A DNA stretch of 64,000 nt, from contig NZ_KE384490.1 in NCBI RefSeq assembly GCF_000426045.1, forward strand, positions 248,001 to 312,000, given 5' to 3'. The notes under the pieces were generated by a model. That model was not told the origin of the DNA and did no database searches. It saw only the letters and a program-made list of their open reading frames with translations. The stretch's first letter is position 1; every line of letters begins with the position of its first letter. Below, piece after piece: positions 1 through 64,000 of this stretch. The stretch is from Marmoricola sp. URHB0036 (lineage in GTDB: Bacteria; Actinomycetota; Actinomycetes; Propionibacteriales; Nocardioidaceae). The position numbers were made by a program, and so were the translations under genes.

Positions 1-283
1 TGAGCGGGACTCGATTGGAAGCCTGCCAGGACTTTGTGCTAATTTTCACAAGACCGCCGCACGACGACGATCCGACGAGGCCGCCAATGATGACGACCCC
101 CAGCTCCAGCACCCGGTGTCCGGGTGCGATCGTGCGGCCGATCGAGGAGCCGGAGGCTCCCGCGCGCTGTGATAGTTTCGCGCGGTCGGGGTCGGGTACT
201 GACGTGGCCAGCCACCGTCTGTCCAGCAGGTTCGCCAGGCGGAAGCCCCGCACGCGGAGTCTTCAAGAAAGCGATCCGGCCGA
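1..283. other. Non-coding leader upstream of the atp operon
   Basis: No convincing coding sequence is seen on either strand. The segment begins with TGA, which could be the stop of a gene outside the window (not verifiable). It carries the Rex-like palindrome at 34-51 and a small GGAGCC-GGA-GGCTCC hairpin at 146-160. GATAGT near 171 is a possible -10 element, but no good -35 is visible. It most likely holds the promoter of the ATP synthase operon. Confidence 0.5.
34..51. promoter_or_regulatory. Candidate Rex (NADH/NAD+ sensor) operator
   Basis: TTGTGCTAATTTTCACAA has perfect outer arms TTGTG/CACAA and matches the Rex consensus TTGTGAAnnnnTTCACAA in 16 of 18 positions; the two mismatches (CT for AA) lie in the left half. 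Rex represses respiratory operons in streptomycetes when NADH is high. The site is about 230 nt upstream of the first atp gene, so control of ATP synthase by redox state is plausible. No rex gene is in the window. Confidence 0.45.
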
Positions 284-502
284 ATGGACGATGAGCGCAC
301 CGAGAACACCTTGCGGGGACGTGATCTCGCTGGCCTCGGGGGGCTCCTGGTCGCAGCGGTCGTGGGGGGCATGGTCCTCGGCCTGGTGTTCGACAACAGC
401 GCCGGTACCTCACCGGCCGGCGTCTTGGTCGGCATCGCCGTCGGTGTCGTGGTCGGATGCGTCGCCTTCTGGCTCCGCGTCCGTTCTGCATTGCGAGACT
501 GA
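284..502 (+). CDS. AtpZ-like small membrane protein of the atp operon
   Basis: A 72-residue protein with two predicted membrane segments (about 16-37 and 44-64) and a short polar N-terminus. Size, two-helix glycine-rich make-up (GGLLVAAVVGGMVLG) and position at the head of the atp operon fit the AtpZ/AtpI family, whose members assist Fo assembly or Mg2+ supply. It ends 9 nt before the next gene. The assignment rests mainly on context; the sequence is short and weakly conserved. Confidence 0.65.
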   Translation: MDDERTENTLRGRDLAGLGGLLVAAVVGGMVLGLVFDNSAGTSPAGVLVGIAVGVVVGCVAFWLRVRSALRD

Positions 503-511
503 GGTGCTCCC

Positions 512-988
512 GTGACCCACCAGCCCGTGACCCCGATCCACGACCCCGAGGCCAACGACCCCCAGGCCACGGACACCTCCCCGCTCGCCCCGGGTGAGAA
601 GGCCACCTTCGGCCGGGTGCTGCGCGACCAGCGCAAGGTGCTCCTGGTAGCGGTCGTGCTCATCGTCGCCGCCTACTGGATCCTCATCCAGCTCGGCGAG
701 TGGACGCTCGCCGGCTGCATCGCCGGGGGCATCGCGCTGGGCGTGGTGAACCACCTCGTCACCGAGTACTGGCTGCTCAAGCTGCTGGTCTCGGGGGAGC
801 AGCCGACCCGCAAAAAGCTGATCGCATCCACGATCACCCGACTGGCAGTCCTCTCCGTTGTGGCCGTAGGCTGCGCCGTGGCCTTCTGGCCCGATGGCAT
901 CGGTCTCCTCCTCGGACTGGCCGTGTTCCGTTTGATCGCCCTCGTGATGACCACGATCCCGTTGCTCAAGGAGTTGAAGTCACAGTGA
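512..988 (+). CDS. atpI: ATP synthase protein I (AtpI-like)
   Basis: 158 residues: a polar N-terminus of about 40 residues, then four hydrophobic segments (about 43-62, 64-82, 107-126, 128-150), the AtpI pattern. AtpI is an accessory membrane protein thought to help assemble the c-ring; it is not part of the finished enzyme. The start is GTG at 512. The stop overlaps the GTG start of atpB (GTGA), which implies translational coupling. Identity comes from topology and operon position. Confidence 0.75.
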   Translation: MTHQPVTPIHDPEANDPQATDTSPLAPGEKATFGRVLRDQRKVLLVAVVLIVAAYWILIQLGEWTLAGCIAGGIALGVVNHLVTEYWLLKLLVSGEQPTRKKLIASTITRLAVLSVVAVGCAVAFWPDGIGLLLGLAVFRLIALVMTTIPLLKELKSQ

Positions 989-1836
989 CGTCCGCCGTGA
1001 TCGCACCGCTCGCGATCGAGATCCACCCGGGCGAGCACCCTGAGGGGCACTTTCTCGGGATGACCTTCAACCTCGACACCATCTGGGTGACGGTCGTCGC
1101 CGGAGCCATCGTCGTAGCGCTCGGTTTCTGGGCCAGGGCCAAGCTCACCGAGGAGACCCCCGACCACGTCCCGACCAAGATCCAGCTCGTCTGGGAGACG
1201 ATCATCGACCAGGTCACCACGCAGGTGACGGCCAACCTCGGCAAGGTGAACCCGTTCGTCATACCCCTGGCGACCGCGCTGTTCTTCTTCATCCTGATCG
1301 CCAACTGGCTCGAGGTCATCCCCACCGAGCTCAACTCCGACACCCACCTGCTCCCGTCGCCGACGGCGGACACCAACCTCACCTACGCGATGGCGGCGCT
1401 GGTGATCGTCGGGGTCTGGACCTTCGGCGTCCGGCAGAAGGGCCTGAAGGGCTACCTCAAGCACTTCCTGGAGCCCTACCCCTACCTGCTGCCGCTGAAC
1501 ATCCTCGAGGAGCTGGTCAAGCCGATCACGCTCGCGCTGCGACTCTTCGGCAACATCTTCGCCGGTGGCATCATGCTCGGCCTCATCGCCGGGCTGGTCA
1601 GCCTGGCACCGAGCAACATCCCCGTCGGCCCCGCTCTCGCGATCATCCTCAACGTGATCTGGAAGCTGTTCGACACGATGTTCCTCGGCGGGCTGCAGGC
1701 CTTCATCTTCGCGCTGCTGACCGTCCTGTACTTCGGGATGGCCGGCGGCGACCACGGGGACCACGACGAGCAGGACGAGCACGTGCAGCACGACCAGGCC
1801 GAGCAGAAGTCGGCCGAACCCGAACCAGCGCACTGA
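985..1836 (+). CDS. atpB: F0F1 ATP synthase subunit a
   Basis: 283 residues from GTG at 985, which overlaps the preceding stop. Subunit a forms the two proton half-channels against the c-ring. The segment KPITLALRLFGNIFAGG holds the essential arginine of the family (LRLFGN), and several hydrophobic helices are present. The C-terminus ends in an unusually charged His/Asp/Glu/Gln-rich tail (GGDHGDHDEQDEHVQHD) facing solvent, longer than in E. coli. A GTG further upstream would only add a frame-shifted part of atpI and was rejected. Confidence 0.96.
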   Translation: MTSAVIAPLAIEIHPGEHPEGHFLGMTFNLDTIWVTVVAGAIVVALGFWARAKLTEETPDHVPTKIQLVWETIIDQVTTQVTANLGKVNPFVIPLATALFFFILIANWLEVIPTELNSDTHLLPSPTADTNLTYAMAALVIVGVWTFGVRQKGLKGYLKHFLEPYPYLLPLNILEELVKPITLALRLFGNIFAGGIMLGLIAGLVSLAPSNIPVGPALAIILNVIWKLFDTMFLGGLQAFIFALLTVLYFGMAGGDHGDHDEQDEHVQHDQAEQKSAEPEPAH

Positions 1837-1865
1837 GCTCCACGGCACAGGCGCAGCAGAGGTAA

Positions 1866-2162
<297 letters not shown>

Positions 2163-2209
2163 GCAGGACGTAGAGCGAACCAGGCCACACCAAGCAAAGG
2201 ACCGGATTG

Positions 2210-2773
2210 ATGGTGCACGTGACCGCGGGACTCATCCCGCTGGCGAGCAACTTCCTGGTGCCCAACGGCACCTTCTTCGTCGAGCTGATCGCGTTCGGGA
2301 TCATCGTCTGGCTCCTGGCGAAGTTCGTCATCCCCCCGATCAACCGGGCGATGACGGCGCGCCAGGACGCGATCAAGAAGGAGTTCGCCGACCTCGAAGA
2401 GGCCAAGGCCGCAGCCCACAAGGCCGAGGAAGAGTTCAAGGCGCAGATCGCCGACGCCCGCCACGAAGCCGCCAAGATCCGCGAGGAGGCACGCGAGCAG
2501 GGCGCCCAGATCGTGGGCGAGGCTCGCGAACAGGCCCAGGCCGAGGCAGCCCGCATCGTCGAGCACGGACACGCACAGGTCCGCGCCGAGCGTCAGCAGG
2601 CCGTGGCCTCGCTGCGTGCCGAGGTCGGCACGCTGGCCATCGACCTCGCCGGCCGGATCGTGGGCGAGAGCCTCGACGACGACGAGCGCAGCACCCGTGT
2701 CGTCGACCGGTTCCTGGCCGACGTCGAGTCGATGCAGGCCGCCGAGGCAACCGCTCAGGACGGAGACCGCTGA
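2210..2773 (+). CDS. atpF: F0F1 ATP synthase subunit b
   Basis: 187 residues: one N-terminal membrane helix (about 17-37) followed by a long charged, heptad-like helix (about 45-165) rich in Glu, Ala, Lys and Arg, the peripheral stalk. ATG at 2210 is preferred; TTG at 2207 is an alternative that adds one residue. AAAGGA at 2196-2201 is the ribosome site. The stop overlaps the atpH start (TGATG). Unlike mycobacteria, b and delta are separate genes here. Confidence 0.95.
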   Translation: MVHVTAGLIPLASNFLVPNGTFFVELIAFGIIVWLLAKFVIPPINRAMTARQDAIKKEFADLEEAKAAAHKAEEEFKAQIADARHEAAKIREEAREQGAQIVGEAREQAQAEAARIVEHGHAQVRAERQQAVASLRAEVGTLAIDLAGRIVGESLDDDERSTRVVDRFLADVESMQAAEATAQDGDR

Positions 2774-3570
2774 TGCTGCGTGGCGCCTCCGCCGAGGCCA
2801 GGCAGGAGCTGGCCTCCCGTCTCGAGGGAATCTCGGGCGACACCGCGACCCTCGGTGAGGAGCTGTTCGCTGTCGCGTCGGTCCTCCGCGGCGAGGCTGC
2901 GGTGCGACGGATCGCCACGGACGCCTCCATCGAGGGTGACGCCAAGGCCGGCCTGATCGGCAACGTCTTCGGCAACGCCCTCGGCTCCGACGCCGTCGAC
3001 CTGGTCAAGGACGCCGTCCGGCGCCGCTGGACGTCACCGCGCGACCTGGCCGACGTGATCGAGTACCTCGGCGTGCTGGCCACGGTCCGTTCCGCCGGCG
3101 ACGACGGTGGCCGGGTCAGCGACGAGCTGTTCGAGGTGCGCCAGACGGTGGACGGCCACGAGCCCCTGCGCTCGGCGCTGTCCGACCCGGCTCGCACGGT
3201 TGCCGACAAGCGCGGCCTGCTGCAGCAGCTGTTCGAGGGCAAGGTGCAGCCGGCCACCCTGGTGCTCGTGGGCCAGGCGGTCAGCGGCAGCCACGGCTCC
3301 GTGGACCGCGGGCTCGAGGAGTTCCAGCACGTTGCGGCCGAGGCCAAGGACGAGAGGATCGCGACGGTGCACACCGCGCGGGAGCTCGCCGACGACGAGC
3401 GCGAGCGGCTGACGCAGGCGCTCTCGCGCCAGTACGCCACCTCGGTCCACCTGCAGGTCGTGGTCGACCCCGACGTCGTCGGCGGCCTCCGGGTCGAGAT
3501 CGGTGACGACGTCATCGACGGCACCGTGTCCAGCAAGCTCGAGGACGCCCAACGCAAGCTCGCCGGCTGA
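2773..3570 (+). CDS. atpH: F0F1 ATP synthase subunit delta
   Basis: 265 residues, much longer than the roughly 177-residue E. coli protein, as is usual in Actinobacteria. Delta joins the b stalk to the top of the alpha3beta3 head. The C-terminal third has the recognisable family pattern ([28 protein letters not shown]) found in OSCP/delta proteins. Translation is probably coupled to atpF through the TGATG overlap. A 55-nt gap with no clear hairpin separates it from atpA. Confidence 0.95.
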
Positions 3571-3625
3571 CCGGCACCCAGACCACTCCAGAAGACGTAA
3601 AAGAACCAGGGAAGAGGCACAGAAC

Positions 3626-5269
3626 ATGACGGAGCTTTCGATTCGTCCGGAGGAGATCCGCGACGCGCTCCAGAAGTACGTCGAGGACTACAAGCCCTCC
3701 GCCGCGAGCAAGGAGGAGGTCGGCACGGTCTCCGAGACCGCCGACGGCATCGCCCGGATCACCGGCCTTCCCTCAGCGATGGCGAACGAGCTGCTCGAGT
3801 TCGAGGACGGCACCCAGGGCATCGCCCTGAACCTCGACACCCGTGAGATCGGCGTCGTCGTCCTCGGTGACTTCGCCGGTATCGAGGAGGGCCAGACGGT
3901 CCGCCGTACGGGCGAGATCCTGTCGGTCCCGGTCGGCGACAAGTTCCTCGGTCGGGTCATCGACCCGCTCGGCACCCCGATCGACGGCCTCGGCGACATC
4001 GAGAACGAGGGCCGCCGCGCCCTCGAGCTCCAGGCTCCCGGCGTGATGGCCCGCAAGTCGGTGCACGAGCCGCTCGCGACCGGCATCAAGGCGATCGACT
4101 CGATGACCCCGATCGGTCGCGGTCAGCGCCAGCTGATCATCGGCGACCGCTCGACCGGCAAGACCACGATCGCCATCGACACGATCATCAACCAGAAGCA
4201 GAACTGGGAGACCGGCGACGAGGACAAGCAGGTCCGCTGCATCTACGTCGCCATCGGCCAGAAGGGCTCGACCATCGCCGCCGTGCGGGGCGCCCTCGAG
4301 GAGGCCGGCGCGCTGGAGTACACCACGATCGTGGCCTCTCCGGCGTCAGACTCCGCGGGCTTCAAGTACCTCGCCCCCTACACCGGCTCGGCCATCGGCC
4401 AGCACTGGATGTACGACGGCAAGCACGTCCTGATCGTCTTCGACGACCTGACCAAGCAGGCCGAGGCCTACCGCGCCGTGTCCCTGCTGCTGCGCCGCCC
4501 GCCGGGTCGTGAGGCCTACCCGGGCGACGTCTTCTACCTGCACAGCCGGTTGCTCGAGCGCTGCGCCAAGCTCTCCGACGACCTCGGCCACGGGTCGATG
4601 ACCGGTCTGCCGATCATCGAGACCAAGGCCAACGACGTCTCGGCGTACATCCCGACCAACGTCATCTCGATCACCGACGGTCAGATCTTCCTGCAGTCCG
4701 ACCTGTTCGCGTCCAACCAGCGCCCGGCGATCGACGTCGGTGTGTCGGTGTCGCGCGTGGGTGGTGCGGCCATGACCAAGGCGATGAAGACCGTCACCGG
4801 TTCGCTCAAGGTCGACCTGGCGCAGTTCCGCGCGATGGAGGCGTTCGCGATGTTCGCCTCCGACCTCGACGCGGCGTCGCGCCAGCAGCTCGACCGCGGT
4901 CAGCGGCTGATGGCGCTGCTCAAGCAGCCGCAGTACTCGCCGTACCCGCTCCAGGACATGACCGTGTCGCTGTGGCTGGGCACCTCCGGTCGCCTCGACC
5001 GGGTGCCGACCGAGGACGTGCTGCGCTTCGAGCAGGAGTTCCTCGACTTCGTACGCCGCTCACACGGTGACCTCCTCGACGCGATCGCCAGCAGCCAGAA
5101 GTTCGAGGACGAGACCGAGAGCGGGCTCGAGAAGGCCTACGACGACTTCCTCGACCAGTTCGAGACCAGCGAGGGCGGCTCGATCAAGGCCGGCCACGAG
5201 GAGCACGAGGCGCTCGAGGACGAGGACATCGACCAGGAGCAGATCGTCAAGCAGAAGAAGCAGGGCTGA
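3626..5269 (+). CDS. atpA: F0F1 ATP synthase subunit alpha
   Basis: 547 residues; the ATG at 3626 matches the family N-terminus. The P-loop is GDRSTGKT at 173-180 in the non-catalytic nucleotide site. The C-terminus carries an extra charged stretch of about 35 residues (roughly 512-547, beginning [14 protein letters not shown]) beyond the E. coli end. A comparable extension in mycobacteria suppresses ATP hydrolysis, so a similar latency function is plausible. An in-frame upstream extension to 3503 runs into atpH and was rejected. Confidence 0.97.
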
Positions 5270-5272
5270 CCC

Positions 5273-6226
5273 ATGGCTGTATCCCTGCGCGAGTACCGCG
5301 CGCGGATCAAGTCGACGGAGTCGATGAAGAAGATCACGCGTGCGATGGAGCTCATCGCTGCCTCGCGGATCATCAAGGCGCAGCAGCGTGCCCAGTCGGC
5401 GGCGCCGTACGCCCGCGAGCTGACCCGAGCGGTCTCCGCGGTGGCGACGTACTCCAACGTCGACCACCCCCTGACCACCGAGCCCGAGGACCCGAAGCGG
5501 GCCGCGATCCTGGTGATCACCAGTGACCGCGGGCTGGCCGGTGCCTACTCCTCGAGCGTGCTCAAGGAGGCCGAGCGGCTGCGGACCCGTCTCGAGGACG
5601 AGGGCAAGGAGGTCGACACCTACATCTCCGGACGCAAGGGCGAGGCCTACTTCCGCTTCCGCAACCGTCCGATCGTCGAGGCGTGGACCGGGCACAGCGA
5701 CCAGCCCAACTTCGAGGTGGCGGAGGCCATCGGGCACAGCCTGATCGGCGCCTTCATCAACGACGAGCCCGAGGCCCGCACCATCCAGGACCACGGCCAG
5801 GACCGCGAGGTGCCGCCGGGGGTCGACGAGGTGCACGTGGTCTTCACGCAGTTCCGCTCGATGCTGGTGCAGGAGCCGCGTGACATCAGGCTGCTGCCGC
5901 TCGAGGTCGTCGAGGGCGAGGAGATGCCCGAGTCCGACGAGGTGCTGCCGCTCTACGAGTTCGAGCCGTCCCCCGAGGAGGTGCTCGACGGGCTGCTGCC
6001 GAAGTACGTCCAGAGCCGCATCTTCTTCGCGTTGCTGCAGGCCGCGGCTTCCGAGCTCGCGGCCCGTCAGAAGGCGATGAAGTCCGCGACGGACAACGCC
6101 GACGAGCTGATCAAGAAGTACACGCGGACCGCCAACCAGGCCCGCCAGGCCGGTATTACCCAGGAAATCAGCGAGATTGTCGGTGGCGTGAATGCGCTCG
6201 CCGACGCCCAAGCCGGGAGTGAGTGA
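5273..6226 (+). CDS. atpG: F0F1 ATP synthase subunit gamma
   Basis: 317 residues, the central rotor shaft. The N-terminal coiled coil ([25 protein letters not shown]) and the C-terminal helix ([30 protein letters not shown]) are canonical. Between them, at about residues 160-185, is an inserted polar loop ([19 protein letters not shown]) absent from E. coli. Mycobacterial gamma has an extra loop in the corresponding region that affects coupling. The gene starts 3 nt after atpA. Confidence 0.96.
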
Positions 6227-8094
<1,868 letters not shown>

Positions 8095-8122
8095 TCACCA
8101 GCACCTCCTGACCGACGTTCGA

Positions 8123-8150
8123 GGGCCGCTCCGGGTTTCCGGGGCGGCCC
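8123..8150 (+). terminator. Hairpin terminator of the atp operon
   Basis: GGGCCGCTCCGG and CCGGGGCGGCCC form a 12-bp stem with one G-T wobble around a GTTT loop, 28 nt after the atpC stop. No T-run follows, which is common for actinobacterial terminators. Confidence 0.75.
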
Positions 8151-8216
8151 TCGGCGGTCGTTGAGGCATCTCCTAGTCTGTGACCTCACCCATCGCGAGG
8201 CGGAACGAGGGACTCG

Positions 8217-8657
8217 ATGCCGGTATGGCAATGGCTGCTGGACTCAGCAGGTGCCGTGCTGCTCGTCCTGCTGCTGTTCGGTGTCCTGCTCGTCGTACGA
8301 CGCCGGGTGCTCTCGCGCAACGGCGGCACCTTCGAGCTCAGCGTCCGGGAGAGCCGGTCGGCCGAGGGCCGTGGCTGGGTGCTCGGCATGGGCCGCTACC
8401 GCGAGAACTCCCTGGAGTGGTTCCGCATCTTCTCCCCGTTCCCCGGCCCGCGCCGGACCTGGCGCCGCAACGACCTGAAGGTCCTCGGCCAGCGTGAGCC
8501 CGAGGGTGCCGAGGAGTTCGCGCTCTACGCCGGTCACGTGGTCGTCGTCTGCCGCACCCCCCGCGGCGAGGCCGAGCTGGCGATGAGCCCGAGCTCGCTG
8601 ACCGGGTTGCAGTCCTGGCTCGAGGCGGGGCCTCCGGGGTCGCGGCCTTCGCGGTAG
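8217..8657 (+). CDS. DUF2550 family membrane-anchored protein
   Basis: 146 residues with one N-terminal membrane helix (about 9-28) followed by RRR and a cytosolic domain of about 110 residues (RNGGTFELSVR, GRGWVLGMGRYRENSLEWFRIFS). This pattern and the position after atpC match the DUF2550 family, which is conserved in Actinobacteria and has no established function. AACGAGGG precedes ATG at 8217. TAGTCT near 8174 could be its own -10 element. Confidence 0.85.
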   Translation: MPVWQWLLDSAGAVLLVLLLFGVLLVVRRRVLSRNGGTFELSVRESRSAEGRGWVLGMGRYRENSLEWFRIFSPFPGPRRTWRRNDLKVLGQREPEGAEEFALYAGHVVVVCRTPRGEAELAMSPSSLTGLQSWLEAGPPGSRPSR

Positions 8658-8700
8658 GAGGCGTCGTCGGCTGCCAGCCCGGTCCGCTTTGTACGCCGAC

Positions 8701-9300
8701 CTAGGACTCAGCGCCCTCATCGGGTACGCCGCGCTCGCCGCCCGGCACCCAGAGCACGTCACCGTTCTCGCGGTTCGCGTGCCGGGCCAGGATGAACAGC
8801 AGGTCCGAGAGGCGGTTGAGGTAGGTGATCGCGAGGACGTTCATCGAGTCGGCGTACTCGCCGTACGCCGCCCAGGCGGATCGTTCGGCGCGCCGGCAGA
8901 CCGTGCGGGCCACGTGCAGGTGGGCGGCCGCGAGGGTGCCGCCGTTGAGGATGAACGAGCGCAGCGTGGGCAGGTCCTCGTTGTAGTGGTCGCACCAGCC
9001 CTCGAGGCGGTCGACGTAGTCCTGCTCGATGCGCAGCGGCGGGTACTCCGGCTTCTCGACCACCGGGGTGCAGAAGTCGGCCCCGACGTCGAACAGGTCG
9101 TTCTGCACGTGGGTCAGCACCGCGACGACGTCGTCCTCCACACCGCCGGTCGCCAGCACGACGCCGAGCTGGGCGTTGGTCTCGTCGACATCGGCGTAGG
9201 CCTGCAGCCGCAGGTCGGTCTTGCCGGTCTCGCTCATGTCGCCGAGCCGCGTCGTCCCGGCGTCGCCGGTGCGCGTGTAGATCCGCGTCAGGTTGACCAT
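8701..9300 (-). CDS. PduO-type cob(I)alamin adenosyltransferase
   Basis: 199 residues. It transfers the adenosyl group of ATP to Co(I)-cobalamin, making the cofactor used by the mutase at 11187. The N-terminal ATP-binding motif [15 protein letters not shown] and the [16 protein letters not shown] and RTVCRRAER segments are typical of the PduO/MMAB fold, not of CobA/CobO P-loop enzymes. It diverges from murA across 38 nt. TAGGGT lies 6 nt before ATG, so the transcript may be leaderless, although GGTGGAGG could also serve as a ribosome site. Confidence 0.92.
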
Positions 9301-9306
9301 GCCTCC

Positions 9307-9331
9307 ACCCTAGAAGTCGCCTCACTAGAGT
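9307..9331. promoter_or_regulatory. Divergent -10 elements for the adenosyltransferase and murA
   Basis: On the minus strand TAGGGT (9312-9307) lies 6 nt before the ATG at 9300. On the plus strand TAGAGT (9326-9331) lies 7 nt before the GTG at 9339. Both spacings predict transcription starting at the start codon. The two promoters share a 38-nt gap. Confidence 0.5.
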
Positions 9332-9338
9332 GACGAGC

Positions 9339-10643
9339 GTGGGCAGCTTCCGTGTGGTCTCCGAGGGTCCGCTGACCCGACCGCTGTCCGGGACGGTCCA
9401 CGTCGGCGGGGCCAAGAACTCAGCGTTGAAGCTGATGGCCGGCGCGCTGCTCGCCCCCGGACGGTCGGTGATCCACAACGTGCCGAACATCCTCGACGTC
9501 GCCGTGATGGGGCAGCTCCTGCGCCAGCTCGGCTGCACGGTCGAGATCGCCTACCCGGGCGACGCCGACCCGACCTGCGAGTCGACCGCGGGACGGGCGA
9601 CCATCGACGTCCCGGAGGAGCTCGAGCACAAGGCCCCCTACGAGCTGGTACGACGGCTGCGGGCATCGATCGCGGTCCTGGGTCCGCTCGTCGCCCGGTG
9701 TCATCGCGCGAGCGTCGCGCTTCCGGGTGGGGACGCGATCGGCTCGCGAGGTCTGGACATGCACATCCTCGGGCTGCAGGAGCTCGGGGCCGTCGTACGC
9801 ATCGAGCACGGGCAGGTCGTCGCCGAGGTGCCCGGAGGTCTACGCGGCGCCAGCCTGTGGCTCGACTTCCCCTCGGTCGGAGCGACCGAGAACCTCCTGA
9901 TGGCGGCGGTGATGGCCCAGGGCACCACGGTCATCGACAACGTGGCCCGCGAGCCCGAGATCATCGACCTGTGCGAGATGCTCGTCGCGATGGGGGCCCG
10001 CATCGACGGGGTGTCCACCTCCACCCTGGCCATCGAGGGGGTCGACCGGCTGCACCCTGTCGAGCACACGACCGTGACCGACCGGATCGTCACCGGCACC
10101 TGGGTCTTCGCCAGCGCCATCGCCGGTGGTGACCTGCACATCAGCGGCGGGGTGGCCCACCACCTCGACATCGTGCTCGACAAGCTGGTCGCCGCAGGGG
10201 CCGAGATCGTGCAGGGGGAGACCGGGTTCACGGTGAGCACCCACCAGCGACTCACCTCCTTCGACGTCGCGACGCTGCCGTACCCCGGTTTCCCGACCGA
10301 CCTGCAACCGTTCGCCATGGCGCTGGCCTCGGTGTCCTCGGGCACGGCGATGATCACCGAGAACGTCTTCGAGGCGAGGTTCATGTTCGCCCAGGAGCTG
10401 GCCCGGCTCGGGGCCGACCTGCGCACCGACGGTCACCACGCCGTGGTCCGCGGCGTCCCCATGCTCTCTGGAGCCCCCGTCGTGGCCCACGACATCCGCG
10501 CGGGTGCGGCGCTGGTGCTGGCCGGGCTGGCCGCCCAGGGCACCACGGTGGTGGCCGAGTCGCAGCACATCGACCGCGGCTATCCGTGGTTCGCGGAGGC
10601 CCTCGCGTCGGTCGGGGCCGAGGTCAGCCGGCTGCCCGACTGA
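9339..10643 (+). CDS. murA: UDP-N-acetylglucosamine 1-carboxyvinyltransferase
   Basis: 434 residues. It catalyses the first committed step of peptidoglycan synthesis, enolpyruvyl transfer from PEP to UDP-GlcNAc. [11 protein letters not shown] holds the catalytic lysine/asparagine, and [13 protein letters not shown] and [13 protein letters not shown] follow. The residue that is Cys115 in E. coli is Asp132 here (PGGDAIG). The same Cys-to-Asp change makes the M. tuberculosis enzyme insensitive to fosfomycin. GTG at 9339 is chosen because TAGAGT is 7 nt upstream; GTG at 9330 is the alternative and would make the residue Asp135. Confidence 0.95.
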
Positions 10644-10654
10644 ATAACGTTTCA

Positions 10655-10678
10655 GGATCAGTTGGCCTCCAGGGGTAT
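10655..10678 (+). promoter_or_regulatory. SigB-type promoter upstream of the STAS gene
   Basis: GGAT (10655-10658), 14 nt, then GGGTAT (10673-10678) matches the actinobacterial SigB-class consensus GNNT-N14-16-GGGTAY. It would give a leader of about 70 nt before the STAS gene. The match is exact but short, so chance is possible. Confidence 0.5.
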
Positions 10679-10757
10679 TTTCGGAACTGCTCCGCGCGTC
10701 ATGTAGTCAACAGGGCGCGACGCGCGCCGATAGTAGGGCTGGCAACGGGGAGGCCCC

Positions 10758-11117
10758 ATGGAGCACGCGAGCGAGGACGGGTCGTTGAGCACGGCCCTGG
10801 AGCTCTCCGGCGCGCTCGACGTACGGCGCACCGCCGACGTCCGTGCCGCTGTCTACGCCGAGCTCACGAGGGGCACCGGCGACGTGATCGTCGACATCAG
10901 CCGCGTGGACTCCATCGACATGACGACCCTGAAGATGATCGCGGTGGCCAACCGGGTCGCCGAGCGCCAGGCCCGACGCGTGGTGCTGCGAGGCGCCTCT
11001 CCCGGCGTACGCCGAATGCTGCACCTCTCCCACATGCGCTGGATGATCCCGGTCGAGCCGTACGACGCCGTCGTCGCCCCGCCCCAGGAACCCCCTCCAC
11101 CGCGCTCCGCGGTGTGA
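10758..11117 (+). CDS. STAS-domain protein, anti-anti-sigma factor-like
   Basis: 119 residues, one STAS domain (about 8-100). Such proteins bind anti-sigma kinases and are switched by phosphorylation. The helix start reads VDSIDMTTLKMI; the D-M-T-T stretch sits where DSSG occurs in SpoIIAA, so a threonine would be the phospho-acceptor. The C-terminus is proline-rich (PPQEPPPPRS). ATG at 10758 follows GGGGAGG. No anti-sigma kinase gene is adjacent. The SigB-like promoter upstream suggests membership of a stress-sigma network. Confidence 0.75.
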   Translation: MEHASEDGSLSTALELSGALDVRRTADVRAAVYAELTRGTGDVIVDISRVDSIDMTTLKMIAVANRVAERQARRVVLRGASPGVRRMLHLSHMRWMIPVEPYDAVVAPPQEPPPPRSAV

Positions 11118-11149
11118 CCCATCACGCAGGGTGAGCCAGCCAACAAGCC

Positions 11150-11179
11150 TTACCCACCGGTACGGATCGGGCCTACCCT
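11150..11179 (+). promoter_or_regulatory. Promoter for the ethylmalonyl-CoA mutase gene
   Basis: TTACCC (11150-11155), an 18-nt spacer and TACCCT (11174-11179). Transcription would begin about at the ATG (11187), giving a leaderless mRNA. No Shine-Dalgarno is visible before that ATG. Confidence 0.5.
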
Positions 11180-11186
11180 CAGCCAC

Positions 11187-13205
11187 ATGAGCGAGAACCC
11201 CCCTGTGCGGCCCGAGAAGGACCGTCCGTGGGTGATGAGGACCTATGCCGGTCACTCGTCCGCGGCCGAGTCCAACAAGCTCTACCGGATGAACCTCGCC
11301 AAGGGACAGACCGGCCTGTCGGTGGCCTTCGACCTGCCCACGCAGACCGGCTACGACCCCGACTCACCGCTCGCCCGCGGCGAGGTGGGCAAGGTCGGGG
11401 TGCCGATCCCGCACCTCGGCGAGATGCGCCGCCTGTTCGAGGAGATCCCGCTCACCGAGATGAACACCTCGATGACGATCAACGCCACGGCCATGTGGCT
11501 GCTGGCCCTCTACCAGGTCGTCGCCGAGGAGCAGAACCCCGACCTCGAGCCGCTCGAGGTCGCCCACCAGCTCGCCGGCACCACCCAGAACGACATCATC
11601 AAGGAGTACCTCTCCCGCGGGACCTATGTGTTCCCGCCCGAGCACTCGCTCCGGCTGATCTCCGACGTCATCTCCTACACAGTCAACGAGATCCCGAAGT
11701 GGAACCCGATCAACATCTGCAGCTACCACCTGCAGGAGGCCGGCGCGACGCCGACCCAGGAGCTGGCCTACGCCCTGTGCACCGCGATCGCCGTGCTCGA
11801 CACCGTGCGCGACTCCGGCCAGGTCGAGCCCGAGGACTTCGCCAAGGTCGTCGGCCGCATCTCCTTCTTCGTCAACGCGGGCGTGCGTTTCGTCGAGGAG
11901 ACCTGCAAGATGCGCGCCTTTGTGCGGCTGTGGGACGAGATCACCCGCGAGCGCTACGGCGTCACCGACGAGAAGATGCGTCGCTTCCGCTACGGCGTGC
12001 AGGTCAACTCGCTCGGGCTGACCGAGGCCCAGCCCGAGAACAACGTGCAGCGCATCGTGCTCGAGATGCTCGGCGTGACGTTGAGCAAGAACGCCCGCGC
12101 CCGCGCCGTACAGCTGCCGGCGTGGAACGAGGCACTCGGCCTGCCCCGTCCCTGGGACCAGCAGTGGTCGTTGCGGCTCCAGCAGGTGCTCGCCTTCGAG
12201 TCCGACCTGTTGGAGTACGACGACATCTTCGAGGGCTCCGTCGTCATCGAGGCCAAGGTGGCCCAGCTCGTCGAGGACGCCCGTGCCGAGATGGACCGGG
12301 TCCAGGCGATGGGCGGTGCGATCGCGGCCGTGGAGTCCGGCTACATGAAGCAGCAGCTGGTCAGCTCGCACTCCGCCCGTCGGGCTGCCATCGAGAGTGG
12401 CGAGGACATCGTGGTCGGCGTGAACCGGTTCGAGACCACCGAGCCGTCCCCGTTGACCGCCGACCTCGACGCCGCCATCCAGGCCGCGGACCCCGAGGCC
12501 GAGCGGGCCGCGATCTCCGGGCTGGAGGAGTGGCGGGCGCAGCGCGACCAGGGCGAGGTCGACGCCGCGCTCGCGGCCCTCGCCGATGCCGCGAAGACCG
12601 ACGCCAACCTGATGGAGGCCACCCTCGTCGCCGCCCGCGCCGGCGCGACCACGGGGGAGTGGGCCGGCACCTTGCGCGAGGTGTTCGGTGAGTTCCGGGC
12701 CCCGACCGGGGTGTCGGGGGCGGTGGGGGTGGCCGACGCCGGTGCGGAGCTCACCGAGGTCCGGGAGCTGGTCAGGTCGACCGGCGAGGAGCTCGGCGGG
12801 CGACTGCGGCTGCTGGTCGGCAAGCCGGGTCTGGACGGGCACTCCAACGGCGCCGAGCAGGTCGCCGTCCGTGCGCGCGACGCCGGCTTCGAGGTCGTCT
12901 ACCAGGGCATCCGGCTCACCCCCGAGCAGATCGTGGCCGCGGCGGTGGCCGAGGACGTGCACTGCGTCGGGCTCTCGATCCTGTCCGGGTCACACATGGA
13001 GCTGGTGCCCGACGTGCTCGACCAGATGAGAGCGGCGGGGATCGGGGACATCCCGGTGATCGTCGGCGGCATCATCCCCGACCGGGATGCGCAGGCTCTC
13101 AAGGAGCTGGGTGTGGCCGCGGTGTTCACGCCCAAGGACTTCAGCCTCACGCAGGCCATGGCGGGGATCGTCCGGGCGATCCGCGAGGCCCACCAACTGG
13201 TCTAG
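11187..13205 (+). CDS. ecm: Ethylmalonyl-CoA mutase, B12-dependent (MeaA type)
   Basis: 672 residues. It is predicted to convert (2R)-ethylmalonyl-CoA to methylsuccinyl-CoA. The N-terminal TIM-barrel domain (about 1-480) includes GLSVAFDLPTQTGYD, MNTSMTINATAMWLL and QLAGTTQNDIIKEY. The C-terminal B12 domain (about 535-672) has the base-off motif D550-x-H552-xx-G555, then SGSH and the GG segment. Both domains on one chain of about 670 residues is the MeaA/Ecm arrangement; methylmalonyl-CoA mutases are longer or two-subunit. Crotonyl-CoA carboxylase/reductase, epimerase and MeaB in the window support Ecm. Methylmalonyl- or isobutyryl-CoA mutase activity is less likely. Confidence 0.9.
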   Translation: MSENPPVRPEKDRPWVMRTYAGHSSAAESNKLYRMNLAKGQTGLSVAFDLPTQTGYDPDSPLARGEVGKVGVPIPHLGEMRRLFEEIPLTEMNTSMTINATAMWLLALYQVVAEEQNPDLEPLEVAHQLAGTTQNDIIKEYLSRGTYVFPPEHSLRLISDVISYTVNEIPKWNPINICSYHLQEAGATPTQELAYALCTAIAVLDTVRDSGQVEPEDFAKVVGRISFFVNAGVRFVEETCKMRAFVRLWDEITRERYGVTDEKMRRFRYGVQVNSLGLTEAQPENNVQRIVLEMLGVTLSKNARARAVQLPAWNEALGLPRPWDQQWSLRLQQVLAFESDLLEYDDIFEGSVVIEAKVAQLVEDARAEMDRVQAMGGAIAAVESGYMKQQLVSSHSARRAAIESGEDIVVGVNRFETTEPSPLTADLDAAIQAADPEAERAAISGLEEWRAQRDQGEVDAALAALADAAKTDANLMEATLVAARAGATTGEWAGTLREVFGEFRAPTGVSGAVGVADAGAELTEVRELVRSTGEELGGRLRLLVGKPGLDGHSNGAEQVAVRARDAGFEVVYQGIRLTPEQIVAAAVAEDVHCVGLSILSGSHMELVPDVLDQMRAAGIGDIPVIVGGIIPDRDAQALKELGVAAVFTPKDFSLTQAMAGIVRAIREAHQLV

Positions 13206-13340
13206 AAAACGGTCAGGTCAATCCGGACTTGCCCGTCAGTTGCGCGTTCCGGGAGCCTCCGGCGTCGTAGTCTGCCTCAGGACGTCACGTGCGGCCGGGA
13301 GACTGGGCTGCCTCGGGCTCGACGCAAGGCGGATCGACAC

Positions 13341-14804
13341 ATGGAGATGCTGCACGACGAGGAGCAGTGGAAGTACGACGCGCTCGCGGACATGGTGCAA
13401 ACGTCCGACGACGCGATCGTGCTGGCTGACCCCTCGGGCGTGGTCGTGCTCGCCAACAAGGCGGCCGGCGAGGTGGTCGGCGTACCTCCCGAGGCCATGC
13501 CCGGGCACACCGTCGAGGACTTCGGGCGTGAGTCGATGCACGCCTTCCAGAAGATCGCGGTCGCGGCCGTGGTGGACAACAACATCGAGATCACCGTCCG
13601 CGACGCCAAGCTGAGCCACACCAACGGCACCTCGACCACCGTCGACCTGACCCTGAGCCCGACGCGCACCGACCAGGGACCGTTCGTGGCCATCGGCATG
13701 CGCGAGCCCAATGACAAGTACCGCCAGACCAAGCTGTTCCGCGGCCTGCTCGAGGCGGCGCCCGACGGCATGGTCATCGTCAACCGTGACGGGGTCATCG
13801 TCCTGGTCAACGCCCAGGTCGAGCGGCTCTTCGGCTACGAGCGCGCCGAGCTCGTCGGGGAGTCCGTCGAGATCCTCGTGCCCGACCGCTTCTCCGGCAT
13901 GCACATGGCGTTCCGCTCCGGCTACGTCAGTGAGCCGCGCACCCGTCCGATGGGCCTGGCCGGTGACCTGCACGCCCGTCGCAAGGACGGGTCCGAGTTC
14001 CCGGTGGAGGTGACGCTCTCGCCGCTCGAGACCGACGAGGGACTGCTCGTCTCGGCCGCCGTGCGCGACATCTCCGAGCGCCGCCGCATGCAGGAGGAGA
14101 ACGACCGGGTCAAGGACGAGTTCTTCGCCACGGTGTCCCACGAGCTGCGCACCCCGCTGACCTCGATGATCGGGTACGGCGAGCTGATGACCGATCTCGA
14201 GGAGCTCAGCCCGCAGGGCCAACGGTTCCTCTCGGTGATCGTGCGCAGTGCCGAGCGCGAGCTCCGTCTCGTTGACGACCTGCTCACGCTGGTGGCGATC
14301 GAGGAGTCCGGGCTGGCGATCCGCTCCGCCGAGATCGACCTGGAGCGCGTGGTGCGGGAGGCGGTCGAGGCGGCTCGGCCGCGCGCCGAGGAGGCCCGGC
14401 TGTCCCTGTCCATGGAGACGCCCGGGACCGCCGTACCCATGTACGGCGACCGCGACCGCCTCGGGCAGGCCATGGACAACGTGCTCTCCAACGCGATCAA
14501 GTTCACCCCCACTGACGGCCGCGTCCGGGTCGTGCTGCGCACCGGCGCGACGTCGGCCGAGATCGATGTCGTCGACACCGGCATCGGCATCGGTGACGAG
14601 GACCCCGATGCCCTGTTCGAGCGGCTGTTCCGCTCCCAGACCGCGGTGGCGCAGCAGACGCCGGGCGCCGGTCTCGGGCTGACCATCGCGCTGGCGATCG
14701 TCGAGGCCCACGCCGGCACCATCGAGGTCGTGGAGAGCGGCACCGGGGGGACCACCTTCCGGATGACCTTCCCGCTCCGGCCGACCGGTTCGGCCTCGTC
14801 CTGA
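13341..14804 (+). CDS. PAS-domain sensor histidine kinase
   Basis: 487 residues with no membrane segment, so a cytosolic sensor. Two PAS domains (about 14-120 and 134-247) are followed by HisKA with phospho-acceptor His267 in FFATVSHELRTPL, then the ATPase domain with N-box DNVLSNAIKFTP, G1 DTGIGIGDE and G2 GAGLGLTIALAIVEAHAG. No response regulator is adjacent, so it is an orphan here. A second in-frame ATG lies at 13347. The 135-nt gap upstream contains nothing else I can identify. Confidence 0.9.
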   Translation: MEMLHDEEQWKYDALADMVQTSDDAIVLADPSGVVVLANKAAGEVVGVPPEAMPGHTVEDFGRESMHAFQKIAVAAVVDNNIEITVRDAKLSHTNGTSTTVDLTLSPTRTDQGPFVAIGMREPNDKYRQTKLFRGLLEAAPDGMVIVNRDGVIVLVNAQVERLFGYERAELVGESVEILVPDRFSGMHMAFRSGYVSEPRTRPMGLAGDLHARRKDGSEFPVEVTLSPLETDEGLLVSAAVRDISERRRMQEENDRVKDEFFATVSHELRTPLTSMIGYGELMTDLEELSPQGQRFLSVIVRSAERELRLVDDLLTLVAIEESGLAIRSAEIDLERVVREAVEAARPRAEEARLSLSMETPGTAVPMYGDRDRLGQAMDNVLSNAIKFTPTDGRVRVVLRTGATSAEIDVVDTGIGIGDEDPDALFERLFRSQTAVAQQTPGAGLGLTIALAIVEAHAGTIEVVESGTGGTTFRMTFPLRPTGSASS

Positions 14805-14944
14805 CCGCATTGGTCTAGATCAACCGGTCGCCGTCTGCCCACCACGCGAGCAAATGTTGCTGCCGTGCCATTTGGTGACGTAAACAGAAACCTCATCTGC
14901 ATTCCTCGGGAAAAGGGGAAGAATTCCTTCGGCTGATCCGGAAA

Positions 14945-17698
14945 ATGGATATGCGGCAACATGTACGAAATGCCCTGACGCGCCCTCTCGGACGGCCTTT
15001 TCTTTCCCTCGTCGTGCTGGCGTCCGCCCTGGTCCTCTCGGCCACGGCGGCGCCGCCGTCGCCGGCCCGCGCAGCCGACCCCACCTGCACGATCTCCGCC
15101 AAGCTGGTCAACTCCTGCCGGCCCTGGCTCGGCGCCGAGTCCGGTGGCTACGGTCCCACGGGTCTGCGCGCCTCCATGCTGGCGCACGAGGCCAGCATCG
15201 GCCGCCAGCTCGACATCGTCCACGAGTACCTCGGCACCGGGAACATCACGCTGACCAGCGACATCGTCACGCTCGCCAAGCGGGCGAACACGATCGCGCT
15301 GGTCAACTGGCGCGTGGTCAGCAAGTGGGCCAGCGGTGACGGGCGCACCGCGAGCGTGAACACGCAGATCGACAACATGGCCAACAGCATCAAGGCGTTG
15401 GGCACCACCAAGATCATGCTCACGGTGAGCCACGAGCCCGAGAACGACATCTCGCCGGGTGGGGGGCCCGCCTGCACGACGTACAGCGGCGGCTCGGGCA
15501 CGACCGCCGACTACGTGAACATGTGGCACAACGTGCGCGCCCGTTTCGACGCGCTCGGGGTCACCAACGTGGTGTGGGTGATGAACTTCATGGGCTACGA
15601 GGGCTGGAACTGCGTGGAGAACGCCGTCTGGCCGGGCAACGACTACGTCGACTGGGTGATGTGGGACCCCTACCCACGCAACTCCACCTGGGCCTACCAC
15701 GTAGGCGGCTTCTACAACTGGCTGACGACGCACAGCGACGCCGAGCACAACTACCTCTCCAAGCCGTGGGGCCTGGCCGAGTTCGGCAACATCGGCACCA
15801 GCCAGGCCAACGTCTACCAGATGTACGACGACGCCAAACGGGGCGTGGACAACAACACCTACCCCCGCCTCAAGGCCTACGTGGTCTGGGACCAGCACAC
15901 CTCGTCCAGCTCCGACGTACGCATCGGCTACGACCACTACTCGGTGTCCGACCCGGTCGAGCTACAGCACTACAACGCCTTCGCCAACGACCCGTTGCTG
16001 ACCGGCACCGGTGTCCCCGACCCGGTCGACACGACCTCTCCGACGGTCGTCAGCACCGCGCCCGACGACGCAGCGACCGTGTCCGGGACGGTGGACGTGA
16101 CCGGCTCGGCCACCGACGACGTGGGGGTGACGTCGGTGAACCTGCTCGTCGACGGCCAGTCGGTGGCGACCACCGCCCCCTTGACCGACGGCAGCGTGTC
16201 AGTGAGCTGGAACAGTGCCAGCCTCCCCAACGGGAGCCACACGCTGCAGCTGCGGGCCCGGGACGCCGCTGGCAACATCGGGCTCTCCGCTGTCGCGACG
16301 GTGACGGTGCAGAACGTCGACGACGAGGCGCCGACGCCGCCCGGCAACCTCACCGCCGTGTGGGGCAAGCCGAGCCAGGTGACGCTCGCCTGGTCGGCTG
16401 CCACCGACAACGCCGCGGTGACCGGTTACCGCGTCTACCGCGACGGTGTGACCACTCCTCTCGCCACCGTGCCGGCCACCGCCCGCGGCTACGTCGACCC
16501 CGGCATCGCCAACCTGAGCAACCACCACTACACGGTCACCGCCGTCGATGCGGCCGGGCACGAGAGCGACCCCAGCAACGAGGCCGTCGTCGATGCCGGC
16601 GACGACACCCCGCCGGGGAAGCCCACTGCTTCGGCCTCGCTCACCGGACCGGCCCAGGCCACGGTGACGTGGACCGACGTCGTCGACAACGTGGGCGTGA
16701 CCGGTTACCGCGTCTATCGCGGGAGCTCCCTGGTCGGAACCGTCACCGACGGCAGCGACACCCTGGTCGAGGACGGTCTCGACGACGGGGTCACCTACTA
16801 CTACCGCGTGATCGCCTACGACGCGGCCGCGAACACCAGCACGCCCAGCGACCCGGTCGCGGTCACCACTCCCGACGTGACGGCGCCGACCACGCCCGTC
16901 AACCTGAAGGCGGTGTCGGCCCCGACCAGCGTCGCGCTGACCTGGAGCGCCGCGACCGACAACGTGGGTGTCGCGAACTATGTCGTCTACCGCGACGGCT
17001 TGCCACAGGCGACGCTGAACGGTACGACGACCAGCTGGACCGACACCGCGCCGGTCGGCACCACACTGCACCGTTATCGGGTGATGGCCCGTGACGCGGC
17101 GGGCAACGCCAGTGGCCTGAGCAACGAGGTGGCGCGCAGCCTGGCCGACACGACCCCACCCACCGCACCCACGCGACTGACCGGCTCGCTCTCCGGCGGC
17201 ACGGTGCGGCTCACCTGGACGGCCTCGACCGATGCCGTCGGCGTGACCGGCTACACGATCTACCGGGGTGGGGTGTCCATCGGGACGTCGACGACTCCGT
17301 CGTACACCGACAGCACGCCGCCGCCCGGAAGGGCGTCGAACTACACCGTGCGGGCGCGCGACGCGGCCGGGAACACCAGTGCCGCCTCCACCGCGGTCAG
17401 CGTGACGGTTCCGGCCGACAAGACGGCACCCTCGGCACCGGGCAGCCTGCGCCTCACGATCGGTGCGACCGGCACGCGCCAGATCACGCTGAGCTGGACG
17501 GCCGCGACCGACAACGTGGGTGTGGCCAGCTACTACGTCTACCGCGGCAACTCCAAGTACCGGCTGCTCGGCAACGTGACGAGCTTCGCGGACACCGGGC
17601 TGACCGCGGGGACGAAGTACACCTACAAGGTCTACGCGATCGACGCCGCGGGCAACTGGAGCAGCCCGACAGCCAGCGTCAGCGGAACGGCTCGTTAG
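14945..17698 (+). CDS. Secreted GH26-like glycoside hydrolase with FnIII repeats (copy 1)
   Basis: 917 residues. A signal peptide (about 1-44, cleavage near ARA-AD) precedes a GH26-like (beta-mannanase clan) catalytic domain to about 365. SHEPE supplies acid/base Glu164, and GLAEFG supplies nucleophile Glu279. An Ig-like module (about 372-455) and five fibronectin-III domains follow (about 460-917), each with a near-repeat of [15 protein letters not shown]. There is no LPXTG anchor or C-terminal helix, so it is probably released. The substrate cannot be read from sequence. The 140-nt leader is relatively AT-rich. A close paralogue begins 3 nt downstream. Confidence 0.85.
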   Translation: MDMRQHVRNALTRPLGRPFLSLVVLASALVLSATAAPPSPARAADPTCTISAKLVNSCRPWLGAESGGYGPTGLRASMLAHEASIGRQLDIVHEYLGTGNITLTSDIVTLAKRANTIALVNWRVVSKWASGDGRTASVNTQIDNMANSIKALGTTKIMLTVSHEPENDISPGGGPACTTYSGGSGTTADYVNMWHNVRARFDALGVTNVVWVMNFMGYEGWNCVENAVWPGNDYVDWVMWDPYPRNSTWAYHVGGFYNWLTTHSDAEHNYLSKPWGLAEFGNIGTSQANVYQMYDDAKRGVDNNTYPRLKAYVVWDQHTSSSSDVRIGYDHYSVSDPVELQHYNAFANDPLLTGTGVPDPVDTTSPTVVSTAPDDAATVSGTVDVTGSATDDVGVTSVNLLVDGQSVATTAPLTDGSVSVSWNSASLPNGSHTLQLRARDAAGNIGLSAVATVTVQNVDDEAPTPPGNLTAVWGKPSQVTLAWSAATDNAAVTGYRVYRDGVTTPLATVPATARGYVDPGIANLSNHHYTVTAVDAAGHESDPSNEAVVDAGDDTPPGKPTASASLTGPAQATVTWTDVVDNVGVTGYRVYRGSSLVGTVTDGSDTLVEDGLDDGVTYYYRVIAYDAAANTSTPSDPVAVTTPDVTAPTTPVNLKAVSAPTSVALTWSAATDNVGVANYVVYRDGLPQATLNGTTTSWTDTAPVGTTLHRYRVMARDAAGNASGLSNEVARSLADTTPPTAPTRLTGSLSGGTVRLTWTASTDAVGVTGYTIYRGGVSIGTSTTPSYTDSTPPPGRASNYTVRARDAAGNTSAASTAVSVTVPADKTAPSAPGSLRLTIGATGTRQITLSWTAATDNVGVASYYVYRGNSKYRLLGNVTSFADTGLTAGTKYTYKVYAIDAAGNWSSPTASVSGTAR

Positions 17699-17701
17699 GC
17701 C

Positions 17702-20428
17702 GTGCGGAGGCGCGACAGCTGGAGAGCCGCACGCGCCGCCGTGCTCGTGGCGCTGGCGTCGGCTCTCCTCGTCGCGGCTCCGTCCGCGTCTCCGGCCAGT
17801 GCTGCCGACCCGGTGTGCACGATCTCCGCCAAGCTGGTCAACTCGTGCCGGCCGTGGGTCGGCGCCGAGTCGGCCAACTACGGCCAGAGCACCTTCCGGG
17901 CCCGGATGCTCGAGCACGAGACGCGCCTCGGGCGCCAGCTCGACATCGTGCACGCCTACCTCGGCGCCGGTGCCACCGCGTTGACCCCCGACATGGTCAC
18001 CATGGCCAAGCGGCCGGGGACGATCGGGCTCTACAACTGGCGGGTGTCGCTGAACTGGGCGGCGGGCGGGGGAGACAACGCCACCGTGAACGGCCAGATC
18101 GACCAGATGGCCGCCAGCATCAAGGCCCTCGGGACGACCAAGATCATGCTCACCGTCTTCCACGAACCGGAGTCGGCCGTGTCGAGCGGCGGCTCGCCGA
18201 GCTGTCCCACCCTCAAGCTCACCGGCACCGGAGGCACGACGGCCGACTACGTGAACATGTGGCACAACGTGCGCGAGCGCTTCGATGCGCTGGGCGTGAC
18301 CAACGTCGTCTGGGTGATGAACTACGTCGGCTACGTCTCGAGCTTCTGCATGGCGCGCGACCTGTGGCCGGGCAACGACTACGTCGACTGGGTGATGTGG
18401 GACCCCTACCCGGCGGTCGGCACGTGGGCTGCGGTCGTCGGCTCGTTCTACAACTACCTGACCGCCAACAGCGACGCCGACCACGACTTCTTGTCCAAGC
18501 CGTGGGGACTGGCCGAGTTCGGTTACATCGGCACCAACCAGGCTGCGGCGTACGCGATGTACGACGACGCGGCCCGCGCGATCCACGACAACACCTTTCC
18601 CAAGCTCAAGGCCTACGCCGTCTGGGACAACTGGACCTCGAGCAGCCACGACGACCGGGTCGGCTACACCCAGGGTCACGTCCTCGACCCCGTCGAGCAG
18701 CAGCACTACAACGCCCTCGCCAACGACCCTGCACTGATCGGCACCGCCGTGCCCGAGCCGACCGACCAGGCGCCACCGACCGTCGTACGCCTCACGCCCG
18801 AGGACGGAGCAGCCGTCAGTGGCACGGTCGAGGTGACCGGCACGGCCTCCGACGACGTCGGGCTCGAGTCGGTCCAGCTCCTGGTCGACGACAGTCCCGC
18901 CGGGAGCGCGACGCCGGACGGGGACGGCCACGTCACCATCGCCTGGAACAGCGGGAGCGTCGCCAACGGCACCCACTCGCTCCGGCTCTGGGCGCGGGAC
19001 ACCTCCGGCAACACAGCCCTCTCCGATCCGGCCGGAGTGACGGTGTACAACGCCGACGTTGAGGCGCCCTCCGTCCCGCAGAACCCGGCGGCGTCCTGGA
19101 GCAGGGGCGTCGGCGTGACCCTGACGTGGTCGGCATCGACCGACAACCTGGCCGTCACCGGCTATCGCATCTACCGCGACGGTGACCCGTTCACCACGCT
19201 GGGCTCGACCGACACCGAGTACGTCGATGACGACGTCGCCAACCTCAGCACGCACACTTATGCCGTCGCCGCCCTCGACGCTGCCGGCAACGAGAGCGAC
19301 CCCAGCGGCTCACGCCAGGTCACCGCCGGCGACGACACGGCGCCGACGATCCCGGCCGCGGGCGCCGACCTCACCGCTCCCCATGAAGCGACGGTGTCGT
19401 GGGTCGAGTCGACCGACAACCACGACGTGGCCGGCTATCGGGTCTATCGCGACGGGAGCCCGGTCGCCGATGTCGCGGGCACGGTCACCACCTGGGTCGA
19501 CGACGGACTGGACGACGTCACGAGCTACACCTACCGCGTCTCGGCCTACGACGCCTCCGGCAACGAGAGCGACCGCAGCGACCCTGCCGTCGTGACCACC
19601 ACGGACAGCACCGCCCCCGGCGTGCCGGCCAACCTGCGCGCCGTCTCGGCCCCGGCGAGCGTGTCGCTGACCTGGAACGCCTCGACCGACAACGTCGCCG
19701 TGACCAACTACGTGGTCTACCGCGACGGGCTGCCCGTGATGACGCTGGGCGGTACGACGACCTCGTGGACCGACAGCGCCCTGGTCGGCAGCACCCTGCA
19801 CCGCTACCAGGTCACCGCCCGCGACGCGACCGGCAACGAGAGCGCGAAGAGCAACGAGGTCGCGAGGACGGTGGCCGACACGACCGCACCCACAGCGCCG
19901 ACGCGGCTGGCCGGATCGTTGTCGGGCCTCACCGTCCGCCTGACGTGGACGGCCTCCACCGATGCCGTCGGCGTGACCAGCTACACCGTCTATCGCGGCG
20001 GTGTCGCGATCGGCACCAGCACCATGCCGGCGTACACCGACGCCACGCCGCCGCTCGGGAAGGCCTCGAGCTACACCGTGCGGGCCCGCGACGCGGCCGG
20101 CAACACCAGCGCGGCATCGAGCGCGGTCAGCGTCACGGTGCCCACCGACAAGACCGCTCCGACCACACCGGGCAGCGTGCGACTCACGGTCGGAACCACC
20201 GGAACCCGCCAGATCACCGTCGCGTGGAACGCCTCCACCGACAACGTCGGCGTCACCGGCTACTACCTCTACCGGGCCAACGCGAAGTACAAGCTGCTCG
20301 GCAAGGTCACGAGCTACGTCGACACCGGGTTGAGGGCCGGTACCAAGTACACCTACAAGGTCTACGCCCTCGACGCCGCCGGCAACTGGAGCGGGGCCTC
20401 GGCCAGCGTGAGCGGGACCGCTCGCTAG
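17702..20428 (+). CDS. Secreted GH26-like glycoside hydrolase with FnIII repeats (copy 2)
   Basis: 908 residues from GTG at 17702, a tandem paralogue of the preceding gene with the same order: signal peptide, GH26-like domain, Ig-like module and five FnIII domains. Catalytic candidates are conserved in FHEPE and GLAEFG. Identity is highest around the catalytic motifs ([35 protein letters not shown]) and in the last FnIII domains. The 3-nt spacing implies one transcript. The stop overlaps the nucS stop in a shared CTAG. Copy-specific differences around the active site may change substrate range. Confidence 0.85.
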
Positions 20429-21099
20429 AAGAGACGGAGCGAGGGGTCGTCCATCCCGCGCAGCAGGTCGTAGTCGACCACGGCGCACGCGATCCCGCGG
20501 TCGGTCGCGAGCACCCTGGCCTGCGGCTTGATCTCCTGGGCGGCGAAGATGCCGCGCACCGGGGCCAGCAGAGGGTCGCGGTTGAGCAGCTCGAGATAGC
20601 GGGTCAGCTGCTCCACACCGTCGATCTCGCCCCGGCGCTTGATCTCGACGGCGACCGACCTGCCGTCGGCGTCGCGGCACATCAGGTCGACCGGGCCGAT
20701 CGCGGTCGGGAACTCGCGACGCACCAGCGTCAGGCCGTCGGACAGCGTGGCGGGGTGCTCGGCGAGCAGCTCCTGGAGGTGCTTCTCGACGCCGTCCTTC
20801 TGCAGCCCCGGGTCGACGCCGAGGTCGTGGCTGGAGTCGTGCAGCACCTCCTCGATCAGGATGCGCAGGCTGTCGCCGGTCTTGGCATCGACCGTCCACT
20901 CGACCTGGCCGTCCTCGGTGGTGCCCTCGCGGACGGTACAGGGTGGGCTCATCCAGTTCAGCGGCTTGTAGGAGCCGCCGTCGGAGTGCACCAGCACCGA
21001 TCCGTCGGACTTGAGCATCAGCACCCGGGTGGCCATCGGCAGGTGAGCGGTCAGGCGTCCGGCGTAGTCGACCTGACAGCGGGCCACGACGAGTCTCAC
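20425..21099 (-). CDS. nucS: Endonuclease NucS (non-canonical mismatch repair)
   Basis: 224 residues from GTG at 21099 ([21 protein letters not shown], the usual N-terminus). NucS cuts mismatched DNA and replaces MutS/MutL in most Actinobacteria. The C-terminal RecB-like nuclease core reads GPVDLMCRD...[20 protein letters not shown]. The protein ends SLRLF, like a sliding-clamp binding motif, as expected for a protein stimulated by the beta clamp. TAGATT lies 8 nt before the start, suggesting a leaderless transcript. An in-frame upstream start at 21177 was rejected because it adds 26 non-family residues across the divergent promoter. Confidence 0.95.
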
Positions 21100-21107
21100 G
21101 AGCGGAG

Positions 21108-21136
21108 AATCTACCTCCACCCCGGCCTGCCATGCT
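21108..21136. promoter_or_regulatory. Divergent promoters for nucS and the D-amino acid oxidase gene
   Basis: Minus-strand TAGATT (21113-21108) is 8 nt from the nucS start. Plus-strand CATGCT (21131-21136) is 6 nt from the GTG at 21143. The 43-nt gap leaves room for little else, so both genes are probably leaderless. Confidence 0.45.
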
Positions 21137-21142
21137 GGTCCG

Positions 21143-22060
21143 GTGGCGCGAGTGGTCGTGGTGGGAGCAGGGGTCATCGGCCTGTCCTGCGCCGTGCGGC
21201 TCGCCGAGGCCGGGCACCGGGTCGACGTGCTCGCCCGTGAACTGCCGCTCGAGACGACCTCGGTAGTGGCGGCTGCGCTCTGGTATCCCTACAAGGCGCT
21301 GCCGGCCGAACGGGTGACCGCCTGGTCCGCCACGTCGTACGACGCCTTCGCGGAGCTGGCCAAGGAGGACACCGGCGTCCGGATGCTGCCTGGGACCGAG
21401 GTGCTGCACGAGCGCACCGCGGATCCGTGGTGGTCGGGCGCCGTACCGGACCTCGAGCACGTCGCCCCGCCCCCGTCGTACGCCGACGCGTGGAGGTTCA
21501 CCGCCCCGGTCATCGACATGCCCGTCTACCTGCGCTGGCTGCGTGGCCGGCTGGACGAGCTCGGCGGCACCCTGACACGGATGGCGCTCGCCGCGTTGCC
21601 GCAGTCCGAGGACGTGGTCGTCAACTGTTCCGGACTGGGCTCTCGTCGGCTGGCGAGCGATCTCGACCTCCACCCGGTCCGGGGGCAGGTCGTGCTGGTC
21701 GAGGGCGTCTCGCTGGACCGGTGGTGGCTCGACTCGGCGGGTCCGACGTACGTCGTCCCGCGCAGCGACATCGTCGTGGCCGGCGGCACCGACCAGGACG
21801 GTGACTGGAGCCGGACCCCGTCGCCCGAGATCGCCGAGGAGATCCTCCGCCGTGCCTCCGCGCTCGTGCCGGAGCTGGCCCGGGCGCGCGTGGTCGCCCA
21901 CCGGGTCGGGCTGCGCCCGGTACGACCGGCCGTGCGCCTGGAGGCCGAGGGGCGGGTGATCCATTGCTACGGCCACGGCGGGGCCGGTGTCACCGTGAGC
22001 TGGGGCTGCGCCGACGAGGTGACCGCCCTGGTGGGTGGACTGGTGGCTGCGCCGGGCTAG
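21143..22060 (+). CDS. FAD-dependent D-amino acid oxidase
   Basis: 305 residues from GTG. It is predicted to oxidise D-amino acids to 2-oxo acids with H2O2 release. The Rossmann motif [23 protein letters not shown] binds FAD. The later segments [40 protein letters not shown] and [15 protein letters not shown] are the DAAO signature, including the arginine that holds the substrate carboxylate. Length is close to actinobacterial DAAOs. Its stop shares CTAG with the convergent neighbour. Confidence 0.9.
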
Positions 22061-22620
22061 GCGCGGGGGATGTCCCTGCCCGTCGGGGCGTACTCCACCA
22101 GCAGCAGCCGACCGTCCAGGACGCGGTGGTCGGCCAGCTCGAGGTCGGTCGACGAGACGTCCGCGAAGGCGGCCTCTCGACCGTCGTGGCCGGCGAGGAG
22201 CGGAAAGGTCATCAGCCGGAGCCGGTCGACGAGTCCGGCGTCGATCAGCTGCCGTCCGACGGACAGGCTGCCGACGGTGCGCAACGGCACCTCGCTCTCG
22301 TCCTTGAGCCGCCGGATCTCGTGGACCAGCTCGTCGGAGCAGATCCTGGTGTTCGCCCATTCCGCCTCGCGCAACGTGCGTGAGAAGACGACCTTGTCCA
22401 GCTCGGTCATCCGGCGCCAGGACGCGTCCTGGGCGTCCTCGGGGATGGCCGCCAGCACCTCGTAGGTACGCCGCCCCATCACCATCAGGTGCGGCTCCTC
22501 CAGCTGTGCAGTGTTCCACGCGTCGAGGTCGGGGCCGAAGTAGCCGAAGTACCCCGGCAGCCCGTCACTTCCGGCCCATCCGTCGACCGAGAGGAAGATG
22601 TCGACTGTCACCGTGGTCAT
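22057..22620 (-). CDS. Dihydrofolate reductase/RibD C-terminal family reductase
   Basis: 187 residues of the RibD C-terminal/DHFR-like fold: N-terminal VTVDIFLSVDGWAG, VMGRRTYEVL and the later SLSVGRQLIDAGLVDRLRLMTFPLLAG. Members are NADPH-dependent reductases of largely unknown substrate; this is a stand-alone domain, not a riboflavin or housekeeping folate enzyme. AAAGGAGC precedes ATG at 22620. It converges with the oxidase gene with a 4-nt overlap. Confidence 0.85.
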   Translation of the reverse strand: MTTVTVDIFLSVDGWAGSDGLPGYFGYFGPDLDAWNTAQLEEPHLMVMGRRTYEVLAAIPEDAQDASWRRMTELDKVVFSRTLREAEWANTRICSDELVHEIRRLKDESEVPLRTVGSLSVGRQLIDAGLVDRLRLMTFPLLAGHDGREAAFADVSSTDLELADHRVLDGRLLLVEYAPTGRDIPRA

Positions 22621-22766
22621 CTGTGCTCCTTTGCCCGAGTTTCGGTGTCATCAGTGCAGACCCGTGGCGAAGCCGGATCTCATCGGAGCGGCACAGCCGC
22701 GGTCGGCCCCCAGACGTGAGCGGACACACAATCAGCCCCCCAAAGGGCCGTGGCAGGATGCGCGTC

Positions 22767-24548
22767 ATGGCACGTGACTTCAAGACCATCGGCGTTGTCG
22801 GACTGGGCACCATGGGTGCCGGCATCACGGAGGTGTTCGCCCGCAACGGGTACGCCGTCGTGGGTGTGGAGGTCGACGACGACGGGATGGAGCGTGGTCG
22901 CCAGCACCTCGAGCACTCCACGGCGCGGGCCGTCTCGCGCGGCAAGCTGAGCGAGGAGGAGGCACAGCAGCTGCACGACCGGGTCACCTTCGCCACCTCG
23001 ATGGAGGAGCTCAAGGACGCCGACCTGGTCGTCGAGGCGGTGGTGGAGTCCATCGAGATCAAGAAGCAGATCTTCAAGCAGCTCGAGGGGATCGTCTCCG
23101 AGGACGCCATCCTCGCCACCAACACCTCCTCGCTGTCCGTCACCGAGATCTCCACCGCCAACTCCCACCCCGGTCGGGTGATCGGCGTTCACTTCTTCAA
23201 CCCGGCGCCCGTCCAGGGCTTCGTCGAGATCGTGCAGACCGTCGTGACCGAGCCGAGCGTGCTCGAGGACGTCTCCGGGCTGGTGCAGGCGCTCGGCAAG
23301 AACCCCGTCGTGTGCGGCGACAAGGCCGGGTTCATCGCCAACACGCTGCTGTTCGGCTACCTCAACCACGCGGTGTCCATGTACGAGCAGCGCTACGCCT
23401 CCCGCGAGGACATCGACGCGGCGATGCGGTTCGGCTGCGGCTACCCGATGGGTCCGTTGGCCCTGCTCGACCTGATCGGCCTGGACACGGCGTACGAGAT
23501 CCTGGAGACGATGTACCGCCAGGGCCGCGACCGGCTGCACGCGCCGGCGCCGATCCTCAAGCAGATGGTCACCGCCGGCATGCTCGGCCGCAAGACCGGC
23601 AAGGGGTTCTACACCTACGAGCACGCCGACAGCCCGGTCGTCGTCGACGACGACAAGACGCCCTCGGCCGACGACAAGCCGGAGCTCAAGCACGACATCA
23701 AGCTGGTCGGCGTGGTCGGCACCGGCACCATGGCGACCGGCATCGTCGAGGTCTTCGCCAAGGGTGGGTACGACGTGATCTACGTCGGCCGTTCCGAGGA
23801 GAAGGTCGCCAAGGTCGCCCAGACCATCGAACGCTCGCTGGACAAGGCGATCCAGCGCGGCAAGCTCGACGAGGCCGCCAAGGACGAGGTGCTCGGTCGG
23901 CTCACCGGCTCGACCTCCCTCGACGACCTCGGCCAGGTCGACATCGCGGTCGAGGCGATCGCCGAGGACCTCAAGATCAAGACCACTCTGTTCGAGAACC
24001 TCGACGAGATCTGCAAGCCCGGCGCGATCCTCGCGACCACGACCTCCTCGCTGCCGATCATCGAGTGTGCCCAGGCCACCACCCGGCCCCAGGACGTCGT
24101 CGGGATGCACTTCTTCAACCCGGCACCGATCATGAAGCTGGTGGAGGTCGTCTCCACCGTCTCGACGTCCGAGGACGTCACCGAGACGACCCAGGCCCTG
24201 TGCGGCAAGCTCGGCAAGGTGGCGGTCTCCTGCGGCGACCGCGCCGGGTTCATCGTCAACGCGCTGCTCTTCCCCTACCTCAACGACGCCATCAAGATGC
24301 TCGAGGCCCACTACGCGACCGCCGACGACATCGACACCGCCATGAAGCAGGGGTGTGCCTTGCCGATGGGGCCGTTCGAGCTGCTGGACGTGGTCGGCAA
24401 CGACGTCTCGCTGGCGATCCAGCGCGAGCTCTACCTCGAGTTCCGTGAGCCCGGGTTCGCCCCGGCCCCGTTGCTCGAGCACCTCGTCACCGCGGGCTAC
24501 CTCGGCCGCAAGACGAAGCGAGGGTTCCGCGACTACAGCAACCGCTGA
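22767..24548 (+). CDS. Double-domain 3-hydroxyacyl(butyryl)-CoA dehydrogenase
   Basis: 593 residues, two complete 3-hydroxyacyl-CoA dehydrogenases in tandem. Unit 1 (about 5-290) and unit 2 (about 311-593) each have an NAD site (GLGTMGAG; GTGTMATG), a TSS motif (NTSSLS; TTSSLP), the catalytic His-Glu segment (HFFNPAPVQGFVE; HFFNPAPIMKLVE), GFI-N and the GYLGRKT-type end. A charged linker (DDDKTPSADDKPELK) joins them. It would interconvert acetoacetyl-CoA and 3-hydroxybutyryl-CoA. ATG at 22767 has AGGA 8 nt upstream; ATG at 22758 is the alternative. It overlaps the convergent DedA gene by 16 nt. Confidence 0.92.
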   Translation: MARDFKTIGVVGLGTMGAGITEVFARNGYAVVGVEVDDDGMERGRQHLEHSTARAVSRGKLSEEEAQQLHDRVTFATSMEELKDADLVVEAVVESIEIKKQIFKQLEGIVSEDAILATNTSSLSVTEISTANSHPGRVIGVHFFNPAPVQGFVEIVQTVVTEPSVLEDVSGLVQALGKNPVVCGDKAGFIANTLLFGYLNHAVSMYEQRYASREDIDAAMRFGCGYPMGPLALLDLIGLDTAYEILETMYRQGRDRLHAPAPILKQMVTAGMLGRKTGKGFYTYEHADSPVVVDDDKTPSADDKPELKHDIKLVGVVGTGTMATGIVEVFAKGGYDVIYVGRSEEKVAKVAQTIERSLDKAIQRGKLDEAAKDEVLGRLTGSTSLDDLGQVDIAVEAIAEDLKIKTTLFENLDEICKPGAILATTTSSLPIIECAQATTRPQDVVGMHFFNPAPIMKLVEVVSTVSTSEDVTETTQALCGKLGKVAVSCGDRAGFIVNALLFPYLNDAIKMLEAHYATADDIDTAMKQGCALPMGPFELLDVVGNDVSLAIQRELYLEFREPGFAPAPLLEHLVTAGYLGRKTKRGFRDYSNR

Positions 24549-25156
24549 CGGTCCTCGCGCCGCTTGCTGCGGCGTCGCCAGACCACCAGTCCCGTGATCA
24601 CCAGCACGGCCAGTAAGACGGCGGCGCCCTTGCCGATGGTGGAGGCGATCTTCTCGTAGGAAGCGCCGGCGAAGTACCCGACGAGGCAGAACGTGATGCC
24701 CCACGTGATGCCACCGATGGCGTTCCACAGCAGGAACACGGGGTAGCGCATCCGGCTCAGTCCGGCGATGCCCGGCATCATGGCCCGGAGGAAGGCGGTC
24801 CACCGGCCCAGGAAGACGGCCGGACCGCCGCGACGGCGCAGGCTCGCCTGGGCCGCGTCGAGCTGAGGCTGGTACTTGCGCAGGGACCTGAGCTGCAGGA
24901 CGCGTGGTCCGAGGTGCTTGCCGACCTCGTAGCCGACGGTGTCGCCGACGATGGCACTGATCACGACGATGACGGTCAGGGTGACGATGTCGAGGTGGCT
25001 CTGGCTCGCCATCAGCCCGCCGAGGAGCACGGCCGTCTCACCGGGGATCACGAACCCGGCGAAGAAAGCGGACTCGCCGAAAACCAGCAGGGCGATGATC
25101 GTGTAGGCGAGAGCCGGTGGGACCGACCGGATGCCATCCAACAGGCTGTGCACCAT
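24533..25156 (-). CDS. DedA family membrane protein
   Basis: 207 residues with four to five hydrophobic segments and the DedA/VTT core: FGESAFFAGFVIPGETAVLLGG, GDTVGYEVGKHLG, FLGRWTAFLRAMMPGIAGLSRM and NAIGGITWG. DedA proteins are conserved inner-membrane proteins, implicated as lipid-carrier flippases or in proton-motive-force maintenance. The C-terminus is a basic tail (RRRSKRREDRQRLL). The conserved acidic residues of the E-x-x-x-P-G-E region are present. Confidence 0.9.
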   Translation of the reverse strand: MVHSLLDGIRSVPPALAYTIIALLVFGESAFFAGFVIPGETAVLLGGLMASQSHLDIVTLTVIVVISAIVGDTVGYEVGKHLGPRVLQLRSLRKYQPQLDAAQASLRRRGGPAVFLGRWTAFLRAMMPGIAGLSRMRYPVFLLWNAIGGITWGITFCLVGYFAGASYEKIASTIGKGAAVLLAVLVITGLVVWRRRSKRREDRQRLL

Positions 25157-25281
25157 TTGCCACGACCCTACGCAGGTGACCCTGCACGAGACCTGACCGC
25201 GGTGGTATCTCCCTTGCCCCGCCGGACTCCTTGACCTGCGAGGACCGTCTGCCCGGGACGTCCCGGACCGAGGAGAACACC

Positions 25282-25386
25282 ATGCACGCGCCGATCCGCA
25301 TGACCACCGTCGTCACGAACATGCTCGACGCCAACTCACCGCGGCTCGTGACGCCGCGTCGCGGCACGTCGCGTCGGAACCACTGA
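25282..25386 (+). CDS. Possible 34-residue peptide
   Basis: A short frame, ATG at 25282 to TGA at 25384-25386, begins MHAPIRMTTVVTN and ends in a basic tail (TPRRGTSRRNH). The reason to list it is its strong Shine-Dalgarno (GAGGAG, 6 nt spacing) and its position 16 nt before the next gene. A 14-bp palindrome CCGGGACGTCCCGG lies just upstream at 25253-25266. I know no homologue; it could be a small protein, a leader peptide, or chance. Confidence 0.4.
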   Translation: MHAPIRMTTVVTNMLDANSPRLVTPRRGTSRRNH

Positions 25387-25402
25387 GGAACGGGCCACTC
25401 CG

Positions 25403-25975
25403 ATGCGCCGATCCATCACCGTCGCTGCCGTCCTCGCCAGCCTGGCAGTCTTCGCTCCCGCGGCCGTGGCCGTCCCGGTCGCCCAGCACACATCCGCGCG
25501 AGCGGCTGCCTGTCACCGGACCTTGAAGCACTACCCGGTGCTCCGGCCCGGCGCCCATCGTCCGGCGGTGCGCACCCTCCAGTGCGTGCTGAACGACGAC
25601 GGCTACGGACCCGTGGTCGTCGACGGAGCCTACGGTCCCCAGGCGCGTGCCGCCGTACGCCGCGTCGAGAACGGCTTCGAAGGACCGGCACCCCACCCCG
25701 GCCGGATCAACAACGGCTTCTGGGTGCTCCTGTTCGGCCAGCACCTGCCCGACCGCGACCTCAGCCCCGGCCAGCACGGACCGGCGATCCGCACCCTCCA
25801 ACGTGCCCTGCGCGCCGCCGGCGGCCGCCTCGCCGTCACCGCCACGTTCGGGGCGAGGACGCGCCACGTCGTACGCCACTACCAACGCAGCCAGGGAGTT
25901 CCCGTCACCGGCGTGGTCGACGAGCGCACCCGCTTCTTCCTCGCCATGGGCGGCGTCATCGGCCACCAGAACTGA
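25403..25975 (+). CDS. Secreted protein with two peptidoglycan-binding domains
   Basis: 190 residues. A signal peptide (about 1-24, cleavage near AVA) is followed by two PG_binding_1-type repeats: about 46-110 (RPGAHRPAVRTLQCVLNDDGYGPVVVDGAYGPQARAAV) and about 118-185 (SPGQHGPAIRTLQRALRAAGG). No hydrolase domain is attached, so it is a wall-binding protein without visible catalysis. Two cysteines (in AACHRT and LQCVL) could form a disulfide in the secreted form. Confidence 0.85.
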   Translation: MRRSITVAAVLASLAVFAPAAVAVPVAQHTSARAAACHRTLKHYPVLRPGAHRPAVRTLQCVLNDDGYGPVVVDGAYGPQARAAVRRVENGFEGPAPHPGRINNGFWVLLFGQHLPDRDLSPGQHGPAIRTLQRALRAAGGRLAVTATFGARTRHVVRHYQRSQGVPVTGVVDERTRFFLAMGGVIGHQN

Positions 25976-26019
25976 AGCGGCGGCCCGGGGTCTGGGGGAG
26001 CACCCGTAATCTGGGCGGC

Positions 26020-26802
26020 ATGGGGTTCCTCGTCTTCCTGGTGCTGCTCGCGGTGGCCGCTCTCGTGGTGCGCGCCGTCGTCCAGGGCAACAAGCGCAAG
26101 GCTCTGGAGCGCAAGCAGGCCGAGCTCGAGCCGGTGCGCAAGCTGGCCTTCGAGGACGTGACGGCTCTCGGCGAGGAGCTGCAGGAGCTCGACACCGATC
26201 TGGCCGGCAGCGAGCTCGAGCCCGGCGCCAATGCCGACTACCAGCGCGCGCTCGACGCCTACGAGTCGGCGAAGACCGCCGCCGACACGATCACCGAGCC
26301 CGAGCAGGTCAGGCACGTCACCGAGATCCTCGAGGACGGACGCTACGCGATGGCCTGCGTGCGGGCGCGTGTCGCCGGCGCGCCGCTGCCGACCCGTCGG
26401 CCGCCGTGCTTCTTCGACCCGCGGCACGGCCTCTCGGTCGAGGACGTGCCCTACGCGCCGCCGGGCGGCAGCCTGCGCGACGTACCCGCGTGCGCCCTCG
26501 ACGCCGAGCGCGTGCGGGCCGGAGCCGAGCCCGACATCCGCAAGGTGATGGTCGGCTCCCAGCGGGTGCCCTACTGGCAGGGCGGACGCGCCTACCAGCC
26601 CTACGCCCAGGGTTACTTCGGTGGCTTCGGGATGATGGACATGATGTTCATGGGGATGCTCTTCGGCGGTGGCTTCGACGGTCTCGGTGACGGGATCGGC
26701 GCGATCGGCGAGGGGCTCGGCGAAGGCATCGGCTCCATCGGCGACGGCATCGGCGGCATGTTCGACGGCGTCGGCGACATGTTCGACGGTTTCGACTTCT
26801 GA
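26020..26802 (+). CDS. Membrane-anchored hypothetical protein with Gly/Asp-rich C-terminus
   Basis: 260 residues from ATG at 26020, which has TAATCT 7 nt upstream (leaderless). One N-terminal membrane helix (1-21) precedes a charged helical part (about 25-125), then a conserved-looking core with PPCFFDPRHGLSVEDVPYAPPGG (about 127-149) and VPYWQGGRAYQPY. The end is a low-complexity repeat of GIGxIGEGLGEGIGSIGDGIGGMFDGVGDMF type. I recognise similar actinobacterial proteins but no function. An upstream in-frame extension to 25582 was rejected because it runs through the preceding gene. Confidence 0.75.
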   Translation: MGFLVFLVLLAVAALVVRAVVQGNKRKALERKQAELEPVRKLAFEDVTALGEELQELDTDLAGSELEPGANADYQRALDAYESAKTAADTITEPEQVRHVTEILEDGRYAMACVRARVAGAPLPTRRPPCFFDPRHGLSVEDVPYAPPGGSLRDVPACALDAERVRAGAEPDIRKVMVGSQRVPYWQGGRAYQPYAQGYFGGFGMMDMMFMGMLFGGGFDGLGDGIGAIGEGLGEGIGSIGDGIGGMFDGVGDMFDGFDF

Positions 26803-26877
26803 TTGTTCGACGGTCCGGCTTCTGGTGATCTGCCGGTAACCGAGCGTCAACCTCTCGGTGACGTTGCTCCTCCACGA

Positions 26878-26901
26878 TTCAGGTAGCCCATCAGACCTGA
26901 A
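26878..26901 (+). promoter_or_regulatory. Inverted repeat touching the ribosome site of the 57-residue ORF
   Basis: TTCAGGT and ACCTGAA are perfect 7-bp arms around a 10-nt spacer. The last two bases are the first two of AAGGAG (26900-26905). It could be an operator or an mRNA hairpin influencing ribosome access. Confidence 0.4.
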
Positions 26902-26910
26902 GGAGTGGAC

Positions 26911-27084
26911 ATGGACCCGATGACCGTTCTCATCGAGCAGGAGTACCCGCGCAGCGCGGCCCAGCGAGACCTCGCCAGTCGACACCTCCAGGGCGTCAGC
27001 TCGTTGTACGCCGTGCGCGCCGACCTGCGCGGTGTCTACGCGTTCGCCGACGTCGTCGAGGAAGCGGTGCGCTGGTCGGCCTGA
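26911..27084 (+). CDS. Small soluble hypothetical protein (57 aa)
   Basis: 57 residues, beginning MDPMTVLIEQEYPRSAAQRD and ending VVEEAVRWSA. It has no membrane segment or cysteine and is predicted helical. The Shine-Dalgarno AAGGAG is 5 nt before ATG, one of the strongest in this stretch, and an inverted repeat touches it. Codon choice is GC-rich at third positions like its neighbours. I do not recognise a family. Confidence 0.55.
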   Translation: MDPMTVLIEQEYPRSAAQRDLASRHLQGVSSLYAVRADLRGVYAFADVVEEAVRWSA

Positions 27085-27155
27085 GCCGGTCAGCCGAACC
27101 CTCCCGCGGGCACCCTGCTCGCGCCGGAACCGGGGCAGCGCGACAGAATGCTGCG

Positions 27156-27941
27156 GTGACCCTGCACACCACGACGTACGGCGAGAACGGGTCGCCGATC
27201 GTCTTCTGCCACGGGCTCTTCGGCCAGGGCCGCAACTGGACGGCGGTGGCCAAGGCGCTGGCCGACGACCATCGCACCGTGCTGGTGGACCTGCCGCACC
27301 ACGGCCGGTCGCCCTGGTCCGAGAGCTTCGACTACGTCGAGGTGGCCGACCAGCTGGCGGCCCTCCTCGCGGACCTGTTCGGGGAGGACGACCCGGTCAC
27401 GCTGGTCGGTCACTCGATGGGCGGCAAGGCGGCGATGGTGACCGCCCTGCGCTCACCGGAGCTGGTGGGCCGGCTGTGCGTGGTCGACATCGCGCCGGTC
27501 GACTACGGCGGCAGCGGCGAGTTCGCCGGCTACGTCGAGGCGATGGAGGCGCTCGACCTCGACGCGCTCCAGCGGCGGACGGACGCGGACGAGGCGCTCC
27601 GGGCGTCGGTGCCCAACCGGACCGTGCGCGAGTTCCTGCTCCAGAACCTGCGGCGCGAAGGCGACTCCTGGCGCTGGCAGGTCAACCTCGAGGTCCTCGG
27701 TCGTGACCTCGACGCGCTCAGTGGCTGGCCGGCCGACCGGCTCGACGGAGTGGCTCCGTTCGAGGGCCCGGTGCTCTGGCTGGCGGGCGGCGACTCCGAC
27801 TACGTGCGGGGCGAGCAGGACGCCGAGATGCGGCGGCTCTTCCCCCGCGTGCGCAAGGTCGTGGTCAAGGGTGCCGGGCACTGGGTGCACGCGCAGCGAC
27901 CCGAGGTGGTCGTCGAGGCGCTGCGCCAGCTGACGGCCTGA
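27156..27941 (+). CDS. Alpha/beta-fold hydrolase (YbfF/ABHD11-like esterase)
   Basis: 261 residues from GTG at 27156, with CAGAAT 6 nt upstream. Nucleophile Ser87 lies in GHSMGGKAAM, the elbow typical of YbfF/ABHD11-type esterases. FCHGLFGQGRNW supplies the oxyanion region, and GAGHWVHAQRP contains the catalytic histidine. It is cytosolic and presumably cleaves small acyl esters or thioesters; the substrate is unknown. It converges on the permease gene with a 9-nt gap. Confidence 0.88.
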   Translation: MTLHTTTYGENGSPIVFCHGLFGQGRNWTAVAKALADDHRTVLVDLPHHGRSPWSESFDYVEVADQLAALLADLFGEDDPVTLVGHSMGGKAAMVTALRSPELVGRLCVVDIAPVDYGGSGEFAGYVEAMEALDLDALQRRTDADEALRASVPNRTVREFLLQNLRREGDSWRWQVNLEVLGRDLDALSGWPADRLDGVAPFEGPVLWLAGGDSDYVRGEQDAEMRRLFPRVRKVVVKGAGHWVHAQRPEVVVEALRQLTA

Positions 27942-27950
27942 GCTGCGTCG

Positions 27951-29108
27951 CTACAACGCGTCCTGCCGACGGACGAACACCTCGCGGACGAGCAGCATGA
28001 TGGCGGCGGCGGTCGGGATCGCGAGCAGGGCGCCGACGACGCCGAGCAGGGAGGCCCCGATCAGTGCCGCGATGACGGTCATGGCTCCGGAGATGTCGAC
28101 CGACCGGGACATCACCCGCGGGTAGATCAGGTAGTTCTCGACCTGCTGGTAGACGATGTAGAAGATGATGCAGGCGATGCCGACCTTGAGGTCGGTGGCC
28201 AGTCCGATCGCGCTGACGATGACCGCACCGAGGGTCGCACCGATCATCGGGATGACGTCGAGGATCGACACCACGAGGGCCAGCGCCACGGCGTACTTGC
28301 CCAGGCCGACGATGAGCAGGAACACCAGCGTCGACAGGCCGGCGCACAGCGCGACGATGAACGCACCGGAGACGTAGCCGCCGATGCCGGCCAGGATGCG
28401 GTCACCGAGGTCGGCGACGGTCTCGCGCCGGCTGGCCGGGGCCAGCCGGTAGAGGTTGCCCTTGACCGTGTCGAGCGAGGACATGAAGTAGAGGGTCAGC
28501 ACCAGCACGATGAAGGTGTTGGCGACGAAGCCGAGGATGGCCAGCCCGACCCCGAGCACGCCGCCGAAGACCTGCTGGGTGAGGTCACCGCTGGTGACGT
28601 ACTTCTTGGCCTTGTCGATGATGTCGTACTTCGCGTCGAGCTTCTCGATCTGGTGGTTGTGCTGGAGCTGGTCGAAGTAGCCGGGGGCGTTCTTGGTCAG
28701 CGTCGAGAGCTGGTCGGCGACGACGGGCGCGATGGCGAGCACGAAGACGGCCAGCGCGGCGACGAAGGCGAGCGCGACCAGCAGCACCGCGATGGAGTGG
28801 CGTACGCCGTGCCGCATCAGCCACTGCACGACCGGGCTGAGCCCGAACGCGATGAACAGGGCCACCACGACCAGGATCAGCACCGAGCTGGCCTGGATGA
28901 TCAGTCCGCCGAACCACCAGGCGAGCAGGCCGCCGGCCGCCAGCAGGAAACCGGTGACGAACGGGCCGCGGCTCCAGGTGCCGCGGGCCACGCGCCCGGT
29001 CACCGGCGGCGGAGGCTGCTCGGCCGTGGCCGTCGCCTTCGCCGCCGAGGTCCGTCGTACGACGGGACCACCCGGCTGGCCCCCCGATCCTGCCTCGGGA
29101 GCCGCCAC
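27951..29108 (-). CDS. AI-2E family transporter (PerM-like)
   Basis: 385 residues. A basic N-terminus of about 45 residues precedes two helices (about 54-90), a central soluble region (about 130-190, KNAPGYFDQLQHNHQIEKLDAKYDI) and a C-terminal bundle with the family motifs GIGGYVSGAF, PMIGATLGAVIV and PRVMSRSVDISGAMTVIAALIGASLLGVVGALLAIPTAA. Members export varied small molecules or ions; the family name does not prove AI-2 transport. It lies 3 nt downstream of the coiled-coil gene, probably in one transcript. Confidence 0.9.
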   Translation of the reverse strand: MAAPEAGSGGQPGGPVVRRTSAAKATATAEQPPPPVTGRVARGTWSRGPFVTGFLLAAGGLLAWWFGGLIIQASSVLILVVVALFIAFGLSPVVQWLMRHGVRHSIAVLLVALAFVAALAVFVLAIAPVVADQLSTLTKNAPGYFDQLQHNHQIEKLDAKYDIIDKAKKYVTSGDLTQQVFGGVLGVGLAILGFVANTFIVLVLTLYFMSSLDTVKGNLYRLAPASRRETVADLGDRILAGIGGYVSGAFIVALCAGLSTLVFLLIVGLGKYAVALALVVSILDVIPMIGATLGAVIVSAIGLATDLKVGIACIIFYIVYQQVENYLIYPRVMSRSVDISGAMTVIAALIGASLLGVVGALLAIPTAAAIMLLVREVFVRRQDAL

Positions 29109-29111
29109 GCG

Positions 29112-30392
29112 TCAGCTCTCGTCGTCGTTGCCGAACCCGGCCACCACGTCACGCAGTGCCGAGAGCTGGGCGGTGATCGAGTCGCGACGCCGGGTGAGGC
29201 GGGACACCTCGGCCTTGAGGGCCTCGAGCTCCCGCTCGGAGTCGGCGTGGCCGCTGTTGCGCAGCGCGTCGGCCTGCTTCTTGGCCGCGCTGACGATCTG
29301 CTCGGCCTCGCGGCGCGAACGGCTGATCAGCTGCTCGGCCTCGTGCGTGGAGGCCTCGCGGGCGGCGTTGGCCGCCTCGGTGGCCTCGCCGGCGCGCTGC
29401 TCGGCGGCGGTGGACCGCTCCTCGGCCTCGGCCACCAGCCGCTTGGTCTCGGCGACGGCCGCGTCGTGGTTCTCGGCCGCCTCGCGGGTCAGCCGCTCCT
29501 TCTCGACGGCCAGGGCCCGGCGGGCTTCCTGCACCTCGCGCTCGGCCTCGGCACGAGCGGCCTCGGACTCCCGCGCCGCGCTCGTGCGCAGGGCGTTGGT
29601 CTCCTGCTCGGCGGCGAGCCGCTGCTGCTCGGCCTCCCGCTTGGCGGCGGCGAGGTGGTCGTCGGCCTCGGCCATCGAGCGGACCCGGTGGGACTCGATG
29701 TCGGCCATGGTGCGGCTGCGGCTCTCCTCGAGCTCGCGCATCTGGACGACCCGCATGTCCTCGGCGTCGGCCTCGGCCTCGGCCTTGACCGCGGCGGCGT
29801 CGCGCTGGGCGTTGGCACGGATCTTGGCGGCGTGGGCGGTGGCCTCCTCGATCACCTCGGAGGCCTGCTCCTCGGCCAGGCGCAGCATCTCGCTGGCCTT
29901 CCCGCCGAGGCCGGCATAGGTGGGGTTCTGGTTCTCGTCGATCTCGGTGCGCAGTGCGTCGACCTCGGACTGGAGCGCCTTGAGGCGTGCCTGTGCCTCG
30001 GTGAGGCTGGCGGCGAGCCCGGCCTTCTCGGCGGTGACGGTGCGCAGGTGCTTGTCCACGGCCGCGGTGTCGTAGCCGCCGCGGCGCACGGTCGGCAGCG
30101 AGGGCGGCTGGGCGGCGGCCTGAGGAGTCGCCTGGGGAGTGGCCGGCGGGGTGGCGGCTGCGGCCGGGCGCGCGGGAGCAGGGGCCGGTGTGGCGGGCTG
30201 GCTGCGCTGCGCAGGTGCGGCCGGTGTCTGGGCCGCCGGCTTCTCGGCAGGCGTCTCGGCAGGCTTCTCGGCCACCTTCTGGGCGGTCTTCTGGGTGCCG
30301 GCGTCGACGCCGTCGCGGTTGATCACCTGCGTGGGCTCGTCGGCGGAGTTGTCGGGCTCGTGGTCAAAGATGGACAGGCCCTGGTCGCTCAT
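29112..30392 (-). CDS. DivIVA-like coiled-coil protein
   Basis: 426 residues from ATG at 30392 (GAGGA 9 nt upstream). The N-terminal part (about 25-100) is Pro/Ala-rich and disordered. VRRGGYDTAAVDKHLR (about 103-118) resembles the DivIVA N-terminal membrane-targeting motif. The rest (about 120-415) is one long Ala/Glu/Arg coiled coil. In Actinobacteria such proteins (DivIVA, Scy and FilP types) organise polar growth or cytoskeletal scaffolds. It is not the main DivIVA, which would be shorter and sit in the division cluster. Confidence 0.75.
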   Translation of the reverse strand: MSDQGLSIFDHEPDNSADEPTQVINRDGVDAGTQKTAQKVAEKPAETPAEKPAAQTPAAPAQRSQPATPAPAPARPAAAATPPATPQATPQAAAQPPSLPTVRRGGYDTAAVDKHLRTVTAEKAGLAASLTEAQARLKALQSEVDALRTEIDENQNPTYAGLGGKASEMLRLAEEQASEVIEEATAHAAKIRANAQRDAAAVKAEAEADAEDMRVVQMRELEESRSRTMADIESHRVRSMAEADDHLAAAKREAEQQRLAAEQETNALRTSAARESEAARAEAEREVQEARRALAVEKERLTREAAENHDAAVAETKRLVAEAEERSTAAEQRAGEATEAANAAREASTHEAEQLISRSRREAEQIVSAAKKQADALRNSGHADSERELEALKAEVSRLTRRRDSITAQLSALRDVVAGFGNDDES

Positions 30393-30534
30393 GCTTCTCA
30401 ATCCTCTATCCCGTGGTCGTGGGTCGGGTCGCTGGTCCGACGTACGACGCCAGTGTCACCCATGAACCGGGCGAAACCCACCGCGACCCCTGCGACGCGC
30501 CGCACCAAAATGGCTGGCGCCACGGGTCGGCCAG

Positions 30535-31872
30535 TCAGACGCCGCGGAAGGCGTTGATCTTGTCGAGGTGCTGCGCGCGGAGCTCCTCGTTGCGAACGCC
30601 GAGGCCCTCCTCGGGCGAGAGGCAGAGCACGCCGACCTTGCCCTGGTGGGCGTTCTGGTGGACGTCGAGCGCGGCCTGGCCGACGTCGTCGAGGGAGTAG
30701 GTCCGCGACAGCGTCGGGTGGATCATCCCCTTGGCGATGAGCCGGTTGGCCTCCCACGACTCGCGGTAGTTGGCGAAGTGGGAGCTGATGATGCGCTTGA
30801 GGTTCATCCACAGGTAGCGGTTGTCGTACTCGTGCATGTAGCCCGAGGTCGACGCGCACGTGGTGATCGTGCCTCCCTTGCGGGTGACGTAGACGCTCGC
30901 GCCGAAGGTCTCGCGCCCGGGGTGCTCGAAGACGATGTCGACGTCCTCGCCGCCGGTGAGCTCACGGATCTTGGCGCCGAAGCGCTTCCACTCCCGCGGG
31001 TCCTGGGTGCGCTCGTCCTTCCAGAACTGGTAGCCCTCCTCGGAGCGGTTGATGATCAGCTCGGCGCCCATGGAGCGGGCGATGGCGGCCTTCTCCTCGT
31101 TGGAGACCACGCAGATCGGGACCGCGCCGCCGTTGAGGGCGTACTGCGTCGCGAACCCGCCGAGTCCGCCCGACGCGCCCCAGATCAGCACGTTGTCGCC
31201 CTGCTTCATGCCGGCGCCGTTCTTGCTGACCAGCTGGCGGTAGGCGGTGCAGTTGACCAGCCCGGGAGAGGCGGCCTCCTCCCAGGTGAGGTGGTCCGGC
31301 TTGGGCATCAGCTGGTTGGACTTGACCAGCGCGACGTGCGCCAGGCCGCCGAAGTTGGTCTCGAAGCCCCAGATGCGCTGCTCGGGGTCGAGCATCGTGT
31401 CGTTGTGGCCGTCGGGGCTCTCCAGCTCCACCGAGAGGCAGTGGGCGACGACCTCGTCGCCGGGGTTCCAGGAGTGCACGCCGAGACCGGTCTTGAGCAC
31501 GACGCCGGCGAGGTCGGAGCCGACGACGTGGTACGGCAGGTCATGGCGCTTGGCGAGCGGGGAGATCCGGCCGTAGCGCTCCAGGAAGCCGAAGGTGGAG
31601 ACCGGCTCGAAGATCGAGGTCCACACGGTGTTGTAGTTGATGGCGCTGGCCATCACCGCCACCAGTGCCTCGCCGGGGCCGAGCTCGGGCAGGGCGACGT
31701 CGTCGATGTGCAAGGACTTGCGCGGGTCCTTGTCGCGGCTGTCCAGCCCCTCGAACATGTCGACCTCGTCCTTGTGGACGGTCGCGGCCCGGTAGGCCTC
31801 GGGGAGCTCGAGGTTGGCGAACTCCTCACCGGTGGTGTCGCCGGCGAGGATGGCATCGAGGATCTGCTGCAC
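30535..31872 (-). CDS. ccr: Crotonyl-CoA carboxylase/reductase
   Basis: 445 residues from GTG at 31872 (AAGGAG, 6 nt spacing). It reductively carboxylates crotonyl-CoA to (2S)-ethylmalonyl-CoA with NADPH and CO2. It is a medium-chain dehydrogenase/reductase with NADPH loop WGASGGLGGFATQ (about 231-243). The four residues described as the CO2 pocket of the Kitasatospora enzyme occur at the same numbers: Asn81, Phe170, Glu171 and His365. This supports a true carboxylase rather than a plain reductase. The epimerase gene is upstream on the same strand, with a TetR-like operator between them. Confidence 0.96.
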   Translation of the reverse strand: MQQILDAILAGDTTGEEFANLELPEAYRAATVHKDEVDMFEGLDSRDKDPRKSLHIDDVALPELGPGEALVAVMASAINYNTVWTSIFEPVSTFGFLERYGRISPLAKRHDLPYHVVGSDLAGVVLKTGLGVHSWNPGDEVVAHCLSVELESPDGHNDTMLDPEQRIWGFETNFGGLAHVALVKSNQLMPKPDHLTWEEAASPGLVNCTAYRQLVSKNGAGMKQGDNVLIWGASGGLGGFATQYALNGGAVPICVVSNEEKAAIARSMGAELIINRSEEGYQFWKDERTQDPREWKRFGAKIRELTGGEDVDIVFEHPGRETFGASVYVTRKGGTITTCASTSGYMHEYDNRYLWMNLKRIISSHFANYRESWEANRLIAKGMIHPTLSRTYSLDDVGQAALDVHQNAHQGKVGVLCLSPEEGLGVRNEELRAQHLDKINAFRGV

Positions 31873-31907
31873 GGTTTGCTCCTTGTTCGGGGCCAGACCC
31901 GGGAGAG

Positions 31908-31923
31908 ATTACCGGTCGGTAAT
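31908..31923. promoter_or_regulatory. TetR-type operator in front of ccr
   Basis: ATTACCGGTCGGTAAT has perfect 7-bp arms (ATTACCG/CGGTAAT) around GT. It is 36-51 nt upstream of the ccr start, between epimerase and ccr. Size and symmetry fit a TetR-family site. In methylotrophs the TetR-family CcrR controls ccr from an upstream palindrome. Which regulator binds here is unknown; none is adjacent. Confidence 0.6.
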
Positions 31924-31952
31924 GCCGCTGTCGTCGGGGTGTGGGGCGTCTC

Positions 31953-32405
31953 TCAGTGTGCGCCGTCCGCGGACGGTTGCACGAGCTCGACGAGCACCCC
32001 GCCGGCGTCCTTGGGGTGGATGAAGTTGATCCGGGAGCCGGCGGTGCCGCGCTTGGGGGCGTCGTAGAGCAGCCGGATGCCCCGCTCACGCAGGATGGCG
32101 GAGACCTGTTCGACGTCGGTGACTCGGTAGGCCAGCTGCTGGAGACCGGGGCCGGAGCGGTCGAGGAACTTCGCGATCGTGGACGTCTCGTCGATCGGGG
32201 CGAGCAGCTGGATGCATGATCCGGAACTGCCGACCGCCACCATCGCCTCGCGGACGCCCTGCTCCTCGTTGGTCTCCTGGTGCACGACCTCCATCCCGAA
32301 GGAGTCCCGGTAGAGCGCGATTGCCTCGTCGAGGTCGGGTACGGCGACGCCGACGTGGTCGATGCAGGTGAACAGATGGGCCGGGATGTCCAGGGGAGCG
32401 CTCAT
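31953..32405 (-). CDS. epi: Methylmalonyl/ethylmalonyl-CoA epimerase
   Basis: 150 residues from ATG at 32405 (GAGG 8 nt upstream). It is a VOC-fold metalloenzyme: metal-ligand motifs are IDHVGVAV at the start, QLAYRV in the middle and GVLVELVQ at the end. It epimerises methylmalonyl-CoA, and in the ethylmalonyl-CoA pathway also ethylmalonyl-CoA, linking Ccr to the mutase. An in-frame extension to 32492 is possible but lacks a ribosome site and family similarity. It lies 80 nt upstream of ccr. Confidence 0.92.
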   Translation of the reverse strand: MSAPLDIPAHLFTCIDHVGVAVPDLDEAIALYRDSFGMEVVHQETNEEQGVREAMVAVGSSGSCIQLLAPIDETSTIAKFLDRSGPGLQQLAYRVTDVEQVSAILRERGIRLLYDAPKRGTAGSRINFIHPKDAGGVLVELVQPSADGAH

Positions 32406-32575
32406 GGCTGCATCCTCGCCGAGCGGCGTACCGGCCTCAACGTGGTGTGACCCGTCCGACACGACCAGGAGTGCCCTGACGACCCTGTCCATGACACGGC
32501 GCCCAGACAGGATCCGGCCTGGGCCCGGTGATACGTTGACGACCGCCCAGAGCGCCGAGCCCAGGAGTGATTTCG

Positions 32576-32812
32576 TTGTCCGACCGACTGCTTGAGCTGT
32601 TCTCCACGGGACTCGGGATCCCGGCAGAAGACCTCAGCGACGAGACCAGTCCCAGCAACACCTCGGCGTGGGACTCACTGGCCGCCATGGAGATGGTCAC
32701 GATCATCGAGGACGCGTTCGGCGTACGGCTCAAGACCGCCGAGATCATGAAGATGCGCTCGATCGGTCTGGCCCGCACGGTGCTGCGCTCCAAGGGCGTC
32801 GAAGACATCTAA
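32576..32812 (+). CDS. Acyl carrier protein of the Dlt-like operon
   Basis: 78 residues from TTG at 32576, chosen because AGGAG is 8 nt upstream; GTG at 32567 would overlap that site. The phosphopantetheine serine is Ser34 in AWDSLAAMEMV, and helix III continues with FGVRLKTAEIMKMRSI. It is a stand-alone carrier resembling DltC or secondary-metabolite ACPs, not the housekeeping fatty-acid ACP. It heads a tight operon: 7 nt separate it from the FkbH gene. It would carry the acyl group loaded by FkbH as a thioester. Confidence 0.88.
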   Translation: MSDRLLELFSTGLGIPAEDLSDETSPSNTSAWDSLAAMEMVTIIEDAFGVRLKTAEIMKMRSIGLARTVLRSKGVEDI

Positions 32813-32819
32813 GGACGAG

Positions 32820-34502
32820 ATGACAGTCGAACGATTCCGGATCGGAGTCACGGCCAGCTTCACGCCCACCCCTCTCTACCGCTCCCTGCTGTCGACGTTC
32901 GTGTCGGGCGAGGAGGCCGAGGTCCTCGAGGCCGACTTCAACCTGGTCCACCAGACGCTGCTCGATCCCGAGGGAAGCCTCGGCTCGGCGCCGGACGCAC
33001 TCCTCGTCCTCTGGCGCGTGGAGGACATCTTCACGCAGTCACTGGTGGACTGGGTGGTCGACGCGGCTGACCCCGTCGGGCTGATCGAGGACGTGCGCCA
33101 GCTCGGGGGGCTGATCAGGCAGGCGGCTGCGGGATCGAAGGCCCCGGTCGTGGTCACCACCCCGCCGGTGCCCGTCTTCGCGTGGCTGGACCCGCTCGAC
33201 ACTCGCACCAGCGTGCGGCTGAGCGTGCTGCACGGTCGCCTGGTCGAGGCCTTCCTCGACGGTCTCGACGACGCACCCGTCACGCTGGTGGACCTCGACG
33301 CGCTGGTCCGGTCGCACGGCGTGCAGCAGGCCTACGACACCCGCAACGACCTGATGTACCGCCAGCCGTTCTCGAGTGCGTTCACCAAGGCCTTCGGCCA
33401 GCTGCTCGGCGAGGCCCTGAACAGCCTCACCACCGCCGTGCCCAAGGTGCTCGCGGTCGACGCCGACAACACCCTGTGGGGCGGCATCGTGGGGGAGGAC
33501 GGCGCCGAGGGGGTGATCGTCGGCGACAGCTTCCCGGGCAACGCCTTCCGTGCTCTCCAGAACGGCCTGGCCTACCAGGTGGCCAACGGCACCCTGCTGG
33601 TGATGGTCAGCAAGAACAACGACACCGACGTCGCCGAGCTGTTCGCCGTACGCCACGGCGACCTGGTCCTGACCGAGAAGCACTTCGCGACCAAACGGGT
33701 CGACTGGAACAGCAAGGCCGACAACCTGGTCGGCATCGCCGAGGAGCTCAACCTCGGCGCCGACAGCTTCATCTTCGTCGACGACAACGACGTCGAGCTC
33801 GAGGAGGTCCGGCAGCGACTGCCCGGGGTCCGTGTCATCAAGGTCACCGACGAGCCGGACGAGATCGCCGAGCTCACCTCGAAGCTGTCGGCCTTCCGGT
33901 TCGCCAAGGTCTCCAGCGAGGACCGCCAGCGCACCTCGATGATGCAGGTCGAGGTCGGGCGCAAGGCCGCGGCTGCCGAGGCGCAGTCGCACGAGGACTT
34001 CCTCGCCTCGCTGGGGCTGACCGTCCGCGTCTTCCGGCCCCAGTCCGCGCACGTCGGCCGGGTGACCCAGCTGGTCAACAAGACCAACCAGTTCAACCTG
34101 ACCACCATCCGCAGGGACGAGGCCGAGGTCAGCGCGCTGATCGCCTCCGAGGACCACCGCGTGTACGCCGCCGAGGTCTCCGACCGCTTCGGTGGCTACG
34201 GGCTGGTCGCGGTCGCCATCGTCGCGGCCGGTGCTCAGACCTGGGAGGTCGACACCTTCCTGATGAGCTGCCGCGTGCTGCGCCGGGGTGTCGAGAACGC
34301 CGTCGTCCAGTGCATCGCCGATGACGCCGTCGAGGCCGGGGCGACCCAGCTCGCGGGTGACTACCGACCCACGGCCAAGAACTCCCAGGTCGCCACGTTC
34401 TACCCCGAGCTCGGCTTCACCGAGACCGGCGAGGGTCACTTCGAGGCGAAGCTCCCGCTCGACCTGGCGCCGGCGCACGTGACGATTGAGCGCGATGCTT
34501 GA
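32820..34502 (+). CDS. FkbH-like HAD-IIIC glyceryl-ACP synthase
   Basis: 560 residues in the full FkbH layout: N-terminal SGNH-like part (about 1-205), HAD-IIIC domain (about 208-350) with DxDxT in VDADNTLWGGIVGEDG (Asp214, Asp216) and FVDDNDVELEEVRQ, then a GNAT-like part with LVNKTNQFNLTTIRR. FkbH proteins dephosphorylate 1,3-bisphosphoglycerate and load a D-glyceryl unit onto an ACP. The SKN motif reads VSKNN; whether this affects catalysis should be checked against characterised FkbH enzymes. No FkbI/J-type dehydrogenases are nearby, so methoxymalonyl-ACP synthesis is unlikely. It overlaps the MBOAT gene by 8 nt. Confidence 0.92.
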   Translation: MTVERFRIGVTASFTPTPLYRSLLSTFVSGEEAEVLEADFNLVHQTLLDPEGSLGSAPDALLVLWRVEDIFTQSLVDWVVDAADPVGLIEDVRQLGGLIRQAAAGSKAPVVVTTPPVPVFAWLDPLDTRTSVRLSVLHGRLVEAFLDGLDDAPVTLVDLDALVRSHGVQQAYDTRNDLMYRQPFSSAFTKAFGQLLGEALNSLTTAVPKVLAVDADNTLWGGIVGEDGAEGVIVGDSFPGNAFRALQNGLAYQVANGTLLVMVSKNNDTDVAELFAVRHGDLVLTEKHFATKRVDWNSKADNLVGIAEELNLGADSFIFVDDNDVELEEVRQRLPGVRVIKVTDEPDEIAELTSKLSAFRFAKVSSEDRQRTSMMQVEVGRKAAAAEAQSHEDFLASLGLTVRVFRPQSAHVGRVTQLVNKTNQFNLTTIRRDEAEVSALIASEDHRVYAAEVSDRFGGYGLVAVAIVAAGAQTWEVDTFLMSCRVLRRGVENAVVQCIADDAVEAGATQLAGDYRPTAKNSQVATFYPELGFTETGEGHFEAKLPLDLAPAHVTIERDA

Positions 34503-35712
34503 CGGCGATCCGTTCACCTACTTCTCTGACCTGCTCGTCCTGTTCGTCGTCGTACTCCCTCTCTACTTCCTGACGCCCTGGAGCTGGTTGCGCCAGCTGT
34601 TGCTCGGCCTCAGCGGCGCCTACCTCATCTTCCTGATCGCACCCCGTCTGCTGCTGTTCTACGTGCTGTTCTGGTTCCTGGTCTTCGTGCTGCAGTACGC
34701 CAGCGTGCTGTTCCGCGACAAACGGGCGAGCTGGGTCTGGACGACGCTGCTGATCGGGCTGGCGCTCGCGCCGATGGTGATCTGGAAGCTGTGGCCCGAG
34801 TGGTCGGTCACGCAGTTCAACCTGAAGATGAACACCGCGGTGTCCGACACCAACCAGTGGCTCGGCGCGATCGACCGCGTGCGCAACCTGATCCTGCCGA
34901 TCGGGCTGAGCTTCGCCACCTTCCGGGCGGTCGACCAGATCATCAAGGTGCGCCTCGAGATCGTCCCGCCCCTCAACCCCCTCCGGCAGTTCGCGTTCGG
35001 GTTCTTCCCACCGGTGCAGGTGATCGGGCCGGTCATCGAGTACACCGAGATCGAGGACGGGCTCGGGCGCCGGGTGCGCTTCGACCCCAGCGACTTCCTC
35101 AGCGGCGTCATCTCCATCGCGATCGGTGCCGTCAAGGTGTTCCTGTTCGCCTACCTGCTGCGCAACAGCTCCGACGTGTTCCTGCTCGCCACCCGCGACG
35201 GCGCCGCGTGGCAGTACTGGCTCGAGCTCGCGCTGTACGCCGGCTACTTCTACTTCAACTTCTCCGGCTTCTCCGACATGGCGATCGGCTCGGCCCGGCT
35301 CCTCGGCTTCAAGCTGGCGCCGAACTTCAACAACCCCTACCTGAAGACCAACCCCCAGGACTTCTGGAACAGCTGGCACATGAGCCTGACGCGGTTCGCG
35401 CAGCGCAACGTGTTCGTGCCGATGGGCGGCATGCGCGCGCGGACGCAGTACGCCGCCATCGTGGCCACCATGATGGTGATCGCCCTCTGGCACGGGCTGA
35501 GCATCCCGCTCGTCATCTTCGGGCTCTACCACTCGGCCGGGCTGGTCATCCACCGCGTGTGGGTCTCACGACACCCCGTGCCGTCGCCTCGCCCGCTGCT
35601 GCGCCGGATCGGTGCGAACGTGGTGTTCCTGATCTACTTCCTGATCAGTCTTCCGCTGCTCGAGCTCCACCTCTCGCAGCTGGGCACGTTCTACGAAAGG
35701 CTGCTCCCGTGA
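34495..35712 (+). CDS. MBOAT family O-acyltransferase (DltB/AlgI-like)
   Basis: 405 residues with about ten membrane segments. It starts at ATG 34495, inside the FkbH gene. Family motifs: LPIGLSFATFRAVDQ (134-148), FNFSGFSDMAIGSARLLGF (254-272), FWNSWHMSLTRFAQRNVF with His295, and ALWHGLSIPLVIFGLYHS with the putative catalytic His333. These two histidines correspond to the conserved pair of DltB. MBOATs of this branch take an acyl group from a cytosolic carrier and pass it across the membrane. The C-terminus (GTFYERLLP) lacks a good acyl-shuttle hexapeptide, leaving that role for the microprotein. It overlaps the next gene by 4 nt. Confidence 0.93.
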   Translation: MLDGDPFTYFSDLLVLFVVVLPLYFLTPWSWLRQLLLGLSGAYLIFLIAPRLLLFYVLFWFLVFVLQYASVLFRDKRASWVWTTLLIGLALAPMVIWKLWPEWSVTQFNLKMNTAVSDTNQWLGAIDRVRNLILPIGLSFATFRAVDQIIKVRLEIVPPLNPLRQFAFGFFPPVQVIGPVIEYTEIEDGLGRRVRFDPSDFLSGVISIAIGAVKVFLFAYLLRNSSDVFLLATRDGAAWQYWLELALYAGYFYFNFSGFSDMAIGSARLLGFKLAPNFNNPYLKTNPQDFWNSWHMSLTRFAQRNVFVPMGGMRARTQYAAIVATMMVIALWHGLSIPLVIFGLYHSAGLVIHRVWVSRHPVPSPRPLLRRIGANVVFLIYFLISLPLLELHLSQLGTFYERLLP

Positions 35713-36905
35713 TCGCCGATCGGCTGTTGGCGCGACTGCGCGGCCTCGTCGGGTACGCCCCCAGTGCCTGGTCGCTGGTGCGCATCCTGTGCTTCACGCT
35801 GCTCGGGCTGCTGGTCATCTCGCTGGTCGTGCCCTACAAGCCCGGCGAGCTGATCAGCCCGTGGAACAGGGTCAGGGGCACCGACCACTCGCACGTCGTC
35901 AGCCTGCAGCTCGGGGACACCCGTGGCTACGCCCCGGCCGCACCGCCCGGCTCCTACCGCATCGCCTGGATCGGCGGTTCGGAGATCCTCGGCGTCCGGC
36001 CGCGGCACCAGTCGATCATCCCGGGGCGTGTCAACGACCGGATCCATGCGGTCGACGGCAAGCGCCCCGCCACCGACGTCTACTTCCAGAACGCGATGCG
36101 GCTCGCGGACGAGCTGTCCTCCCTGCACCGGGCGCTCGCCTCGAAGCCCGACCTCGTGGTGGTCAGCCTCAACCCGGTGTGGGTGCTCAACGACCTGGGC
36201 GTGCAGCAGTGGGGTTACATGGACGGCCTGCTCGCCCGGGGGAGTGTCTGGCCTCCCTCGGACTGGCCCGTCGCCGCCTCGCTGGTCAGCCCGGGCGACG
36301 TCGGCTGGAAGGGGTTGTCCTCCCTCTTCGGGTCGATCGACGACCGCCTCTACTGGGGCACCAAGCTGACCGAGAAGACCGCTGACCTGTCCTTCCTCGA
36401 CAAGGTCGCCAAGGGCGTGGAGCCTGCGCCGACGGGTCTCGGCCTGCTCGGACTGCGGCGACCGGTCGACTTCTGGCAGGAGAAGTACGGCGGCGTGCCG
36501 GCCTCCGCCCCCGTGGACACCAAGCAGCTCTCGGTCCTCCAGCGCGGCGTCCGCTCGAAGTCGAGCATCAACGTGGAGGTCCTTCGGGCCATGTTCGCGG
36601 CGGTGCGTCGCGCCGGCGTGAAGGCCTACTTCTACGTGCCGCCGATCTCGCCGAAGTTCTATGCGCGGCCTGACGGGAAGAAGGCCATCGAGGAGCTGCG
36701 CTCGCAGCTCGTTGACGCCACGAAGGGCCAGACCACCAGCAAGGTCCTCTTCGACCCGCAGGGGCTGCAGGACCGGGTCCGGCCGACGATCTACAAGGAC
36801 ATCGTCCACAAGCTCAACCCCGACCCGGAGATCCGCGTGCTCACCGGCGACCTGTGCAAGCTGATCGCCATGGGTGGCCACACAACGAAATGCGAGAAGC
36901 CATGA
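35709..36905 (+). CDS. Membrane-anchored SGNH acyltransferase (DltD/AlgX-like)
   Basis: 398 residues from GTG at 35709, overlapping the MBOAT stop. One N-terminal helix (about 21-42) anchors an extracytoplasmic domain. Nucleophile candidate Ser91 is in AWIGGSEILGV, equivalent to the GSSE block of DltD. The closing Asp-x-x-His is D364-IV-H367 near the C-terminus, and LVVVSLNPVWV is the core strand. It would accept the acyl group outside and place it on an envelope polymer. Overall similarity to DltD is low, so the assignment rests on motif spacing, topology and operon context. Confidence 0.8.
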   Translation: MIADRLLARLRGLVGYAPSAWSLVRILCFTLLGLLVISLVVPYKPGELISPWNRVRGTDHSHVVSLQLGDTRGYAPAAPPGSYRIAWIGGSEILGVRPRHQSIIPGRVNDRIHAVDGKRPATDVYFQNAMRLADELSSLHRALASKPDLVVVSLNPVWVLNDLGVQQWGYMDGLLARGSVWPPSDWPVAASLVSPGDVGWKGLSSLFGSIDDRLYWGTKLTEKTADLSFLDKVAKGVEPAPTGLGLLGLRRPVDFWQEKYGGVPASAPVDTKQLSVLQRGVRSKSSINVEVLRAMFAAVRRAGVKAYFYVPPISPKFYARPDGKKAIEELRSQLVDATKGQTTSKVLFDPQGLQDRVRPTIYKDIVHKLNPDPEIRVLTGDLCKLIAMGGHTTKCEKP

Positions 36906-37063
36906 GCGAGGCCACGGAACAAAGCGATTCGAAGCGAACCTTCAGCGGACTCCCCGCGAGGCTGGCGGTCGAGCTGGTCCTCGGGCTCGGGCTCGCGGCC
37001 ATCATCATGCTCGTGGCGTGGACCTCGAGCAGCGCCATCCGCTTCGTCTACGGGGGCTACTGA
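36902..37063 (+). CDS. DltX-like acyl-shuttle microprotein (53 aa)
   Basis: 53 residues. A charged N-terminus (K11, R12, R20) precedes one membrane helix (about 21-41), then a short tail ending FVYGGY at 48-53. The positive N-side predicts N-in/C-out. DltX microproteins in Dlt systems have this size and topology and, as I recall, end in an F-x-Y-x-x-F-like hexapeptide whose tyrosine carries the acyl group between DltB and DltD. Tyr50 would be that residue here. The ATG overlaps the SGNH stop (ATGA), and the next gene starts 1 nt after its stop. Confidence 0.72.
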   Translation: MSEATEQSDSKRTFSGLPARLAVELVLGLGLAAIIMLVAWTSSSAIRFVYGGY

Positions 37064-37064
37064 G

Positions 37065-37490
37065 GTGACGGCCGAGCAGGAGGAGCGCACCGGGCCACGG
37101 CTGCACCACGTCGGCTACGTCGTCCCCAACATGGCGGGTGGCGTACGCCGGTTCGAGGATGCCGGAGCCGAGCTGGTGGTCGGTCCGACCGACGACCCGC
37201 TCCTGGGTGTCGCGTGCGCGCTGATGCGCCTCCCCGAAGGCGTCGACGTCGAGCTGGTGGCGCCGCTGGACGGGGTCGAGTCGCCGATCGCGGCCCGGCT
37301 CAAGCGCGGTGGGGGACTCGACCACCTGTGCTTCTGGGTCGAGGACCTCGACGCCTCGCTCGCCAAGGAGCTGGAGAACGACGCCATGCTGCTGGTGGAG
37401 CCGACCTACGCCGTCACCTTCGACTCGACGGTGGCCTTCGTGCAGCGGCGCGGTGGACTGGTCGTGGAGCTGATGGGCGAGAAGCGCTGA
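37065..37490 (+). CDS. VOC family protein, methylmalonyl-CoA epimerase-like, end of the Dlt-like operon
   Basis: 141 residues from GTG, 1 nt after the microprotein stop, so clearly co-transcribed. It is a VOC fold with metal-ligand positions LHHVGYVV, LDHLCFWVED and GGLVVELMGE intact. It is closer to epimerases than to glyoxalase I by length. A genuine epimerase gene lies at 31953, so this one may act on the operon's own acyl thioester, for example at its alpha-carbon. That is inference; other lyase or isomerase roles fit equally well. Confidence 0.75.
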   Translation: MTAEQEERTGPRLHHVGYVVPNMAGGVRRFEDAGAELVVGPTDDPLLGVACALMRLPEGVDVELVAPLDGVESPIAARLKRGGGLDHLCFWVEDLDASLAKELENDAMLLVEPTYAVTFDSTVAFVQRRGGLVVELMGEKR

Positions 37491-37515
37491 CGCCTCGCTT
37501 GCTCAGGCCGGTCGG

Positions 37516-38424
37516 TCAGGCCTTGGCCAGGACGTAGGCGACGTTGATCGGCAGGTTGAGCTCGCGGGACTCCTCGAGGCTCTTGCCCTCATAGGGCAGC
37601 CGCAGCGGCTCGACGATCGTGAGTCCGTTGTCGGTGATCATCTGCTCGAGCTCGTCCGTCGTACGCCAGAGGAAGATGTGGTCGACGGCTGGCGCGTTGA
37701 TGCAGGTGGTGACGAAGATGTAGGCGTCGTCCTTGGCCAGCTCGGCGATGCGGCGCAGGAACACGTCGGGCTTCTCGACGTGCTCGAGCACCTCGCCCAT
37801 CACGATGGCGTCGAACGAGCCCGGCTCGAGGTCGGCGGCCTCCAGGAAGTCGCGCTGCTCGACGTGCGCAGGAGCGTCGGGATTGAAGTGGTCGATGATC
37901 GTCCGCGTCTGCTCGACGCTCGCGGCCGAGAGGTCCACGGCGAGCACCTCGTCGAAGCTGCCCACCTCGAGGGCCGAGAGGAGCAGGAAGCCGTGCCCGG
38001 GGCCGATCTCCAGGTAGCGGCCGGAGCGGTCGCGGGGCAGCGTCTCGCGCAGGAACCGGGCCATCGCGAGGTGGTTGGGCCACAAGAAGTTGGTGATGGC
38101 CAGGCCGTACATGTAGCGGTCCATGTAGTCGCGGTCGTGGTAGACCGACTCGGCCACCTCGTCGAAGGTGGAGTGGCGGTAGCTCCCGTTGTCGCGGAAG
38201 TACAGCTGCTCCTCGAGGGTGTCACCGAGGATGGTCAGGTAGCACTCGGCGAGGTACTCGAGCGTCAGGCCCTTGGCCAGGCAGAACTCGAGGTACTTGC
38301 TCAGCCGGGTGATCTCCTCGGGCGTACCGCCACTGATCGCCTGGTTCAGGAAGGCGCGGTGGACCGGGTACTGCTCGGTGATGTTCTCGACCAGGTCCGT
38401 GACCAGGGGTGCGGTGTCGTCCAT
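37516..38424 (-). CDS. Class I SAM-dependent methyltransferase
   Basis: 302 residues from ATG at 38424; ATG at 38448 is possible. An N-terminal helical region (about 1-130) has no recognised function. The methyltransferase core follows: SAM motif I YLEIGPGHGFLLLSAL (about 135-150), acidic motif AVDLS, and FDAIVMGEVLEHVEKPDVFLRR. This form resembles small-molecule or sugar O/C-methyltransferases. It converges with the Dlt-like operon with a 25-nt gap, so an envelope substrate is possible but unproven. Confidence 0.85.
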   Translation of the reverse strand: MDDTAPLVTDLVENITEQYPVHRAFLNQAISGGTPEEITRLSKYLEFCLAKGLTLEYLAECYLTILGDTLEEQLYFRDNGSYRHSTFDEVAESVYHDRDYMDRYMYGLAITNFLWPNHLAMARFLRETLPRDRSGRYLEIGPGHGFLLLSALEVGSFDEVLAVDLSAASVEQTRTIIDHFNPDAPAHVEQRDFLEAADLEPGSFDAIVMGEVLEHVEKPDVFLRRIAELAKDDAYIFVTTCINAPAVDHIFLWRTTDELEQMITDNGLTIVEPLRLPYEGKSLEESRELNLPINVAYVLAKA

Positions 38425-38534
38425 GGCGCCCGAACATACCTGCGGCATCGGGTGTGACGCAGACCCCCCTCCTGCGACGCGCCGTTCGTGGGTAGTGTCG
38501 AGACGACCCAGATTTGCTGCTCAGGAGGCCCCAC

Positions 38535-39725
38535 ATGTCCGGTTCCGTCATCGTCGCAGGCGCGCGCACCCCCATCGGCCGCCTGCTCGGAGGCCTCAAG
38601 AGCCTCTCGGCAGCCGAGCTCGGCGGCGTCGCCATCAAGGGCGCGCTGGAGAAGGCCGGCGTCTCCGGCGACCAGGTCGACTACCTGATCATGGGCCAGG
38701 TCATCCAGGCCGGTGCCGGCCAGAACCCCGCGCGTACGGCGGGCGTGGCGGCCGGGCTGCCGATGTCGCTGCCCTCCATCACCATCAACAAGGTGTGCCT
38801 GTCCGGCATCAACGCCATCGCGATGGCCGACCAGCTGATCCGCGCCGGTGAGCACGAGATCGTCGTGGCCGGCGGCATGGAGTCGATGACCAACGCCCCG
38901 CACTTCCTGCCCAAGTCGCGCGAGGGCATCAAGTTCGGCGACGTCAAGCTGGTCGACTCGATGGCCTACGACGCCCTGTTCGACCAGACCACCCAGCAGG
39001 CCATGGGGCTGCTGACCGAGGAGTGCAACGCCGCCGGCGCCAACCTGACCCGCGAGGAGCAGGACGAGTTCGCCGCCCAGTCGCACCAGAAGGCCGCCCA
39101 GGCCTGGAAGAACGGGCTGTTCGACGACGAGGTAGTCCCGGTCGAGATCCCGCAGCGCAAGGGCGACCCGATCGTCGTGAACACCGACGAGGGCGTCCGT
39201 GGCGACACCTCGGCCGAGTCGCTGAGCAAGCTGCGCCCGGCGTTCAGCAAGGAGGGCACCGTCACGGCCGGCTCCTCCTCGCAGATCTCCGACGGCGCCT
39301 GCGCCGTGGTCGTGATGAGCAAGGCCAAGGCCGAGGAGCTCGGCCTGACCTGGCTGGCCGAGATCGGCGCGCACGGCCAGGTCGCCGGCCCCGACTCCAC
39401 CCTGCAGCTGCAGCCGGCCAGCGCGACGGCCAAGGCCCTCGCCAAGGAGGGCCTCACCGCCGACGACGTCGACCTCGTGGAGTTCAACGAGGCGTTCGCC
39501 GCGGTCGGCATCGCCTCGGCCCGCGAGCTCGGCATCCCCGACGAGAAGGTCAACGTCAACGGCGGCGCGATCGCTCTCGGCCACCCGGTCGGCATGTCCG
39601 GCGCCCGCATCGTGCTCCACCTCGCCCTCGAGCTCCAGCGCCGCGGGGGCGGCACCGGCGTCGCCGCCCTCTGCGGTGGCGGCGGCCAGGGTGACGCCCT
39701 GGTCGTCAAGGTGCCGGCTTCCTGA
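38535..39725 (+). CDS. Acetyl-CoA C-acetyltransferase (biosynthetic thiolase)
   Basis: 396 residues from ATG at 38535 (CAGGAGG, about 6 nt spacing). It condenses two acetyl-CoA to acetoacetyl-CoA, the entry step of the ethylmalonyl-CoA pathway. The catalytic set is Cys88 ([12 protein letters not shown]), His350 ([12 protein letters not shown]) and Cys380 (CGGGGQGDA). The sequence is AtoB/PhaA-like. It lies 2 nt before meaB, so the two are co-expressed. Degradative thiolase use cannot be excluded. Confidence 0.93.
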
Positions 39726-39727
39726 GG

Positions 39728-40699
39728 GTGGCGAGCAGGCGGTCGACGGGTGACGTCCCCGAGCTGGTCGAGAAGGCCCGCTCTGGGGACGCGCGGTCGG
39801 TGGCGCGGCTGATCTCGCTGGTCGAGGACGCCTCACCGTTGCTGCGCGAGGTGATGGCCGGCCTGGCGCCGTACGCCGGTCACAGCCACATCATCGGCGT
39901 CACCGGATCACCCGGGGTCGGCAAGTCCACCTCCACCGCCGCCCTCGTCACCGCGCTCCGCAAGCAGGACAAGCGGGTCGGGGTGCTCGCGGTCGACCCG
40001 TCCTCGCCGTTCTCCGGTGGCGCGCTGCTCGGCGACCGGGTGCGGATGCAGGACCACGCGCTCGACAAGGAGGTCTACATCCGCTCGATGGCCTCCCGGG
40101 GTCACCTCGGCGGCCTGTCCTGGGCCACGCCGCAGGCGCTGCGCGTGCTCGAGGCGGCCGGCTGCGACGTGATCCTGATCGAGACCGTCGGGGTGGGCCA
40201 GAGCGAGGTCGAGATCGCCGCGATGGCCGACACCACGCTGGTGCTGATCGCGCCGGGGATGGGCGACGGCATCCAGGCCGCCAAGGCCGGCATCCTCGAG
40301 ATCGGCGACGTCTACGTCATCAACAAGGCCGACCGCGACGGCGCCGACCAGGTACGCCGGGACCTGCGCTCGATGCTGGCGCTCGCGGAGCGGCCGGACG
40401 GTGCCTGGAAGCCGGAGATCGTCAAGACGGTCGCCAGCAAGGGCGAGGGCATCGACGACCTGGTGAGCGCGCTGGAGAAGCACTTCGAGCACCTCTCCTC
40501 GAGCGGCGAGCTGGACAAGCGACGGCTGCGCCGGGCCCGCGACGAGATCGAGGCGATCGCCGTGACCGCGCTGCGCGAGCAGTGGCGCGGCGTGCACGAG
40601 AACGCCGCGCTGGACGAGCTGGCCGCCGAGGTGGTCGCCGGGGACAGCGACCCCTACGCCGCCGCCGACCTGCTCCTGGAGAGCCTGGAGCGCGCCTGA
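39728..40699 (+). CDS. meaB: MeaB-type GTPase, B12 mutase chaperone
   Basis: 323 residues from GTG at 39728. It is a G3E GTPase that gates cofactor loading and protects adenosylcobalamin mutases. P-loop GSPGVGKSTS (about 61-70), the switch segments (DPSSPFSGGALLGDRVRM, ETVGVGQSEVEIA) and the guanine-binding NKAD (about 199-202) are intact, and the C-terminal dimerisation arm is present. Pairing with a thiolase rather than with the mutase gene at 11187 is unusual, but both are in the same pathway. Confidence 0.93.
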   Translation: MASRRSTGDVPELVEKARSGDARSVARLISLVEDASPLLREVMAGLAPYAGHSHIIGVTGSPGVGKSTSTAALVTALRKQDKRVGVLAVDPSSPFSGGALLGDRVRMQDHALDKEVYIRSMASRGHLGGLSWATPQALRVLEAAGCDVILIETVGVGQSEVEIAAMADTTLVLIAPGMGDGIQAAKAGILEIGDVYVINKADRDGADQVRRDLRSMLALAERPDGAWKPEIVKTVASKGEGIDDLVSALEKHFEHLSSSGELDKRRLRRARDEIEAIAVTALREQWRGVHENAALDELAAEVVAGDSDPYAAADLLLESLERA

Positions 40700-40734
40700 C
40701 GCCAATCAGGCCCGAAACTTGCTACAAAGGTGGG

Positions 40735-40759
40735 GGTGTGCGTGAGCTCGGCGCACACC
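40735..40759 (+). promoter_or_regulatory. Stable hairpin between meaB and the 59-aa membrane protein gene
   Basis: GGTGTGCG and CGCACACC form a perfect 8-bp stem with a 9-nt loop. A shorter GCCTGA/TCAGGC repeat overlaps the meaB stop at 40694-40711. No T-run follows either. They may terminate meaB transcription or structure the next gene's leader; TACAAA near 40723 could be a -10. Confidence 0.45.
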
Positions 40760-40787
40760 ATCCTTCCCCCGACTCAAGGAGCACCCG

Positions 40788-40967
40788 ATGACAGGCGCCC
40801 TGAAGAAGACGGTCGTCCTCCTCGTGATCCTGTTCCTCGGCTTCTGGCTGGTGCAGGATCCCAACGGCTTCGCCGCGAGCGCCAAGCAGACCGGCACCGC
40901 CATCTGGGACCTGCTGATCCAGCTCTTCGAGGGCATCATCAGCTTCTTCAAGTCGATCAGCTCCTAG
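40788..40967 (+). CDS. Small membrane protein (59 aa)
   Basis: 59 residues. One clear membrane helix (about 7-23, KKTVVLLVILFLGFWLVQDP) and a second amphipathic or hydrophobic stretch (about 40-58, WDLLIQLFEGIISFFKSIS). AAGGA is 7 nt before ATG. It is followed 9 nt later by a PH-domain membrane protein on the same strand, suggesting a shared membrane role. I recognise similar short actinobacterial proteins but no function. Confidence 0.75.
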   Translation: MTGALKKTVVLLVILFLGFWLVQDPNGFAASAKQTGTAIWDLLIQLFEGIISFFKSISS

Positions 40968-40976
40968 CCTCCGGTC

Positions 40977-41516
40977 ATGGGCTCGGTCTGGCGGTGGCTC
41001 ACCGACCCGCACATCGGTGACCGGCTCCTGCGCGAGGAGGACGAGGACATCGTCGACGTGGTGCACAAGCACTGGGTGGTGTACGTCGTCCCGGGACTTT
41101 TCGCGGCGGCCGGACTGATCTGCTGGATGCTGGTGCCGTTCTCGTCGGTGCAGCTCGGCTGGGCGCCGATCCTGATCGGCCTGGCGCTCCTGCTCTGGGG
41201 CGGGTTCCGTGCCCTGCAGCGCAACATCGACCGCTTCGTGGTCACCAACCAGCGGGTGTTCCGCGTGCACGGCCTGTTCAACCGCAAGGAAGCCACCATG
41301 CCGTTGAGCCGGATCCTCGACATCACCGTGGACAAGCCGATCCAGGGCCGGATGCTGAACTACGGCCACTTCACCTTCGAGTCCGCGGCCCAGGCCCAAG
41401 GGCTGCGGGTGATCCGCTTCGTCGGCCACCCTGACGCTCGCAACCTGACCATCCAGCGGGTCGTCACCCGGGCCGGCCTGCGCGGTCGCAGCCCCAACGT
41501 CCAGCGCGTCGACTAG
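40977..41516 (+). CDS. Bacterial PH-domain (DUF304/YdbS-like) membrane protein
   Basis: 179 residues. Two helices (about 35-55 and 58-76) sit ahead of a bacterial PH domain (about 80-165) with DRFVVTNQRVFRVHGLFNRKEATMPLSRILDITVDKPIQGRMLNYGHFTFESA. The Leu/Val-rich strand pattern and TNQRV motif are typical. Function is unknown. TAGCCT at 40965-40970 overlaps the upstream stop and lies 6 nt before ATG, so an additional leaderless transcript is likely. Its stop shares CTAG with the convergent mutase gene. Confidence 0.85.
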   Translation: MGSVWRWLTDPHIGDRLLREEDEDIVDVVHKHWVVYVVPGLFAAAGLICWMLVPFSSVQLGWAPILIGLALLLWGGFRALQRNIDRFVVTNQRVFRVHGLFNRKEATMPLSRILDITVDKPIQGRMLNYGHFTFESAAQAQGLRVIRFVGHPDARNLTIQRVVTRAGLRGRSPNVQRVD

Positions 41517-43150
41517 AGCCCGGCCGCTGCCTGCAGGTCGCCGCGGATCGCGTCGAGGCGACCGACGGCGTTGATCCGGGCGGCGTCGACGCCGTCCTCC
41601 TCGTCCTCCACGGGTACGACGACCTCGAGGTAGCACTTGATCTTGGGCTCCGTCCCCGAGGGGCGTACGACGACCCGGGCGTCGTCGGCGAGGCGGAAGC
41701 GCAACCCGACCGTCGGCGGCACGTGCTCCGACCCGAGCGAGAGGTCGTCGACCTGCTCGACCGCGAGCCCTCCGAGCGACGTCGGTGGCTGGTCGCGCAG
41801 CCGCTCGACCACCGCCGGGATCGCGGCCACGTCATCCATCCGCACCGAGAGCTGGTCGGTGGCGTGCAGGCCGTAGGCCCGGGCGAGGTCGTCGAGCAGG
41901 TCACGCAGCGTGCGACCGGTCGCCTTGGCCCGGGCGGCGATGTCGCAGACCATCATCAGCGCCGACACGCCGTCCTTGTCCTTCACGTGCGCGGGGTCCA
42001 CGCAGTAGCCGAGCGCCTCCTCGTAGCCGAACGCGAGGTGCTCGACCCGGCCGATCCACTTGAAGCCGGTGAGCGTCTCGGCGTACAGCTGCTTCTCGGC
42101 GACCGCCATCTTGCCCAGCAACGACGAGGAGACGATCGAGGTGGCGTAGACGCCTTCGCGACGCAACGAGAGCAGGTGCTGGGCCAGCAGGACGCCGACC
42201 TCGTCGCCGCGCAGCATCTGCCAGCCGTGCGGCCCGGGCACCGCGACGGCGCAGCGGTCGGCGTCGGGGTCGTTGGCCACCACGATGTCGGCGTCGACCT
42301 CCTCGGCCAGCGCCATCGCGAGGTCCATCGCACCGGGTTCCTCGGGGTTGGGGAAGGACACCGTCGGGAAGTCGGGGTCGGGCTCGGCCTGGGCCGCCGC
42401 GACGTGGATGTCGGGGAAGCCCGCCTGCCGGAGGGCGGTGACCACGGTGCTGCCGCCGACACCGTGCAGCGGCGTGTAGACGATGTCGAGGTCGCGCGGT
42501 CCACCGCCGGCCAGGGCGACCACCGTCTCGAGGTAGTGGTCGAGGACCTGGTCGCCGAGCACCTCGCCGCCGTCGCCACGAGGGATGTCGGCGACGGCGC
42601 CGACGGCCGCGATCTGTGCGGCGATCTGCTCGTCGGCAGGCGGCACGATCTGGCTGCCGTCGCCGAGGTAGACCTTGTAGCCGTTGTCCTGCGGCGGGTT
42701 GTGGCTGGCCGTCACCATCACTCCGGCCACGCACCCGAGGTGCCGGATCGCGAACGCCAGCAGGGGAGTGGGCAGCGGCCGCGGCAGCACGAACGCCCGC
42801 AGACCGGCTCCGGTCATCACCTCGGCGGTGTCGCGGGCGAAGACGTCGGAGTTGTGGCGGGCGTCGTAGCCGATCACGACGGAGTCCTCGGCCGTGGCGC
42901 CCTTCTCCAGGAGGTACGCAGCCAGCCCGGCCGCTGCGCGGAGCACGACCAGGCGGTTCATCCGGTTGGGACCGGCACCCAGAGCGCCCCGCAGCCCGGC
43001 CGTGCCGAACTCCAGGGTGCCGTCGAACCGGTCGGCCAGCTCGGGCGTCACGCCTTGCTCGATCAGCGCCTCGAGCTCGGCCCTGGTCACCGGGTCGGGG
43101 TCCTGTGCCGCCCACTCGCGGGCGCGGTCGAGGAGATCGGCGTCGCTCAT
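41513..43150 (-). CDS. Phospho-sugar mutase (phosphomannomutase/phosphoglucomutase)
   Basis: 545 residues, an alpha-D-phosphohexomutase interconverting hexose 1- and 6-phosphates. The phosphoserine loop is TASHNPPQDNGYKVYLGDG. The metal loop is NDPDADRCAVAVP, the sugar loop GFKWIGRVE...GYEEALGYC, and the phosphate-binding loop RPSGTEPKIKCYLE near the C-terminus. Length and an N-terminal extension match the PgmB/ManB type found in Actinobacteria near purine salvage genes. AACCTA on the plus strand gives a minus-strand TAGGTT 6 nt before ATG, so the gene is probably leaderless. Confidence 0.92.
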   Translation of the reverse strand: MSDADLLDRAREWAAQDPDPVTRAELEALIEQGVTPELADRFDGTLEFGTAGLRGALGAGPNRMNRLVVLRAAAGLAAYLLEKGATAEDSVVIGYDARHNSDVFARDTAEVMTGAGLRAFVLPRPLPTPLLAFAIRHLGCVAGVMVTASHNPPQDNGYKVYLGDGSQIVPPADEQIAAQIAAVGAVADIPRGDGGEVLGDQVLDHYLETVVALAGGGPRDLDIVYTPLHGVGGSTVVTALRQAGFPDIHVAAAQAEPDPDFPTVSFPNPEEPGAMDLAMALAEEVDADIVVANDPDADRCAVAVPGPHGWQMLRGDEVGVLLAQHLLSLRREGVYATSIVSSSLLGKMAVAEKQLYAETLTGFKWIGRVEHLAFGYEEALGYCVDPAHVKDKDGVSALMMVCDIAARAKATGRTLRDLLDDLARAYGLHATDQLSVRMDDVAAIPAVVERLRDQPPTSLGGLAVEQVDDLSLGSEHVPPTVGLRFRLADDARVVVRPSGTEPKIKCYLEVVVPVEDEEDGVDAARINAVGRLDAIRGDLQAAAGL

Positions 43151-43170
43151 GGTCCGAACCTATCGGCGGA

Positions 43171-44043
43171 TCAGCCCAGCTCGCGCAGGCGGGGGAGCAC
43201 CTCGTCGCACAGCCGGCTGACGTAGCCGACCGGGTCCTCGGCCGGTGGCATCAGCCAGACCTGGTCGATCCCGAGGGTTGCGTACGCCTCCATCCGGCCG
43301 TAGAAGGCGTCGACGTCCTCGAACGGATCGCCGCCGGCGAGCGCCGTACGACGCACCTCGGCCGGGTCGCGACCCACGTCGGCACAGTGGCGGTCGAGCA
43401 CCTCGATCTTGCGCTTCATCTCCCCGGGCTCGAAGCCGAACAGGTTGCAGGCGTCGGCGTACTGAGCGACCAGGCGCAGCGTCTTGCGCTCTCCGCTGCC
43501 GCCGATGAGGATCGGTGGGCCGGGCTGCTGGATCGGCTTCGGGACGCAGACGGTCTCGGCCAGGCGGTAGTGCGTGCCCTCGAAGGCGCCGTCGTCGTCG
43601 CTCCACATCTGCTTGACGATGCGGAGCGCCTCCTCGAGCCGCTGGAAGCGCTCGCTGGTGGCGGGGAAGGGCACGCCGAGGCCGTCGTGCTCGCGCTCGT
43701 ACCACGCCGCGCCGATGCCGAGGAAGGCCCGACCGCCACTGAGCACGTCGAGGGTGGTGACGATCTTGGCCAGCAGCCCCGGGTGCCGGTAGGTGACGCC
43801 GGTGACGAGCAGCCCGAGGTCGAGGTCGCTGGTCTGCCCGGCCAGGAAGCCGAGGGAGGTGTAGCCCTCGAGCATCGGTTCGGGTGGGCCGCCGAGGGTC
43901 TCCATCTGGAACCAGTGGTCCATCATCGTCAAAGTGCTCACGCCGCCCTGGTCGGCGGTGCGGGCCACGTCGGCGAGGGTGGAGCCGAGCTTCTCGGGAC
44001 CACCGGGCCAGCTGAGGTTCGCGCAGTGGACGGCCAGCTTCAT
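43171..44043 (-). CDS. LLM-class F420-dependent oxidoreductase
   Basis: 290 residues of the luciferase-like TIM-barrel family, which use F420 or FMN. The pattern includes MMDHWFQME near residue 41, LGLLVTGVTYRHPGLLAKIVTTLDVLSGGRAFLGIGAAWYEREH and PILIGGSGERKTLRLVAQYADACN. These segments match the F420-binding actinobacterial branch. The substrate is unknown. ATG at 44043 is preceded by GAGGAGAA. Confidence 0.88.
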   Translation of the reverse strand: MKLAVHCANLSWPGGPEKLGSTLADVARTADQGGVSTLTMMDHWFQMETLGGPPEPMLEGYTSLGFLAGQTSDLDLGLLVTGVTYRHPGLLAKIVTTLDVLSGGRAFLGIGAAWYEREHDGLGVPFPATSERFQRLEEALRIVKQMWSDDDGAFEGTHYRLAETVCVPKPIQQPGPPILIGGSGERKTLRLVAQYADACNLFGFEPGEMKRKIEVLDRHCADVGRDPAEVRRTALAGGDPFEDVDAFYGRMEAYATLGIDQVWLMPPAEDPVGYVSRLCDEVLPRLRELG

Positions 44044-44075
44044 GGGTTCTCCTCCGAGGTCGCGATACTGGTGAC

Positions 44076-44537
44076 GTGGATCTACTGACCTACCGGTTCT
44101 CCAGCACTTTCACCCTAGAGGCGCCTCGAAATCGGGTGCACGACGTGCTGATCGACCTCGAGTTCTATGCCGACTGGTGGCCCCAGGTCCGCGCCGTCGC
44201 CAAGATCGACGACGACCACGCGCTGGTGGTGTGCCGGTCGACGCTTCCCTACGACCTCGAGCTGGAGCTGAGCGCCGTACGCCGAGACGCGGACCTGCTC
44301 GAGGTGGGCATCGACGGGCCCATTCGTGGCTGGGCGAGGTACCACCTCGACGAACAGGGCCCCGGCTCGACCTCGCTGCGTTTCGAGCAGGAGGTGCGTG
44401 CCGAGGCCCCGATGTTCGTGGTGGCGTCGTACGTCGCGCGGCCGCTGCTCGTCTGGAATCACCACCGGATGATGGTGGGCTCGGAGCAGGGCCTGCGGGC
44501 CAGGCTTCAGCCCAGCGCGGAGGTCAGTGCGTCGTAG
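44076..44537 (+). CDS. SRPBCC (START-like) family protein
   Basis: 153 residues. The opening FSSTFTLEAPRNRVHDVLIDLEFYADWWPQVRAV and the C-terminal helix are typical of polyketide cyclase/SRPBCC ligand-binding proteins. GTG at 44076 has GATACT 6 nt upstream. Its 3' end overlaps the convergent peroxidase gene by 31 nt. No ligand can be assigned. Confidence 0.8.
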   Translation: MDLLTYRFSSTFTLEAPRNRVHDVLIDLEFYADWWPQVRAVAKIDDDHALVVCRSTLPYDLELELSAVRRDADLLEVGIDGPIRGWARYHLDEQGPGSTSLRFEQEVRAEAPMFVVASYVARPLLVWNHHRMMVGSEQGLRARLQPSAEVSAS

Positions 44538-45001
44538 TCCGGCTCCTGGCCGATCTGCGGCACGAGCTCGGTGTAGCTGACGGTGCCGTCCTCGTCGACG
44601 ACCACGATCGCGCGCGCGAGCAGGCCCTCGAACTTGCTGTCGGTCAGGCGGACGCCGTAGTCCTCGCCGAAGCTGGACCGGAACGCCGAGCCGACCGTGA
44701 CGTTCTCGAGGCCCTCGGCGGCGCAGAAGTCCTTGACCGCGAAGGGGAGGTCGACCGAGACGTTCACGACGGTGGTGCCGGCGAGGTCGTTGGCCAGCTC
44801 GTTGAACTTGCGCACGGACGCCTGGCAGACACCGGTGCCGATGCTCGGGAAGATGCTGAGCACCTTGCGCCCCGGGATGTCGGCGAGGCTGAACTCCTCG
44901 AGGTCGGTGTCGACCAGGGTGAAGTCCGGCGCCTTGTCGCCGACGGCGGGCAGGTCTCCAACGGTGTGGGCGGGGTCTTCCCCGAGTGCAGTAGTAGCCA
45001 T
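44507..45001 (-). CDS. tpx: Thiol peroxidase (Tpx, atypical 2-Cys peroxiredoxin)
   Basis: 164 residues. It reduces H2O2 and lipid peroxides using thioredoxin. The peroxidatic Cys59 is in FPSIGTGVCQASVRKFN, and the resolving Cys93 is in KDFCAAEGLENV. The usual Asp of DTGVC is Gly here (SIGTGVC), a small departure from the family. GGGAGG lies just before ATG at 45001. Confidence 0.93.
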   Translation of the reverse strand: MATTALGEDPAHTVGDLPAVGDKAPDFTLVDTDLEEFSLADIPGRKVLSIFPSIGTGVCQASVRKFNELANDLAGTTVVNVSVDLPFAVKDFCAAEGLENVTVGSAFRSSFGEDYGVRLTDSKFEGLLARAIVVVDEDGTVSYTELVPQIGQEPDYDALTSALG

Positions 45002-45036
45002 GCCTCCCAACCTAGCGGGAGCCGCATGAGCCGAAA

Positions 45037-45618
45037 CTAGGCGTCCAGACTGGCGTCGAGCAGGATCTCGGCCGCCGCCCGGGCCGTGGTGGCCGCGGAG
45101 GCGTCGTGGTCGAGGTTGCCCGAGGACGCGGCGCCGTCGTACAGCAGCTGGAGCTGGCGGCCCAGGATCTCGGGGTGCTGCGCTCCGGCCTCGGTGGCGA
45201 GCCGGGTGAACAGGGCGCGGAACCAGTCGCGGTAGCCGCGGGTGGCGTCCTCGACCAGACCACCGGGCTTGGACTCGGCACTGGCCGCGGCGAAGGCACA
45301 CCCCCGGAACCCCGGCCTGCGCTGGGACTCGGCCTGGCTGTCGAACACCGCGAGCACCTGGTCGCGCGGGTTGTCCTGGGCCTCGATCGCGGCGGTGACG
45401 CGCGCGGTGGTGGTGGCCTGCCGGCCGAGGAGGTAGGCGTGCACGAGCTCCTCCTTGCTGCCGAAGGAGTTGTAGAGCGAGGCCTTCGCCACCCCGGCGT
45501 GCTCGATGACCCGGTCGATGCCGACGCTGTGCACGCCCTCCTGGTAGAAGAGCTCGTCGGCCGACGCCAGCAACCGGTCACGGGCTGACAGCTTCGGCTG
45601 GGTCGCGCTGCTGGGCAT
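45037..45618 (-). CDS. TetR family regulator of the MFS transporter
   Basis: 193 residues. The helix-turn-helix (about 9-55) reads LLASADELFYQEGVHSVGIDRVIEHAGVAKASLYNSFGSKEELVHAYL. The C-terminal ligand domain resembles YcdC-like groups with a Cys in FRGCAFAAASAES. It starts 32 nt downstream of the MFS gene on the same strand. Two operator-like palindromes precede the MFS gene, so autoregulation of an efflux operon is likely. A 635-residue read-through frame on this strand is a shadow of the MFS gene. Confidence 0.9.
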   Translation of the reverse strand: MPSSATQPKLSARDRLLASADELFYQEGVHSVGIDRVIEHAGVAKASLYNSFGSKEELVHAYLLGRQATTTARVTAAIEAQDNPRDQVLAVFDSQAESQRRPGFRGCAFAAASAESKPGGLVEDATRGYRDWFRALFTRLATEAGAQHPEILGRQLQLLYDGAASSGNLDHDASAATTARAAAEILLDASLDA

Positions 45619-45650
45619 GTCGATCACTCTCCTGAACAGGTCTCTCGATG

Positions 45651-46910
45651 TTACCGAGCGCCCTGGCCGCACAGCTCTCGCGCGGCGACGGCCGGTGCCG
45701 GTGCGACGGCCGGGGTGGTGCGTCGTACGACGACGGTGAGCGCAGCGAGGGCCAGGGCCATCACCGCGAAGCCGTACTCGTACGACGTGGTCAGCAGACC
45801 GCCTCCGTCCACGACCAGGAAGCCGGCAGCGACGGCGGGGAGTCCCATCCCGAGGTAGGACACGATGTAGAGCACCGACAGCACGCCGGCCCGCTGGTGG
45901 GCCTCGAGCAACGGGATCACGGTGCGGATGCCGCCCTGGAACCCGCTGCCGAAGCCGACGCCGGCGACCGCGGTGCCGAGGAAGAACAGCGACGTCGAAC
46001 CGGCGTCGATCGCGGTCAGCGTGATGGCCACCCCGGCGACCAGGGCGAGGATGCCCAGCGCCATCACGGCCCGGGGCTCCATCTCGCGCAGCACGTAGAC
46101 AGCCGCGGCGGCCACGCCGGCGAGCACCGAGAGGGCCAGGCCCCCCATCACGATCGTGGTCGAGCCGGTGACCTCGTGCACGATGGCCGGACCGAGCGAG
46201 CCGTAGAACCCGGCCAGGGCCCAGACCGCGAACAGGACCGGCGCGGCTCCGAGCACGGCGCGTCGTGCGCTCCTCGGCAGGGCGAGGTCGGGGACCAGCG
46301 ACTGCCGGGCACCCGGACGCCGCGTCACGGTCTCGGCCATGAGCACCACCCCGACCGCCTGCACGGCGAACACGGCGATGGCGGCGACGTAGACGAGGTG
46401 GGTCGGCGCGGGCAGGAACTGCACAACCAGCCCGGAGAGCAGCGCTCCTGTCGCGGTGCCGGCTCCGGGAGCCACCGAGTTGAGGACCGACCCGCGGGAT
46501 CGGTCGAGGTCGAGGAGTCCGGCCCCGACGGCGCCGAGCGCGGCTCCGGTCGCGATCCCCTGGACGACCCGGGCCACCAGCAGCTCGGGTACGCCGGCCG
46601 CGGTCGTGAAGACCACCATCGCGACGCTCTGGCCGAGCAGGCCGGCCAGCAGGACCGGGCGCCGGCCGACGTGGTCGGAGAGCCGCCCCAGCATGAGCAG
46701 CGCGAGGAGCACCGCGACGGCGTACACCCCGAACACCACGGTGGTGGTGATCGGCGAGAAGCCCCACTCCGACTGGTAGACGGCGTACAGCGGGGTCGGG
46801 ACGGCCGAGGCGGCCAGGAACGAGACCACCAGGGAGGTCAGCAGGACGAGGGACGCGGTCGTCGACAACTGAGTGCGGGCGATCGTGCGGGTCGAGGTCG
46901 TGGCGGACAT
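45651..46910 (-). CDS. MFS efflux transporter
   Basis: 419 residues with about twelve membrane helices. Motif A GRLSDHVGRRPVLL lies between helices 2 and 3, and VARVVQGIATGAALGAVGAGLLDLDR is the motif-B region. It is probably a proton-coupled drug exporter; the substrate cannot be told from sequence. It is the first gene of a two-gene operon with its TetR regulator. The promoter region holds the palindromes at 46923-46971. Confidence 0.9.
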   Translation of the reverse strand: MSATTSTRTIARTQLSTTASLVLLTSLVVSFLAASAVPTPLYAVYQSEWGFSPITTTVVFGVYAVAVLLALLMLGRLSDHVGRRPVLLAGLLGQSVAMVVFTTAAGVPELLVARVVQGIATGAALGAVGAGLLDLDRSRGSVLNSVAPGAGTATGALLSGLVVQFLPAPTHLVYVAAIAVFAVQAVGVVLMAETVTRRPGARQSLVPDLALPRSARRAVLGAAPVLFAVWALAGFYGSLGPAIVHEVTGSTTIVMGGLALSVLAGVAAAAVYVLREMEPRAVMALGILALVAGVAITLTAIDAGSTSLFFLGTAVAGVGFGSGFQGGIRTVIPLLEAHQRAGVLSVLYIVSYLGMGLPAVAAGFLVVDGGGLLTTSYEYGFAVMALALAALTVVVRRTTPAVAPAPAVAARELCGQGAR

Positions 46911-46922
46911 CGGGAGCCCTTC

Positions 46923-46971
46923 GGTAGACAGGTCGGTCTACCAAAGACTAGACAGACCGGTCTGTCTAGTC
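46923..46971. promoter_or_regulatory. Two TetR operators upstream of the MFS-TetR operon
   Basis: Site 1 (46923-46942) has GGTAGAC and GTCTACC arms around AGGTCG. Site 2 (46946-46971) is a perfect 26-bp palindrome, each half GACTAGACAGACC. Both share the core TAGACnGGTCnGTCTA-like sequence. Dyads this long directly in front of a transporter/TetR pair are very likely binding sites of that regulator. Confidence 0.8.
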
Positions 46972-46977
46972 AAGTCC

Positions 46978-47784
46978 TCATCGGCGCCGCGGACCGAACT
47001 GCGGCGCCACCTTCTGCAGCGCCGCCTCACGGGCAGCCTTGGTGTTGGCGTTGAACAGCAGGAACAGCTGTTCGACGCGTTCGCGGGCGAAGGTACGCCG
47101 GGGCGAGCTGGTCCAGGTCTGGTTGAACAACCGCTTCGCCGCGGAGAGCTGGTCCGGTGAGCGGGTCATCAGCTCGCGGGCGAGCTCCTCGGCCGCGGCC
47201 ACCGGCTCGGCCGCCAGCTCGGTGACCAGGCCGAGGTCCTTGGCCTCCTTGCCGGAGAACATCTGCGCGGTCATGGTCAGGCGCTTGGCGGTGTCGATGC
47301 CGACCAGCTCGGCCAACGACCGGACCCCGGTCATGTCCGGGATGATCCCCCACCGCCCCTCGAGCACGGACCACTCCGAGTCGGGAGTGGCGATGCGGAA
47401 GTCGGCGGCCAGGGCGATCTGCAGGCCGCCGCCGTAGCAGTGGCCGTGCACCGCGGCGATCACCGGGACCGGCAACCGGCGCCACGCCCAGCACGCCTCC
47501 TGGAAGGTGTTGGTGCCGCGCCACGGCCGGGGGAGGAACGCCTCGACGACGCCGGCCGGCCGTTTCAGCACCGAGCCGAAGTCGAGCCCGGCGCAGAACG
47601 ACGCGCCCTCCCCGCTGACCACGACCGCCCGCAGCGTGCGGTCCCGGCGCAGCTCACGCGCCGTGGCCACCAGCTCCTCGAGCGTCTGCAGCGTGAGTGC
47701 GTTCAGCTTCTCGGGCCGGGACAGCCGCACGTGTGCGATCCCGTCGACGACGGAGTGGGTGACCAGGGCGTTGGCGGTGCTCAT
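46978..47784 (-). CDS. Enoyl-CoA hydratase/isomerase family protein
   Basis: 268 residues, crotonase superfamily. The oxyanion-hole segments are ASFCAGLDFGS and HGHCYGGGLQIALAADFR. The following helix reads WSVLEGRWGIIPDMTGVRSL, with Asp where one hydratase glutamate normally sits, so isomerase or other crotonase chemistry is possible. It could supply crotonyl-CoA hydration for the ethylmalonyl-CoA pathway, but that is not shown. TAACAT lies 8 nt before ATG at 47784 (leaderless). Confidence 0.85.
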   Translation of the reverse strand: MSTANALVTHSVVDGIAHVRLSRPEKLNALTLQTLEELVATARELRRDRTLRAVVVSGEGASFCAGLDFGSVLKRPAGVVEAFLPRPWRGTNTFQEACWAWRRLPVPVIAAVHGHCYGGGLQIALAADFRIATPDSEWSVLEGRWGIIPDMTGVRSLAELVGIDTAKRLTMTAQMFSGKEAKDLGLVTELAAEPVAAAEELARELMTRSPDQLSAAKRLFNQTWTSSPRRTFARERVEQLFLLFNANTKAAREAALQKVAPQFGPRRR

Positions 47785-47822
47785 GCCGCCTGATGTTACC
47801 GGCAGGTAGGCAACGGATCGGC

Positions 47823-48824
<1,002 letters not shown>

Positions 48825-48840
48825 GTGTTCCACCCAACTC

Positions 48841-48858
48841 CTTCGAGTGCACTCGAAG
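48841..48858. promoter_or_regulatory. MerR operator in front of the aldo/keto reductase gene
   Basis: CTTCGAGTGCACTCGAAG is a perfect 18-bp palindrome 17 nt upstream of the ATG at 48824. On the minus strand it overlaps TTGACT, a good -35. Fourteen of its bases recur upstream of the MerR gene (49258-49271). MerR activators bind such dyads between -35 and -10. Confidence 0.75.
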
Positions 48859-48867
48859 TCAAGTCCG

Positions 48868-49242
48868 TCACGAGGCTTGTTCGAGCCTTCCCTCGTAGAT
48901 GCCGATCTTGTGGTCGATCGCCCGCAGGTGGCCGGTCACCTCGGAGAGCTGGCGCTCGACCCGCTCGCGGTGGGCCTTGAGGAGTTCGAGACGCTCGGCC
49001 TCGTTGCCGTCGCCCTGACGGACGAGCGCGGCGTAGCGCCGTACGTCGCGCATCGGCATGCCTGTCGAGCGGAGCCGGGTGATCATCGCGATCCAGGTCA
49101 GGTCGCGGTCGGAGTAGCGACGGTGTCCGGAGGAGGATCGGTCGACCGACGCCAGCATCAGTCCGTCGCGCTCGTAGTAGCGCAAGGTGTGCGTGGTCAG
49201 TCCGGTCTGCTCGGCAGCCTGGGCGATGGTCAGCTCGGTCAC
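48868..49242 (-). CDS. MerR family regulator
   Basis: 124 residues from GTG at 49242 ([28 protein letters not shown]). The winged HTH covers about 4-72 with the [12 protein letters not shown] wing, followed by a dimerisation coiled coil (about 75-115). No cysteine remains in this form, so metal sensing is unlikely and an organic inducer is more probable. An upstream in-frame start near 49278 would place the operator inside the coding region and was rejected. Confidence 0.88.
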
Positions 49243-49257
49243 CGCGCCACTCTCGCA

Positions 49258-49271
49258 CTTCGAGTGCACTC
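49258..49271. promoter_or_regulatory. Second MerR site, upstream of the MerR gene
   Basis: CTTCGAGTGCACTC repeats 14 of the 18 bases of the dyad at 48841-48858, 16 nt before the MerR GTG. Autoregulation is implied. The site overlaps the 3' end of the neighbouring reductase gene up to 49275 only marginally. Confidence 0.6.
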
Positions 49272-49274
49272 CAA

Positions 49275-50063
49275 TCAATCGAAGGGCGGCCGCTCGTACT
49301 CCTCGGTCGCGAACGGTCCGCCCACATGGGCACCCTCGGCGCGGTCGACCTCGGTCTCCGGCTCGGCCTCCACCTCCGCGGCGTACGTCTCGGCGTCGTC
49401 CTGGGGGTCATAGCCCAGCGCTCGACCGGGCGCGAGGTCCCACCAGCCACGGGTGTTCGCGGAGATGCCGTAGATGACCGCGAAGCCGGGGCTCGGCGCC
49501 TTCAGGGCGGCGTCGAACATCCGGACCGTGTCGTCGGGGGAGAGCCAGGTGGAGAGCTGCCGGCGGGTGGTCGGCCTCTCCAGGAACGACCCGATCCGGG
49601 TGCTGACCGCATCGATGCCGTAGCGGTCGACGTAGAGGTGCAGCAGCGCCTCGGCGGCCACCTTGCCGACGCCGTAGTGGGTGTCGGGGCGAGCGTTCGT
49701 GTCGGCTCCCAGCAGCACCGAGCGCGGGAGGCGGCCGACGGCGTGGTTGCTGGAGGCGTAGACGATGCGGGGTACGCCGTGGCGCCGCATCGCCTCGAGC
49801 AGCGCCCCGGTGGTCAGCACGTGGGAGCTCAGCGCATCGGGGAGGGAGGACTCGGTCGGGATCCCGGCGAGGTGGATCACCGCGTCGGGCCGGACCTCGG
49901 CCACCGCCTCGTCGACCGCGACCGGGTCGGTGCAGTCGACGGACAGGTCCGCGCCCTGGCCCGGTAGGTCGAGCCCGACCACCTCGTGGCCCAGCGCGGG
50001 CAACCGGTCGGAGAGGGTCGTGCCGAGCGCTCCCGCGGAGCCGGTGAGGAGGACCTTGGCCAC
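49275..50063 (-). CDS. NAD(P)-dependent extended-SDR oxidoreductase, uronate dehydrogenase-like
   Basis: 262 residues from GTG at 50063, directly abutting the stop of the upstream acidic gene, with GGAGGAC before it. The Rossmann motif is LLTGSAGALGTTLSDRL, and the catalytic YxxxK is YGVGKVAAE. SSNHAVG and the overall length resemble uronate dehydrogenases, which oxidise uronic acids to lactones. The C-terminus is acidic. Other sugar epimerase/dehydrogenase roles are possible. Confidence 0.8.
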   Translation of the reverse strand: MAKVLLTGSAGALGTTLSDRLPALGHEVVGLDLPGQGADLSVDCTDPVAVDEAVAEVRPDAVIHLAGIPTESSLPDALSSHVLTTGALLEAMRRHGVPRIVYASSNHAVGRLPRSVLLGADTNARPDTHYGVGKVAAEALLHLYVDRYGIDAVSTRIGSFLERPTTRRQLSTWLSPDDTVRMFDAALKAPSPGFAVIYGISANTRGWWDLAPGRALGYDPQDDAETYAAEVEAEPETEVDRAEGAHVGGPFATEEYERPPFD

Positions 50064-50438
50064 TCAGTCCTCCTGGTCGGCGTCCGGGTCCTCGTCGTCC
50101 TCGAAGTCGGTGTCTCCGTCGTTGTCGGAGTTGTTGGGGTCCTCGGGGTCGCTGAACGGAGCAGGCTCGCTCTCGTCGTAGTCCTCGGAGTCGGTGAACT
50201 GGCCGCGATCGACGTCGAAGGTGCGGTCGGTGTTGTCGACCTCGGCGCCCTCGGGACGGTTGTCGGGGTCCAGCCGCTTCTCGCGCTCCTCCTCCATGTC
50301 CTGCTTGGTCTCGTCGTCGGGCTCCTTGTTCGGCTCGATGCCGAGGCTCCGACCGGCGCGCTCGTCGGTGTCGATGCCACCGTCGTCGAGGATGCTGCCG
50401 CCCTCGCCGCCGGATCCCTTGTCGTCGTCGTCGCTCAT
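50064..50438 (-). CDS. Highly acidic hypothetical protein
   Basis: 124 residues with an extreme Asp/Glu content (SEDYDESEPAPFSDPEDPNN, then DFEDDEDPDADQED at the end). It is predicted disordered, without membrane or catalytic motifs. Its TGA directly precedes the oxidoreductase GTG, so the two are co-translated. GGGAGGGACCC lies before ATG at 50438. I do not recognise a family with known function. Confidence 0.7.
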   Translation of the reverse strand: MSDDDDKGSGGEGGSILDDGGIDTDERAGRSLGIEPNKEPDDETKQDMEEEREKRLDPDNRPEGAEVDNTDRTFDVDRGQFTDSEDYDESEPAPFSDPEDPNNSDNDGDTDFEDDEDPDADQED

Positions 50439-50525
50439 CGGGTCCCTCCCAGGTCTGTGTGCCTCATGGGTATCCGGGCGGTCGAGACGCTGTCAACGCG
50501 GTCGAACCGATCGCGGACACCCAGC

Positions 50526-51323
50526 TCAGATCCGCGGCACGATCCGGCCGAGCAGCTCGCCCATCCGGGTCGCGGCCGAGCGGCCCGCCTCGAGGACCTC
50601 TGCGTGGTTGAGCGGCTCACCGGTGATGCCGGCGGCGAGGTTGGTGACCAGGCTGATGCCGAGCACCTCCATCCCGGCTTCGCGGGCGGCGATCGCCTCG
50701 AGCGTCGTGCTCATGCCGACGAGGGTGCCGCCGATCGCCCGCACCATGCCGATCTCGGCGGGGGTCTCGTAGTGCGGGCCGGGGAACTGCACGTAGACGC
50801 CCTCGTCGAGCGACGGGTCGACCTCCTGGCACAGCGCGCGCAGCCGCGGGCTGTAGAGGTCGGTGAGGTCGACAAAGTTGGCGCCCTCGATCGCGGAGGT
50901 CGCGGTGAGGTTGATGTGGTCGCTGATCAGGACCGGCGTGCCGGGGGACCAGCGCTCGTCGAGCCCGCCGCAGCCGTTGGTCAGCACGACCGTCGAGCAC
51001 CCCGCAGCGGCGGCGGTGCGGACTCCGTGCACGACCGCGCGCACGCCGAGCCCCTCGTAGAAGTGGGTCCGGCCGAGGAACACCAGCAGGTTCTTCTCGC
51101 CGGCCCGGACCGAGCGGATCTTCCCGGAGTGGCCGGCCACCGCGGGGGCGGCGAAACCGGGCAGGTCCGTCGTACTGATCTCGGCGACCGCCTCACCCAG
51201 TGCGTCCACCGCGGGCAGCCACCCGGATCCCATGACCAGGGCGACGTCATGGCGCTCGACCCCGGTCTTCTCGGCCAGCACCCGGGCGGCCTCGGTCGCG
51301 GCTTCGGTGTGGGTCTGGGTCAC
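50526..51323 (-). CDS. punA: Purine nucleoside phosphorylase
   Basis: 265 residues. It phosphorolyses inosine and guanosine. The trimeric-PNP pattern is clear: [91 protein letters not shown] at 51323 has TACGCT 6 nt upstream. Proximity to a phosphohexomutase elsewhere in the window would let ribose 1-phosphate be used. Confidence 0.94.
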
Positions 51324-51346
51324 GGGAGGAGCGTAGTGCCGTCCGG

Positions 51347-51802
51347 TCAGCCCCCGAAGTTCGACCGGCAGGGGCGCGAGCGGAGGGCCGCGACGTAGTC
51401 GGCCGGGGCGTCGGCGGCCTCGGCGGCGTCCGCGAGCACGCCGAGATAGCTGGCCGACGGGAGACCGCCCTCGAAGGCGTCGAGGACGTAGACCCAGGCC
51501 ACCGCCTCCTCGTCCATGGTGGAGACGCGGACCTTGGTCTTGCGGAACAGGCCGGTGTCGGCGGACTCCCAGCCGTCGAGGGCGGCGACGTCCTCGTCGG
51601 TGACGTCGTAGATCGCCACGAAGACCTGCTCGAAGGGGTCCTGCACGATCGTGGCCAGGGCGCCGTCCCAGCCGTGCTCCTCACCGCCGAAGGTGAGCCG
51701 CCAGCCCTCGAGCCAGCCGGTCTCGCGGAGGGGGGAGTGCGGGCAGCGCTCGCCCATCCGGGCGGGATCGAGGTTGGTCCCGTAGGCGGCGTACAAGGTC
51801 AC
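51347..51802 (-). CDS. Gamma-glutamylcyclotransferase-like protein
   Basis: 151 residues. [14 protein letters not shown] is the substrate-binding YGxN loop of the GGCT/AIG2 family. [18 protein letters not shown] supplies the region around the conserved glutamate. Family members cyclise gamma-glutamyl groups, but many bacterial ones are uncharacterised. The GTG start has TAGTCT 6 nt upstream, and the gene diverges from the flavoprotein gene. Confidence 0.85.
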
Positions 51803-51856
51803 GGGGGAAGACTAAGGGGACTCAGCCGGGTCGCGGCAATGCGACACAATGACCGG

Positions 51857-53278
51857 GTGAGCACACCTAACTTCGGGCAACCCGACCGGGTCGTGATCGT
51901 GGGCGGTGGACCGGGCGGCTACGAGGCGGCTCTGGTCGCGGCCCAGCTCGGCGCAACGGTGACGGTCGTCGACTCCGACGGGCTGGGTGGCTCGGCCGTG
52001 GTGACCGACTGCGTGCCGAGCAAGACGCTGATCGCGACAGCGGAGCTGATGACCGACCTGTCCGGGGCGCCCGAGCTCGGGGTCTCCTTCGAGGACCACG
52101 AGGGCGACTCCGCGGACCACGTGGTCGTCGACCTCGACCGGGTCAACCGCCGGGTCATGAAGCTGGCCGCCGACCAGTCGGCCGACATCGGCCGCCGGCT
52201 CGAGCGCGAAGGCGTGAGGGTGGTGCGTGGTTTCGGGCGCCTCGACGGCACCGACCGGGTGGTGGTCGAGCTGACCGAGGGCGGTACCGAGACGATCGAG
52301 GCCGACGCCGTGCTGCTCGCGACCGGGGCCGCGCCACGAACGCTCCCGACCGCCGAGCCGGACGGCGAGCGGATCCTCACCTGGGAGCAGGTCTACGACC
52401 TCACCGAGGCGCCGAGCAGGCTGATCGTCGTCGGGTCCGGTGTGACCGGCGCCGAGTTCGCGAGCGCCTACATGTCACTCGGCATCGAGGTCGTGCTGGT
52501 CTCCTCGCGCGACCGCGTGCTGCCCGGCGAGGACGCCGACGCCGCCACCGTGCTCGAGGACGTGCTCAAGCGCCGCGGCATGGAGGTCCTCTCGAAGTCG
52601 CGGATGGAGTCGGTCACGCGTGCCGGCGACGAGGTGACGGTCACCCTCACCGACGGCCGCACCGTGCAGGGCTCGCACTGCCTGCTGGCGCTCGGCTCGG
52701 TCCCGAAGACCGCCGAACTCGGCCTCGAGACGGCCGGGGTGGTGCTCGACGAGGGCGGCTTCGTGCGCGTCGACCGGGTCTCTCGGACCTCCGCCCGTGG
52801 GGTGTACGCCGCTGGCGACTGCACCGGGGTGCTGATGCTCGCCAGCGTGGCCGCCATGCAGGGCCGGATCGCGATGTGGCACTTCCTCGGCGACGCGGTC
52901 ACGCCCCTCGACCTGAAGCAGGTCTCATCCAACGTCTTCACCGCCCCCGAGATCGCCACGGTCGGCTGGCAGCAGAAGGCGATCGACGCGGGGGAGATCC
53001 CGGCCGAGACGGTCCGCCTCGACCTGGCCGGCAACCCGCGGGCCAAGATGCAGGGCGTGCACGACGGCTTCGTGAAACTGTTCTGCCGGCCCGGCACCGG
53101 GATCATCATCGGCGGAGTGGTCGTCGGCCCGCGCGCCAGCGAGCTGGTGCACCCCATCTCGATCGCCGTGGCCGAGTCGCTGACCGTCGACCAGATGGCA
53201 CACGCCTTCACCGTCTATCCCTCGATGAGCGGGTCCATCGCCGAGGCGGCGCGACGGCTGCACCACGGGCCGACGTAA
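51857..53278 (+). CDS. NAD(P)H-quinone dehydrogenase, LpdA-like flavoprotein
   Basis: 473 residues from GTG at 51857 (CACAAT 6 nt upstream; an ATG at 51839 is less likely). It has the pyridine-nucleotide disulfide oxidoreductase fold: FAD motif VVIVGGGPGGYEAALVAAQ, NAD motif LIVVGSGVTGAEFASAYMSLG and AAGDCTG. The redox disulfide CxxxxC is absent (GLGGSAVVTDCVPSKT has one Cys), as in mycobacterial LpdA, which reduces quinones. It is therefore not a lipoamide dehydrogenase. Confidence 0.9.
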   Translation: MSTPNFGQPDRVVIVGGGPGGYEAALVAAQLGATVTVVDSDGLGGSAVVTDCVPSKTLIATAELMTDLSGAPELGVSFEDHEGDSADHVVVDLDRVNRRVMKLAADQSADIGRRLEREGVRVVRGFGRLDGTDRVVVELTEGGTETIEADAVLLATGAAPRTLPTAEPDGERILTWEQVYDLTEAPSRLIVVGSGVTGAEFASAYMSLGIEVVLVSSRDRVLPGEDADAATVLEDVLKRRGMEVLSKSRMESVTRAGDEVTVTLTDGRTVQGSHCLLALGSVPKTAELGLETAGVVLDEGGFVRVDRVSRTSARGVYAAGDCTGVLMLASVAAMQGRIAMWHFLGDAVTPLDLKQVSSNVFTAPEIATVGWQQKAIDAGEIPAETVRLDLAGNPRAKMQGVHDGFVKLFCRPGTGIIIGGVVVGPRASELVHPISIAVAESLTVDQMAHAFTVYPSMSGSIAEAARRLHHGPT

Positions 53279-53400
53279 ATGACAAGAATGTAATTCATGG
53301 ACGATTTCCCGGCATATTTAGAAACCGGGCAAATCGATTATCGACGCGTGCCATTCTGTGCGAGTTCGCTCATTTCCCACTGGTCACTGGGGTCACACAG
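53279..53400. other. AT-rich leader of the SpoIID-like gene
   Basis: This 122-nt gap is clearly less GC-rich than its surroundings (GCATATTTAGAAACC, AAATCGATTATCGAC). It holds a small CCCGG/CCGGG inverted repeat (53309-53313/53326-53330) and a GGTCAC direct repeat just before ATG. It probably contains the promoter. No known riboswitch consensus was recognised. Confidence 0.4.
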
Positions 53401-54951
53401 ATGTCACGCTCCGCACGGCTCGTCCCGGCCGCGACCGCCGGGCTGGCACTGCTCGCCACCCTGCTCGTCGTCGCCCCCCCCGGACAGGCCTCCAGGACGG
53501 TCTCGGAGGCCTACACCGTGCCGGCCAGCGGCAAGCTCGCCCTGACCGGGCACGGCTTCGGCCACGGCCACGGGATGTCGCAGTACGGCGCCCAGGGAGC
53601 CGCGCTCAAGGGGCTGACCTACCAGCAGATCCTGGCCTTCTACTACCCGGGCACGGCTCTCGGCAACGCGACCGGGTCGATCCGGGTGCTGATCACGGCC
53701 GACACCGACAACGACGTCCGGGTGGTGCCGGCCAGCGGGCTCGCCGTACGACAGGCGGGCAGTGCGACGTCGTACGCCGTCCCCACCAACGTCGGGGCCA
53801 CCACCTGGCGGTTGGTGGCCTCGGGTTCCAACACCGTGGTGCAGTACGCCAACGGTGGCTGGAAGAGCTGGAAGACCCTCGCCGGTGACGCCGAGTTCTT
53901 CGGTCCGGCCTCGCTCACCCTCCGCGTTGCCGGCACCACGCGCGCCTATCGCGGCGCCCTCCGGCTCAGCAACTCCAACACCGTCAATGTGCTCGGGCTC
54001 GACGCCTACGTGCAGGGCGTGATCCCACGCGAGATGCCGACCTCGTGGCAGCCCGCGGCCGTGCGCGCGCAGGCCGTCGCCGCGCGTACCTACGGCGTCT
54101 TCGACCGCAACGCGCACCCGACGCGCTACTACGACACCTGCGACACCACCTCCTGCCAGGTTTACGGCGGCATCGGTGACGAGGACTCGCGCGGCAACGC
54201 GGCCGCGACCGCCACCGCCGGCAAGATCCTGCGCTACTCCGGCCAGCCGGCCTTCACCCAGTTCGCCTCGAGCAACGGCGGCTGGATGTCCGCCGGTGGG
54301 CAGCCCTACCTCGTCTCCAAGGCCGACCCCTACGACGGCTTCAACGGCAATCCGATGCACACCTGGACGACCAGCCTCACCCAGGGTGCGGTCCAGAAGG
54401 CCTACCCTTCGCTGGGCACTCTCAAGCGGGTGCTGGTGACCCGCCGCGACGGCAACGGTGACTGGTACGGCCGCGTCGAGCAGCTCAAGCTCGACGGCTC
54501 CAAGGCCGATGTCACGTTGAGCGGTGACGCGTTCCGCTCGAAGTTCGGGCTGCGTTCCAGCTGGTTCCGCTTCGGATCCGGGTCGAGTGCCCCGGTACCG
54601 ACACCCGCCCCCGACGCACAGGCCACCCCCATCCACCGCCGCTGGCTGGCGATCGGCGGCGCCTCCTCGGTCGTCGGAGCGCAGAAGGGCGCGGAGTACG
54701 CCGTCGCCGGCGGTCGAGCCCAGCGCTTCGCCAAGGGACGCATCTTCTACAAGGCCGGTCTCGGCGCGCACGAGGAGTTCGGCCGCGTGCTCACCGTCTA
54801 CGTACGCCGCGGTGCGGCGACCTCGAAGCTCGGCTTCCCACTGACCCGACCGCAGCGTGCCGGCAAGCGGGTGAAGGCCCGGTTCGAGCACGGCACGATC
54901 TCGGTGCGCCGGCACGGCAAGCCGAGGGCGATCGTCACCTTCACGTCCTGA
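53401..54951 (+). CDS. Secreted SpoIID/LytB-domain protein
   Basis: 516 residues from ATG at 53401. A signal peptide (about 1-30) is followed by GHGFGHGHGMSQYGAQGAALKGLTYQQILAFYYPGT, then the SpoIID core with the catalytic-type segment VIPREMPTSWQPAAVRAQAVAARTYG. SpoIID enzymes are lytic transglycosylases acting on denuded glycan; non-spore-formers use homologues in wall remodelling. The C-terminal part (about 400-516) has LGFP-like repeats (SKLGFPLTRP) that bind cell wall. An upstream in-frame extension is a read-through of the previous gene. Confidence 0.88.
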   Translation: MSRSARLVPAATAGLALLATLLVVAPPGQASRTVSEAYTVPASGKLALTGHGFGHGHGMSQYGAQGAALKGLTYQQILAFYYPGTALGNATGSIRVLITADTDNDVRVVPASGLAVRQAGSATSYAVPTNVGATTWRLVASGSNTVVQYANGGWKSWKTLAGDAEFFGPASLTLRVAGTTRAYRGALRLSNSNTVNVLGLDAYVQGVIPREMPTSWQPAAVRAQAVAARTYGVFDRNAHPTRYYDTCDTTSCQVYGGIGDEDSRGNAAATATAGKILRYSGQPAFTQFASSNGGWMSAGGQPYLVSKADPYDGFNGNPMHTWTTSLTQGAVQKAYPSLGTLKRVLVTRRDGNGDWYGRVEQLKLDGSKADVTLSGDAFRSKFGLRSSWFRFGSGSSAPVPTPAPDAQATPIHRRWLAIGGASSVVGAQKGAEYAVAGGRAQRFAKGRIFYKAGLGAHEEFGRVLTVYVRRGAATSKLGFPLTRPQRAGKRVKARFEHGTISVRRHGKPRAIVTFTS

Positions 54952-54969
54952 CGCCGACTGTCGGTGCGC

Positions 54970-54981
54970 GACGCTAGCGTC
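54970..54981. promoter_or_regulatory. Palindrome over the -10 of the YjbR-like gene
   Basis: GACGCTAGCGTC is a perfect 12-bp palindrome containing TAGCGT (54975-54980), which lies 6 nt before the ATG at 54987. It may be a repressor site on a leaderless promoter, or chance. Confidence 0.35.
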
Positions 54982-54986
54982 GGCGC

Positions 54987-55535
54987 ATGGTCGACGCTGA
55001 CGCCGTACGCCGCGTCGGCCTCGCCCTGCCGCGCACCTACGAGGCGTTCATCGCTCGCCGCTGGAAGCTCAAGGTGCGCCAGCTCGTCTACGTCGCGTTC
55101 TCCCGCGACGAGACCGCGATGGGGTTCGGCTACCCGAGAGACGCTCGCGACAGCCTGATCGCGTCCGACCCGGAGACCTTCTTCCTGCCGCCGACCTCCG
55201 ACCTGCGCTACCAGTGGGTGTGCGCCCATCTCGACCGCCTCGACGAGGTCGAGACGCGCGAGCTGGTCACCGACGCCTGGCGCATGTGCGTGCCGCAGAT
55301 GCTGCACGACCTCCCCGATCAGCCGGACCCGGTCGCCGCCGCGTGGTGGGCGATGGACGAGCAGCGGTGGGACGACCTGAGGCCGCTGCTGCATCCTCAC
55401 CTGCACTGGAAGGACCGCCACGGCGAGCTCCGCGGTCGCTCCCGCGCGCTCGACCACCTGCGCGGCTCACCGACGCCGAGACCGCCCGCCGACGTGGAGA
55501 TCCGCGACGGTCAGGTCTACCGCTGGACGGCGTGA
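54987..55535 (+). CDS. MmcQ/YjbR-domain protein with NTF2-like C-terminus
   Basis: 182 residues. The first about 112 form a MmcQ/YjbR (CyaY-like) domain: VRRVGLALPRTYEAF, LVYVAFSRDETAMGFGYPRD, DLRYQWVCAHLDRLDEVETRELVTDAWR. The last about 65 (AWWAMDEQRWDDLRPLLHPHLHWKDRHGELRGRSRALDHLR) look like a truncated SnoaL/NTF2 domain, an unusual fusion. No function is known for either part. A strong hairpin follows directly after the stop. Confidence 0.8.
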   Translation: MVDADAVRRVGLALPRTYEAFIARRWKLKVRQLVYVAFSRDETAMGFGYPRDARDSLIASDPETFFLPPTSDLRYQWVCAHLDRLDEVETRELVTDAWRMCVPQMLHDLPDQPDPVAAAWWAMDEQRWDDLRPLLHPHLHWKDRHGELRGRSRALDHLRGSPTPRPPADVEIRDGQVYRWTA

Positions 55536-55660
55536 CCCGTGTCGGCCGACATCGGCCGACACGGGCTCCCGCTGAAGTCGCCTGCGTAGTAACCGCGGTG
55601 GTGCTGGACCGGCCCGGTGAACACTCCGGATTCGATCTCGATGTCGATGGTTGCGGCCAT
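55517..55660 (-). CDS. Possible small protein (47 aa) with strong ribosome site
   Basis: Starts MAATIDIEIESGVFTGPVQH and ends TGHAVQR. AGGAGGTG lies 6 nt before ATG, a near-perfect Shine-Dalgarno. The frame crosses the terminator hairpin at 55536-55565 and overlaps the convergent gene by 19 nt, so its C-terminal third may be fortuitous. No homologue is known to me. Confidence 0.4.
   Translation of the reverse strand: MAATIDIEIESGVFTGPVQHHRGYYAGDFSGSPCRPMSADTGHAVQR
55536..55565. terminator. Terminator hairpin after the YjbR-like gene
   Basis: CCCGTGTCGGCCGA and TCGGCCGACACGGG are perfect 14-bp arms around CA, starting 1 nt after the TGA. The inner pairs would open to give a normal loop. The symmetry lets it act in both directions. 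No T-run. Confidence 0.75.
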
Positions 55661-55721
55661 GGTGCTCACCTCCTGGGCTGTGGTTGCTCTCGGAAGTAGA
55701 GACCCGCGGCCCGGGAAGAAC

Positions 55722-56435
55722 TCATCGCTCGCGGCGCTGGTAGGACCCGGGTGGTACGCCGATGAGGTCAGTGAACTCGCGGGTGAAGTGGGCCTGGTCG
55801 AACCAGCCGTACTTGGCGGCGAGATCGGCCAGCGACCCGCCGTACCCCGCGTCGAGGTCGGTCACCACGTCGTGCATCCGGTAGCGGGACAGCACCCACT
55901 TGGGGGTCACGCCGACGTAGCGCTCGAAGAGCCGTTGCAGCGTGCGGGTGCCCACCCCACAGCGTTGCTCGACCTCGGCCACGCGCAGCAGCGACCGGTC
56001 GGCCAGCATGGCGGCGATCACCTCGAGCAGGAGCAGGTAGTCGTCGGTGGGAGTGGTGGCCAACCGGGCGAGTGCGTCGTCGAAGGTCTCCCGGCCACCG
56101 TCGGTGCCTGCCAGGTCGCGCAGGGCGTCGGTGGTCGCCGGATCGAAGACGGTGGTGGCCGCCACGGTGACGTCGCGCAGGTCGCGGGCATGCGCCCCGG
56201 TGAGGGCGGCCAGGCCACCGGGACGGAACTTGGCGGCGTACACCCAGCCCGCGCCGCGAATGGTCACGTCGAAGCGTCGGGTCACCACTCCCGTGACCAC
56301 GACGGGGTCGTCGTCGACTCCGTCGCGCCTGATGCCGCGCTCGACACTGAGGTTGCACGCCGGGTGCGGCAGCGTCGAGCTGAGGTAGGAGGTGTCGGGT
56401 GGCAGGTCCCACCGCAGTGACCAGTAGTTCTCCAC
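55722..56435 (-). CDS. AraC family transcriptional regulator
   Basis: 237 residues as called from GTG at 56435. The C-terminal AraC DNA-binding domain (about 140-237) reads LLRVAEVEQRCGVGTRTLQRLFERYVGVTPKWVLSRYRMHDVV and YGWFDQAHFTREFTDLIGVPPGSYQR. The N-terminal part belongs to the type opening with PWVENYWSLRWDLPP. Family-like residues continue upstream in frame (LERAECSAQLAPWV) without an ATG, GTG or TTG before the neighbouring gene, so the true start may be CTG or the gene may be truncated. Confidence 0.82.
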   Translation of the reverse strand: MENYWSLRWDLPPDTSYLSSTLPHPACNLSVERGIRRDGVDDDPVVVTGVVTRRFDVTIRGAGWVYAAKFRPGGLAALTGAHARDLRDVTVAATTVFDPATTDALRDLAGTDGGRETFDDALARLATTPTDDYLLLLEVIAAMLADRSLLRVAEVEQRCGVGTRTLQRLFERYVGVTPKWVLSRYRMHDVVTDLDAGYGGSLADLAAKYGWFDQAHFTREFTDLIGVPPGSYQRRER

Positions 56436-56565
56436 CCACGGAGCCAGCTGTGCCGAGCACTCCGCGCGCTCGAGCGTGACGTGTTGCGCCAGCTGGTCGG
56501 GCGGAGCACGCCGGCGGACGTGGCGGTCGGCGTACGGCGGGGGTCGGGCACAGGTCGAGGATGCC

Positions 56566-56982
56566 TCAGTCGTCCGACAGTCCGGTCCACATCCCGATGC
56601 GGAAGACCACGAACTCGGCCGGTCGTAGCGGCGCGATGCCGACGTGGACGATGAGCCGGCCGTTGTCGAGGTCGTTCTGGGTCATCGTGGTGCGGTCGAC
56701 CTTCACGAAGAAGGCCTCCTCGGGCGTGGTGCCGACGAGCCGGTTGTCGCGCCACAGGAGGGTGAGGAACTCGACGACCTGTTCGCGGACGAGAGCCCAG
56801 GTGTGCTTGTCGTTCGGCTCGAAGACCACCCAGCCCAGACCGTTGTCGATGGAGCGCTCGACGTACGCCGGGAGTTGACGCGGGTCCACCTGCTTCCATG
56901 CCGAGTCGCCGGCGCGGATGGGGATCGGGTGGGCCGGCAGCTCCTCGATGTTGAAGTGGGGGTTGAGCCATTCGGTCACCAC
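56566..56982 (-). CDS. Orphan contractile-tail sheath C-terminal domain
   Basis: 138 residues from GTG at 56982 (AGGAGGG about 10 nt upstream). From residue 35 it matches the C-terminal domain of phage/eCIS tail sheath proteins: LPAYVERSIDNGLGWVVFEPND, LWRDNRLVGTTPEEAFFVKVDRTTMTQNDLDNGRLIVHVGIAPLRPAEFVVFRIG. Full sheath proteins are usually 350-500 residues; the N-terminal domains are missing and no baseplate, tube or ATPase genes are nearby. The N-terminus (WLNPHFNIEELPAHPIPIRAG) is not sheath-like. It could be a remnant or a domesticated stand-alone protein. Confidence 0.8.
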   Translation of the reverse strand: MVTEWLNPHFNIEELPAHPIPIRAGDSAWKQVDPRQLPAYVERSIDNGLGWVVFEPNDKHTWALVREQVVEFLTLLWRDNRLVGTTPEEAFFVKVDRTTMTQNDLDNGRLIVHVGIAPLRPAEFVVFRIGMWTGLSDD

Positions 56983-57085
56983 GCCAGTCTGCCCTCCTGC
57001 CGTGACCCTGTCGCGTTTCTCCTATCGGGTACGACGGGACACGGCGAGTCTGGGAGGACGACGCAACAACCGAGAAGGAGACACG

Positions 57086-57460
57086 ATGAGCACCCCCACT
57101 GCCCGCCTTGCCATGGTCACCCTGGACTGTGCCGACGCCGAGTCCAGCGCCGCCTTCTGGTCAGCGATGCTCGGCTGGGACGTGGCGCACTCCGAGCGCG
57201 ACTACGCGATGCTCACCGGGCCCGACCACGCACTCGGGTTCGGTCGCGTGGAGGACTACCAGCCGCCGGCGTGGCCCAACGACCACGGCAGCAAGCAGTT
57301 CCACTTCGACCTCGCGGTCGAGGATCTCGACTCCGCCCAGGAGCAGGCCGTCTCGATCGGCGCGACCGTGGCCGACCCGCAGCCGGGCGACACCTGGCGC
57401 GTCCTGCTGGACCCCTCCGGTCACCCGTTCTGCCTGACCAAGGCCGAGAACTGGGGCTGA
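57086..57460 (+). CDS. VOC/glyoxalase family protein
   Basis: 124 residues from ATG at 57086 (GAAGGAG, 5 nt spacing). One VOC domain: LAMVTLDCADAESSAAFWSAMLGWDVA, KQFHFDLAVEDLDSAQEQAVSIGATVAD and VLLDPSGHPFCLTKAENW. This DUF-type glyoxalase-like subgroup is common in Actinobacteria and mostly uncharacterised. It converges with pyruvate carboxylase, leaving 12 nt. Confidence 0.85.
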   Translation: MSTPTARLAMVTLDCADAESSAAFWSAMLGWDVAHSERDYAMLTGPDHALGFGRVEDYQPPAWPNDHGSKQFHFDLAVEDLDSAQEQAVSIGATVADPQPGDTWRVLLDPSGHPFCLTKAENWG

Positions 57461-57472
57461 GCCCACGAACAG

Positions 57473-60400
57473 CTAGGAGAGCACCAGCACCAGGTCGCCG
57501 CCCTCGACCTGCTGGGTGCCGGTGAAGGCGAGGCGGTCGACGGTGCCGGCCCTGGGCGCGGTGATCGAGGCCTCCATCTTCATCGCCTCGATCGTCGCGA
57601 CCACCTGGCCCTGGTCGACCGTGTCGCCCTCGCCGACCTGGAGGGTGACCACCCCGTCGAAGGGGGCCGGCACCTGGCTGTCGTCCTTGAGATCGGCCTT
57701 CTCCTGGGCGGCGACCTTCGACTCGACCGACTTGTCGCGCACGTTGATCGGGCGCATCTGGCCGTTGATGGTGGCCAGCACGCTGCGGTAGCCGCGCTCG
57801 TCGGCCTCGCTGATCGCCTGCAGGCCGAGGATCAGTCGCTTGCCCTCCTCGATGTCGACCACGTGCTCCTCGCCGGAGCGCAGTCCGTAGAGGTAGTCGG
57901 TGGTCCGCAGCACCGAGACGTCGCCGTACGTCGCCAGCGACTCGTCGTAGCTCCGGGTGGGGCCGGGGAACAGCAGCTGGTTGAGGGTGTGGCGACGGTC
58001 GGTGCCGGCCAGCGCCTCGGACTGCTCCTCGGTGAGCTCGCCGACGGGCTGCTTCCAGGTGCGTCCGGCCAGCGCCTTCTCGCGGAACGGCTCGGGCCAG
58101 CCGCCGGGCGGGTCGCCGAGCTCACCGGAGAGGAAGCCGATGACGGAGTCGGGGATGTCGAACTTCGAGGGGTTCTCCTCGAACTCCTTCGGGTCGGCGC
58201 CGACGGCCACGAGGTGCAGCGCCAGGTCGCCCACCACCTTCGAGGACGGAGTCACCTTGACGATGTTGCCGAGGATGTCGTTGGCGGCGGCGTACATGTC
58301 CTCGATCTGCTCGAACTTCTCACCGAGCCCGAGAGCCACCGCCTGCTGGCGCAGGTTGGAGAGCTGGCCGCCCGGGATCTCGTGGGTGTAGACCCGGCCG
58401 GTCGGCGAGGCGAGGCCCGACTCGAACGGCGCGTAGACGCGGCGGGTGGCCTCCCAGTAGGGCTCGAGCGCGCAGACGGCCTCCAGGTCGAGCCCGGTCT
58501 CGCGGTCGGAGTGGTCGGTGGAGGCGACCAGGGAGGAGAGCGCCGGCTGCGACGTCGTACCGGCCATCGAGGCGGTGGCGGCGTCGACCGCGTCCACACC
58601 GGCGTCGATCGCGGCGAGCAGGGTGCCGAGCTGGCCACCGGGAGTGTCGTGGGTGTGCAGGTGCACCGGCAGGTCGAAGCGATCGCGCAGCGCGGTGACG
58701 AGGGTGCGCGCCGCCGGGGCGCGGAGCAGTCCCGCCATGTCCTTGATCGCGAGCACGTGGGCCCCGGCGTCGACGATGCGTTCGGCCAGGCCGAGGTAGT
58801 AGTCGAGCGTGTAGAGCTTCTCGTCCGGGCTGGAGAGGTCGCCGGTGTAGCAGAGCGCGACCTCGGCGATCGCCGTACCCGTCTCGCGGACCGCCTCGAT
58901 GGCCGGCCGCATCTGCTCCACGTCGTTGAGGGCGTCGAAGATGCGGAAGATGTCGATGCCGGTCTCGGCGGCCTCCGCCACGAACGCGTTGGTGACCGCG
59001 GTGGGGTACGGCGTGTAGCCGACGGTGTTGCGACCGCGCAGCAGCATCTGCAGGCAGATGTTGGGCACCGCCTGGCGCAACCTGGCCAGCCGGTCCCAGG
59101 GGTCCTCGGTGAGGAAGCGCAGCGCCACGTCGTACGTCGCCCCGCCCCAGGCCTCGAGGCTGAGCAGCTCCGGCGTCATCCGCGAGACGTGTCCGGCGAC
59201 GGCCAGCAGGTCGCTGGTGCGGACCCGGGTGGCGAGCAGCGACTGATGGGCGTCGCGGAAGGTCGTGTCGGTGACGCCGACCCGCTGCTGCTGACGCAGG
59301 TCGGCGGCGAAGCGCTCCGGACCGAGCGTGAGCAGCGCCTGGCGGGAGCCGTCGGGCGCGGGCACGTCGAGGTCGATGTCCGGCAGCTTGCTGACCGGGT
59401 CGACGCTGACCGGCGCCTCGCCGTACGGCTTGTTGACCGTGACCTCGGCCAACCAGGTGAGCAGGCGGGTGCCGCGGTCGGCGTTGGGCCGCGCCTTGAG
59501 CAGGTCTGGGTGCTGCTCGATGAAGCTGGTGGTCACCCGGCCGGCACGGAAGTCGGGCTCGTCGAGCAGCGCGATCAGGAACGGGATGTTGGTGGCGACA
59601 CCCCGGATCCGGAACTCGGTCACCGCGCGGCGTGCCTTGCGGACGGCGTCCTCGAAGGTGCGTCCGCGGCAGGTGAGCTTGGCCAGCATCGAGTCGAAGT
59701 GGGCGGAGATCTCGGCACCGGTGTACGTCGTACCGCCGTCCAGGCGAACGCCGCCGCCGCCGGGGGAGCGGTACGTCGTGATCTTGCCGGTGTCCGGCCG
59801 GAAGCCGTTGGAGGGGTCCTCGGTGGTGATCCGGCACTGCAGCGCCGCGCCACGCAGGCGCACCGTGTCCTGGCTCAGGCCGAGGTCCTCGAGGGTCTCG
59901 CCGGCCGCGATGCGCATCTGCGACTGCACCAGGTCGACGTCGGTGACCTCCTCGGTCACGGTGTGCTCGACCTGGATGCGGGGGTTCATCTCGATGAAGA
60001 CGTAGTTGCCCTCGGGGTCGAGCAGGAACTCCACGGTGCCCGCGTTGCGGTAGCCGATCTGCTCGGCGAACCGCACGGCGTCGGCGCACATGCGCTCGCG
60101 GATCCCGGGGTCGAGGTTGGGAGCTGGCGCGATCTCGACCACCTTCTGGTGGCGGCGCTGCACCGAGCAGTCGCGCTCGAAGAGGTGGATCACGTTGCCC
60201 TCACCGTCGGCGAGGATCTGCACCTCGATGTGGCGCGGGTCGACCACCGCCTCCTCGATGAACACGGTCGGGTCGCCGAAGGCGCCCTCGGCCTCGCGCA
60301 TGCAGGTGTCGATGGCGTCCTTGAGGTCCTTCTCCTCGTCGACCTTGCGCATCCCTCGCCCGCCGCCACCGGCGACCGCCTTCACGAACAGCGGGTAGGA

Positions 60401-60853
60401 GAGGTCGCCGGCCGCCGCCATCAGGGCGTCGAGGTCGTCGTTGGGCTCGACCGACTTCAGCGTGGGTACGCCGGCCTCCTTGGCCGCCGCGATGGCCCGG
60501 GCCTTGTTGCCGGTCAGCTCGAGGACGTCGGAGGTCGGGCCGATGAACGTGATGCCCGCGTTGGTGCACGCCTCGGCCAGGTGAGGGTTCTCGGACAGGA
60601 AGCCGTAGCCGGGGTAGACGGCGTCGGCTCCCGCCTTGAGGGCGACCTCGACGATGGCGTCGGGGTCGAGGTAGGCCCGGACCGGGTGCCCGGGCTCGCC
60701 GATCTGGTAGGCCTCGTCGGCCTTCATCCGGTGCTCGGACCAGCGGTCCTCGTAGGGGAAGACCGCGACCGTGCGGGCGCCCATCTCCGTCGACGCGCGG
60801 AACGCCCGGATGGCGATCTCGCCACGGTTGGCCACCAGGATCTTGGAGAACAT
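57473..60853 (-). CDS. pyc: Pyruvate carboxylase
   Basis: 1126 residues, single-chain alpha4-type enzyme making oxaloacetate from pyruvate and bicarbonate. The biotin carboxylase domain (about 1-450) has ILVANRGEIAIRAFRA, the ATP loop KAVAGGGGRGMRKV and EMNPRIQVEHTVTEEVT. The carboxyltransferase (about 530-800) has VTDTTFRDAHQSLLATRVRT and the metal ligands in LHTHDTPGG. BCCP carries biotinyl-Lys1092 in EAMKMEAS. Minus-strand TAGCCT is 6 nt from ATG. It diverges from a TetR gene. Confidence 0.97.
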   Translation of the reverse strand: MFSKILVANRGEIAIRAFRASTEMGARTVAVFPYEDRWSEHRMKADEAYQIGEPGHPVRAYLDPDAIVEVALKAGADAVYPGYGFLSENPHLAEACTNAGITFIGPTSDVLELTGNKARAIAAAKEAGVPTLKSVEPNDDLDALMAAAGDLSYPLFVKAVAGGGGRGMRKVDEEKDLKDAIDTCMREAEGAFGDPTVFIEEAVVDPRHIEVQILADGEGNVIHLFERDCSVQRRHQKVVEIAPAPNLDPGIRERMCADAVRFAEQIGYRNAGTVEFLLDPEGNYVFIEMNPRIQVEHTVTEEVTDVDLVQSQMRIAAGETLEDLGLSQDTVRLRGAALQCRITTEDPSNGFRPDTGKITTYRSPGGGGVRLDGGTTYTGAEISAHFDSMLAKLTCRGRTFEDAVRKARRAVTEFRIRGVATNIPFLIALLDEPDFRAGRVTTSFIEQHPDLLKARPNADRGTRLLTWLAEVTVNKPYGEAPVSVDPVSKLPDIDLDVPAPDGSRQALLTLGPERFAADLRQQQRVGVTDTTFRDAHQSLLATRVRTSDLLAVAGHVSRMTPELLSLEAWGGATYDVALRFLTEDPWDRLARLRQAVPNICLQMLLRGRNTVGYTPYPTAVTNAFVAEAAETGIDIFRIFDALNDVEQMRPAIEAVRETGTAIAEVALCYTGDLSSPDEKLYTLDYYLGLAERIVDAGAHVLAIKDMAGLLRAPAARTLVTALRDRFDLPVHLHTHDTPGGQLGTLLAAIDAGVDAVDAATASMAGTTSQPALSSLVASTDHSDRETGLDLEAVCALEPYWEATRRVYAPFESGLASPTGRVYTHEIPGGQLSNLRQQAVALGLGEKFEQIEDMYAAANDILGNIVKVTPSSKVVGDLALHLVAVGADPKEFEENPSKFDIPDSVIGFLSGELGDPPGGWPEPFREKALAGRTWKQPVGELTEEQSEALAGTDRRHTLNQLLFPGPTRSYDESLATYGDVSVLRTTDYLYGLRSGEEHVVDIEEGKRLILGLQAISEADERGYRSVLATINGQMRPINVRDKSVESKVAAQEKADLKDDSQVPAPFDGVVTLQVGEGDTVDQGQVVATIEAMKMEASITAPRAGTVDRLAFTGTQQVEGGDLVLVLS

Positions 60854-60927
60854 GGGTCGAGGCTAGTGCTGGCTCATTTCAGGCGTGCAAACCGGCGCAG
60901 ACCCGTGCTGCAACGTAGCCTTGCCCC

Positions 60928-61584
60928 ATGACGAGCCAGGCGAACGACCCCGCGGAGTTCCTGCCGCGGCGACGGCCGTCGCAGGAGCGGAGCCGGCGCC
61001 GGTTCGACGAGATCCTCCGGGCCGCGCGGGCGCTCCTGGTCGAGGTGGGCTTCGAGTCGTTCACCTCCGAGCAGGTGGCGCTGCGGGCCGGCGTACCGAT
61101 CGGGTCGCTGTACCAGTTCTTCGGCAACAAGTACGCCATCATCTGCGAGCTCGACCGGCTCGACACCGTCAACGTGCAGGCCGAGCTGGAGAAGTTCGCC
61201 GGCGAGATCCCGAGCCTCGACTGGCTCGAGCTGCTCGACAAGCTGCTCGACCACCTGGCCATCCTCTGGCGCACCGACCCGTCGCGACGGGCGGTGTGGC
61301 TGGCGATGCAGGCGACGCCGCCGACGCGGGCCATCGCCGCCGAGCACGAGCGCGACCTCGCCTCCCAGGTGACCCGGCTGCTCGCGCCGCTGACCCCCGG
61401 CTCCAAGATCAGCGACCGGCAGTCGATCGCCGAGGTCATCGTGCACGTGACCTACTCGATGCTGAATTTCTCGATCCGCGACGGGCAGTCGCACCCGGAC
61501 GCCGTCGTCCAGCTCAAGACGCTGCTGACCGGCTATCTGATGGCTGCCGAGTCCGAGGCCGCCAAGAAGCGCACCCTGGCCTGA
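60928..61584 (+). CDS. TetR family regulator between pyc and the fused carboxylase
   Basis: 218 residues. The HTH (about 19-68) is RRRFDEILRAARALLVEVGFESFTSEQVALRAGVPIGSLYQFFGNKYAIICEL. The C-terminal domain (about 90-205) is the ligand part. ATG at 60928 has TAGCCT 6 nt upstream. It lies between two biotin-dependent carboxylase genes, so control of one or both is plausible; acyl-CoA-responsive TetR proteins control acc genes in related bacteria. It is also a candidate, by function only, for the site before ccr. Confidence 0.88.
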   Translation: MTSQANDPAEFLPRRRPSQERSRRRFDEILRAARALLVEVGFESFTSEQVALRAGVPIGSLYQFFGNKYAIICELDRLDTVNVQAELEKFAGEIPSLDWLELLDKLLDHLAILWRTDPSRRAVWLAMQATPPTRAIAAEHERDLASQVTRLLAPLTPGSKISDRQSIAEVIVHVTYSMLNFSIRDGQSHPDAVVQLKTLLTGYLMAAESEAAKKRTLA

Positions 61585-61664
61585 ACGAACGCCTGAGACG
61601 AACGCCACGCCCGAACCTGCTATGTGACTCGCGCGTAACCCCTCGCCCGTGTCACGGTGGACCC

Positions 61665-61686
61665 AATGCGAGACCTGCCTCGCATT
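61665..61686. promoter_or_regulatory. Inverted repeat upstream of the fused carboxylase gene
   Basis: AATGCGAG and CTCGCATT are perfect 8-bp arms around ACCTGC, 28-49 nt before the GTG at 61714. It lies in the 129-nt gap after the TetR gene and is the best operator candidate there; a leader hairpin is the alternative. Confidence 0.6.
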
Positions 61687-61713
61687 TTGCGCGTCCAACA
61701 TGAGGGGAATGTC

Positions 61714-64000
61714 GTGTCGTTCCGTCGCATCGCGATCGTCAACCGCGGTGAGTCCGCCATGCGGCTGCTGCACGCCGTCCGCGAGCTCAACGCCGCCGGG
61801 GGCGAGCACGTCCAGACGGTCGCCCTGCACACCACGGGCGAGGCCACCGCGATGTTCGTGCGCGAGGCCGACCTCTCCTACGACCTCGGACCGGCCGCCA
61901 ACCGGCCGTACGTCGATCTGGCCGTGCTCGAGCGGGCCTTGCTCGAGACGGGGGCCGACGCGGTGTGGCCCGGCTGGGGCTTCGTGGCCGAGGATCCGGC
62001 CTTCGTGGACCTGTGCGACAAGCACGGCGTCACCTTCATCGGCCCGAGTGCCGACGCCATGCGCCGCCTCGGCGACAAGATCGGCTCGAAGCTGATCGCC
62101 GAGGAGGTCGGCGTACCTGTCGCGCCGTGGAGCCGCGGCGCCGTCGACACCCTCGACGACGCGCTCGCGAAGGCCGAGGAGATCGGCTACCCCCTGATGC
62201 TCAAGGCGAGCGCCGGTGGTGGTGGCCGCGGCATCCGCATGGTCGCCTCCGCGGCCGACCTCGAGGACGCCTTCCAGCGCACCAGCGACGAGGCGCTGCG
62301 GTCCTTCGGCAACGGCACCGTCTTCCTGGAGCGCCTGGTGACAGGTGCCCGCCACGTCGAGGTGCAGCTGATCGCCGACAGCCACGGCACCGCCTGGGCA
62401 CTCGGCGTACGCGACTGCTCCATCCAGCGCCGCAACCAGAAGGTCATCGAGGAGTCGAGCTCGGCGCTGCTGAGTGAGGCCCAGGCCGACGAGCTCAAGG
62501 CGTCGGCCGAGCGCCTCGCCCTCGCCGTGGGGTACGTCGGCGCCGGCACCGTCGAGTTCCTCTACCACCCCGGCGAACAGACCTTTGCCTTCCTCGAGGT
62601 CAACACCCGCCTCCAGGTCGAGCACTCCATCACCGAGATCACCACCGGCATCGACCTGGTCAGGGCCCAGATCCACGTCGCGCAGGGCGGTCGCCTCGAG
62701 GGCGAGAAGCCGGCCGAGATCGGTCACGCGATCGAGGCGCGGCTGAACGCCGAGGACCCCGACCGTGACTTCGCCCCGTCGCCCGGCCGCATCGAGCACC
62801 TCGCCCTCCCCGCCGGCCCCGGCATCCGCGTCGACACCGGCGTGGCCGAGGGCGACACCATCCCGCCCGACTTCGACTCGATGATCGCCAAGATCATCGC
62901 CTACGGCCGCACCCGCGACGAGGCACTGGCCCGCCTGCGTCGCGCGATGACCTCGACGACCGTGGTCATCGAGGGTGGCGCCTGCAACAAGAGCTTCGTG
63001 CTCGACCTGCTGGCCCAGCCCGAGGTCACGTCAGGAGACCCGGTCTGGGCCGACACCGGGTGGATCGACCGCGTCCGCGCCGAGGGCCGACTGGTCGCCC
63101 ACGCGCACGCCGGCATCGCCGTGGTGGCCGCGGCCATCGAGGCCTACCTCGACGGCGTCCGGATCGAGACCGCCCGGCTGATCGACACCGCCCACGGCGG
63201 CCGGCCGAGCGCCTCCCATCAGGTCGGCAAGCCGGTCGAGCTCAAGCTGCGCGGTGTGCCGTACCACGCCTCGACCATCAACACCGGCCCCGGCCGTTTC
63301 CGGGTGAGCGTTGCCTCGGGCGACACCTCGCAGACGGTCGACGTGCTGCTCGAGCACGTCGACGACGTACGCCGCCGCCTGGTCGTTGGCGGCCGTCGCT
63401 ACAGCGTCGTCACGGCCACGCACGGACCCACCACGCTCGTGGAGGTCGACGGTGTCGCCCACCGGGTCAGCCGCGACGAGGGCGGCGTGCTGCGCTCGCC
63501 CGCGCCGGCGCTGGTCGTGGCCACCCCCGTCGCCGTGGGCGACGAGGTCGAGGCCGGCACGGCCGTGGTGGTGCTGGAGTCGATGAAGATGGAGACCGCC
63601 ATCCGGGCGCCGTTCGCGGCCCGCGTCAAGGAGCTCTCGGTCATCACCGGCAGCCAGGTCGAGACCGGCGCCGCGCTGATCAAGCTCGAGCAGGTGGGCG
63701 AGGCCGTCGAGGAGACGGTGTCCGCGGACTCCGCGCTCGACCTGCCCGCCGACGACGAGTTCGACGACGAGACCCGTCGGGAACGAGCCCGGTCCGCCCT
63801 GAGCGCGGTCGTGCTCGGCTACGACGTTCCGCCCGAGGACCAGGACGCCGCGCTGTCGGAGTACCTCAGCGTGCGGGACCAGGGTCTGGCCGACGAGGTC
63901 TCGCTGCTCGAGGTCTTCGCCGACCTCGCCGAGCTGACCCGCAACCGGCCCATGGACGAGGATCGCCAGTCCGAGCTGCGCGTGCACAGCTCGCGCGAGC
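61714..64000 (+). CDS. Fused acyl-CoA carboxylase, BC-BCCP part (partial, runs off window)
   Basis: 762 codons are present with no stop before the window end. GTG at 61714 has GAGGGG 6 nt upstream. The biotin carboxylase domain (about 1-450) has IAIVNRGESAMRLLHAV, GWGFVAEDPAF, KASAGGGGRGIRMV and EVNTRLQVEHSITEITTG. BCCP (about 590-665) carries biotin-Lys in VVLESMKMETAIRAP. A linker with ERARSALSAVVLGYDVPPEDQ follows and recalls the central region of eukaryotic-type multidomain ACC, so a carboxyltransferase domain probably follows outside. The substrate (acetyl- or propionyl-CoA) cannot be decided. Confidence 0.88.
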   Translation, partial: MSFRRIAIVNRGESAMRLLHAVRELNAAGGEHVQTVALHTTGEATAMFVREADLSYDLGPAANRPYVDLAVLERALLETGADAVWPGWGFVAEDPAFVDLCDKHGVTFIGPSADAMRRLGDKIGSKLIAEEVGVPVAPWSRGAVDTLDDALAKAEEIGYPLMLKASAGGGGRGIRMVASAADLEDAFQRTSDEALRSFGNGTVFLERLVTGARHVEVQLIADSHGTAWALGVRDCSIQRRNQKVIEESSSALLSEAQADELKASAERLALAVGYVGAGTVEFLYHPGEQTFAFLEVNTRLQVEHSITEITTGIDLVRAQIHVAQGGRLEGEKPAEIGHAIEARLNAEDPDRDFAPSPGRIEHLALPAGPGIRVDTGVAEGDTIPPDFDSMIAKIIAYGRTRDEALARLRRAMTSTTVVIEGGACNKSFVLDLLAQPEVTSGDPVWADTGWIDRVRAEGRLVAHAHAGIAVVAAAIEAYLDGVRIETARLIDTAHGGRPSASHQVGKPVELKLRGVPYHASTINTGPGRFRVSVASGDTSQTVDVLLEHVDDVRRRLVVGGRRYSVVTATHGPTTLVEVDGVAHRVSRDEGGVLRSPAPALVVATPVAVGDEVEAGTAVVVLESMKMETAIRAPFAARVKELSVITGSQVETGAALIKLEQVGEAVEETVSADSALDLPADDEFDDETRRERARSALSAVVLGYDVPPEDQDAALSEYLSVRDQGLADEVSLLEVFADLAELTRNRPMDEDRQSELRVHSSRE

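Follow-up and report, generated by a model that had tools for sequence, protein, structure and literature searches.

The cassette described here, from the genome of Marmoricola sp. URHB0036, probably encodes a Dlt-like, carrier-protein-dependent transmembrane acylation pathway that exports a glyceryl group, itself probably O-methylated; we place the probability of this reading at about 0.7. The group loaded onto it appears to be a three-carbon acid from glycolysis rather than D-alanine. A Dlt-like envelope acylation operon with FkbH in the place of the ligase had been proposed in a first-pass annotation of the same DNA, and that proposal is supported by gene composition, by a shuttle motif and by likeness to DltD and DltB. 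Coordinates are positions in the window, the whole 64,000-nt stretch that was analysed (NZ_KE384490.1, 248,001-312,000).

The cassette and its chromosomal site

The genes of the cassette are arranged as follows.

32493..38513: full cassette interval, bounded by mce (minus strand, ends at 32492) and a thiolase gene (plus strand, starts at 38514)
32576..32812, plus strand: stand-alone ACP; TTG start; PP-binding, 35.4 bits
32820..34502, plus strand: FkbH; TIGR01686, 287 bits; HAD-IIIC phosphatase and acyltransferase domain
34495..35712, plus strand: MBOAT, DltB-like membrane O-acyltransferase; ATG start; PF03062, 77 bits
35709..36905, plus strand: SGNH protein, membrane-anchored, DltD-like; GTG start; Ser91, Asp364, His367
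36902..37063, plus strand: 53-residue microprotein with a single TM segment, DltX-like; C-terminus IRFVYGGY
37065..37490, plus strand: VOC-fold protein; GTG start; PF13669, 71 bits
37516..38448, minus strand (convergent): class I SAM methyltransferase; PF13489, 67 bits

The first-pass annotation had listed five genes, for the ACP, FkbH, MBOAT, SGNH protein and microprotein. All five are present and tightly spaced, and profile scores confirm the families of the ACP, FkbH and MBOAT. A 7-nt gap separates the ACP and FkbH genes, FkbH and MBOAT overlap by 8 nt, the MBOAT-SGNH and SGNH-microprotein overlaps are 4 nt each, and the microprotein and VOC genes lie 1 nt apart; the earlier figure of 7 nt or less is exceeded at the FkbH/MBOAT junction and holds at the others. 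All five genes belong to the unit, which had been drawn too short: the VOC gene and the convergent methyltransferase gene, both overlooked, are members of the cassette and bring it to seven genes. We prefer TTG 32576 over GTG 32567 as the ACP start because a start codon stands in its place in 17 of 19 relatives; the rows of the other two are cut immediately after it. GTG 32567 is the start given in the mechanical ORF list, and the MBOAT gene likewise has an alternative start, TTG 34486.

Searches with ccr covered 11 same-genus genomes, six of which were fetched in full. In all six, which are free of the cassette, mce adjoins the thiolase gene, and it is this gap that the seven genes fill in the window. 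Mce is also beside the thiolase gene in two short loci (L105, L106), and three others (L100, L102, L103) stop before mce. At this one chromosomal site the cassette is either present or absent as a whole. We rejected a connection with the neighbouring ethylmalonyl-CoA genes (ccr, mce, thiolase, meaB), because mce and the thiolase gene are adjacent in relatives without the cassette and because ccr, mce and thiolase gave no match in the 19-kb cassette loci of Terrabacter and Intrasporangiaceae.

Conserved residues and the shuttle motif

The ACP and FkbH exceed their family cut-offs (20.8 and 146.65 bits, respectively), in keeping with the earlier description of a stand-alone ACP beside a full FkbH. 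The phosphopantetheine-Ser motif of the ACP, DSL, and Asp214-x-Asp216 and Cys484 (in MSCRVL) of FkbH are invariant in 20/20 aligned rows; these alignments cover the loci other than L012 and L025, where the contig begins inside the gene or does not include it. D214, D216 and C484 are the presumed catalytic residues. The window ACP is 49-63% identical to ten Gram-negative copies. FkbH is uncommon, being above cut-off in 11 of 296 Actinomycetota genomes including this one, where the cassette copy is the single match.

The MBOAT, the only one in its genome, scores well above the PF03062 cut-off of 27 bits. Two histidines picked out in the first-pass annotation proved well conserved across 31 aligned rows, His333 being invariant and His295 at least 90% conserved (alignment numbering runs +3 relative to these positions), and the same holds in 31 rows for the predicted SGNH residues, with Ser91 and His367 invariant and Asp364 at least 90% conserved. 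The suggestion that the MBOAT and SGNH protein mirror DltB and DltD is also supported. By sequence the MBOAT is nearest to DltB, the only solved relatives of its profile in the PDB at E≤0.001, at 126.3 bits with the DltB equivalog TIGR04091 (cut-off 375; 98.8 bits for the MBOAT of locus L015). Foldseek searches with the SGNH model returned DltD as best matches, and the protein combines an SGNH fold and Ser / Asp-x-x-His residues with full-length similarity to DltD. When the SGNH profile was run by sequence against solved structures, it matched designed helical proteins; a nanobody entry and a pre-60S factor were weak matches.

The microprotein had been proposed as the counterpart of DltX, and its C-terminus agrees with this: IRFVYGGY contains F-x-Y-x-x-Y, a motif of the DltX-like acyl-shuttle type. 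The 'acyl shuttle' motif of DltX itself is given as FXYXXF in PMC12148441. A short protein ending in F-x-Y-x-x-[FYL] occurs in 20 of 22 loci, window included (19 by script and L009 by eye), the remaining two being 5-kb contigs, and in 0 of 1603 opposite-strand segments. Among the 20 aligned microproteins the final motif residue is F in 13, Y in six (window, L007-L010, L023) and L in one (L026). A Pfam search at E≤0.001 found no match to the window microprotein, which places it outside the DltX family DUF3687. A microprotein of this kind in Gram-negatives is not itself new, since PMC5541007 mentions such species whose DltX lacks sequence similarity. The idea that the MBOAT is of PatA type, with a fused motif, was rejected, as the motif is missing at the cassette MBOAT C-terminus. 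MBOATs that do terminate in a shuttle motif are those of L051-L055 and L060; the script also flags those of L028-L030, where the match lies about 10-16 residues ahead of the C-terminus.

The VOC protein is glyoxalase / methylmalonyl-CoA-epimerase-like, with 3hdp and 2qh0 as closest solved relatives. His15, Glu63, His87 and Glu135 are invariant in 16/16 aligned rows (a set that excludes the out-of-frame L008 row, the mce comparison row and any L025 VOC row), and by analogy with E. coli GloA they would be metal ligands. With methylmalonyl-CoA epimerase TIGR03081 (cut-off 114.95) it scores 39 bits, against 148.5 for the flanking mce product. We rejected the possibility that it is a copy of mce, given 27% identity and a score more than 70 bits under the epimerase cut-off. 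The methyltransferase, a class I SAM type with a helical N-terminal domain, is the best-conserved protein of the cassette (52-60% identity to ten Gram-negative copies). Its profile found no match in a sequence search of solved structures, and its model (pLDDT 91.8) has a generic class I fold that resembles O-, N- and C-methyltransferases equally and gives no hint of substrate.

Co-occurrence across phyla

A scan of genomes from 84,980 species, seeded with the MBOAT, yielded 54 loci. Where the MBOAT is at least 38% identical (21 loci), FkbH lies nearby in 20, an ACP in 19, an SGNH protein in 20, the methyltransferase in 18 (384-555 bits) and the VOC protein in 17 (16 at 146-226 bits and L025 at 78 bits). 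These counts retain L012 and L018, whose contigs end within the cassette, and L025, a 5.1-kb contig, with unseen genes scored as misses. At the 33 loci with an MBOAT of 36% identity or less, in contrast, FkbH, methyltransferase and VOC protein were each found in none, an ACP in one (L049, opposite strand) and a weak SGNH match in three. In the 21st genome of the closer group FkbH is on a separate contig, so that 21/21 of these genomes carry it; a search for any FkbH in other-MBOAT genomes was positive in 1 of 14.

The association of these genes goes beyond chance by co-occurrence counts. The cassette was found in actinobacteria, proteobacteria and one planctomycete, that is, in three phyla (four with the split L025 genome), and the ACP-FkbH-MBOAT-SGNH-microprotein composition whose conservation the first-pass annotation had proposed to check is kept across them. 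Leaving the microprotein aside, the six remaining proteins covary in pairwise identity (r 0.53-0.94). Mean identity across Gram types is 0.54 for the ACP and 0.57 for the methyltransferase, against 0.18 for the SGNH protein; conservation of the former, acyl-making pair and not of the acceptor-facing SGNH protein is as expected if one acyl group goes on different acceptors.

Proposed pathway, rival readings and known systems

We infer the acyl group, its export, the acceptor and the roles of the VOC protein and methyltransferase as follows. FkbH would take the D-glyceryl group of 1,3-bisphosphoglycerate, strip its phosphate and load it as a thioester on the ACP, the same reaction that antibiotic-pathway FkbH proteins have been proposed to carry out; glyceryl loading by FkbH on a stand-alone ACP is given as likely in PMC7489565. 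In most copies the SAM methyltransferase would then O-methylate the ACP-bound glyceryl and the VOC protein would act at the alpha-carbon, most simply as a 2-epimerase. Since most copies hold both genes, glyceryl is probably exported in a modified form such as O-methylglyceryl. The MBOAT would move the acyl group across the membrane onto the Tyr of the microprotein's F-x-Y-x-x-Y, a step modelled on DltB/DltX (Dlt mechanism: PMC12148441) and suggested by motif, fold and gene company. Finally, the acyl-Tyr would hand the group to SGNH Ser91, which would esterify an envelope glycan outside the cell. As to the acceptor, the annotated neighbours in the window (30535-39722) gave no hint; those of L013, the sole locus scanned for neighbours, are glycan genes. 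Literature on glyceric acid in envelopes held nothing usable on it among the matches listed.

It is unlikely that the same machine carries another acyl group, with the methyltransferase and VOC protein yielding a C-methylated, isomerised or dehydrated C3-C4 acyl, or with the methyltransferase modifying the acceptor. The strong conservation of a methyltransferase whose model fits O-, N- and C-methylation alike, and a VOC protein that retains its His-Glu-His-Glu set, would suit such chemistry. O-methylation of FkbH-loaded glycerate on its carrier has, however, been proposed for suomilide-type loading modules (PMC13122637, PMC10143770), so the O-methylglyceryl reading needs no unusual chemistry. 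We think it very improbable that this is true D-alanylation (Dlt) or a close variant, with another enzyme loading the ACP with an amino acid and FkbH as an accessory. A carrier protein is present together with proteins like DltB, DltD and DltX, but none of the seven products is an adenylating ligase (AMP-binding family), the MBOAT falls far below the DltB equivalog cut-off, and FkbH, found in every genome with the closer MBOAT, argues against D-alanine as the transferred group.

We also see little likelihood that the ACP and FkbH supply glyceryl-ACP or methoxymalonyl-ACP to a polyketide or other secondary metabolite that the MBOAT and SGNH protein decorate. FkbH, MBOAT and ketosynthase-C each have a single match in the genome, the last in a 3044-aa open frame, a length that fits actinobacterial type I fatty acid synthases, and these single matches make a polyketide role unlikely. 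No machinery was seen for a polyketide pathway elsewhere in the genome, an outlet for the ACP and FkbH that the first-pass annotation had itself raised. The block missing from relatives consists of the seven genes and nothing else, and cassette neighbours vary among lineages. Methoxymalonyl-ACP and tetronate pathways usually begin with FkbH and a stand-alone ACP (PMC7489565), and an MBOAT occurs along with an FkbH domain in the cyanobacterial suomilide cluster (PMC13122637); the methoxymalonyl route, however, has two dehydrogenases (PMC7489565), a family with no match among the seven products.

The glyceryl export pathway that we prefer resembles several known systems in part. The Dlt pathway (DltX-DltA-DltB-DltC-DltD, teichoic acid D-alanylation) has in common with it a carrier, a motif-less MBOAT, an SGNH protein and a single-TM microprotein with the motif. 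The cassette differs in having FkbH where Dlt has the adenylating ligase DltA, in the methyltransferase and VOC protein of most copies, and in a microprotein whose window motif has Y instead of F as its last residue. 'Dlt operon' would be a misnomer, because the ligase is missing and the MBOAT is far under the DltB equivalog cut-off. PatA/PatB and other MBOAT-SGNH O-acetylation systems (alginate, cellulose, secondary wall polysaccharide) share the MBOAT, SGNH protein and acyl-Tyr motif; unlike the cassette, they are described in PMC12148441 (2025) as lacking a carrier and a separate DltX-like shuttle microprotein, a lack ascribed there to MBOAT-SGNH pathways other than Dlt, and the motif is fused to the MBOAT C-terminus. 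Methoxymalonyl-ACP and tetronate operons share FkbH and the stand-alone ACP and, in the methoxymalonyl case, a methyltransferase (PMC7489565), whereas the cassette is without their dehydrogenase, FabH-like enzyme and polyketide synthase and has the MBOAT, SGNH protein and microprotein. The suomilide / varlaxin NRPS loading module (OMT-FkbH-PCP-ST) uses FkbH-loaded glycerate but makes a peptide, and the suomilide MBOAT, rather than exporting glyceryl, is proposed to acylate the hexose of the peptide after its release (PMC13122637, PMC10143770).

Among the matches listed, the openly accessible literature held no description of such a cassette, which is weak evidence since most subscription journals lie outside that scope; FkbH and an MBOAT appeared together there only in two papers, both on cyanobacterial peptides. 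The cassette would be a second MBOAT-SGNH pathway with a carrier and a microprotein, but with another loading enzyme and probably another acyl group. Our broadest proposal is tentative, with the odds slightly against its full form: a second carrier-dependent transmembrane acylation pathway, which parallels Dlt and is present in both Gram-positive and Gram-negative phyla, and which would place on envelope glycans O-methylated, possibly epimerised glyceryl esters derived from 1,3-bisphosphoglycerate. If true, it would link envelope chemistry to a glycolytic intermediate through a surface modification so far not known to arise by glyceryl diversion, and it predicts an envelope ester detectable by mass spectrometry. 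The protein set is small and expressible, suited to testing what sets the choice of acyl group in MBOAT-shuttle-SGNH machines. To proteins that sources name only 'hypothetical protein', 'AlgI' or 'methyltransferase', the proposed pathway offers a testable function.

The seven-gene unit and its chromosomal site

A first-pass annotation had read five genes, ACP to microprotein, as a Dlt-like operon. All five were found and are tightly packed, so this observation stands, although the extent proposed for the unit was too short; the VOC gene (37065-37490) and the methyltransferase gene (37516-38448) had been missed. With both strands read, the unit consists of seven genes, ACP to methyltransferase.

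Genes of the cassette (window coordinates, strand, product)
32576-32812, +, ACP; TTG start; first gene of a tight operon
32820-34502, +, FkbH; 7 nt after ACP
34495-35712, +, MBOAT protein; 8-nt overlap with FkbH
35709-36905, +, SGNH protein; 4-nt overlap with MBOAT
36902-37063, +, microprotein of 53 residues; 4-nt overlap with SGNH
37065-37490, +, VOC protein; sixth gene; 1-nt gap after microprotein
37516-38448, -, methyltransferase; convergent with VOC

Pfam matches were obtained for the ACP (PP-binding, 35.4 bits), the MBOAT protein (MBOAT, 77 bits), the VOC protein (Glyoxalase_4, 71.4 bits) and the methyltransferase (Methyltransf_23, 66.9 bits), and at E<=0.001 none was found for FkbH, SGNH or the microprotein. 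In NCBIfam, FkbH scored 287 bits against a cut-off of 146.65, and the MBOAT protein matched DltB weakly, with 126 bits, below the cut-off of 375. The cassette appears to work like a Dlt operon, yet it is not one: it lacks the ligase, and its MBOAT score falls short of the DltB equivalog cut-off. Its G+C content is 0.674, compared with 0.696 for the window.

Genes of the ethylmalonyl-CoA pathway type (ccr, mce, thiolase and meaB) border the cassette at 30535-32492 and 38514-40699. Eleven same-genus genomes without the methyltransferase were searched with ccr, and six were fetched around it; in 6/6, all without the cassette, mce is followed by divergent thiolase and meaB. The ACP-to-methyltransferase block sits exactly between mce and thiolase in the window, in Nocardioides marmoriginsengisoli (L007) and in N. 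jensenii (L010). The same seven genes are present in Terrabacter sp. Root85 (L008) and an Intrasporangiaceae isolate (L009), whose 19-kb loci gave no matches to ccr, mce or thiolase. Because mce and thiolase adjoin without the cassette, and L008 and L009 carry it without them, we rejected a functional link; the flanks are only the site of the cassette.

Conservation of the set in distant genomes

Scanning the MBOAT alignment against 84,980 species, one genome each, yielded 54 loci. The 21 with MBOAT identity of at least 38% come from Actinomycetota, Alpha- and Gammaproteobacteria, Pirellulales and, by record title, one Hydrogenedentota bin. By tblastn, FkbH was found in 20/21 of these, ACP in 19/21 and SGNH in 20/21; profile searches found the methyltransferase in 18/21 and VOC in 17/21, the latter count including a match of only 78 bits in L025. 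In contrast, the 33 loci whose MBOATs are less similar contained no FkbH, methyltransferase or VOC (0/33 each), one ACP (on the opposite strand) and three weak SGNH matches. The conserved company predicted by the first-pass annotation is thus borne out, with FkbH beside MBOAT in 20/21 versus 0/33 loci (Fisher test, 6.5e-14, to be read with caution because the loci are related to one another). L025, a 5.1-kb contig, is the sole exception, and its genome encodes FkbH on a different contig. Of the 33 loci with other MBOATs, 14 had their genomes included in the same search, which detected FkbH in 1/14; the base rate over cut-off is 11/296 Actinomycetota genomes, our own included. The cassette genes are conserved together.

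When 12 of the 21 genomes were searched in full, the methyltransferase was found in 10 (E<=1e-20, a single match each; none in the L025 and L026 genomes) and VOC in 9 (E<=1e-10; none in the L022, L026 and L027 genomes). The L018 contig stops inside the MBOAT gene, and both methyltransferase and VOC lie on another contig of that genome. With its five core genes alone, L026 suggests a tailoring role for methyltransferase and VOC, neither of which export would need. Gene order may be open to shuffling: L013 reads FkbH, methyltransferase, VOC, ACP, MBOAT, SGNH, microprotein, and the microprotein gene lies upstream of MBOAT in L017 and L021.

The methyltransferase occurs in 3/341 own-family genomes (E<=1e-40) and, within a 396-genome phylum sample, in our own genome alone (1/396). 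In that sample the MBOAT profile scored 693.8 bits in our genome and at most 190.1 in the other 54 matching genomes (E<=1e-40). The distribution of the cassette is therefore sporadic. Protein searches, in each of which about 8000 candidates were scored and proteins rather than cassettes were counted, returned at least 74 SGNH relatives, at least 710 MBOAT relatives (E<=1e-3; the best 120 of 710 each at least 47% identical) and at least 1462 methyltransferase relatives (E<=1e-30).

A microprotein resembling DltX

According to a paper on the Dlt mechanism, DltB transfers D-Ala to the invariant Tyr of the DltX C-terminal FXYXXF motif, from which it passes to DltD; other MBOAT-SGNH pathways are described there as having no similar carrier and microprotein, with the motif fused to MBOAT (PMC12148441). 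The window microprotein ends in FVYGGY. Its basic N-terminal part precedes a hydrophobic stretch of 19 residues with a mean hydropathy of 2.6, an arrangement likewise reported for Bacillus thuringiensis DltX (PMC5541007). In the alignment of 20 microproteins, only F48 and Y50 are invariant, and the final residue is F in 13, Y in 6 and L in 1. A script located same-strand segments ending F-x-Y-x-x-[FYL] within 4.5 kb of MBOAT in 19/22 loci, window included, and 0/1603 opposite-strand segments had such an ending. The L009 microprotein, overlooked by the script, ends FVYGGY by eye, and the two loci without a motif microprotein are L018 (a 5.2-kb contig) and L025. As a positive control, the pneumococcal record L059 also gave a hit in this search: a microprotein with the C-terminus SFIYNEF, encoded upstream of MBOAT. 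The window protein did not match the Pfam DltX family; judged by its motif and layout, it is a predicted DltX analogue.

Microproteins of this kind are not confined to carrier-dependent systems, because they also occur in 5/32 other comparison loci (L028-L031, L034) that gave no matches to the cassette ACP or FkbH. In these Brevibacillus, Desulfotomaculaceae and Pelotomaculum loci a DltB-like MBOAT adjoins a short protein ending FIYTDF, and in L028 (7607-10073) and L030 (7649-10086) an SGNH-like gene precedes the pair. By eye, the gene listings for L028 and L030, about 3 to 15.5 kb, show no carrier or ligase; for L031 the listing covered the downstream side. A DltX-type shuttle possibly operates without a carrier in loci of this type.

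The acyl group and candidate acceptors

The ACP and FkbH could instead serve a polyketide pathway, an alternative raised in the first-pass annotation. Our genome (GCF_000426045.1) encodes one FkbH and one MBOAT, and its sole ketosynthase C-terminal match (G000:C1:328818-329192, about 17 kb outside the window) lies in a 3044-aa open frame which, by its size, we presume to be a type I fatty acid synthase. No polyketide pathway served by ACP or FkbH was seen among the FkbH, MBOAT and ketosynthase matches, and the alternative finds no footing in one FkbH and one ketosynthase match. The reading as a Dlt-like machine in which FkbH loads the carrier is supported in outline. Among the matches listed, we found no description of the cassette in the open-access literature, which is limited evidence.

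Mean identities between the window proteins and 10-11 Gram-negative copies were 0.57 for methyltransferase, 0.54 for ACP, 0.43 for MBOAT, 0.36 for FkbH, 0.28 for VOC and 0.18 for SGNH, a pattern that would be expected if the acyl group were constant everywhere and the acceptor variable. In two papers on suomilide-type loading modules, O-methylation of FkbH-loaded glycerate on the carrier is proposed (PMC13122637, PMC10143770). By this analogy O-methylglyceryl would be the simplest product of the cassette, and the exported group is probably glyceryl or O-methylglyceryl. VOC residues His15, Glu63, His87 and Glu135 are kept in 16/16 alignment rows, and we take this His-Glu-His-Glu set to be the metal site arrangement of E. 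coli glyoxalase I. The product of that enzyme is an alpha-hydroxy thioester, and the VOC fold is also used by methylmalonyl-CoA epimerase; the nearest solved structures to the cassette VOC are 3hdp and 2qh0. Proton chemistry at the alpha-carbon of an alpha-hydroxy thioester, for example epimerisation of glyceryl-ACP, would fit.

Several loci carry additional genes. L019 has two neighbouring SGNH genes in one cassette (5004-6209 and 6223-7518), perhaps for two acceptors. Between methyltransferase and ACP, L017 (12330-14009; no Pfam match) and L021 (12397-14088) each encode a hydrophobic protein, about 560 residues long; by eye it is like GT-C membrane glycosyltransferases, which may point to a glycan as acceptor. 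In the Pirellulales locus (L013:541-18258), the cassette is found among genes for a cytidylyltransferase, glycosyltransferases, a sulfotransferase-like protein and an FkbM methyltransferase.
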